The notes under the pieces: model-generated | Database searches by the model: none | Seen by the model: only the letters and a program-made list of their open reading frames with translations | Told to the model about the DNA's origin: nothing | Part shown: in pieces, positions 1 to 31,347 of the stretch | How the letters are laid out: every line of letters begins with the position of its first letter | How positions within the stretch are numbered: position 1 is the first letter of the stretch | Virus record (IMG/VR): IMGVR_UViG_3300033981_000358 | Coordinates: 1-31,347 of that record | Direction: 5' to 3' (one strand) | Length of the DNA stretch: 31,347 nucleotides | Source: a virus | Position numbers and translations under genes: made by a program

Positions 1-537
1 GCCGAGATTGATGCCATGTTTGCTGAAGCCTCTGGCATTACCAGCGTTCTCTCAGGTCGCGGAGAAACCGGCGTTAGAAGTCAAGGCCATGCGTCGCAGC
101 TTGCCCGCCTTGGTTCTTCCCGCGCCAAAAAACGTGCGCTGACTATTGAGGACAGTCTTGAGAAGATTGCAACGCAGTATCTCAAGATGATGATGGCTTA
201 TGACGATACCCGCTACCGTGATACCGATGGCAATGAGTTTATTGCCGCCCAGTTCACCAGCGACTTTGTGGTCAAGGTCGATGCTCATTCCAACAGCCCA
301 ATCTTCATGGAAGACGCAAGAGACTTGGCCTTTAGCCTGTACAATGCTGGCGCAATCAGCCGTTCTAGCTTGCTTGAGATGGTTGAGCCACCCATGAAGG
401 ATCGTTTGATTGAAGAAGTCAAAGTCATGGAAGCCAACGCTGCGGCGCAACAAGCAGCGCAACCGCAACAAACGCAACAACCAGCCGCCGAACCTGCCGC
501 TGGAGAGGCCGAACAACCACAGTTGAGGGCAGTGTAA
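1..537 (+). CDS. Portal protein, C-terminal part (cut by window start)
   Basis: The frame is open from base 1, so this is the 3' end of a longer gene. The visible 178 residues contain a stretch with GETGVRSQGHASQLARLGSS followed by AKKRALTIEDSLEKIA, then a segment around ISRSSLLEMV, and end in a Gln/Ala/Pro-rich tail. This arrangement is typical of the C-terminal region of phage portal proteins, which form the dodecameric DNA channel at one capsid vertex. The position directly before scaffold and capsid genes fits. The nearest visible ATG (16) is internal and should not be taken as the start. The stop overlaps the next ATG by one base. Identification rests on motif style and gene order. Confidence 0.72.
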   Translation, partial: AEIDAMFAEASGITSVLSGRGETGVRSQGHASQLARLGSSRAKKRALTIEDSLEKIATQYLKMMMAYDDTRYRDTDGNEFIAAQFTSDFVVKVDAHSNSPIFMEDARDLAFSLYNAGAISRSSLLEMVEPPMKDRLIEEVKVMEANAAAQQAAQPQQTQQPAAEPAAGEAEQPQLRAV

Positions 538-710
538 TGGAACAAAACTCTGGCGCAATGAACTCGCAGTCAATGGTGAAATCAGGTGATCAACCAAGAA
601 TGACGCAACGCGACATTCAATCGACACGCCAACCACCATCCATGAGCTTCAATAGAAATGCTTTCCGAGGGGCAACAAGAAATCAGCCCACTCGTACAAC
701 TGGAAGATAG
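537..710 (+). CDS. Small basic hypothetical protein (57 aa)
   Basis: This short reading frame begins at an ATG that overlaps the portal stop (TAATG) and ends in TAG just before a terminator hairpin. The product is polar and rich in Gln, Ser, Arg and Asn, with no hydrophobic segment and no domain I recognise. The tight coupling to the portal gene and the terminator placed right after its stop argue that it is real. Small disordered proteins at this place are common in podovirus-like genomes, but no function can be assigned. Confidence 0.55.
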   Translation: MEQNSGAMNSQSMVKSGDQPRMTQRDIQSTRQPPSMSFNRNAFRGATRNQPTRTTGR

Positions 711-718
711 TAAAACTA

Positions 719-746
719 TAAAGGGCATATTTTGCCCCTTTTTTTA
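719..746 (+). terminator. Rho-independent terminator after portal unit
   Basis: AAGGGCA (721-727) pairs with TGCCCCTT (733-740), with one bulged C and a five-base loop, and is followed by a run of seven T (739-745). It lies nine bases after the stop of the 57-aa gene. It would end or attenuate transcripts coming through the portal gene, separating packaging genes from capsid genes. Confidence 0.7.
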
Positions 747-747
747 G

Positions 748-776
748 TTGACGCGATAGCTATTTTATATCTATCG
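748..776 (+). promoter_or_regulatory. Possible promoter with overlapping inverted repeat
   Basis: TTGACG (748-753) follows the terminator and resembles a -35 box. No good -10 box sits at 17 bases; TATCTA (768-773) is only 14 away. The same stretch holds an inverted repeat CGATAG (754-759) / CTATCG (771-776), which could be an operator. The next gene begins at 800 after AGGAG. A new promoter is expected here because the terminator precedes 22 kb of genes, but the sequence match is weak. Confidence 0.3.
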
Positions 777-799
777 TTCGCGCAGCATAGGAGTGCTAA

Positions 800-1231
800 A
801 TGGCCGTAAAAACAGAAGACATGATGAGCCTGTTGAAGGCAGATCAAGGTGTTGGTAGCGAACCAGCAACGCCCCCGGCTTTTGAGCAGGAGGAGACAAC
901 TGCGCCTATGGCAAGCCCTATGAGTACGCCGGAACCTAAGCGTGGCGAAGAAGAATCTGCCCGCTTAAATGTGATGATGGCGCTCGATATGCTGCAACAG
1001 GCAATGGGCGCATTCCCTATGGATTCGTCAGAAACCAAAACTATTGAGAAGGTCATTGCTGAAATCACTCGTCGTTTTGGTGAGCGCGAGGCCGATACAC
1101 GCCGCCTGATGCCTTCCGAAATTATCCAGATGATTCAATCTTTGCCTCAAGCCGGTGGCGCTACGCCGGGGCAAAGAGAAGCAATGTCAGCGCCTATCGC
1201 GGGAACAACCGCACCACCTTTGCCAATGTAA
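800..1231 (+). CDS. Hypothetical protein before scaffold (143 aa)
   Basis: The product is 143 residues. The first 50 are acidic, Pro/Thr/Met-rich and look disordered; residues 50-110 look helical (around NVMMALDMLQQAM and KTIEKVIAEITRRFGERE); the tail is Ala/Pro/Gly-rich. An AGGAG sits at a normal distance before the ATG. It is the first gene after the terminator and lies between portal and scaffold, where small assembly or head-accessory proteins are usual. I do not recognise the family and give no function. Confidence 0.7.
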   Translation: MAVKTEDMMSLLKADQGVGSEPATPPAFEQEETTAPMASPMSTPEPKRGEEESARLNVMMALDMLQQAMGAFPMDSSETKTIEKVIAEITRRFGEREADTRRLMPSEIIQMIQSLPQAGGATPGQREAMSAPIAGTTAPPLPM

Positions 1232-1240
1232 GGAGTAATC

Positions 1241-1426
1241 ATGGAACTTTTTAAACCCAAAGGCGCAATGTCGGTTCGCCGTCCTACCGATAATTCGCAA
1301 ATGAATGGTCAAATCTATAACACCCCACGCTTCTCGGAAATGGGTGGCCTCTCGAATGCCAGCAAAACTGGTAAGCGTAACGCCATGACCATGAGCAAGC
1401 CGGGCGACACCAAAAAGATTTACTAA
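1241..1426 (+). CDS. Small hypothetical protein (61 aa)
   Basis: This 61-residue basic, Met/Asn/Ser-rich product has no membrane segment or known motif. A strong AAGGAG ribosome site overlaps the stop of the gene before it, and the next gene follows in 18 bases, so it is part of the head-gene operon. Low complexity suggests a disordered structural accessory protein; this is inference only. Confidence 0.6.
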   Translation: MELFKPKGAMSVRRPTDNSQMNGQIYNTPRFSEMGGLSNASKTGKRNAMTMSKPGDTKKIY

Positions 1427-1444
1427 TAAGACAAGGGGCTAATC

Positions 1445-1972
1445 ATGAGTCTGGAAAACTATTCTCCCGAAGCGATTGCAGAGCTTGCTGCGCTTTCTGA
1501 GCGTTTAAACTCTAATCCAAAAACACGCAAACGGTTTCTTGGTTTAGCACAAGAAGTCACGCCTGACCTTTCTGTGCCGGAACTAGAGATGGAAGCGATT
1601 GTCAACGAACGTGCTTCGGCGGCAGAAAAGCGTGTGGAAGACCTTGAGAAACAACTTCGCGCCCGTGAAATACGCGAGGAACTAAACAAGCGTCGCAGTC
1701 GTTTGAAAGAGCAAGGGTTGGCTCAGTCTGATGATGAAATCCTTGAAATTGAAAAATTGATGACCGAAAAAGGCATTGCTAATCATGAAACCGCTGCGGA
1801 TTACTGGCGGCACATGAAGCAGTCAGCCGTGCCAACACCCGGTTATCCACAGCCAGTGATGTCTCGCATGGACATCAAGGGCTATATGAAAAATCCGGTA
1901 GGTGCTGCGCGTGAAAACGCACACTTAGCTTTGGCTGAACTTCGCAAGAATCCAAAGCCAATCGGTTTGTAA
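1445..1972 (+). CDS. Putative scaffolding protein
   Basis: The 175-residue product is highly charged and mainly helical. Residues about 50-120 form a probable coiled coil (around EKRVEDLEKQLRAREIREEL), with a helical continuation and a C-terminal basic segment ending in KNPKPIGL. A charged coiled-coil protein directly before the major capsid gene is the usual profile of a phage scaffold, which organises coat subunits around the portal and then leaves. No protease domain is seen, so it is not a fused protease-scaffold. Assignment is by position and composition. Confidence 0.6.
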   Translation: MSLENYSPEAIAELAALSERLNSNPKTRKRFLGLAQEVTPDLSVPELEMEAIVNERASAAEKRVEDLEKQLRAREIREELNKRRSRLKEQGLAQSDDEILEIEKLMTEKGIANHETAADYWRHMKQSAVPTPGYPQPVMSRMDIKGYMKNPVGAARENAHLALAELRKNPKPIGL

Positions 1973-2002
1973 GGGGCTATTTTTAAACTTCGGAGGTAAA
2001 TT

Positions 2003-3013
2003 ATGCCTATTGGTGGCGGCATTCTTCCGGCTTCGGGTACTAATCAGTACAACGAGTTGACCTACGTCACTCGTCGGGCATTTATCCCGAAGTTGGTCGT
2101 ACAAATCTACAACTCTACGCCCCTCATGGCGGCGCTGATCGCAAACAGTCAAACTGCTTCTGGCGGTGTGTCTTCTGTGTCGGTGCCTGTTCAGGGTTCT
2201 CAGTTCGTGAATGCTCAGTGGTCGGACTATTCCGGTTCGTTCGCGCAGCCTTCCGTTCAGCAAGGTGCTTACCAAGCTGAATTTAACCTGAAACTGCTGG
2301 TTTCTCCCGTACCGTTCCTCGGTATGGAAGGTGCAGTGCAGCAAGACTATGCAATCATTCCTCTGATTGAGGCTCGCATGAACGATGCGACCAACGTCAT
2401 GATGGATTCGATGGCAACTGCGCTGTACAACAACACCAGCAACAACCAGCAATTCATCGGTCTGCCAGCCGCAGTCGATGATGGTACTGGTACAGCGACT
2501 TACGGTAACATCAACCGTAGCTCAAACACTTGGTGGAAGTCCAAGCAGTACGCCGCTGGCTCGGTCAACCCGACCCGTCAGAACGTCCTGCAATACATTT
2601 CCGGCACGGTGAAGAATGGCGCAGAAGTGCCAACCTTCGGTGTGTGCGGTTTTGGTACTTGGACGCTGCTGGCACAAGATTATGTAGGCCAAGAGAGCTA
2701 CATGATTACTCCCGGCTCTGGCTTTGATGGCGATGCAAACGGCCCACAAGCCGCTTTCCGCGCCCTGATGGTCGCCGGTGTGCCTATTTATCCCGACCCG
2801 TATTGCCCAGAAGGTACACTCTACCTGCTGAACACGAACTATCTCTCGCTCTATATCCATGAGCAAGCGTCGTTCGCTTTCACCGGCTTTGAGTCCACCC
2901 TTCCGAACTTCCAGATTGGCTACGTTGGTGCAGTTCTGATGATTGCAGAACTGGTAAACACCAAGCCGAAAGCCATGACGAAGATTACGGGCTACAACTC
3001 TTTGAGCCTGTAA
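2003..3013 (+). CDS. Major capsid protein
   Basis: The 336-residue product has the size, composition and place of an HK97-fold coat protein. The N-terminal part resembles tailed-phage coats (YVTRRAFIPKLVVQIYNSTP), the middle has many Asn, Gly and Thr, and the C-terminal part holds a G-V-P-I-Y-P-D-P-Y-C-P-E-G segment followed by LYLLNTNYLSLYIHE. That pattern, a conserved Pro/Gly turn before a hydrophobic strand, is seen in a family of phage coats in which residues around it build the A-domain. GGAGGT just upstream is the strongest ribosome site in the region, as expected for the most abundant virion protein. Confidence 0.85.
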   Translation: MPIGGGILPASGTNQYNELTYVTRRAFIPKLVVQIYNSTPLMAALIANSQTASGGVSSVSVPVQGSQFVNAQWSDYSGSFAQPSVQQGAYQAEFNLKLLVSPVPFLGMEGAVQQDYAIIPLIEARMNDATNVMMDSMATALYNNTSNNQQFIGLPAAVDDGTGTATYGNINRSSNTWWKSKQYAAGSVNPTRQNVLQYISGTVKNGAEVPTFGVCGFGTWTLLAQDYVGQESYMITPGSGFDGDANGPQAAFRALMVAGVPIYPDPYCPEGTLYLLNTNYLSLYIHEQASFAFTGFESTLPNFQIGYVGAVLMIAELVNTKPKAMTKITGYNSLSL

Positions 3014-3022
3014 GGAGGAATC

Positions 3023-3346
3023 ATGTCTTTAGCTACCAATAAAATCCTGCTGGCTGGCGCTCAGAGCAACACTCCGGGTGCCTACTTCCAGACTGTTACC
3101 ATTAGTGCTGTCAACACTGGCAACGGTACGGTAATTCCGGCTGGCCTGTTTGTTATGTTCCCGTCGGCAAACGTCTCTGTGCTGGCTTATAACGGTTCGT
3201 CTAACGCAACTGTTATGGCTGCAAACACAGGTGGCGTGGTGTTCTCGGATGGTATCAACGTGTATGCCAAAGATTCTGCTGGCACTGCAACGGTGACGCT
3301 ACTTGAGATCAACGGCGGTCAGGCTGCTGGCGAAACCTACGCATAA
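3023..3346 (+). CDS. Putative head decoration protein (107 aa)
   Basis: This 107-residue product is rich in Val, Thr, Gly and Asn, with an expected all-beta fold and no charged helices. It begins nine bases after the coat gene behind AAGGAGG, another strong ribosome site, which suggests high expression. Small beta proteins right after the coat gene often bind the outer capsid surface or form head fibres. There is no diagnostic motif; the role is inferred from position and composition. Confidence 0.55.
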   Translation: MSLATNKILLAGAQSNTPGAYFQTVTISAVNTGNGTVIPAGLFVMFPSANVSVLAYNGSSNATVMAANTGGVVFSDGINVYAKDSAGTATVTLLEINGGQAAGETYA

Positions 3347-3358
3347 GGGGGAAAGACT

Positions 3359-3760
3359 ATGGACGCAAATGCAGTCGGTCATGAGTACCCAGATGCTTTT
3401 GGTAATGTTCGTCTTGCCGTTCAGACAGCGGTTAGTCTGAATGCCACAGGCGACATTACTACGCTGGTTGCTCAAGCCGCAACGAAGTACATTGTGCGTC
3501 GGATAGTTCTGTCCAACTTCAGTGGTAATGCAAGTGGTGCTAATGTGGGTGTCTTCACCGCCGCAAGCGGTGGAGGCACTACCATTGCTGCGGATCAGGC
3601 TTTGAGTGCTGCAACTGGCACAACCAAGTTTGATGATCTGACGCTTGCATCAGCAGCAAACACTGACGTTCAAACTGCCCGCGTGCTTTATGTTAATTGT
3701 TCGGTCAATGCCGCAGTCACTTGCGACGTTGCCCTTTATGGAGATATTGTCTCGCTATGA
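3359..3760 (+). CDS. Hypothetical beta-rich structural protein (133 aa)
   Basis: The product is 133 residues, Ala/Thr/Val/Gly-rich and probably all beta, with alternating strand-like segments (IVRRIVLSNFSG, ARVLYVNCSVNA). The start follows AAGGGGGAAAG. It lies in the head cluster between a decoration-like gene and a gene it overlaps by ATGA. A capsid-surface or head-fibre role is likely but unproven; I do not recognise the family. Confidence 0.6.
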   Translation: MDANAVGHEYPDAFGNVRLAVQTAVSLNATGDITTLVAQAATKYIVRRIVLSNFSGNASGANVGVFTAASGGGTTIAADQALSAATGTTKFDDLTLASAANTDVQTARVLYVNCSVNAAVTCDVALYGDIVSL

Positions 3761-4119
3761 CTACGATCTTTGTTCGCAACAATGGTTCTGATCCTTTTTC
3801 CGACGGTCTTGATGGCATTATGTATAACTTCGAGCCGGGGAAAGAGGTAGAGATTCCTGAGATTGCAGCAAAGCATATCTTTGGTTATGGCGATGACAAT
3901 AAAGAGCCTTATTTAGTTCGGCTTGGTTGGATGAAGATGAGTAACCAGTTCAACATGGCAATGGAAAGACTGGGTACATTTTCCTTTTCTAAGGAATCAT
4001 CTTTACCCAAACAAGAGCCAGCTAAGACAGTCCACTTGTCAGCCCCAGTGGTGGAGCGAGTAGCCGCCCCAATGCCTAAAGCAAAGGGTGCGGCGAAAGT
4101 TGCAAATCTTAATGGTTAA
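3757..4119 (+). CDS. Hypothetical head-region protein (120 aa)
   Basis: I take the start at 3757, where ATG overlaps the previous stop as ATGA, rather than an in-frame ATG 60 bases upstream inside the previous gene. The 120-residue product has an N-terminal globular part with a segment around YNFEPGKEVEIPEIAAKHIF and a basic, Ala/Lys/Pro-rich tail. The first part resembles small phage head proteins in which a strand is followed by a helix that binds the capsid, but this is not a firm match. It is translationally coupled to its neighbour. Confidence 0.6.
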   Translation: MTTIFVRNNGSDPFSDGLDGIMYNFEPGKEVEIPEIAAKHIFGYGDDNKEPYLVRLGWMKMSNQFNMAMERLGTFSFSKESSLPKQEPAKTVHLSAPVVERVAAPMPKAKGAAKVANLNG

Positions 4120-4121
4120 TC

Positions 4122-4760
4122 ATGGCAGATACGTTGTCTGGGTACATTACGCAGACCCGACGTTTATTGCATGACGTTAATGCGAACTTCTGGACAGATG
4201 CAGAGCTAACGGATTACATAAACGATGGGCGAAACACCCTTGTCAGAGACACTGGGTGCAACCGCGTTTTGCAAAACCATACCGCACCCTATAACGTCGA
4301 GACAATCGACTTTTCTGACCTGCCTGAAGGAAACAATACCGTTGATGTGCTAAACGTCATTCTGTATTGGGGTGACTCACGCATTCCTTTGAGCTATTTT
4401 CCTTGGACAAACTTCAACGCACAGTTGCGATACTGGCAAAACTTTACTGGTCGCCCGGTAGCGTTTTCCATGTATGGGCCGAAGAAGATTTTTATTGGCC
4501 CAAAACCAGACCAAGCATATCAAATGGAGTTTGATACCGTGGTTTTGGTTGATCCAATGACCAATGGTGCTGACGTTGAGGTATTACCCAACCCATTTAC
4601 TGAGGCAGTGCCGTTTTATGCTGCCTACATAGCAAAATATCAAGAGCAATCCTACGGCGAGGCTGAGATATTCAAACAAGAATACAGCAAGCATGTGATG
4701 GAGGCTCTGAATACTACCTTTACACGCAGACTGACAACACCTTACGTAGCGGGGTATTGA
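4122..4760 (+). CDS. Head-tail adaptor (connector) protein
   Basis: The 212-residue product starts with helices carrying the pattern WTDAELTDYINDGRNTLVRD, which is characteristic of the phage adaptor family that docks under the portal (the gp4/gp11-like role in podoviruses). A beta-rich middle includes PKKIFIGPKPDQAYQMEFD, and the C-terminal helix is Tyr/Glu-rich. Its place between head genes and the nozzle gene agrees. It would form a ring joining portal and tail nozzle. Confidence 0.7.
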   Translation: MADTLSGYITQTRRLLHDVNANFWTDAELTDYINDGRNTLVRDTGCNRVLQNHTAPYNVETIDFSDLPEGNNTVDVLNVILYWGDSRIPLSYFPWTNFNAQLRYWQNFTGRPVAFSMYGPKKIFIGPKPDQAYQMEFDTVVLVDPMTNGADVEVLPNPFTEAVPFYAAYIAKYQEQSYGEAEIFKQEYSKHVMEALNTTFTRRLTTPYVAGY

Positions 4761-4761
4761 T

Positions 4762-6492
4762 ATGGCTGCGGCAGAGCAAAAGAAACAATATGCCGTAGTC
4801 AAAGACTTCAAAGGGTTGAATACCAAAAACAACCGCACAGTCATTGATAATGGTGAGTTTAGCTGGCTAGAAAACATCCAGCCCGTTGGCTTTGGCAATC
4901 TAAAGATCGTTCCCGGCAATCAACAACTTGCCAATGTTGCATTTGCTGCCAATGTCAGCTTTATGGGTTCGGTCAACATTAACAACAACGAGTATGTGCT
5001 TGGCTTTCAAGATAATGGCTCTGCACAATACGTCAACATTACCACTGGCGCTCAAGGCAACATAGCTGGAGCCAATACGTTTTCTAATTCCGATGTAATG
5101 ATTACCCAGTGGCGCAATGAACGCGCCCTGATTATTGATCCAGTCAAAGGCTATAAGACTTGGGATGGCGTAAATCTGTTGTCTATTGGCAGTATCAATA
5201 CCATTACGATCAATAATGCTGGCAGCGGTTACTTAACATCAAATACGACGGTAACTTTTGGTGCGCCTAATGAGGCTAATGGCGTACAGGCAACAGGCAC
5301 AGTTACAGTTGTTGCCAATGCCGTATCTGAAGTGATTGTAACGGAACCCGGCACAGGTTATACCTCACCACCCACAGTCACCATTGCCGGTGCGGGAACC
5401 AACGCCAATGTGACTTGCACAATTCTGAATCAAAGCGGATCAGATATTGCCACTTTTTCAGGCCGCACTTGGATTGCCCAAGACCGGACGGTGTACTACA
5501 CGGCAGCAGACACTTATAACGATTTTATCAATTTAACGGCTGGCTTTATTACTTTAAGTGATGCTACGTTAAGAACGGTAATTACCCGTATTTTGTCTGC
5601 CAACAACTTCTTGTATGTGTTTGGCGAAGACAGTATCAATGTTTTTTCGGATGTGCGGATTGACTCAACTACTGGCACATCACTGTTTACCAACACAAAC
5701 GTATCGGCATCCGTTGGTTCATCGTTAAAGCACGCGATCTTTCCATATTTCCGTTCAGTATTATTTATGAACGAATACGGTGTGTACGCGCTGGTAGGTG
5801 CAACAACCACTAAAATTAGTGACCCGTTAGATGGTATTTTCCCACGGGTTAATTTTGACTTGGAAATTAGTGGTGGTCAGTGCCTAATCAATAACATTCT
5901 TTGCGCTGTCTTTAACTTTAAATTTAATGACGGTGGCACAGAGCGTTGGTTGCAAGCGGCATTCTTTGAGCGCAAGTGGTTCTTTACGAATCAGTTGGCT
6001 GATTGCTACTATGTTGTTCCAGCATTTAAAGATGGCTTTATCAATCTGTATGGCACCAGCGGTAAAAACTTGTATCAGTTCTATGAAGATGCGTTAAATC
6101 CGGTTGACATGATTTTGCAAACTGCTTTGTTGCCAATGGGTGATCCTATCCGTGACAAGCAAGCATTGAAGATTGGCATTGAAGCAACGCTAGGGTCTGA
6201 GCCGATTATCTTTGATGCGTATGTCGATTCAGAGTCGCAACAATCGCCAGCCATTGAGTTCTCCAATGCAATTATTTGGTTAAATAACTTAGGCGCTCCG
6301 ATTTCTTGGAGCAACAATGTCAGTTTGACTATTGGATGGGCGGCGGCAAACAGTGCTGGCAGTGGTTATTACCTGTACAAGAGAGATGCCAAGATGTTTG
6401 GTAAATATTTAGGCATTACGTTGGAGGGCAGCGTAACGCCATTTACGATTAACGGTTTTGAGTTTGAGCATGAATTGAGAGCGAGGTTCTAA
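4762..6492 (+). CDS. Tail nozzle / DNA-stabilisation protein with inserted repeats
   Basis: The product is 576 residues and mainly beta. It begins with KDFKGLNTKNNRTVIDNGEFSW-like sequence, typical of phage nozzle or packaged-DNA stabilisation proteins (T7 gp12-like or P22 gp10-like), which carry a beta-propeller platform and close the channel. Two related repeats with a GxGY core lie at about 145-185 (GSGY 154-157) and 188-222 (GTGY 197-200, then SPPTVTIAG) and look like an inserted domain. The C-terminal part returns to strand-like repeats. The gene starts two bases after the adaptor stop and is followed at once by the fibre gene. Function is inferred from fold style and order. Confidence 0.65.
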   Translation: MAAAEQKKQYAVVKDFKGLNTKNNRTVIDNGEFSWLENIQPVGFGNLKIVPGNQQLANVAFAANVSFMGSVNINNNEYVLGFQDNGSAQYVNITTGAQGNIAGANTFSNSDVMITQWRNERALIIDPVKGYKTWDGVNLLSIGSINTITINNAGSGYLTSNTTVTFGAPNEANGVQATGTVTVVANAVSEVIVTEPGTGYTSPPTVTIAGAGTNANVTCTILNQSGSDIATFSGRTWIAQDRTVYYTAADTYNDFINLTAGFITLSDATLRTVITRILSANNFLYVFGEDSINVFSDVRIDSTTGTSLFTNTNVSASVGSSLKHAIFPYFRSVLFMNEYGVYALVGATTTKISDPLDGIFPRVNFDLEISGGQCLINNILCAVFNFKFNDGGTERWLQAAFFERKWFFTNQLADCYYVVPAFKDGFINLYGTSGKNLYQFYEDALNPVDMILQTALLPMGDPIRDKQALKIGIEATLGSEPIIFDAYVDSESQQSPAIEFSNAIIWLNNLGAPISWSNNVSLTIGWAAANSAGSGYYLYKRDAKMFGKYLGITLEGSVTPFTINGFEFEHELRARF

Positions 6493-8100
6493 ATGCCATT
6501 ACCTATTACGATACCCAATACGTTTGCAAACGCTACTGCAACGATTCCGCTATCTCAGCTTGATAACAACTTTTCAACGGTGGCGGTGGCAGTCAACAGC
6601 ATTGGCAATGGCGCATTTACGCTGGCTAATGTTCAAGTGACTGGCGGCAAGATTGCTAATGTTGTATTAGACAATGTATCGGTTGATGTTGAAACGCTAT
6701 CGAATGTCACGATTACCAATCTGACGGTTAATGGCAATGCAACGCTGACCAATGCGGCGGTAACTGCCAATGTAGCAACGATTACGACGGCAAATACGAC
6801 AGATGTGACGGCTTCTAACTCAGCGGTCATCTCAGTTAATACCAGTGGCAACGCACTCCGTATCACGCAGGTAGGAAGTGGCAATGCGCTGCTAGTTGAG
6901 GATAGTTCAAACCCAGACAGTTCGCCGTTTGTAGTTGATGCCGCAGGAAGCGTGGGGATTGGTACGAGTTCGCCAAGTTATCCGCTTCATGTTCAGTTTT
7001 CCAGCGCAGTTGCTTATAGTTCTTCCGATATGTCTGCGGCGGGCATCACCGCGTTTTTATATAACTCGTCGGTCACAGACAGTACGGCGACCACTTTATA
7101 TATGGGCGTAAACGGAACTAGCACTGACGCAGCGGCGGCCATAAGCACTGTTTACACCTCGGCTAGCAATGGTGCGTTAGCTTTTGGAACAAGAGGTGGC
7201 GGCAATGTTATTGAACGCGCCCGTATCGACTCCTCCGGGCGGTTGCTGGTGGGGTTGACCTCAACTAATAGCGCATTTGGCGGGAAGCTGCAAGTCGAAG
7301 GTACATCAGACGCTTTTGCAAGTCTTGTACGTTATAGCTCTAGTGCGGCGAGCAATCCAGCTTTTTACTTTGGCCGTTCTAAGAGCGCAACGCTTGGAAC
7401 AAACACAATCGTTGCATCTGGTGACGCATTGGGCGCTATTGTTTTCTCTGGCGCAAACGGAACTGGATATAGCGATGCCGCTTCTATCCAAGGACTTGTA
7501 GACGGTACTCCCGGTGCTTCTGCCGACATGCCCGGTCGCTTGGTATTCAGCACATCTGCTGATGGTTCTGCTACACCGACTGAGAGGATGCGTATCGACT
7601 CCAGCGGTAACGTGTTGGTGAACCGTACAACTGGTCTTGGTAGCGCAAAATTTGTTGTTGAGGCAGATACAACAACAGCAAATCCAATGACGGTTAGCAA
7701 TAGCCGATCAAGTGCTGCTACTGACTACTCAATTTTGTTTTACCGTAACGCATCACTTGTTGGGTCTGTTCAAACAACTCTGTCTGCCACTTCATACGTA
7801 ACATCTTCTGACTACCGCCTAAAGCACGACATCGCCCCAATAACCGGCGCATTGGCAAGGGTCGCACTACTCAAACCCTGCACATATAAGTGGAACGCTG
7901 ACGACAGCAACGGCGAAGGCTTCATTGCCCATGAACTCCAAGCAGTCGTACCTGACGCAGTATCGGGAGAAAAAGATGGTGAAGAAATGCAGGGTGTGGA
8001 CTACGGCAAACTGACGCCAATCCTGACTGCGGCACTTCAAGAGGCGATTGCTAAGATTGAAGCCCTTCAGGCTCGTATTGCCGTACTGGAGGCAAAATGA
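6493..8100 (+). CDS. Tail fibre/spike with C-terminal S74 chaperone
   Basis: The 535-residue protein has an N-terminal attachment region, long Asn/Thr/Val-rich beta repeats, and fibre motifs such as GSVGIGTSSP and two RIDSSG units. The last 97 residues are a peptidase S74 intramolecular chaperone: SSDYRLKHDI places Ser439 and Lys444 five apart, as in the catalytic pair of endosialidase-type chaperones, followed by GFIAHELQAVVPDAV and a terminal coiled coil. The family trims itself before the serine after trimer folding. The start ATG directly follows the stop of the nozzle gene. It probably contacts the host surface. Confidence 0.85.
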   Translation: MPLPITIPNTFANATATIPLSQLDNNFSTVAVAVNSIGNGAFTLANVQVTGGKIANVVLDNVSVDVETLSNVTITNLTVNGNATLTNAAVTANVATITTANTTDVTASNSAVISVNTSGNALRITQVGSGNALLVEDSSNPDSSPFVVDAAGSVGIGTSSPSYPLHVQFSSAVAYSSSDMSAAGITAFLYNSSVTDSTATTLYMGVNGTSTDAAAAISTVYTSASNGALAFGTRGGGNVIERARIDSSGRLLVGLTSTNSAFGGKLQVEGTSDAFASLVRYSSSAASNPAFYFGRSKSATLGTNTIVASGDALGAIVFSGANGTGYSDAASIQGLVDGTPGASADMPGRLVFSTSADGSATPTERMRIDSSGNVLVNRTTGLGSAKFVVEADTTTANPMTVSNSRSSAATDYSILFYRNASLVGSVQTTLSATSYVTSSDYRLKHDIAPITGALARVALLKPCTYKWNADDSNGEGFIAHELQAVVPDAVSGEKDGEEMQGVDYGKLTPILTAALQEAIAKIEALQARIAVLEAK

Positions 8101-8477
8101 AAGCGCTGACCGCTGAAAACGATTTTGGTTATACCAAGCAGACTATTGCGTTGGCTGACATTATGACTGATGAAAAACAGTCGGTGGTTGATGTTGCAAA
8201 CAACTGGGCTGTATTTCCACGGCATCTTCAGGTCGCAACCAGCATCGCCTCGCAAGGGTTAAAGAATCCGATTATCGTGCTGGCTGATGGTGATAAGTAT
8301 CGGTTCACGGCTTCTGGCGGCAGAATTCAATTTGCGGTAGTAAACGGCTACACACACATTGACGCAATCGTGTTGGACAATGAAGAAGATGTGCGACCTT
8401 TAATGGTTCAACAAGCGCAAACCGAAGAGCAGTATCTTGATCCTCAATACATTACCCGTTGGTGGGAAGGAAATTAA
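8097..8477 (+). CDS. ParB-like domain protein (126 aa)
   Basis: The gene is joined to the fibre gene by an ATGA overlap. In the 126-residue product, residues 57-94 (NPIIVLADGDKYRFTASGGR then IQFAVVNGYTHIDAIV) follow the ParB/sulfiredoxin-fold pattern of strand, Gly-Gly-Arg turn, helix and strand found in ParB N-terminal domains and phage nuclease-like relatives. There is no ParB-type HTH and no partner ParA. The fold is plausible, while activity (nuclease or CTP binding) is unknown. The place inside the fibre cluster is odd for a partition protein. Confidence 0.5.
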   Translation: MKALTAENDFGYTKQTIALADIMTDEKQSVVDVANNWAVFPRHLQVATSIASQGLKNPIIVLADGDKYRFTASGGRIQFAVVNGYTHIDAIVLDNEEDVRPLMVQQAQTEEQYLDPQYITRWWEGN

Positions 8478-8479
8478 CT

Positions 8480-8767
8480 ATGAACATAACTTGGTCTATT
8501 GACAACATGGATCGTCAAACATCTGACAACCTCGTAGTCACCGCACACTGGCGCGTGTCTGCCGTAGATGGCGAACACACTGCCGGTGCTTACGGCTCTG
8601 TCGGCTTTACCCGTGGCGATAGCTTTACGCCATTTGATGAGCTGACCGAGGCGCAAGTTATTGCTTGGGTCAAGGAGCAACTGGATACGGCTGAGATGGA
8701 AGCCAATCTTGCTGGTCAGATTGCTGTATTGAAAGCGCCGAAGACAGCATCCGGTCTGCCTTGGTAA
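8480..8767 (+). CDS. Phage hypothetical protein, fibre-associated (95 aa)
   Basis: I choose the ATG at 8480, two bases after the previous stop and behind GGAAGG, over an in-frame ATG at 8459 inside the previous gene. The 95-residue product has strands around TSDNLVVTAHWRVSAVDGEH and a helix around ELTEAQVIAWVKEQLD. It looks like a small family of phage proteins usually found near tail-fibre genes, but I cannot name a function. Trp/Tyr content and order suggest a structural or fibre-accessory role. Confidence 0.65.
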   Translation: MNITWSIDNMDRQTSDNLVVTAHWRVSAVDGEHTAGAYGSVGFTRGDSFTPFDELTEAQVIAWVKEQLDTAEMEANLAGQIAVLKAPKTASGLPW

Positions 8768-8780
8768 TTAGGAGTAAGAC

Positions 8781-9110
8781 ATGGGAACACAAGCCTTTAC
8801 GAAGCTAGGTAATACGGTTGCCTTTACTGCCAATGTCGCAGCGCCTACGCCCGTACAGGCTGTTTCTACGACCTTGGGTGGCAATCAGTACCGGATCATC
8901 AACGCTGGCTCTGTCACCGTGTTTTTGGGCTATGGTGCAACGGCTTCTGACGCATCCAACAATACGACAGTAGTTACAACAACTGGTGCGTCAATACCGT
9001 TACTGCCCGGTACGGATGAAATCCTGACGTTTGTGCCAAATGCTTACTTTACTGGCATTACAGCCAGTGGCAGCGCACAGGTTTACATTAGTCCGGGAGA
9101 TGGGTTATGA
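8781..9110 (+). CDS. Beta-rich structural protein, paralogue of 19959-20312
   Basis: This 109-residue Thr/Val/Gly-rich product ends in VYISPGDGL. The gene at 19959 encodes a product of similar length ending in VYITPGEGL, and the two share further pattern (NQY-x-I after a Val-Gln start, and a Pro-x-Asp/Pro turn before the last strands). They are therefore probable paralogues. A GGAG site precedes the ATG. A beta-sandwich virion surface or fibre-accessory protein is the likely type; no function is known to me. Confidence 0.6.
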   Translation: MGTQAFTKLGNTVAFTANVAAPTPVQAVSTTLGGNQYRIINAGSVTVFLGYGATASDASNNTTVVTTTGASIPLLPGTDEILTFVPNAYFTGITASGSAQVYISPGDGL

Positions 9111-9120
9111 GGACTAAGCT

Positions 9121-9741
9121 ATGTTAAAGACCGCATCCTCGTTTGCCAACATTATTGGCGCTCTTAATTATAAGGGGACATGGAATGCTTCGACCAATAC
9201 GCCAACCCTTGTCTCCAGTGTCGGTTTTAAAGGTGATTATTATGTTGTGTCTTTTGCCGGTACAACTAACCTTAATGGCGTTACTGATTGGCAAATTAAC
9301 GATTGGGCGGTATTTAATGGCTCTGTTTGGGAAAAGATAGACAACACTGACCTTGTTGTTAGCGTTAATGGTCAAACAGGTGTTGTTGTATTAAATGCAG
9401 CAAATGTGGGTGCGGCAGCTAATACGGTCAATATTTTGACAACAGGTTTGGCAACGGGTGGCGGCGCACTAACAGGCAATGTAACGATTACTGTTGCCAA
9501 TATTCCCGCAGCTAATGTTACTGGTCTTGGAACAATGGCAACACAAAATGCCAATGCCGTAGCTATTACGGGTGGCAGTGGTGTCTTTGCTAATGTGACA
9601 GTAACGTCAAATTTGTATGCCAATCTTGCTTCAAGCAACGTAGCTGCAATGCTTGATCCGAGTATGATGTTGGCCCCTGAAGGTTATATAGAGGTCAGCA
9701 TCAATGGAGCAACCAAGAAAATCCCCTACTACGGAGTCTAA
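9121..9741 (+). CDS. Short tail fibre-like protein
   Basis: The 206-residue product opens with LNYKGTWNASTNTPTLVSS, then KGDYYVVSFAGTTNLNGVTD and DWAVFNGSVWEKID, a recurrent phage tail/baseplate fibre motif, followed by SVNGQTGVVVLNAANVGA and a Thr/Asn/Val-rich repeated shaft. The end (GYIEVSINGATKKIPYYG) looks like a small cap. No S74 or lectin domain is visible. It probably forms a second, shorter fibre or an adaptor for the main fibre. Confidence 0.7.
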   Translation: MLKTASSFANIIGALNYKGTWNASTNTPTLVSSVGFKGDYYVVSFAGTTNLNGVTDWQINDWAVFNGSVWEKIDNTDLVVSVNGQTGVVVLNAANVGAAANTVNILTTGLATGGGALTGNVTITVANIPAANVTGLGTMATQNANAVAITGGSGVFANVTVTSNLYANLASSNVAAMLDPSMMLAPEGYIEVSINGATKKIPYYGV

Positions 9742-9743
9742 AA

Positions 9744-9965
9744 GTGGAACCGCAATTCCTCATCAACATTCTTTTTGCTGCCGCAGGAGCCGCTTTTGGG
9801 TGGATACTAAACAGTATTTCTCGCTCAATCATTCGGATAGAGGACAGGATTGCGGAGATGCCGATGATGTACGTCAACCGTGAGGATTACCGGGAAGACA
9901 TCCACGACATCAAAGGCATGTTGGGCAAAATTTTTGATCGCTTAGAGACTAAGGCCGACAGATGA
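9744..9965 (+). CDS. Small membrane-anchored protein (73 aa), GTG start
   Basis: The start is a GTG two bases after the previous stop, behind GGAG (9733-9736). Residues about 5-25 (FLINILFAAAGAAFGWILNS) are one membrane segment; the remainder is a charged helix (around EDRIAEMPMMYVNREDY and KGMLGKIFDRLETKAD). Small one-segment proteins of this form are common in phages near fibre or lysis genes and are sometimes proposed as holin-like or spanin-like, without proof. The ATG of the next gene overlaps its stop. Confidence 0.6.
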   Translation: MEPQFLINILFAAAGAAFGWILNSISRSIIRIEDRIAEMPMMYVNREDYREDIHDIKGMLGKIFDRLETKADR

Positions 9966-10309
9966 GCCTGAATATGGATGCGCTGGCAACCCCGATATTT
10001 GGGGAGCCAGATAGCCTCCGTGACTTTCTTTTTGAAAATGGCATACAGCATCAAGTCTTTTGGGAAAGGTTGACTGACGCTGGGTTTTATGTGCCACGGT
10101 ATCCAATTATTGATGCTGACCCGCAAGACTTGGATGACTGGCTACTCATCCATCAACAAGAACACCAACGCTACGCCACTATTCTTAATCTCAATGACCC
10201 CTTTAATCTGCTAGACTTGGACTTCAACCAAGAGGATGACTTTTACGATTGGGTAAATAGTCATTTGTTAATTCATGAGCAGATAGCACGTACACTGGGG
10301 GTGACATGA
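9962..10309 (+). CDS. Hypothetical helical protein with His-rich duplication (115 aa)
   Basis: The 115-residue acidic product has two similar helical units: DLDDWLLIHQQEHQRYATIL and, nearer the C-terminus, FYDWVNSHLLIHEQIARTLG. Both carry an aspartate, a Trp and spaced His residues, suggesting an internal duplication that could bind metal or pack as a bundle. It is coupled by ATGA overlaps both to the membrane-protein gene before and to the acyl carrier protein gene after. I recall similar small proteins in phages but no function. Confidence 0.6.
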   Translation: MSLNMDALATPIFGEPDSLRDFLFENGIQHQVFWERLTDAGFYVPRYPIIDADPQDLDDWLLIHQQEHQRYATILNLNDPFNLLDLDFNQEDDFYDWVNSHLLIHEQIARTLGVT

Positions 10310-10599
10310 TTTCTGATGAGGATTTTTACCGTTTATTTAATGCGGCTGCGGTTGCTGCCAAGCCTTATGGAAAACCAGCAATTCCAGCTACTAGCATGGA
10401 AGATCGGTTTGAGAACATTGAGATAGATAGTCTGGATGGCTTGATTATGGGCATGTATCTTTGCGATGCTTTTGCCGTGTCTGAGGCCGAAGGAAAAGAC
10501 ATGAAGCCTGAAACGGTAGGCGACATGCGAGATTTTCTAGTAAAACACGCAAGAGTTAGTGAAATTGATATAGAAAAAGCCATTGAGGTGATGAAATGA
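10306..10599 (+). CDS. Acyl carrier protein-like
   Basis: The 97-residue acidic helical product carries an ACP motif, residues 36-46 ENIEIDSLDGL. Ser42 is the expected site for the 4'-phosphopantetheine arm that holds acyl chains as thioesters. A predicted helix II follows (GLIMGMYLCDAF), and ETVGDMRDFLVKH (69-81) matches the final helix of ACPs (TVgDlvdfl). It is slightly longer than bacterial AcpP because of an N-terminal extension and a longer helix II-III loop. It overlaps a ketoacyl synthase gene by ATGA, which supports the identity strongly. No phosphopantetheinyl transferase is in the window, so host activation is assumed. Confidence 0.75.
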   Translation: MISDEDFYRLFNAAAVAAKPYGKPAIPATSMEDRFENIEIDSLDGLIMGMYLCDAFAVSEAEGKDMKPETVGDMRDFLVKHARVSEIDIEKAIEVMK

Positions 10600-11720
10600 G
10601 TCTGTTTCTTACCTTTGGTCATACTGTATCTACAACTCAAACGACCTTGATGGAAGACATTGTGCATCCACAACGGACGCACTTCATTCCTGAAAGCTAT
10701 CAAGGCACCAAGCATGGCTACAAATACGCACCGCATAACCTTGCCAACATGGTCTTGGCACCCGCCACGTTGGAGTGGTTGCGACAAAACCCGGCACTGG
10801 GCAAAACTGCATTTATCTTGGCTTCTGGCAACAGTCACTTTGCTGGCATCAATCCAAAAGACAATCAAACGAATACGCAACTGCACTACATCTACAAGTT
10901 TTTGCCTTTTTCCTTAACGCAAGTAATGGCTGGCAGACTAGCAAACCAGATATGTGAGCCAGATTACATTGCTACCGACGCTACCGCTTGTGCGTCCAGC
11001 TTAAAAACGCTTATGGACTGCATCATGCTGGAAGCCTTTGGCTATACCCGTTTTATTATCCTAACCGTTGAGGATGCCGTCTCTAACTCCGTATTAGAGT
11101 TCTTTGGCGATTCTGGAGCCAGCCTGACACTGAAGGAAGAAGGCGACGGAAACGTGCTGCCCAGTGCGTTTGATCGTAAAAATGGGGGGTTTTACGTCGG
11201 GCAAGGCGCTGCTTTTGCCGTCTTGCAATCTGAAGGCGAGGTGAACTTCTACAACCTAAAGCCTAAAGCTAGACTGGTCAGCGCCTACCATGCCGCCGAA
11301 AAGCATACGAATGCCATTGGTCAGCGAGAAGACGGTCAAGGCTACATTAAAGCCATTGAAGGTGCCATGCTGTACGGCGATGTCCATGCTGACGATATTT
11401 CCATAGTAAAAACACATGGCACTGGCACCGAGTCAAACAATGAGTCAGAGGCAATGGCGCTTTACAAGACATTAAATAACTTTATAGCAACATCATTTAA
11501 ACCAAAAATAGGTCACACAATGGGCGCTTCGGGCTTGCTTGAAACGCTACTTTTGCTTGACAATCTAGTTTATGGTGTTGTACCTGCTATTCCTAACCGC
11601 ACGGAAAAGGACGATGTTTTTCTGTCGCAGGATTGTGAGGTACCCGATGGTTTAATAATGAGTCTCGCGGCAGGTATGGGCAATGTTTATACCGCTGCGA
11701 TCTTTGATCCCGTGAGGTAA
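10596..11720 (+). CDS. Beta-ketoacyl-ACP synthase (FabF/KAS-II-like, divergent)
   Basis: The 374-residue thiolase-fold product has all condensing residues: Cys132 in DATACASSL, His274 in KTHGTGTESNN, and Lys302/His307 in KPKIGHTMGASG. Spacings (Cys to first His 142, Lys to second His 5) agree with FabF (140 and 5). These enzymes join an acyl chain on the Cys with malonyl-ACP, releasing CO2. It is about 40 residues shorter than FabF. The C-terminal GFGGTN loop, which carries the gating Phe in FabF, is replaced by AAGMGNVY. It overlaps the ACP gene, and a gene of possible acyltransferase fold follows two bases later. The enzyme class is clear; substrate and product are unknown. Confidence 0.9.
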   Translation: MSLFLTFGHTVSTTQTTLMEDIVHPQRTHFIPESYQGTKHGYKYAPHNLANMVLAPATLEWLRQNPALGKTAFILASGNSHFAGINPKDNQTNTQLHYIYKFLPFSLTQVMAGRLANQICEPDYIATDATACASSLKTLMDCIMLEAFGYTRFIILTVEDAVSNSVLEFFGDSGASLTLKEEGDGNVLPSAFDRKNGGFYVGQGAAFAVLQSEGEVNFYNLKPKARLVSAYHAAEKHTNAIGQREDGQGYIKAIEGAMLYGDVHADDISIVKTHGTGTESNNESEAMALYKTLNNFIATSFKPKIGHTMGASGLLETLLLLDNLVYGVVPAIPNRTEKDDVFLSQDCEVPDGLIMSLAAGMGNVYTAAIFDPVR

Positions 11721-11722
11721 AA

Positions 11723-12175
11723 ATGGCGAAGATGGTGGACAGCCGAGAGCAAGAGTTAAGTGCAGAGGACATTGTTGCCATTGCAGCCATGAACACTGAC
11801 GCTGGCGTTGATCGCAGTAAAGCGATTCAGATGATCAATGCCGAACTCAAAATGGATGATACCTTATTCATCCGTCAAGGCAACACGCTTTTTATTCTTC
11901 ACAAGTCGGCACCAAGAATCGGTTGGTTCCGCGCTTTGAATGCTGACACTGCTGCAAACTTCTTGCAAAACGGTATTGAGTTTATCAAGGCTGCTTACAA
12001 AATGGGCTTTGATACGGTAGCTTCTACTTTCAACGATCCGGCAATTATTGCTGTTTTCCGCTACATCTCAAATAACCCGCCTAATCCTGAAATGGGATAC
12101 GAACTCGAAGAAATGGATGATGGTTCGTTTATGGCGACTGTAAAAACGGGGCCATCTCGCGGAGGTGAAGCATGA
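11723..12175 (+). CDS. Possible GNAT-fold acyltransferase-like protein (150 aa)
   Basis: The 150-residue product starts two bases after the synthase stop. Residues 45-60 (DDTLFIRQGNTLFILHK) look like two strands; 73-106 (LNADTAANFLQNGIEFIKAAYKMGFDTVAS) like a strand, helix and strand; and the end (MGYELEEMDDGSFMATVK) like a closing hairpin, the order seen in phage GNAT-like proteins. The usual Q/RxxGxG/A acyl-donor loop is not clear, so catalysis is uncertain. GNAT-fold enzymes include acyl-ACP users such as HlyC and autoinducer synthases, which makes the neighbourhood suggestive. It could also be a structural protein. Confidence 0.4.
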   Translation: MAKMVDSREQELSAEDIVAIAAMNTDAGVDRSKAIQMINAELKMDDTLFIRQGNTLFILHKSAPRIGWFRALNADTAANFLQNGIEFIKAAYKMGFDTVASTFNDPAIIAVFRYISNNPPNPEMGYELEEMDDGSFMATVKTGPSRGGEA

Positions 12176-13899
12176 GCGCTGTTGTCGAGTTTGTTGAAGA
12201 TGTTGGCGATGCCATTGGCAATGTGGTTGAGGCAGTTGGCGATGCCGTTGAGAAGGTCGGTGAGGTTATTGTTGATACCGTCAAATACGTTGCCGAAAAC
12301 CCCGAGATTATTGTTATAGCGATTGCCGCGCCCTATGCCATAGCTGCTGCTGGCGCTGCCGTAGGCGCTTCTGCGGCAACAATTTCATTGGTAACACAAC
12401 CAATTACTGCGGCTGTTATTAGCGCATCTCAAGGCGGTGATCTTGAAGACATTGGTAAGGCAGCATTAGGCGCTTACATTGCCCCAACTATTGCTCGCCC
12501 CGTGGCTGCTGCAACAGGTAGCGCGATTGGTACAGGCTCAGCGGCACAAGTTGCTTTGGCAAATGCCGTGGGTGGCGCTGTTGGTTCTGCTGCGGGTGCT
12601 GCGGCGGTCGGTGCTGATGTTGGTGAGGCAGCATTGTTAGGTGCTGCTGGTTCTGCTGGCGCATCGTTGGCACGTTCTGGCGCTGCTGGTTTAGGCGCAG
12701 ATCAAACTGGCAAAGCTGCTGGCTATACCGCAGACGTTGGTGAGGCATTAGGGCGTGGCGCTGTAACAGGTGATATAGCCGGTGAACTTATAGGTGCTGG
12801 CGTTGGTACGCTTATTGGTGAAGGTCAAAGAGCGCTTGACGATATAACTACGCCAACAAAAACGGCAGCAACAAAACCTGCCCCGGCTCCTTTTGGCTCT
12901 CAAGTTGGCGAGCAAATGGCGGGGATGGGCGAAACAGGAATTGCCGCGCCAACTTCTATTGCCACTCGTCCTGAGTTTGCTACTCGCCCCGGTGAGGAAG
13001 GCGATATTGTTATTAAGTACACAGACCGTGATGGCATTGTTACTTATCGCAAGGATGTAACCTCAACATTGCCAAGTGGTGAAAAAACAGGTTACACCAT
13101 TGTTTATGATCCGCAAACGGATACGGTTGATTATGAGTTTGTTTCTGCTGGTCAGACTGGATCGACAGGCGGTTTAGAAGTTAGCGTTTCTAAAACTCGC
13201 CCCGGTGGAGAAGCAGCACCGGCTGCAACAAAACCTGCTGGCACAACAGCGCCTAGCCCTGACGTTCGTACAGGTCGAGTAACTGATATTGCAAAAGCAG
13301 CGACCGGCGGCAGAGAATCTACCGCACCCGCAGGTGGAGAATCTACCGCACCAACACTCCCTACTGGCCCAGAAACAGGTGGCACTGCGGCGGGTGGCAG
13401 AGGTGAAGGTGAAATGGTTGGCGATGGTGAGCGCGAGATGGCAGGTGGTACTCGCCCCGTTGAGGATATGACTGGCAACGAACTGCTTGGTGATGCGATG
13501 GCTGGCGAGGAAGGCGGCGCACCAAGAGAAGGTGGTGAAGGTGCTGGTGAAGGTGGCGGCGGTGGAGAGGGATTGGCAGAACAACCGGCTGATCTTGAGG
13601 CAATGACAGATGAAGAACTGTTGGCATTGTTGGAAGACTCAATGGACTTTGACGTTGAAGAAACGCCATTAGTTCCTCCTGATGATACTGGTGAGTTCCG
13701 ACCATTGGATGCAAGAACCGCAGGTGGTAGCCGTCGTGGTACGCCGTATCAAAGTTCTATTAGCGCACGGGCTGTTGGCTCAAGCCCAACGGCAGCGATT
13801 GTTGGTAATAAAGAACCCATTTTTGGTGGCGATGAAGGCGTACAAAGTGAGGCGTGGAACACCCGTTCTTTACGTCTTAGAAAGGCATTGGGAATCTAA
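12172..13899 (+). CDS. Hydrophobic internal virion / ejection-type protein
   Basis: The gene overlaps its upstream neighbour by ATGA. The first 45 residues are a repeated amphipathic helix (units like VVEAVGDAVEKVGEVI, with Lys28 and Lys38); residues about 46-215 are Ala/Gly-rich hydrophobic helices suited to membrane insertion; the middle and C-terminal part are Gly/Glu/Pro/Thr-rich low complexity; the end is a conserved-looking GNKEPIFGGDEGVQSEAWNT then RSLRLRKALGI. Podovirus ejection proteins often combine membrane-active and disordered parts, and this is the first of four large genes of that kind. Pore formation is an inference. Confidence 0.55.
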   Translation: MSAVVEFVEDVGDAIGNVVEAVGDAVEKVGEVIVDTVKYVAENPEIIVIAIAAPYAIAAAGAAVGASAATISLVTQPITAAVISASQGGDLEDIGKAALGAYIAPTIARPVAAATGSAIGTGSAAQVALANAVGGAVGSAAGAAAVGADVGEAALLGAAGSAGASLARSGAAGLGADQTGKAAGYTADVGEALGRGAVTGDIAGELIGAGVGTLIGEGQRALDDITTPTKTAATKPAPAPFGSQVGEQMAGMGETGIAAPTSIATRPEFATRPGEEGDIVIKYTDRDGIVTYRKDVTSTLPSGEKTGYTIVYDPQTDTVDYEFVSAGQTGSTGGLEVSVSKTRPGGEAAPAATKPAGTTAPSPDVRTGRVTDIAKAATGGRESTAPAGGESTAPTLPTGPETGGTAAGGRGEGEMVGDGEREMAGGTRPVEDMTGNELLGDAMAGEEGGAPREGGEGAGEGGGGGEGLAEQPADLEAMTDEELLALLEDSMDFDVEETPLVPPDDTGEFRPLDARTAGGSRRGTPYQSSISARAVGSSPTAAIVGNKEPIFGGDEGVQSEAWNTRSLRLRKALGI

Positions 13900-15174
13900 A
13901 TGAAGACTATTCAAATGATGGCGGGTGGTACTGGCATGGGCGGCGCTAAAGAGATGGCTGAGATGCTGCGTCGCATGGGTCGCAATGGCGATACGATGTT
14001 AGCTCACATTACGCCAGAAGAAGCTGAGTTGCTAGCTGACTTGGGTGGTGCAGGTACATCGAATCCTGATACTGGCTTGCCAGAGTTTTATAGCGACTAT
14101 GACAATTTTGAGCCGTTAGATATAGGCGATTTTGTTACTGAGCTAAGGTTTGATCGCTTGAGAAATCCGCCGCCAGTTGATACATACCAAGATTTTGACC
14201 CTAAGAAAGATATTTTTAAGCAGGATTACAGTCAACCTCGCCAAGCTCGCCAAGAAGTCCAAACAATTAGAGATTTCCCATTAGATCGAAATTTTCAACA
14301 AGACCCTTCTATTCCAGAAAGGCGGCGAAGTGTTTATGAAAGGTTGACGGGAGCGCGCACTGGCTCCTTAAATAGACCAGATGATTTAATGCAATCATCT
14401 CCAATACCCCGTGTCTATGATGCGGCAACGGGCAATAGATTTACTTCTGAAGACCCTTATTCTCAAGCGCTTTTTAACCGTTCAGCAGACACTTATTTTA
14501 ACAATCAACCCTTTACTGCACCTTACGGAAACAGATCGCTTGGAGAGCTTAGTCCATTGGAGGACTTTACCTTAAACAGAATGGATGTTGATGTTGGACG
14601 CGGAGGGGGTGATGGCGGCTTTGCTGACCAAGCAGAAGGGGGATTAAAAGAACTTGAAGATGTATTGAATCAATATCCTCGCCTTACCCGTGCTGGTACG
14701 GCTGGCGCTGGCATATTGGCGCAAGCATTGTTATTCAATCGCGCTAATCGCGCCATGAAGCGTGACATTGAGGAAACCCGTCGTGCTGCTGAACCATTCC
14801 GCGCTGCACAAGCAGAGGCAATGGGCCGTGCAACTGGCGCTGGTTTGACTCCAGAGCAAGAGCAAGACCTTGAGATCGCTCAAGCCCGTGCGCGTCAGGG
14901 TTTAGGTGAGCGCGGATTGCAAACAGGTAGTGCAGCATCCGGCGTTCTTGCAGCACAGCAGCGCCGTGCGCGCAGTCTGGCTCGTCAAGAAGGATTCCAA
15001 GAGGCGTTACGTCTTGCCAACATTGCTGACCAGTATGATCGTCGCGCACTAGAAATGGAATTGCAGCGTGATCAGCAGTTAGGCCAGTTGTTTGCGGGCA
15101 TTGTTGGTCGTGAGGTACAGCAAGCGCAGCGCACAAACGCGCCCGCTACTACTACGACTACTCAGCAATCATAG
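13900..15174 (+). CDS. Internal virion protein (424 aa)
   Basis: The start ATG directly follows the previous stop. The N-terminus contains LRRMGRNGDTMLAHITPEEA and LLADLGGAGTSNPDTGLPEF, a motif I associate with large structural proteins of aquatic phages. The middle is polar and Arg/Asp/Pro-rich; residues about 265-280 are short and hydrophobic (AGILAQALLFNRANRA), followed by a long charged helical part rich in Gln, Arg and Glu. Such proteins are usually packaged in the head and ejected. No catalytic domain is recognised. Confidence 0.55.
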   Translation: MKTIQMMAGGTGMGGAKEMAEMLRRMGRNGDTMLAHITPEEAELLADLGGAGTSNPDTGLPEFYSDYDNFEPLDIGDFVTELRFDRLRNPPPVDTYQDFDPKKDIFKQDYSQPRQARQEVQTIRDFPLDRNFQQDPSIPERRRSVYERLTGARTGSLNRPDDLMQSSPIPRVYDAATGNRFTSEDPYSQALFNRSADTYFNNQPFTAPYGNRSLGELSPLEDFTLNRMDVDVGRGGGDGGFADQAEGGLKELEDVLNQYPRLTRAGTAGAGILAQALLFNRANRAMKRDIEETRRAAEPFRAAQAEAMGRATGAGLTPEQEQDLEIAQARARQGLGERGLQTGSAASGVLAAQQRRARSLARQEGFQEALRLANIADQYDRRALEMELQRDQQLGQLFAGIVGREVQQAQRTNAPATTTTTQQS

Positions 15175-15182
15175 GAGTCATT

Positions 15183-16604
15183 ATGGCAACTCAAGTATTG
15201 AATGATGCGCTAGGCACTTCGCCATCTTTGATTCGAGGACTTAGCGAGAAGTCTGGATTAAAAGAACGCGCTGACTATTCCCGCACAAAGCTACCGGAAG
15301 CCTTTAAGGAAGCAGCTAAAGCCGAAGAAGATGCGGCAAGAACTCAATTCGGCATTCAACAAGGGCAAATCAAAAAAGAAGCCGAAGCAGAGGGCGCTTT
15401 GGCAACGCAGTCGCGTCAAGCCACTACTGAAATGGAAGCTGGCATCAAGCCCTATGAGGAATTTGCAGCGCCCGAAATTAAAGCGTCAGATTATGCAAAG
15501 AGCGCCGGTATGCGTTTGTTGTCTGCTTTAGTTATTGGCGGGATTGGTGGCGCATCAGGCAAATCACAGTTAATGGCAATCCGTGAAATGCAGGATGCTG
15601 AAGACCGTGGACAAAGAGAACGGTTTGCTTCTGCCAAGCTCAAGTTTGATGAGGCTGACCGCGCTCGAAAAGACCATAATCAAATGCTCAAAGATCGTTT
15701 TGAACGCATGTTGAATTTATTGTCTAAAGATCGCAATGCAGCAATGGTTGAAGCCAAGTTAATTGAAAGTCAAACTGGCAATGGTTTAATTTCCGCACAG
15801 CTTCGCAAGGGAAATTATCAAAAAGCCTATGATTTATTTAATAAGGCGATTGAATCTTCCGATAAAGCTGACATAGAACTTGAGAAGCAACGAACAATCT
15901 TTGAGGAAAAGAAAGCCTTGAAGATGACTCCAAGCGGCGGAAAGATGGGTGGCGGTGGAAGCGGCACAGGTAAGCGCAAGATTGAGCAAATACCTGCGGC
16001 GCTTGAGAAAAAAATGGATAACGCTGCGGAAGCAGGGATTGCATTGAATCGCGCTAATTCCACAAGAAAGCCGCAATATTTTGGTATTGCACCTAATGCA
16101 GAGGTTGCCAATTTAATTATTAGCGGTGTTGAAAAAGGATTGCCAACAGGGGACATTATGGCCTCGTTAGGTTCTAAAGCGCCAAAAGTAACGAGAGAAA
16201 CTGTGGCTTGGTGGAAAGACTATGACGCATTTCTTGCTGTTGTTAGAAACAAATTGTTTGGTGCAACACTGACAAATAATGAACAAGCAAGTTTTTTAAA
16301 ATTTACGATTACTCCAGCAACGTCACCAGAAGTTGCTGATATGTATTTTAAGAATCAACAAAAAATTGTTAATGATGGAATTGCAAGAGAGCGCCGCAAA
16401 GCAAGTGCGCGTGGTGTCAGCGATGAAACAATAAGTGCTTACCTTGATTTGCCTGAAGATGAAGCGCCTCAAGATCAAACGCCCGCACCTGCTGCACAAC
16501 CCAAAAAAATTAGCACTAAGGCGGAGTACGATGCTTTGCCGCCCAATGCTGAATATATTGATACTCAAACTGGTAAGCGCGGTAGAAAACCCGCAGCGAG
16601 GTAA
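15183..16604 (+). CDS. Internal virion protein, helical (473 aa)
   Basis: AGGAG lies just before the ATG. The 473-residue product is mainly charged helix (Ala, Lys, Glu, Gln), with one hydrophobic Gly-rich segment at about 108-125 (MRLLSALVIGGIGGASG), a Gly/Ser-rich linker near residue 255 and a second helical part, ending in a Pro/Ala-rich tail and a YIDTQTGKRGRKP-like end. Position in a run of large proteins before lysis genes fits internal or ejection proteins of podoviruses. I cannot assign a transglycosylase or other enzyme. Confidence 0.55.
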   Translation: MATQVLNDALGTSPSLIRGLSEKSGLKERADYSRTKLPEAFKEAAKAEEDAARTQFGIQQGQIKKEAEAEGALATQSRQATTEMEAGIKPYEEFAAPEIKASDYAKSAGMRLLSALVIGGIGGASGKSQLMAIREMQDAEDRGQRERFASAKLKFDEADRARKDHNQMLKDRFERMLNLLSKDRNAAMVEAKLIESQTGNGLISAQLRKGNYQKAYDLFNKAIESSDKADIELEKQRTIFEEKKALKMTPSGGKMGGGGSGTGKRKIEQIPAALEKKMDNAAEAGIALNRANSTRKPQYFGIAPNAEVANLIISGVEKGLPTGDIMASLGSKAPKVTRETVAWWKDYDAFLAVVRNKLFGATLTNNEQASFLKFTITPATSPEVADMYFKNQQKIVNDGIARERRKASARGVSDETISAYLDLPEDEAPQDQTPAPAAQPKKISTKAEYDALPPNAEYIDTQTGKRGRKPAAR

Positions 16605-16606
16605 CT

Positions 16607-18967
16607 ATGGCTAAAGACCGTTTTGGTGGTGAAAGTGTAGATGAAGGCCAGACTGATCGCTTTGGCGGTAGTCTGGTTGAGCAAATACCCGGCCCTTCGC
16701 CTGAAGAATCTGCGGCTGCTCGTAGTGCGGCAGAACGATTTGGTAGGGTTGAGTCTCCATCAATAATTGAATCTGGTTTGCAAGCTATGGGTGCCATTCC
16801 CGTGCTTGGTGGCGTGTCCAAAGCGGCTCAACTTGCATCTCGCGGCTCTAGGGTTGCGCCTTACGCGTCCCGTGCGGCAGAAATGTTTATTCCCCGCACT
16901 GGTGGCGAACTTACTCGGCAAGGTGCATTGGCCTTTTTGGGTGGCTCTGCGGCGCAAGGCGCTAGTAATATGCTGCCTGAAAATACCGGAGCCTTTCCTA
17001 GATTCTTAGTCGAAACTGGCGCAGGTTTAGCTACTGAGGGTTTGGCTTCTAGTCTTCGTTCTGCTGCAAGAGGGTTTCGCCCTATCACGCCCGGTGGTAC
17101 TGAACGCGCTGCGGAACGTGTTGTTCGTCAAATGACACCGGAACAAGTCGCTGCATTGCCACAAACCGTTGAATCCAAGCTGGCATTAGTACGTCAAGCG
17201 CAAGAACGTCTGCGTGGCAAACCATACGATCAGCCACTAGATGCGACTGAAGTTGCAAGACTGCTAAACATTGAATCGGTTGCTGGTAGGCAGCGTGGTG
17301 AACAGTTGTCGCGTCAACTGCAAACTGGCACTGAACAACGGTTAGCCGCTATTAGCCAGCCTCGCACAATGGAGCAAGTTGGCGGCGATTTGCGTAGCCT
17401 TGCAATGTCTCGCTTAGAAAAGCTAAAGGCTGATCGTGAGACTGCAACGAATGTCAATAAAGAGGCAATGCTAAACGAGGCTCGTACCAAAGAGTTGGCA
17501 GGTCAAGGCGTTGAGAATACTCAGGCATTTAAGAATGCCGAGGTGCAACTCAAGGCGTTTGCGCGTGACCCACAAACCAAGCGCGAATTGCTTACTAGCG
17601 ATACAAAAGCGCAATTTGACAAGGTGCGTCGTGAACTAACCGGCGTGAGCTTTGACCCGCTGACTGGTGAGACAAAGAAAACAAAGGTGGGTTTTGAAAG
17701 ATTAGAGCGTCTTCGTCGCCAACTGGGTGATCGCGCTTCTGGATTGCCAGAGACAGGTTATGACGCTATTGGTCAGAAAGATGCCAAGAAGCTAAAGGAA
17801 ATGGTTGAGAGCGTCATGTCGGAGTTTACCGGCAAAAAGTTCGACAAATACATTGCAGATTACAAAGCAATGAGTGAGCCTATCAATCAGTTTGAATCTG
17901 AGGTAGGCCGAGCTTTGACTGCCCCAAGCACTGCTGTGCGCGGAGAGCTTGCAACTCTTGCATCAACTTTGCCGGGGAAAATATTTAGTAAGCCAGAAAA
18001 TATCGACAACTTGATTGCTTTGGCGGGTGGAGACAAAACCAGAGTTGAGGTGCTGGCGCGTAACTATGCCAGCACAGAGTTGGCAAATAAAACGCCAGCG
18101 CAAATCAATAGCTGGCTGAGAACCAATAGCGAATGGCTATCGCGCTTCCCGCAGCTAAAAAAAGACTTTGCTGACTTTGCTAGGAAACAAGAACAAACCA
18201 CTCGCGTTACTAAGCAGACGGAGAAGTTGACTGAGCAACGTGCCAAGATGTTTGAGATGGGCGGCACACAGACTCAGCAAGCAGAAAACTTTAAAAACCT
18301 GATGATGGGTACTGGCTCATCCCGTGATGTGGCTTCTGCCGCCAAAGTGCTTGGTAGAACGCCGGAAGGTGCTGCCGCATTTAAATCCAGCGTCCGTGAC
18401 TTGATTGGCACCTTGCCGCCGGGAAGTATTGAGCGTAGCTATCGTGACCGTATTAAGCCGTCCATGCAAGCAAGCGGCCTGTACACGCCAGATGAGCTTC
18501 GGTTCGTTGACGATGCGATTGCCGATGTTGTCAGCATACAAACAGCGATTAGTCGTGCATCTCAAAACATTGGACGCACTCCCGGCACGGAATCATCAGC
18601 GCAAGAGTTGACTCGCTTAATCAACAATGAGATGTCACAAGTTAAGAAGGGCGGCGCTATTGCTGGCTTATACACGGCTGGCTTGGCTGCGCTGTCTGCT
18701 AGATTTGGATTGCCGGTAGAGGTTGGCGGCACAACGGCTGCGGCTGGTGCAATGGGTGGTGCATTTGCCATTGACCGCTATCGTCAATACACTGCCAATA
18801 TCCGTGCGGCTGTCAGCGACATCGTGACTGACCCGGTTAAGCTCAAAGAAGTTTTGAAGTCTCCACCAGACAAACGGCAGGGTGTTCTTGCCAGAATGAT
18901 AAGGCAAACGGTGGGTACACAGTTAGGCGCAGAAACGCCAGAAAGGACTCAAAATGCCCCTCAGTAA
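16607..18967 (+). CDS. Large internal virion protein (786 aa)
   Basis: This is the largest gene in the window. The N-terminal 30 residues repeat DRFGG (MAKDRFGGE and TDRFGGSLV). Residues 50-150 mix Gly/Ala hydrophobic stretches, the central 400 residues are charged helix, and an Ala/Gly-rich hydrophobic block near 680-725 (GLYTAGLAALSARFG onwards) looks membrane-active. The end is basic. Large helical proteins with hydrophobic ends match podovirus ejection proteins that cross the cell envelope. No lytic domain is visible. Its stop overlaps the next start by 14 bases. Confidence 0.55.
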   Translation: MAKDRFGGESVDEGQTDRFGGSLVEQIPGPSPEESAAARSAAERFGRVESPSIIESGLQAMGAIPVLGGVSKAAQLASRGSRVAPYASRAAEMFIPRTGGELTRQGALAFLGGSAAQGASNMLPENTGAFPRFLVETGAGLATEGLASSLRSAARGFRPITPGGTERAAERVVRQMTPEQVAALPQTVESKLALVRQAQERLRGKPYDQPLDATEVARLLNIESVAGRQRGEQLSRQLQTGTEQRLAAISQPRTMEQVGGDLRSLAMSRLEKLKADRETATNVNKEAMLNEARTKELAGQGVENTQAFKNAEVQLKAFARDPQTKRELLTSDTKAQFDKVRRELTGVSFDPLTGETKKTKVGFERLERLRRQLGDRASGLPETGYDAIGQKDAKKLKEMVESVMSEFTGKKFDKYIADYKAMSEPINQFESEVGRALTAPSTAVRGELATLASTLPGKIFSKPENIDNLIALAGGDKTRVEVLARNYASTELANKTPAQINSWLRTNSEWLSRFPQLKKDFADFARKQEQTTRVTKQTEKLTEQRAKMFEMGGTQTQQAENFKNLMMGTGSSRDVASAAKVLGRTPEGAAAFKSSVRDLIGTLPPGSIERSYRDRIKPSMQASGLYTPDELRFVDDAIADVVSIQTAISRASQNIGRTPGTESSAQELTRLINNEMSQVKKGGAIAGLYTAGLAALSARFGLPVEVGGTTAAAGAMGGAFAIDRYRQYTANIRAAVSDIVTDPVKLKEVLKSPPDKRQGVLARMIRQTVGTQLGAETPERTQNAPQ

Positions 18968-19145
18968 AGGTAAGAGCCAGAAGACCATGAGCAAGAATAT
19001 TAGTGAAATGGTGCGTGGCTTCAAAGAATCAGGCAAGATTGGCACTAGCCGCCCTGCCAACACTCGCAAGGCGGTCAAACAAGCGGTGGCTATTGCTTAT
19101 TCAAAAGCGGGTAAATCTCGCATGAAACGGGGGAGCAAGCGATGA
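18954..19145 (+). CDS. Small basic phage protein (63 aa, KQAVAIA type)
   Basis: The 63-residue, strongly basic product contains RKAVKQAVAIAYSKAGKSR, the hallmark of a widespread small phage family with a KQAxAIAxSxAGKS core (I believe DUF6496-like; not checked). The start ATG lies inside the end of the 786-aa gene. The function of the family is unknown to me; its charge would suit nucleic-acid or virion packing. Its stop overlaps the next start as ATGA. Confidence 0.65.
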   Translation: MPLSKGKSQKTMSKNISEMVRGFKESGKIGTSRPANTRKAVKQAVAIAYSKAGKSRMKRGSKR

Positions 19146-19315
19146 ACTACGACAACGGCAGCGACATGGATAAAATGAATTCCGGTGTAGAGGAATTGCG
19201 AAAGATGAAAGAAACTGCGAAGCAACAAGCAGACAAGCGCGGCTCCAGTATGTTGATTGGAAACCGCATGACTATGATGCGTCAGAAGCGTGACAACAGG
19301 AAAATGGAGAGATGA
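19142..19315 (+). CDS. Small charged hypothetical protein (57 aa)
   Basis: A short frame runs from an ATG overlapping the previous stop to a TGA overlapping the next start, so both sides are coupled by ATGA. The 57-residue product is Met/Lys/Asp/Arg-rich and helical (around VEELRKMKETAKQQADKRGS). There is no recognised domain. The two perfect junctions make it credible in spite of its length. Confidence 0.6.
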   Translation: MNYDNGSDMDKMNSGVEELRKMKETAKQQADKRGSSMLIGNRMTMMRQKRDNRKMER

Positions 19316-19521
19316 GCAAAAGACAAAAGGGGCTTAATCCAGAGCTTGAGCAAGCTATTTATGACCTGCTAAAGCAAACGATGAATGATTCAACGGCATC
19401 ACTAACGGACAAGACCAAGGTGCTTGACCGGGTTTTAAAGCTAGAACAAATCAAGCAAAAGATTAGTGATGACGAATGGGGCAAAGGGTTTTTTAATCCT
19501 GACGATGAAGGAGATGAGTGA
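19312..19521 (+). CDS. Small helical hypothetical protein (69 aa)
   Basis: The 69-residue product is helical, with ELEQAIYDLLKQTMNDSTAS and LTDKTKVLDRVLKLEQIKQK, and an acidic end. The helix pattern resembles the small DNA-binding or oligomer parts of phage packaging proteins, but it is too short to call a terminase small subunit. It is joined by ATGA to the gene before and by TGATG to the one after. Confidence 0.6.
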   Translation: MSKRQKGLNPELEQAIYDLLKQTMNDSTASLTDKTKVLDRVLKLEQIKQKISDDEWGKGFFNPDDEGDE

Positions 19522-19733
19522 TGGTGGACGGGGCTGCGTTAAGAATTATTAACATTGCAATGGATGTGTTGTCACATAAGGTACTGACATTTGTTGCATT
19601 GCTTTTTAGCTTTGTGTTGGCTTGCTGGACGATGATTATGCCAACATGGGAAAGAATGGCAATGGCTGCATTCTTTGCTATTTTTATTTATTTACCGTGC
19701 ATGATCGTGGAAAGGAAATCACATGAAAATTAA
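19521..19733 (+). CDS. Two-segment small membrane protein (70 aa)
   Basis: I take the ATG at 19521 (TGATG with the previous stop; GGAG at 19510-19513) rather than a GTG three bases upstream. The 70-residue product has two hydrophobic spans, around VLTFVALLFSFVLACWTMIM and MAAFFAIFIYLPCMI, with a short polar turn. Size and topology would suit an accessory holin or antiholin near the lysis genes, but the clear 3TM-type holin lies further on at 20956, so its role is open. Confidence 0.55.
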   Translation: MVDGAALRIINIAMDVLSHKVLTFVALLFSFVLACWTMIMPTWERMAMAAFFAIFIYLPCMIVERKSHEN

Positions 19734-19959
19734 CATCAGCAAGAGCAGCACAACCGTGATGATGAACAACAACAATCACAAAGGCAGCGCAGGCGAGGCT
19801 TATCGTTGCGCATCCGTTGCTGACACTTATGGTCGTGGCAAGCCCACTCGCACAAATCCTATGGGCTTTATGAGCATGCAATGCTTCTCCGGATCACCTG
19901 ACCAGAAGAAGTCGCCCACATCCAAGCCCGGTAATGCCGGAGGAAAGGATATTGTTTAA
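19723..19959 (+). CDS. Small polar hypothetical protein (78 aa)
   Basis: The 78-residue product is rich in Asn, Ser, Gly and Lys, with two Cys residues and no membrane segment. It overlaps the previous gene by 11 bases and its final base is the first base of the next ATG. It looks disordered and resembles no family I know. The overlap on both sides supports it as a gene of the late operon. Confidence 0.5.
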   Translation: MKINISKSSTTVMMNNNNHKGSAGEAYRCASVADTYGRGKPTRTNPMGFMSMQCFSGSPDQKKSPTSKPGNAGGKDIV

Positions 19960-20312
19960 TGGCTAATAATATTGCCTTTCAACCGATGGGAAAGACGTAT
20001 AAAGCAAATGCCACTACGTCAGTTCAGCAATTTCAGATTACTGCTGATAGCCCCGTTAATCAATACATGATTGTTAGCCATGAAGCGACAGGTGTTGGTG
20101 GTCAACCTGTTTATGTTCGTATCTCGACAAGCGCAACGGCTAATGTGGCACTTCCGGGAAACGGCACTCCGCAGTATGCAATGGTTATTCCTCCTGATAG
20201 CGTTACTGTATTTACAGGGCCACAAGTCAGCCAATTTTCAAATGTGTACTGCACTTTTATCGCTGAATCAGGTACACCAGAGGTTTACATTACGCCGGGA
20301 GAGGGGCTGTAA
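19959..20312 (+). CDS. Beta-rich structural protein, paralogue of 8781-9110
   Basis: The 117-residue product is Thr/Val/Ala/Ser/Pro-rich and probably all beta. It ends in EVYITPGEGL, nearly the same as the end of the 109-aa product at 8781, and shares the NQY-x-I segment and the order of turns. The two genes are 11 kb apart in the same operon, so one is probably an old duplicate. A capsid or tail surface role is likely by composition only. Confidence 0.6.
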   Translation: MANNIAFQPMGKTYKANATTSVQQFQITADSPVNQYMIVSHEATGVGGQPVYVRISTSATANVALPGNGTPQYAMVIPPDSVTVFTGPQVSQFSNVYCTFIAESGTPEVYITPGEGL

Positions 20313-20336
20313 GTATAGTTTAATAGGAAGAAGGAA

Positions 20337-20954
20337 ATGATTGACCCTGTAACTATTGGGCTGGCAATACAAGGCGTAAAGTTAGTGGTCAACGGCATTA
20401 AAGCCGCTGCTGACGAAGCCAAGGAAGCATTCGATAGCATCAATGAATGTGTTGAGTCAGGGAGAAACTTAGCCGAATCACTTTCTCCGGTGAAAAAGTT
20501 TTTCTCAGCGGCAGGGAAGTACGAAACAAACAGAGCGCAATTAGAAGAAGCAAAGGCAGCACAGGAAGAAGCGGCAGAGCGCGGTGAAAGCGTAGCAGAT
20601 CATATGTCCGATGCCGAATATGTCATGGAGTTAATGGCAATCGACCGGCAGATCAAGCAATACTACGATGACATCAAGCATATATTCATCTACCACTTCA
20701 AAGAAGCAGGAATGTGGGATGAGTTCTGGCAGCGGATGGGTAAGCTGCGCTCTGATAGAGAGGCCAAGGCAGAGGCCAAACGCCGTGCCGAAACAGAGAA
20801 GCGGCTGCAAGAGAAAGCCGCTGCGATGAAGAAGCGTCGTGCCATTGCCAAGCGAGTTGAAATGGTGCAAATGGTTTTGGCTGGCATTGTGATTTTTTGT
20901 TTGTGCGTTGGTTTTGTTTTTTTTATGCGCTGGATGATTCAACAAGGAGGCTAA
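20337..20954 (+). CDS. Helical membrane-anchored protein before holin (205 aa)
   Basis: The 205-residue product has a long charged helical body (rich in Ala, Glu, Lys; KRRAETEKRLQEKAAAMKKR) and one C-terminal membrane span, around VLAGIVIFCLCVGFVFFM, followed by a short tail. The start follows GAAGGA. It precedes the holin and endolysin genes. Tail-anchored helical proteins at this place might help lysis or be virion proteins. An inner-membrane spanin normally has its span at the N-terminus, so that reading fits poorly. Confidence 0.6.
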   Translation: MIDPVTIGLAIQGVKLVVNGIKAAADEAKEAFDSINECVESGRNLAESLSPVKKFFSAAGKYETNRAQLEEAKAAQEEAAERGESVADHMSDAEYVMELMAIDRQIKQYYDDIKHIFIYHFKEAGMWDEFWQRMGKLRSDREAKAEAKRRAETEKRLQEKAAAMKKRRAIAKRVEMVQMVLAGIVIFCLCVGFVFFMRWMIQQGG

Positions 20955-20955
20955 G

Positions 20956-21369
20956 ATGCCATTTGGACTGGACGCGCTGCTAGGCATTGGCGGCAAGTTA
21001 ATCGACAAACTAATTCCTGACCCTGAACAAAAGGCGAAGGCGCAGCTAGAGTTGGCTAAGATGGCTCAAGATGGTGAGCTTGCTAAGATGGCAAACGACA
21101 CCGAGCTATACAAAGCAGAGCAAGATAATTTGACTCAGCGACAGCAGGCGGATATGGCAAGCGATAGCTGGCTGTCTAAGAACATCCGTCCTATTACGCT
21201 AATCTATATTCTTGTTGCTTACCTTGTGTTGGCAATTCTTGATGCTGCTTTGGTTGATATAGCTGATTCCTTTGTGGAGCTTCTTGGTCAATGGGGGATG
21301 TTGGTTATGTCCTTTTACTTTGGTGGCAGAACGCTTGAGAAGATTATTGATATGAAGGCGAAGAAATGA
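20956..21369 (+). CDS. Holin (3TM / gene-transfer-release type)
   Basis: The 137-residue product has the pattern of the 3TM holin family: an N-terminal GIGGKLIDKLIPDPEQKAKA, a charged helical stretch, then ITLIYILVAYLVLAILDAAL and a second span around QWGMLVMSFYFGGRTLEKI. Members open the inner membrane to release endolysin. The start is next to AAGGAGG, and the endolysin gene overlaps its stop by ATGA, the classical lysis cassette order. I see two clear hydrophobic spans plus a weakly hydrophobic N-terminal part. Confidence 0.75.
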   Translation: MPFGLDALLGIGGKLIDKLIPDPEQKAKAQLELAKMAQDGELAKMANDTELYKAEQDNLTQRQQADMASDSWLSKNIRPITLIYILVAYLVLAILDAALVDIADSFVELLGQWGMLVMSFYFGGRTLEKIIDMKAKK

Positions 21370-21785
21370 TTAACTCTCGCAAAATTGAAGATTTGCTTCC
21401 GGTCGTGCAAGAGAGGGTTCGCAAGTTCAAAGCCTTGTGTGAAGAAAATGACATCGACCTGCTAATTACATCAACTTACCGTGACCATGAAAGCCAAAAT
21501 GCTTTGTATGCTCAAGGTCGCACTGCGCCCGGCAACAAGGTAACGAATGCCAAGGGTGGTCAAAGCTGGCATAACTGGCGCTGTGCTATTGATGTGGTTC
21601 CATTGATTAACGGCAAGCCTTGCTGGGATACTAAAAATCCTGTGTGGCAAAAGGTTGGCGCATTAGGTAAAGAGGCTGGTCTGGAGTGGGCTTGGGAGTG
21701 GAAGACATTTAAAGAGATGGCACACTTTCAATACACTGGCGGTGTAACTATGGCGCAGTTACAAAATGGAGCGCAGATTGCCTAA
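21366..21785 (+). CDS. Endolysin, M15 peptidase (L-Ala-D-Glu / VanY type)
   Basis: The 139-residue product is a compact single-domain peptidase M15. It shows STYRDHESQNALYAQGRT, then SWHNWRCAIDV with His69 and Asp76, and EMAHFQ with Glu117 and His120, giving the zinc ligands His/Asp/His and the general base in the ExxH position. Enzymes of this family (T5-type) cut peptide cross-bridges in peptidoglycan. There is no signal peptide or SAR segment, so it depends on the holin encoded just upstream. Confidence 0.85.
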   Translation: MINSRKIEDLLPVVQERVRKFKALCEENDIDLLITSTYRDHESQNALYAQGRTAPGNKVTNAKGGQSWHNWRCAIDVVPLINGKPCWDTKNPVWQKVGALGKEAGLEWAWEWKTFKEMAHFQYTGGVTMAQLQNGAQIA

Positions 21786-22041
21786 GAAGGGTGTCAGTCT
21801 GGCGATTGGGCGTGGCGAGAAGCTGCCTGTCAGCAAGGGTGCTGGCTTGACTGCTAAAGGCCGTGCCAAGTACAACCGTGAGACTGGCAGCAATCTGAAG
21901 GCACCAGCGCCTAACCCTCGCACTAAGAAGGATGCAGGGCGCAAGGCTAGTTTCTGTGCAAGGATGGGTGGCGTAGTAAGGAAAGCCAAAGGGCCAGCAA
22001 CAAGGGCTAGAGCTTCGATGCGGAGATGGGGATGCCGGTAG
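21766..22041 (+). CDS. Small basic phage protein (91 aa)
   Basis: The gene begins inside the endolysin end (20-base overlap) and gives a 91-residue very basic product with LTAKGRAKYNRETGSNLKAP, a KASFCARMGGV segment and a RARASMRRWGCR tail. This order of motifs recurs in small phage proteins (I believe a DUF6321-like family; not checked). Function is unknown. Charge and Cys residues suggest nucleic-acid or metal contact. Confidence 0.6.
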   Translation: MERRLPKKGVSLAIGRGEKLPVSKGAGLTAKGRAKYNRETGSNLKAPAPNPRTKKDAGRKASFCARMGGVVRKAKGPATRARASMRRWGCR

Positions 22042-22607
22042 CAGACAAAGACATTATGGATGCCGTAGCGCAGGACGTTGATCCTCGCCTCTTAGATAGG
22101 GCAAGGGAAGAATATCCCGTGCTACGCAATGTTGATGTTGACTATAAATATTCACCGAAGCAAGACATTGAGAAATACGGTGGGTTAGAGTTCTTCCCTT
22201 CCGATGAGCCGGGTTCTCCAGAGCGCCCCCGCCCCAAAGAATTTCCAGTTGGCAGGCCGCTTGTCGAAGTTTACGACCCCAAGACTAGGCCAATAGATAT
22301 TCTTGGCGACATTGCAAGTCACTACATGATTGAGCAAGACCCAAGAGTGCGGGGTTATTACAACCAGTTTCAAAAGTCTTTATTGCCCGGTCAGTATGAT
22401 CGTTTGCGTAATCAATATCAGTTTGCTCAAAAAAACTTTGGCGAAGAACGTCCTTACGAAGATTGGTATGAGCGAAGTGGGTTGCCCGGTTACTTCCGTG
22501 GATACCCATTCCAGCAATGGCCTGAAGAATTCAATGAGAGGGCTTATACGCCAGAGCAACGCCAATTACTTGATGAGATGATGCAATATTTTCGGACAGG
22601 CGAATGA
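22026..22607 (+). CDS. Hypothetical protein (193 aa)
   Basis: The 193-residue acidic, Pro/Tyr/Arg-rich product has patterns such as VDVDYKYSPKQDIEKYGGLE, ASHYMIEQDPRVRGYYNQF and YERSGLPGYFRGYPFQQWP. There are no membrane segments. The start may be ATG 22026 or 22032; both lie within the end of the previous gene. I have a sense that similar proteins follow the lysis cassette in related phages, and I know no function for them. Confidence 0.6.
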   Translation: MGMPVADKDIMDAVAQDVDPRLLDRAREEYPVLRNVDVDYKYSPKQDIEKYGGLEFFPSDEPGSPERPRPKEFPVGRPLVEVYDPKTRPIDILGDIASHYMIEQDPRVRGYYNQFQKSLLPGQYDRLRNQYQFAQKNFGEERPYEDWYERSGLPGYFRGYPFQQWPEEFNERAYTPEQRQLLDEMMQYFRTGE

Positions 22608-23116
22608 GTCACCAAGCGCAGTTGGATTTTGTAGCAGGGTTAAAGCAACGGTTCCCAGAATACTTTAGGAAAGGTAGAGTCCTAGAGGTTGGTAGCCTAG
22701 ACATTAACGGATCAGTGCGTCAGTTCTTTGAAGATTGCGACTATACCGGCGTTGACCTTGGTGAAGGCAAGGGCGTTGACCTAGTGGCTAGGGGTGAGGA
22801 ACTAGATTACTTTGACGGAAACTTTACCGTTTGCTTGTCTTGCGAATGCTTTGAACACAATCCTGAGTGGGCAGCTACACTGAGGAATATGATTAGGATG
22901 AGCAGTGGCTTGGTCTTCTTTAGTTGCGCTACGACGGGAAGGCCGGAGCATGGCACAAGGCGTACAAGCCCAAAGGATGCGCCATTCTGCGAAGACTATT
23001 ACCGCAACCTGACGGAAAATGATGTAAGGCAGGTAGTCGATTTGTCAGCTTTTAAAGACTATCAATTTATAACAAACTATACGTCGCACGACTTATACTT
23101 TTGGGGGATCAAATGA
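22604..23116 (+). CDS. SAM-dependent methyltransferase (class I)
   Basis: The 170-residue product has a class I methyltransferase core: motif I VLEVGSLDINGSVR (26-39), a strand ending TGVDLGEGKGVDLV with Asp51 as likely SAM ribose ligand, and CLSCECFEHNPEWAATL as the motif IV region. The substrate is unknown: there is no DNA target-recognition domain and no NPPY motif, so DNA adenine methylation is unlikely. Small-molecule, sugar or protein methylation is possible, and a glycosyltransferase gene lies just beyond the terminator on the other strand. Joined by ATGA on both sides. Confidence 0.7.
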   Translation: MSHQAQLDFVAGLKQRFPEYFRKGRVLEVGSLDINGSVRQFFEDCDYTGVDLGEGKGVDLVARGEELDYFDGNFTVCLSCECFEHNPEWAATLRNMIRMSSGLVFFSCATTGRPEHGTRRTSPKDAPFCEDYYRNLTENDVRQVVDLSAFKDYQFITNYTSHDLYFWGIK

Positions 23117-23268
23117 AAACAGGACTGTATTCAAACATCAACGCTAAACAGGCTCGTATCAAAGCAGGTAGTGGTGAGAGAATGAGAACGCCCGGCAGTA
23201 AGGGTGCGCCAACTAAGGCAGACTTCGTGAAGTCAGCTAAGACTGCCAAGAAGCCCACCCGTAAATAG
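23113..23268 (+). CDS. Small basic phage protein (51 aa), last gene of late operon
   Basis: An ATGA overlap with the methyltransferase stop starts a 51-residue Lys/Ala/Gly-rich product with INAKQARIKAGSGERMRTPG and SKGAPTKADFVKSAKTAKKP. It is of a type of small basic phage protein I have seen often near the end of late operons. Strong basicity suggests nucleic-acid contact. It ends 30 bases before a strong terminator. Confidence 0.6.
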   Translation: MKTGLYSNINAKQARIKAGSGERMRTPGSKGAPTKADFVKSAKTAKKPTRK

Positions 23269-23297
23269 TTGCTTGGCGCGTTTCCTTCTCGCGCTTT

Positions 23298-23326
23298 CCC
23301 CCGCCATGTCTCCGGCGGGGTTTTTT
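23298..23326 (+). terminator. Strong rho-independent terminator, end of late operon
   Basis: CCCCGCC (23299-23305) pairs perfectly with GGCGGGG (23314-23320), with an eight-base loop and then six T. The stop of the oppositely directed glycosyltransferase gene (TAA, read on the minus strand) lies in the T tract, so the two operons meet here. On the minus strand no T tract follows the hairpin, so it acts mainly on the plus transcript. Confidence 0.9.
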
Positions 23327-24053
23327 ATTCGCTAGACAATAGTCCACCCTCAAACAGATACGTTCCCATGTGACCCATTTGGCACCACGGTGCAGCGTAG
23401 ATCGTGCCGCCAATCTTGCGCCACTCATGGCAGAAATAATAGTCCTCAGACAATAGCCGCTTAGTATCAGGATCAATAGGATCAAGGTAGAAAGCGTGTA
23501 TCTCTTGCCCTGCAAGATGTGTCATATCACTGACGTAAGTGGGCGTATGCGGCTTTAGCTTCTCAAAGACTTCCCGCTTAACCAACATAAAGCCTGTGCC
23601 AATACCAGACACCTCGCAAGGCTTATCCACTGGCACCGTCATGGAAGGTTCGGCGTTCAACAGGTTGACCACAAAACTGCCGGTGTGGTTTCTCAGGTTC
23701 TCTTTGCCTTCTACCGCTGCCCGCTTAACGGTTTCCCAATTTATTTCTTTCTTTGGATAGATTCCGCCTATCACATCTACATCAGCCTCAAGCATTCTCA
23801 AGGCATCCTCTGCGCGGAACTTGATGTCAGCGTCAATCCAGAAAAGATAGTCAGCATCTCCCTGTAAGAACTGGTGCGCCATATTGCACCGTGCGCGGGT
23901 AATCAAGGATTCATTGAACATGAAGGCGCAGGAAGTCTTATAGCCTTTGTTGCCTAACACGCCGATTAGATTGATCAATGACTGCACGTACACGCCAGTG
24001 CATTGCCCGCCATACATAGGTGTTGCGATAAATATATGTTTTTGCTTGTCCAT
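23325..24053 (-). CDS. GT-A family glycosyltransferase
   Basis: I set the start at 24053, where GGAGA precedes ATG, not at an upstream ATG 26 codons earlier that lacks a ribosome site. The 242-residue product begins HIFIATPMYGGQ, then has SLITRARCNMAHQFL and YLFWIDADIKF, with the DAD metal-binding motif at 74-76, and ends with EWRKIGGTIYAAPWCQMGHMG. This is a GT-A nucleotide-sugar transferase fold. Phage members glycosylate DNA bases, cell surface or virion proteins; which one is not shown. It is the last gene of the leftward operon. Confidence 0.75.
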   Translation of the reverse strand: MDKQKHIFIATPMYGGQCTGVYVQSLINLIGVLGNKGYKTSCAFMFNESLITRARCNMAHQFLQGDADYLFWIDADIKFRAEDALRMLEADVDVIGGIYPKKEINWETVKRAAVEGKENLRNHTGSFVVNLLNAEPSMTVPVDKPCEVSGIGTGFMLVKREVFEKLKPHTPTYVSDMTHLAGQEIHAFYLDPIDPDTKRLLSEDYYFCHEWRKIGGTIYAAPWCQMGHMGTYLFEGGLLSSE

Positions 24054-24105
24054 GTTATCTCCGAAAGTGGGGCGTGTTGCAGTAACGCTGCGCCCCGCAA
24101 CGCTC

Positions 24106-24465
24106 CTAACTATCCTCGGGAGAGGATTCATCCTGCAACTGATGGGGGTCTAGTTCATTACCAAGAAGCGTCAACAGATCGGAGAAGCGCAACAAGGCCA
24201 GCGATTTGCCGCCATCCTCGCGCATGACAACCAGCGGTATTTGTCCTGCTTCACAGGCTTTCTCAGCCTGTTCCACAAAATCATACACGGCTATCTTGCG
24301 TCTGCGTTTGCATTCAATAAGATATTTGCCCAAGATCAGATCGCCTTCGTCTTTAACCTGATACTGCTTTAGATTGCGGCGAATGCGAATGCCTAGCTTG
24401 TCAAAAATCTCATTGGCTACTTCACGCTCGTAGCTTGCGCCCCTTTGTCTGTTGAGCTTGCTCAT
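24106..24465 (-). CDS. PD-(D/E)XK nuclease, Holliday junction resolvase-like
   Basis: The 119-residue product has RGASYEREVANEIFDKLG, then GDLILGKYLIECKRRRK with Asp42, Glu51 and Lys53, and a Gln66 helix. This is the compact PD-(D/E)XK arrangement of Hjc-like resolvases and some small phage nucleases. It probably resolves or trims branched DNA in recombination. The start overlaps the stop of the upstream gene as TGATG. Genes for exonuclease and annealing protein upstream in the operon complete a recombination set. Confidence 0.7.
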   Translation of the reverse strand: MSKLNRQRGASYEREVANEIFDKLGIRIRRNLKQYQVKDEGDLILGKYLIECKRRRKIAVYDFVEQAEKACEAGQIPLVVMREDGGKSLALLRFSDLLTLLGNELDPHQLQDESSPEDS

Positions 24466-24611
24466 CAGTAACAGTTCGTTTGGCAGTTATTACCGTAGCA
24501 ACAGGTGGTGCAGCTTACGCAGCGTCCTTGATCGCAATAGGTGTTGTAAGTACAGGTGGCATAGACAAAAGGCGCGGTCACTGCCAACCAAATAGCGAAT
24601 AAGTATTTCAT
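24465..24611 (-). CDS. Cysteine-rich secreted peptide (48 aa)
   Basis: A short frame with AAGGAG before ATG and a stop that overlaps the next ATG gives a 48-residue product. Residues 1-18 (MKYLFAIWLAVTAPFVYA) are a typical signal peptide with an Ala-x-Ala-like end (VYA). The mature part has eight Cys in about 29 residues (20, 26, 31, 34, 37, 38, 43, 47), with TTCC in the middle. This suggests a disulphide-knotted or metal-binding peptide in the periplasm. I know no family. Placement in an early operon suggests action on the host envelope. Confidence 0.65.
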   Translation of the reverse strand: MKYLFAIWLAVTAPFVYATCTYNTYCDQGRCVSCTTCCYGNNCQTNCY

Positions 24612-24621
24612 TGCAGTCTCC

Positions 24622-24888
24622 TTAAAAGGGGATTTCGTCATCGTCCTTACGCTTGGATGGCGTAGGATTCATGTTGCCGCCGACGGGTGGTTGCCAGTTG
24701 TCTTCTTTTAAACTGATCAGTACGCCGCCAGTCGTATCCTTAGTCCATGCGGAGATTTTAAGCGTTTCTCCAATGACATAGTTTCTGCTTACTTTAATTT
24801 CGCCTACCCAATCAGGATGCGCGTTAGTTTTCTTTTTACGGTTTGTGTAAAGAACGCCGGTACCGGGGTTTCTCTCTTTATATTCCAT
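24622..24888 (-). CDS. Small SSB-like / OB-type protein with SSB tail
   Basis: The 88-residue product ends in DDDEIPF, the acidic C-terminal tail that SSB proteins use to recruit DNA-repair and replication partners. The rest has strands around WVGEIKVSRNYVIGETLKIS and AWTKDTTGGVLISLKEDNW, compatible with a short OB-like barrel, smaller than bacterial SSB (about 110 residues before the linker). It probably binds single-stranded DNA made by the exonuclease encoded in the same operon. I am not sure of the fold. Confidence 0.5.
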   Translation of the reverse strand: MEYKERNPGTGVLYTNRKKKTNAHPDWVGEIKVSRNYVIGETLKISAWTKDTTGGVLISLKEDNWQPPVGGNMNPTPSKRKDDDEIPF

Positions 24889-25075
24889 CTTTAATTCCTT
24901 TCGTTAATGAATATTTTGCAAATTCTTTATTTCCGAGGCGCACTGATTGAGTCACGATGGTGTGACCGTCTTTCCTGAGTTCTTCAATGCGTGCTGCCAG
25001 CCGTAACACGCCGTAGAGTCTCAGACTATCTAATGCGGTAATCTCATTACCTTGCTGCAAGTGGCTTAGAATCAT
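24878..25075 (-). CDS. Helix-turn-helix protein (65 aa)
   Basis: The 65-residue product has the pattern NEITALDSLRLYGVLRLAAR, IEELRKDGHTIVTQSV and a terminal KEFAKYSLTKG. This is the winged-HTH style of small phage proteins of the HTH_39 type, where an 'ITxxxAL...G..RLAxRIxELR..G' helix pair is followed by a wing. It may be a regulator or a DNA-binding partner in recombination. No good ribosome site is seen before ATG; it lies 30 bases after the previous stop and overlaps the next start by 11 bases. Confidence 0.65.
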   Translation of the reverse strand: MILSHLQQGNEITALDSLRLYGVLRLAARIEELRKDGHTIVTQSVRLGNKEFAKYSLTKGIKDGI

Positions 25076-25104
25076 TTGGTTTTGAGATTTACCGGCGGCT
25101 GGCT

Positions 25105-25950
25105 TTAACCCTTTTTTATTTCTTCATCCAATCCGTTCTTTGCATCACGGATACCGTTGACCCACACCTCAAACAAGGCTTCATGCTCTTGAGCAATCTT
25201 GTCCAAGACAACTTTATTGGCTTGTTCTAGCGCGTTGATCTTGGCAATCTTCTCCGCAGCGTTGAGCTTTACGTTTTCATAAAGGGTTGTCACTACGTCA
25301 AGATACTTAGCAACAAACTCATCGTCGTTCGGGTAATAGCTATGGGGTTCCTTCATGCCGGGGTACATCATAGGTACGCCAGTTTTAGGTGTTGGCGGTG
25401 GTTCCATGATCTGCACTGGCGCTACTTCGCCGGGTGTAACTAACGGGATTTTGCGTGCATCTGCAATCGTTTCAACTTCAGTTTCGTCAAGCATTCCGAG
25501 TCCACAATGTGCAAGCACCGACCGCCGAATTGCTTTCGTAGTTGCTTTAAGGATTGCGTTAGCGAGTTTTTCTCCGGTAAGACTCCCAACATCCACTGCA
25601 CCTTGATTTTCTGATACTCGTCCATCAGCGCCGGTACATCTAACCGAGACAAGGTAAATTCCATCAACACGTTCTCGATGCGTAATCTGAGTGGATAGCT
25701 TGTGAATGGCACATAGTTGCTGCGTTGCGCCAGCATTCGCATATAAGACATGTTTTCCATTAAGCGTCAGAAGATCAAAAGGTTTAGCGGCAGGATCAAG
25801 ACCTACTTGTTTGCAGCGGTACAGGTAATATTGTTTCTTCTGGTCTTCATTTAAACCAGACAGATCACCGCGCAGAACAATGGATGATTGGATAGCCGGA
25901 TCAAGCGCCAAGACAGAGGCTTCACCGGATAGATTGACTACGTTACTCAT
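25105..25950 (-). CDS. RecT/Red-beta-like annealing protein (putative)
   Basis: The 281-residue product follows GAGGTC before ATG. Residues about 30-165 carry a pattern like the core of phage annealing proteins: YLYRCKQVGLDPAAKPFDLL, VLYANAGATQQLCAIHKLST, IYLVSVRCTGADGR, and AILKATTKAIRRSVLAHCG with GLGMLDETEVETI. The C-terminal 100 residues are Pro-rich, then helical. Such proteins anneal single strands produced by a partner exonuclease. A YqaJ exonuclease gene lies directly upstream in the operon, the usual pairing. Similarity is by pattern only. Confidence 0.6.
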   Translation of the reverse strand: MSNVVNLSGEASVLALDPAIQSSIVLRGDLSGLNEDQKKQYYLYRCKQVGLDPAAKPFDLLTLNGKHVLYANAGATQQLCAIHKLSTQITHRERVDGIYLVSVRCTGADGRVSENQGAVDVGSLTGEKLANAILKATTKAIRRSVLAHCGLGMLDETEVETIADARKIPLVTPGEVAPVQIMEPPPTPKTGVPMMYPGMKEPHSYYPNDDEFVAKYLDVVTTLYENVKLNAAEKIAKINALEQANKVVLDKIAQEHEALFEVWVNGIRDAKNGLDEEIKKG

Positions 25951-25957
25951 ATTGACC

Positions 25958-26851
25958 TCACTTCAGTAAGAAGCGGCGTGAGCCGGGTTGTTCGACAATG
26001 AACTGCTTATGAATATCAGGCATGGCTTTCTTGAACAGTTCCTCAGAAAACTTCTGGCTAGGTTTAGCGTTCTTCCAAGTAGCCAGCACACGCCCGTCAT
26101 AGGTAGATAGCTGCCCTGACTCCATCATGTAGCCTTTGATCAGGTTTGCCAGCTTTGCTTCCTCCTTCTCTAGCGAACCGATTTGCGTCTTCAACAGGCC
26201 AAGGCGCTCACAGGCTTGCTCCAGTTCTCCGGTAGCTAACAGGCTGCTGCCATTGTCCTGCTGATAAACGATCTTGGCGGCATCCCCCATCGTTTCGGGA
26301 TCAAAGCGTTGTGCCTTGATGCGTCCCCAAAACTGTGCCATTTCTTTGGCATGTAAATCCCACTGTTCTTCGGAGAATGTCAGCGGGTAGCCGCAGATTT
26401 CCTGCCCGCCAAAGCAGACAATCAGAATCACATTGGGGATACGATGGACTAAGGATTCATGTAGGCACTGGACAAAGTAGCCGGTATCGACAAAGGTAGA
26501 TTCGTCGTCGCCGTACTTCTTGCGCTGGTGGATGCCAAGGTTCTTGACCTCATAGAGTATCTGCCCGTCCTCTGATATGTAATCAAAGTGGCTGGCAAGA
26601 AAGTCGTGCTGTGGGTGACGCATCATATAATCTGCGTCTTTGAAGTTAATACGCTTACGCCTTGCGTATTCGCGCATGATCGGTTCTTGCATGACAAGAC
26701 CCATCTGCACTGCTTCAATGTCGGAAAGATCGTCTAAAGGTTTTGCGCCTACCTTTTCGGCATAGACCTCACCGGCTCTGCCTTCGACAAATCGACGCGC
26801 ATCGTTAGACCATAGTGCGGTGTTCCGCACTTCGGGAGAAAAGTCACTCAT
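25958..26851 (-). CDS. YqaJ-like / lambda-exonuclease-type recombination nuclease
   Basis: The 297-residue product has a YqaJ-type active site: Glu56 in MQEPIMREY, Asp90 in ASHFDYI and Glu101-x-Lys103 in LYEVKNLG. It has the typical SNDARRFVEGRAGEVYAEK N-terminus, and a coiled-coil C-terminal part. These nucleases chew 5' ends of double-stranded DNA and hand over to an annealing protein, here encoded next in the operon. AGGGG sits before the ATG. The C-terminal coiled coil (LLKTQIGSLEKEEAKLANL) could be an interaction arm. Confidence 0.8.
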   Translation of the reverse strand: MSDFSPEVRNTALWSNDARRFVEGRAGEVYAEKVGAKPLDDLSDIEAVQMGLVMQEPIMREYARRKRINFKDADYMMRHPQHDFLASHFDYISEDGQILYEVKNLGIHQRKKYGDDESTFVDTGYFVQCLHESLVHRIPNVILIVCFGGQEICGYPLTFSEEQWDLHAKEMAQFWGRIKAQRFDPETMGDAAKIVYQQDNGSSLLATGELEQACERLGLLKTQIGSLEKEEAKLANLIKGYMMESGQLSTYDGRVLATWKNAKPSQKFSEELFKKAMPDIHKQFIVEQPGSRRFLLK

Positions 26852-26866
26852 ATCAGCCCCTCATAG

Positions 26867-27073
26867 TTAGGTTTCGGATTCTTTGGCTATCTGACGTTTC
26901 CGCCAGACTGTTTCAGAAAGTGTATCGCCAAAGTCATACACTTCTACAACACTGAACTTAGCATAAGTTTTGTAGTTGTTGATAATAGATTCTACTTCTC
27001 GGTGTGTTACTGCATAGCCTAAGTCTTCAGAGGCAGCGGCAACAACTTTATCTATTAACAAATTATTCATCAT
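26867..27073 (-). CDS. Small hypothetical protein (68 aa)
   Basis: The most likely start is the ATGATG at 27073/27070, overlapping the end of the small membrane-protein gene by 11 bases; no clear ribosome site is present, so translation is probably coupled. The 68-residue product has a helix (NLLIDKVVAAASEDLGYAVT) and strand-like SVVEVYDFGDTLSETV. It recalls half of an HU-type fold, but lacks the arm, so I do not call it HU. Its stop lies just before the conserved leader of the nuclease gene. Confidence 0.5.
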   Translation of the reverse strand: MMNNLLIDKVVAAASEDLGYAVTHREVESIINNYKTYAKFSVVEVYDFGDTLSETVWRKRQIAKESET

Positions 27074-27176
27074 CAGCGAGTAAGGCAATAGCCAGCGCAA
27101 TCAGGGTTATAACTAAAATAATTCCAGCACCAATTAAAGCTGCGCCAATGAAGGTAAGAGTTTCAAAGACTTCCAT
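27063..27176 (-). CDS. Small single-pass membrane protein (37 aa)
   Basis: The 37-residue product is a short acidic start (MEVFETL) and one strong hydrophobic span (IGAALIGAGIILVITLIALA), ending in DDE. AAAAGGA lies before ATG. The start overlaps the end of the gene before by 14 bases, and its end overlaps the start of the next gene. Phages often carry such short membrane proteins in early operons; function is unknown. Confidence 0.5.
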   Translation of the reverse strand: MEVFETLTFIGAALIGAGIILVITLIALAIALLADDE

Positions 27177-27465
27177 GAGTTTTTTTCCTTTTCATAAAAG
27201 CTATGAATTCTTCAAACATTTCAATGCCCACCTCTTTGCATCCCTGCCCCCTTGCGCGGATAGCGGCGGCGCATGAAAACGCAGCCAGCGTTGCATCGCC
27301 ATCGCCTCTGGCTTGTGTGTGTGTAACAAGCTCATCACACACCTTCGCACAGGCTTCCCGTTCTTCTGCAACAGCTTGCTTAACTGCAATACAGGAAGGG
27401 TTTTGGCAATCAGCATGGCAGGTATGAATATCGTCTGGCTGTGCCAGTTCTTTCCACTTACCCAT
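27163..27465 (-). CDS. Cys-rich phage hypothetical protein (100 aa)
   Basis: I start at 27465, where GGAGGT precedes ATG, not 13 codons earlier. The 100-residue product has CHADCQNPSCIAVKQAVAEE, then REACAKVCDELVTHTQAR and LAAFSCAAAIRARG. The 'EREACAKVCDEL ... AAxIRARG' pattern is common in small phage proteins of early regions and is found in many genomes; its function is unknown to me. Paired Cys/His in the first 30 residues might bind zinc. Confidence 0.65.
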   Translation of the reverse strand: MGKWKELAQPDDIHTCHADCQNPSCIAVKQAVAEEREACAKVCDELVTHTQARGDGDATLAAFSCAAAIRARGQGCKEVGIEMFEEFIAFMKRKKTHGSL

Positions 27466-27736
27466 TGAGCACCTCCGCAGCCTTGAGCTTGCCTGTTTCT
27501 CCATCGAAAGTCAGGCGCAGGTTGTCACCTGTATAGCGGTTGTCGGCAGGGCCAGCAATATGATTGGGCGTGGCTTCGGCATACATAACAAAGTCTGGTT
27601 TTGGCTCAATACGGTAATCAATGCTTTCTTCCCACCAAGGTGATGCCGTAGGTAGCCAAACGTTGCCCTGCCGATATTCAATCAGAGCGCCGTTCGCCCA
27701 AGCGATGATCAGGTCTTTGTGTTTGTGTGGTTTCAT
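27458..27736 (-). CDS. Phage hypothetical protein (92 aa)
   Basis: The 92-residue product begins with HKHKDLIIAWANGALIEYRQ and continues with PWWEESIDYRIEPKPDFV, a pattern found in many small phage proteins, in which a helix and a pair of strands precede a Trp-rich turn. An AGGGG sits at a good distance before ATG. No catalytic residues stand out. The end overlaps the start of the next gene by eight bases. Confidence 0.6.
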   Translation of the reverse strand: MKPHKHKDLIIAWANGALIEYRQGNVWLPTASPWWEESIDYRIEPKPDFVMYAEATPNHIAGPADNRYTGDNLRLTFDGETGKLKAAEVLNG

Positions 27737-27869
27737 TGCGTAGCCCCTCGCATGTATAGATGTGTTTGTGTACTGGACACGGATGATGGACAGGAGCAGG
27801 AGATAGCCACAACAGCAGCAGATAGAGTGCCGTAATGCCTACCATAGCCCCTAGAAACGGTTTAAGCAT
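27678..27869 (-). CDS. Possible small membrane protein (63 aa)
   Basis: A frame starting at ATG 27869, overlapping the stop of the previous gene, gives a 63-residue product with one N-terminal membrane span (FLGAMVGITALYLLLLWLS) and a Cys/His-containing polar tail. Its last 59 bases overlap the next gene in another frame, and no strong ribosome site is seen, so the true end or existence is uncertain. A signal-anchor lipoprotein-like role cannot be supported; there is no lipobox. Confidence 0.4.
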   Translation of the reverse strand: MLKPFLGAMVGITALYLLLLWLSPAPVHHPCPVHKHIYTCEGLRNETTQTQRPDHRLGERRSD

Positions 27870-28047
27870 CGAGTTCAACTAAGGATAGGCGTTGCTCTTT
27901 CAAACGCAGTACAGAGGCTTTCAAGGCCGCGACAGAGTGTCTGGCTTTGTCTAAAGCCATCTGCGCTTTGATTTCTTGGGTACGGATTTGGTCAATGAGC
28001 TTATGCTCAGACCGTGGATCGAAATGATCTTTGGAAGATAGATTCAT
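27862..28047 (-). CDS. Small coiled-coil protein (61 aa), first gene of recombination operon
   Basis: The 61-residue helical product (EHKLIDQIRTQEIKAQMALD and SVAALKASVLRLKEQRLSL) is highly charged and likely a coiled coil. GAGGG precedes ATG, inside the leader shared with other leftward genes. It is the first gene after the candidate promoter at 28097-28125. The function is unknown; a small early regulator or DNA-associated protein is possible. Confidence 0.55.
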   Translation of the reverse strand: MNLSSKDHFDPRSEHKLIDQIRTQEIKAQMALDKARHSVAALKASVLRLKEQRLSLVELDA

Positions 28048-28096
28048 GGCAAACCCTCATAGTTAGGAAACGGATAATGTGCATCAGCACACACGC

Positions 28097-28125
28097 ACAT
28101 TAGGACACATTAAAACATCTGTCAA
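28097..28125 (-). promoter_or_regulatory. Sigma70-like promoter for leftward recombination operon
   Basis: On the minus strand TTGACA (28125-28120) is followed after exactly 17 bases by TAATGT (28102-28097), keeping the key first, second and last positions of the -10 box. The first gene starts 50 bases further on. A second TTGACA on the same strand at 28146-28141 has no good -10. The DnaA-box cluster lies directly upstream, so replication initiation and this promoter may affect each other. Confidence 0.5.
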
Positions 28126-28152
28126 CCATTTATTTTATGTTGTCAAAATGCC

Positions 28153-28216
28153 TGTGGATAACTCTGTGGATAACTTTACAGTGTGGTGTGGATAAGTTGT
28201 TAATGCCTGTGGATAA
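28153..28216. other. Cluster of four perfect DnaA boxes (candidate origin)
   Basis: TGTGGATAA, the complement of the consensus DnaA box TTATCCACA, occurs at 28153-28161, 28165-28173, 28187-28195 and 28208-28216, all in the same direction. The starts are 12, 22 and 21 bases apart, near whole helical turns for the latter two. No gene is here, AT-rich DNA follows, and a recombination operon begins beside it. Host DnaA binding is a strong prediction; use as a replication origin is inference. Confidence 0.75.
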
Positions 28217-28263
28217 GTTGTTAGAGCGTGAATCCTACATATATACATATATGCCTATATCTA

Positions 28264-28311
28264 GATATGGTACCTATATCCTAGGTTTAATATAGATATA
28301 GGTACCTATAT
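28264..28311. repeat. Paired palindromes around GGTACC
   Basis: ATATAGGTACCTATAT at 28296-28311 is a perfect 16-base palindrome. A near copy centred on GGTACC at 28269-28274 is flanked by GATAT and TATATC and lacks one A. Between them is CCTAGG. Such paired palindromes in an AT-rich region beside DnaA boxes could be binding sites of a phage initiator or repressor, or part of an unwinding element. Confidence 0.45.
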
Positions 28312-28318
28312 GGATGTA

Positions 28319-28443
28319 GGTAATACAAAGGATATAGGGAGAATATGTAGGTATAACAAAGGGGTAATATAGATAAAAAATCTATTTCTCAAACATATAG
28401 GGAAGTTATCTAGGTATAACAAAGGATATAGGTATAACAAAGG
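28319..28443 (+). repeat. Iteron-like direct repeats (GGTATAACAAAGG)
   Basis: GGTATAACAAAGG occurs at 28350-28362, 28413-28425 and 28431-28443. A variant, GGTAATACAAAGG, is at 28319-28331. Three copies are followed by ATAT. They are all in one direction. The last two are 18 bases apart, so fall on nearby helical faces. Next to the DnaA boxes they look like iterons for a phage-coded origin-binding protein; a regulator binding site is the alternative. Confidence 0.55.
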
Positions 28444-28663
28444 ATATATGTGACATATAGCATCTATGAGCAGACAGGCGCGCGTTACATATGCGCGAGG
28501 ACATTTCCGATTTTTCTGCCATGCCTAAATGTCAATAGACTGAACCTGCCTACCTTGACAAACAAGCAATAAGGGCTGTGGGAATAGGGGGTCGAGGTCA
28601 ATCGAACAGAGCTGGCACCACGGCAATAGGGTTTAAAACGGTTTTAAGGTGCCTACAAGCGGC
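28444..28663. other. Non-coding stretch between iterons and terminator
   Basis: I see no credible gene here. It includes a short inverted repeat CGCGC (28479-28483) / GCGCG (28493-28497) around TTACATAT. A TTGACA (28555-28560, plus strand) lacks a -10 box. The region drops from strongly AT-rich to average composition near 28470. Confidence 0.5.
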
Positions 28664-28695
28664 GCAAAAGAAAAAGCCGATAACTCGTATCGGCT
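28664..28695 (-). terminator. Rho-independent terminator of leftward operon 2
   Basis: On the minus strand AGCCGATA pairs perfectly with TATCGGCT (28695-28688 with 28682-28675) around the loop CGAGT, and then TTTTTCTTTT follows. It is 25 bases after the stop of the 42-aa gene and closes the operon that begins with the promoter at 30745-30774. Confidence 0.85.
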
Positions 28696-28720
28696 AAAGT
28701 GAAAACGCCTTAAAAGGGCT

Positions 28721-28849
28721 TTATTGGAATATCAGGAAAAACATAACGATAATGCTATAAATGCCCAATGCAAACATGGCACCTGTTAAGTAAAAGAAAA
28801 TACCGCCCTTCTCCATCTTTTCATTAAACCGCTTTTCCCAATCGCTCAT
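28721..28849 (-). CDS. Small membrane protein (42 aa)
   Basis: A short frame with AAGGGG before ATG, overlapping the previous stop as ATGA, gives a 42-residue product: a charged start (SDWEKRFNEKMEKG) then a hydrophobic part (IFFYLTGAMFALGI and YSIIVMFFLIF), one long or two short spans. It is the last gene before the terminator. Function is unknown. Confidence 0.6.
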   Translation of the reverse strand: MSDWEKRFNEKMEKGGIFFYLTGAMFALGIYSIIVMFFLIFQ

Positions 28850-29058
28850 GATTTCCCCTTAATTGACACAATATTTGCAGAAGCAAATTTACCGTCTTTG
28901 CCTAAAAAATCATGGAAAGCACGGCACAAAGACGCATATTTATCATCTTGCCAAACTGAAAACCATCTTTCCATGCCGTCAGAACTAAGCAATTGCCAAT
29001 CATTACCATGCAAATATGCTTTGATGAGTGTTTTGCCATCAGAATAAAAAGCGTTCAT
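28846..29058 (-). CDS. Small hypothetical protein (70 aa)
   Basis: I place the start at 29058, behind AAGGGGAAAAC, rather than ten codons upstream. The 70-residue product (MNAFYSDGKTLIKAYLHGND then WQLLSSDGMERWFSVWQDD and YASLCRAFHDFLGK) has strand-like beginnings and a helical end, with no known motif. It lies between two other small early genes and overlaps the next one by ATGA. Confidence 0.6.
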   Translation of the reverse strand: MNAFYSDGKTLIKAYLHGNDWQLLSSDGMERWFSVWQDDKYASLCRAFHDFLGKDGKFASANIVSIKGKS

Positions 29059-29068
29059 TGTTTTCCCC

Positions 29069-29347
29069 TTAATCTGCAAAAGCGTCAAAAGTTAAACCGG
29101 CGGGCAAGTCTTTGTTGTAAAAATACAGTCGCACATCATGTGTTTCCGCATACAAGTCGCACACTTCGCATACTTTAAAATCAGTGCCGGTAGGCAATAC
29201 GTCAAAAGTGCCGGATAAGTGTTGCCACTGATCAACGAATTGATCCAGTTGCATTGCTTCCTCATCCGTTAAACCGGAATAGTCATCATTGATCAATGCC
29301 GAAAGGAAATGCCCTGAGATATTAAAATCGCAATAATCGTTAAACAT
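29069..29347 (-). CDS. Small acidic hypothetical protein (92 aa)
   Basis: The 92-residue acidic product has FNISGHFLSALINDDYSGLT, a helix EEAMQLDQFVDQWQHLSG and FKVCEVCDLYAETHDVRLY. The middle part is like that of small phage/plasmid proteins (a DUF6926-like pattern; not verified) often beside anti-restriction genes. Negative charge and nearness to ArdC suggest DNA mimicry or anti-defence, but that is inference. AAGGGG precedes ATG within the shared leader. Confidence 0.6.
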   Translation of the reverse strand: MFNDYCDFNISGHFLSALINDDYSGLTDEEAMQLDQFVDQWQHLSGTFDVLPTGTDFKVCEVCDLYAETHDVRLYFYNKDLPAGLTFDAFAD

Positions 29348-29390
29348 AATTCACCCCTTAGAGTTTAGGAAATGGCATAAAACATGCCCA

Positions 29391-29412
29391 TATGCGCCCC
29401 TAGAGGCGCATA
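29391..29412. other. Perfect inverted repeat between small genes
   Basis: TATGCGCC (29391-29398) and GGCGCATA (29405-29412) form an 8-bp perfect stem around a six-base loop CCTAGA. It lies between the stop of the 64-aa gene and the leader of the 92-aa gene. There is no direct T tract, so a typical terminator is unlikely. An mRNA-stability hairpin, attenuator or operator are options. Confidence 0.5.
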
Positions 29413-29422
29413 CAGTCAGGTT

Positions 29423-29617
29423 TTAGGTTGTAACGGGATTCTCAAGCTCGCCAAGTAAATGCGTTGTCATTCTGTAAATGTGGCTTGCTGCGGAAAGAGA
29501 ATCTGCACCGCATGTGTCAATGATTTCCTCATAGTGCCGTTCCTCACTTTCGAGAACATAATTGGCAATGGCAATAATCTGTAACATTGCTTCATTGGAA
29601 ATTGTGTGCGTTTTCAT
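29423..29617 (-). CDS. Small hypothetical protein (64 aa)
   Basis: The 64-residue acidic helical product (ISNEAMLQIIAIANYVLESE and ERHYEEIIDTCGADSLSAAS, HIYRMTTHLL) starts behind CTAAGGGG. There are no membrane spans or known motif. It follows the ArdC gene in the same operon with 14 bases between them. Confidence 0.55.
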   Translation of the reverse strand: MKTHTISNEAMLQIIAIANYVLESEERHYEEIIDTCGADSLSAASHIYRMTTHLLGELENPVTT

Positions 29618-29631
29618 GTTTTTCCCCTTAG

Positions 29632-30522
29632 TTAAGCTGCGATTGCTTCGGTGATCTCGCCATGCTCATCGGCACTGGTAGCTGTCAGGTAGTCCATAGC
29701 TTGCTGCGCTTTTGCACTTGCTGAGAGAATGAATTTCTTATCATTTCTGAGTGCTGATAGCCAATTTTCAATGTATCCCGCATGCCTTAAATCGCCGTCA
29801 ATACCGCATTTTGCACAAAGCATAGCCGCGCCTAGTTCAGCAACTAATTCTTCAAACGCATATTCTTCGCTGCCAAAACGTGCTGGAGTAATACGCTTTA
29901 GCCTTGATTCGTGGCCTGAAGCATGTACGGATTCGTGAAGCAAAGTAGCGTAGTAATTCTCACGAGAATCAAATGCTGCCATTGCGGGCATAACGATAGC
30001 ATCTGTACTTGGCCTGAAATAGGCACTGTCACCTGCATGCGTTAAACCGCCAGAGAGATTCAGACGGGAAACAATGGCATCTGCTTGCTCGCATGAATTC
30101 CAATCTACTTGTGGCGGCTCTGGCATGTCAGGCAGGTTTAGCCCTTCGCATTGCTCTACATTGAAAACGTAGTAGTGTTTGATAAAAGCATAGGCACTTG
30201 TCACTGATTCGCCCTTATCGCCGATGGTTTCTTTGCGGTGAACATTCCAATAAACAACTGGTGTGCCCTTCTGATCTGCTTTAACTGTACCGCCCAATGC
30301 TTGCGCTTGCTTAAAAGTAACGTAATGCGGTAAGGCATAAGGCTGCATACCTAGCCAAAAGTGATTGACACCGCGATAAACCGTGCCGGATGCCGGGTTA
30401 TATGGCATTCCTTCGCCGGGCATGCCCTTCAGAGTACGCCATGGTTTAACCCATGGTGTTGCGCCCTTTTCTAGTTCGGAAATAATGCGATCAGTAATTA
30501 GTTGAGCAATGTCGATTTTCAT
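29632..30522 (-). CDS. ardC: ArdC-type anti-restriction protein
   Basis: The 296-residue product has the N-terminal ArdC ssDNA-binding domain (ELEKGATPWVKPWRTLKGMP, YNPASGTVYRGVNHFWLG, FKQAQALGGTV) and a C-terminal zincin-like metallopeptidase domain with HESVH (196-200) in LLHESVHASGH and a downstream Glu in FEELVAELGAAM. ArdC proteins protect incoming DNA from restriction. It fits an early gene; it follows only a small membrane-protein gene after the promoter. AGGGG precedes ATG. Length is usual for the family. Confidence 0.85.
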   Translation of the reverse strand: MKIDIAQLITDRIISELEKGATPWVKPWRTLKGMPGEGMPYNPASGTVYRGVNHFWLGMQPYALPHYVTFKQAQALGGTVKADQKGTPVVYWNVHRKETIGDKGESVTSAYAFIKHYYVFNVEQCEGLNLPDMPEPPQVDWNSCEQADAIVSRLNLSGGLTHAGDSAYFRPSTDAIVMPAMAAFDSRENYYATLLHESVHASGHESRLKRITPARFGSEEYAFEELVAELGAAMLCAKCGIDGDLRHAGYIENWLSALRNDKKFILSASAKAQQAMDYLTATSADEHGEITEAIAA

Positions 30523-30539
30523 GGTTAGCCCCTAGTGGA

Positions 30540-30701
30540 TTACTTATCGGAAATTAGCAGTTCAAAACCGCAAACGATTGAACCGATACCGAGTAAACAG
30601 AAAGCCGCCATTGGCAAAATGCTTGCATTGATAGCAGCAAAGATTAGAACTAGAACATTGCAGAAAATGCCGAATAAGATAAACAGTGCTGAATCTTTCA
30701 T
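30540..30701 (-). CDS. Small two-span membrane protein (53 aa), first gene of operon 2
   Basis: A short frame behind AAGGGGTTTACC gives a 53-residue product with two hydrophobic spans, around ALFILFGIFCNVLVLIFAAI and PMAAFCLLGIGSIVCGFELL, and short charged ends. It is the first gene after the promoter at 30745-30774, so among the earliest made. A role in excluding other phages or guarding the membrane is possible but cannot be shown. Confidence 0.6.
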   Translation of the reverse strand: MKDSALFILFGIFCNVLVLIFAAINASILPMAAFCLLGIGSIVCGFELLISDK

Positions 30702-30744
30702 GGTAAACCCCTTGTTTTAGGATAGTGCAACGATGCACGGGTTA

Positions 30745-30774
30745 ATTATAGGATAGATGTACTTATTAACTCAA
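30745..30774 (-). promoter_or_regulatory. Sigma70-like promoter of leftward operon 2, with dyad at start
   Basis: On the minus strand TTGAGT (30774-30769) is followed after 18 bases by a perfect TATAAT (30750-30745). The start should be near 30738, where GTGCA-ACGA-TGCAC (30725-30738) forms an inverted repeat, a possible operator. The first gene (ATG 30701) follows with its leader. Confidence 0.6.
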
Positions 30775-31060
30775 GGTGTATTCATATATGCCCATATATA
30801 TATTAGTCATATATAGGGGTACTTATATATGTAGGCATATATATGTATATATGAGCAATTTTATATGGGTAAACATAGATAGATTGTCAATCTGCGCGCT
30901 CTTACCAAAATGGTAATACATGCACCTATGGCATGGGGTAGGGGCATACATGCTCTATTGACAATGCAAGCATAGGGCATAGGGCATTGGCATGGCATAG
31001 GCAAGGGGTAAGCATGCAAAGGGTAAGGGCATGGGCATGTAATGCCTGCAATGCCGCTTA
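30775..31060. repeat. Non-coding AT-rich then GCAT-rich low-complexity region
   Basis: The part 30780-30880 is made of TATA-type runs with many copies of ATATAT. From about 30910 to 31060 GCAT or GGCAT recurs a dozen or more times in irregular spacing, with GGGGTA. A TTGACA on the minus strand (30890-30885) is 19 bases from TATAAA (30865-30860). No reading frame is credible, since translations are simple repeats. Confidence 0.6.
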
Positions 31061-31080
31061 AATACTTGCTTGTAGGCGAT

Positions 31081-31115
31081 TGGCGATCGGGCATGGGAAT
31101 GGCGATCGGGCATGG
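31081..31115 (+). repeat. 16-base direct repeat (TGGCGATCGGGCATGG x2)
   Basis: TGGCGATCGGGCATGG occurs at 31081-31096 and again at 31100-31115 (starts 19 apart), each with the palindrome CGATCG. It sits at the edge of the GCAT-rich stretch. Tandem sites nearly two helical turns apart suggest a protein-binding region. The remaining 230 bases to the window end show only weak frames. Confidence 0.6.
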
Positions 31116-31347
31116 TGTTGTTGGTTCGGCAATGGTCAGGCACCCCCTCGGTTTGCGCGCCCTATTTCGTTCCCCGCCCCAACGAAAAATGGATTTATGG
31201 TTTATGCTTTGCACTTAGCAGGGCGAGAGCAATACGACGGTGCACTGGATGGTTGCAGACTGCTAATGACAGCCGGGAAAGACCGGCATCAAGACGCATG
31301 AGGATTGGCTTGCTACTGGAAAGTCCGGACTAAAGGTAGTGAGATCA

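Follow-up and report, generated by a model that had tools for sequence, protein, structure and literature searches.

Origins of replication that carry DnaA boxes are known from chromosomes and from plasmids such as P1 and RK2, the latter combining 17-bp iterons with four DnaA boxes (PMC4980987). A basal unwinding system has been described in which DnaA-trios lie within 16 nt of a box (PMC8287927). In phage T5, DnaA boxes also figure in discussions of the injection stop signal, which is described as comprising repeats, inverted repeats and palindromes (PMC13250531). In the literature searched, which lay largely outside subscription journals, no description was found of a DnaA-box origin in tailed phages that lack replication genes.

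The locus considered here belongs to a freshwater bacterial virus, IMG/VR record IMGVR_UViG_3300033981_000358, of which the whole stretch analysed (31,347 nt) is referred to as the window. It resembles oriC of E. coli and B. subtilis in that tandem high-affinity boxes lie next to an AT-rich, easily melted block within intergenic DNA, but the phage has only 2-4 boxes and no dnaA or dnaN neighbours. With the iteron plasmids (RK2 oriV, P1 oriR, F) it shares DnaA boxes and an AT-rich element, and its direct repeats may be of the 17-19-bp kind; unlike in those plasmids, no Rep gene was found in the phage, and its repeats differ entirely between close lineages. The terminal-repeat region of T5-like phages, site of the injection stop signal, likewise holds DnaA boxes, repeats and palindromes in non-coding DNA, whereas T5 has its own replisome and the element described here sits between early operons. 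Early-region repeats and AT-rich DNA also recall lambda-type ori (O, P), but the phage element does not lie inside an initiator gene, none having been found, and O-like, primase and DnaB genes occur only in one box-less relative (L090). Our preferred reading, held with moderate confidence, is that the gap at 28097-28695 is best explained as a replication origin opened by host DnaA, and that the phage probably starts its own copying with host machinery. What would be new is that a tailed phage depends on a DnaA-box origin without any Rep.

Genomic setting of the array

The window begins inside the portal gene and lacks the terminase and most of the portal, which indicates that the record is a fragment. 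No GenBank phage matched it at the DNA level, and Rfam and tRNA searches of the window gave no match. The array sits in an intergenic gap of about 800 nt that separates two leftward gene sets, with the ArdC side on the right and the RecE/RecT side on the left. Family searches identified an ArdC-like antirestriction protein on the right (29632-30522, minus strand), and a motif scan placed a terminator-like hairpin with a T-run between the ArdC-side genes and the array (28675-28695, minus strand). The first early gene past the array (27862-28047) is an open reading frame for a coiled-coil-like protein of 61 aa to which family searches assigned no family. The same strand, minus, encodes a YqaJ/RecE-like exonuclease (25958-26851), a RecT-type annealing protein (25105-25950), a small protein of 65 aa (24878-25075), an SSB-like protein (24622-24888) and a PDDEXK/RusA-like resolvase (24106-24465), and a glycosyltransferase-like protein is also among the early genes. 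The exonuclease, SSB-like protein and resolvase were assigned by family searches. The presumed RecT assignment derives from relatives that match Rad52_Rad22, the family search with the window copy having given no credible match, while the 65-aa protein matches phrog_4973 and its relatives match HTH_39, a winged helix.

Upstream of ArdC lies another AT-rich block (30690-31130), second-lowest in stability in the window and without DnaA boxes, which is followed, close to the contig end, by many GGGCAT-type repeats. A search based on the RecT alignment returned one MAG-binned phage-like contig labelled Balneolaceae, which was not accepted as the host, and comparing ArdC with plasmids did not point to a host either.

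DnaA boxes, AT-rich block and repeats

Four exact DnaA boxes (TGTGGATAA, read TTATCCACA on the minus strand) occupy 28153-28161, 28165-28173, 28187-28195 and 28208-28216, with start-to-start spacings of 12, 22 and 21 nt. The initial annotation, which reported four exact boxes in one direction within 64 bp (28153-28216) and considered such a density very unlikely to arise by chance, was correct on both points as far as exact boxes are concerned. The exact cluster is beyond chance, two exact boxes within 100 nt occurring in none of 300 dinucleotide-preserving shuffles. Elsewhere in the window a single further exact box occurs, at 1843. When one mismatch is allowed the window contains eight matches against a mean of 7.1 expected, which is unremarkable.

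The AT-rich DNA said to border the boxes corresponds to 28236-28435, which at z = +5.0 is less stable than any other 200-nt duplex in the window and is a candidate DNA-unwinding element. The two GGTACC palindromes (28269-28274 and 28301-28306) and four GGTATAACAAAGG-type repeats are present at the positions claimed for them. The palindromes, recovered by an inverted-repeat search (28269-28306), lie in 12-nt inverted arms that are perfectly complementary (28269-28280/28295-28306) and 14 nt apart. The repeats, all on the plus strand, comprise a variant, GGTAATACAAAGG (28319-28331), and one exact copy (28350-28362), both read from the sequence, as well as two exact copies 18 nt apart (28413-28425 and 28431-28443) that were also recovered by a repeat search (28413-28443). 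These putative iterons are lineage-specific; the 18-nt pair recurs in near relatives only.

Conservation among relatives

IMG/VR contains many relatives of the window phage, and 41 distinct contigs covering the gap between ArdC and YqaJ were used as the conservation sample. Tandem TTATNCACA boxes, two to four in number, 10-13 nt apart and always on one strand, were retained by 30 of the 41, and three more contigs (L014, L019 and L057) carry decayed arrays. Exact boxes accounted for 67 of the 71 tandem copies, and in L138 the degenerate position 5 is occupied by A and by T. Eight positions of the box were fixed in this search, so the four position-5 variants are consistent with DnaA specificity, not proof of it. 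Judged from the sequences, conservation of the boxes in related phages, a check proposed at the outset, is strong. The flanking block is wholly different between lineages and the boxes are unchanged. In all 30 box-carrying relatives the least stable 150 nt of the gap lie on the same side of the array, 61-156 nt 5' of the first TTATCCACA; excess instability was modestly larger in box-carrying than in box-less contigs (P = 0.03, kinship ignored).

The array is not universal, as capsid relatives from Manatee Spring (MCP 86-89% identical) are without it. Boxes, decayed ones included, are also missing from L065/L066/L068 and L056/L123/L126, in which no recognised initiator occupies the gap, and this counts against the origin reading. 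Nothing was recognised in the gap of L065/L066/L068, and a sliding-clamp-like gene (DNA_pol3_beta_2) follows directly after ArdC in L056 (L056:1087-1734) and L123 (L123:4261-4896), the two contigs tested for it. A TTGGATACGGC-type motif is repeated in the gap of box-less L065 and upstream of the array in box-carrying L069.

Replication genes

That no polymerase or helicase is visible in the window held as far as tested, the window being a fragment without terminase. The window and eight relatives measuring 35.7-38.0 kb, nine records in all, yielded neither a DnaB helicase nor a DnaA homologue. For two relatives that carry a terminase, 35 of the early and packaging proteins were submitted to family scans, which revealed no polymerase, primase or Rep, the PHROGs part of the scan covering the best 25 of 32 families. 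The families represented in those proteins were ArdC, YqaJ, Rad52/RecT-like, PDDEXK, wHTH, methylase, glycosyltransferase-like, terminase and portal, and the early genes of the terminase-carrying relatives are ArdC, RecE/YqaJ, RecT, SSB and resolvase. The combination of an initiator gene and another origin, named in the initial annotation as a refutation of its proposal, was not found in box-carrying relatives.

One contig nested in the box-carrying clade, L090, has no boxes and encodes in the array slot (L090:3012-5317) an O-like initiator, a CHC2 primase zinc finger and a DnaB-like helicase. In YqaJ this contig differs hardly at all from L018, which has boxes. The module belongs to another phage group, where tandem boxes were present in none of 79 other loci, and the junction includes about 1 kb matching none of the compared references. 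These features are suggestive of a replication-module swap in the array slot and would favour the origin reading, although L090, as a single contig, may be a chimeric assembly. A broader proposal, which we put forward tentatively and consider somewhat doubtful, is that a widespread tailed-phage group without any initiation protein carries a portable oriC-like cassette (2-4 tandem boxes and an AT-rich block) that is evolutionarily interchangeable with initiator/primase/helicase modules in the same slot.

DnaA-box arrays in other phages

A strict triple-box pattern recovered at least 120 stretches from IMG/VR. The matches listed fell into 60 DNA-level groups, and the array neighbours in them are phage genes. 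Among the same matches the least stable block lies within 250 nt of the array in 22 of the 38 groups with enough flank, against about a sixth expected. Of 50 array-bearing groups among the matches listed, 11 encode DnaB and five a family-A polymerase, on which basis the general rule that an array implies the lack of an own replisome was rejected. Contamination with host oriC was likewise rejected as the source of the IMG/VR arrays, a DnaA-like gene scoring above the cut-off in one of the 50 groups and the neighbours being those of phages.

A three-box query with a loose threshold matched 532 GenBank phage records, including T5-like, T7-like and schizoT4 phages. Since these phages have their own replisomes, boxes are not enough by themselves to identify an origin. 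The description of a DnaA-box strategy as uncommon for lytic phages is doubtful with regard to the boxes, arrays being common in phage records. Unannotated stretches with arrays were observed in a schizoT4 Vibrio phage and near Autographiviridae record ends (L366:4001-4109, L367:19-198 and L365:22-135).

The proposed host-DnaA origin and its alternatives

The conserved boxes, their fixed unstable neighbour and the lack of a detectable initiator or helicase together make an origin opened by host DnaA the best explanation of the gap. We infer that DnaA binds this locus, that the DNA melts, that helicase is loaded there and that the locus acts as an origin. Host DnaA would bind the tandem boxes at 28153-28216 and form an oligomer, the neighbouring AT-rich block at 28236-28435 would then melt, and DnaA would recruit the host helicase, with host primase and polymerase copying the phage genome. 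From the early products, RecE/RecT, SSB and resolvase of the phage would then generate the concatemers to be packaged.

The initial proposal that host DnaA opens an origin here is supported by the box conservation, the melting-prone block on a constant side and the lack of an initiator, but the GC-skew switch predicted at the boxes was not borne out. At fourfold sites the skew is -0.15 in ArdC and -0.15 in RecT, with no switch at the array; as a test, GC skew has little power when a phage genome is short. DnaA-trios on the canonical side, which was assumed from the geometry of E. coli R1, were found in eight of 30 relatives compared with 38% in shuffles, and are thus not above chance. The 13-mer side of E. 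coli oriC is located 5' of the TGTGGATAA of box R1, the sequence having been verified in 5,200 genomes; in the phage the AT-rich block flanks the boxes on the other side, which also counts against an origin. In skew, trios and side the phage element differs from oriC.

DnaA is also a known transcription factor, and the boxes could be a regulatory site at which it acts as a switch for the RecE/RecT early-operon promoter, coupling the operon to host cell state, with the origin elsewhere. A promoter-like site leading into the early operon was read from the sequence past the array (28097-28125, minus strand), consisting of TTGACA (28120-28125), 17 nt and TAATGT (28097-28102); a generic consensus promoter scan did not report it. 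TTGACA or TTGACT follows the array in 28 of the 30 box-carrying relatives, and about 12, 27, 37-38 or 47-48 nt separate the last box from the -35, most of these distances being about one helical turn apart. However, the distance from box to -35 varies, the promoter-like site also occurs in box-less L065, and regulation leaves the constant AT-rich block and the absence of another initiation system unexplained. We consider this reading unlikely.

The boxes might instead hold DnaA and so restrain host replication, or form a T5-like site at which injection stops. Arrays in T5-like and T7-like phages lie in or near terminal repeats or record ends; these phages have their own replisomes. The T5 stop signal has been described with DnaA boxes (PMC13250531). 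Two to four boxes per genome would nevertheless make a weak sponge, T5 and T7 differ from the group to which the window belongs in possessing a replication apparatus, and the assemblies of G002 and G008 look circular. Neither function appears at all likely to us. The constant unstable block favours an origin over both the regulatory and the decoy role, because a promoter or decoy has no obvious need of such a block.

That the gap is an iteron-type origin, opened chiefly by an unrecognised phage protein that binds the 17-18-nt repeats with the help of DnaA, as in RK2, P1 and F, is improbable: AGTAACCGTATA recurs at 17-nt steps in 4-7 copies in several relative lineages (the window has its 18-nt pair), RK2 offers a precedent in its 17-bp iterons and four boxes (PMC4980987) and small winged-helix proteins are encoded, but family scans gave no Rep-like gene, lineages with wholly different repeats show by eye almost the same helix region in the 65-aa protein, and the unannotated proteins in the early region of the window do not exceed about 113 aa.

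If host DnaA does open an origin in this gap, an abundant freshwater phage group would hand replication initiation wholly to its host, phage growth would depend on the amount of DnaA in the host and on the state of the cell, and minimal DnaA origins could be studied in a simple natural setting. It also becomes testable whether the arrays of many unrelated phages are an origin, a switch, a decoy or a genome-entry signal.

Additional features of the late region

The late region of the window contains a beta-ketoacyl-synthase-like gene (10596-11720; Ketoacyl-synt_C, 5.6e-14). It is preceded by a gene for a small protein (10306-10599) that had no Pfam match and by eye resembles an acyl carrier protein.
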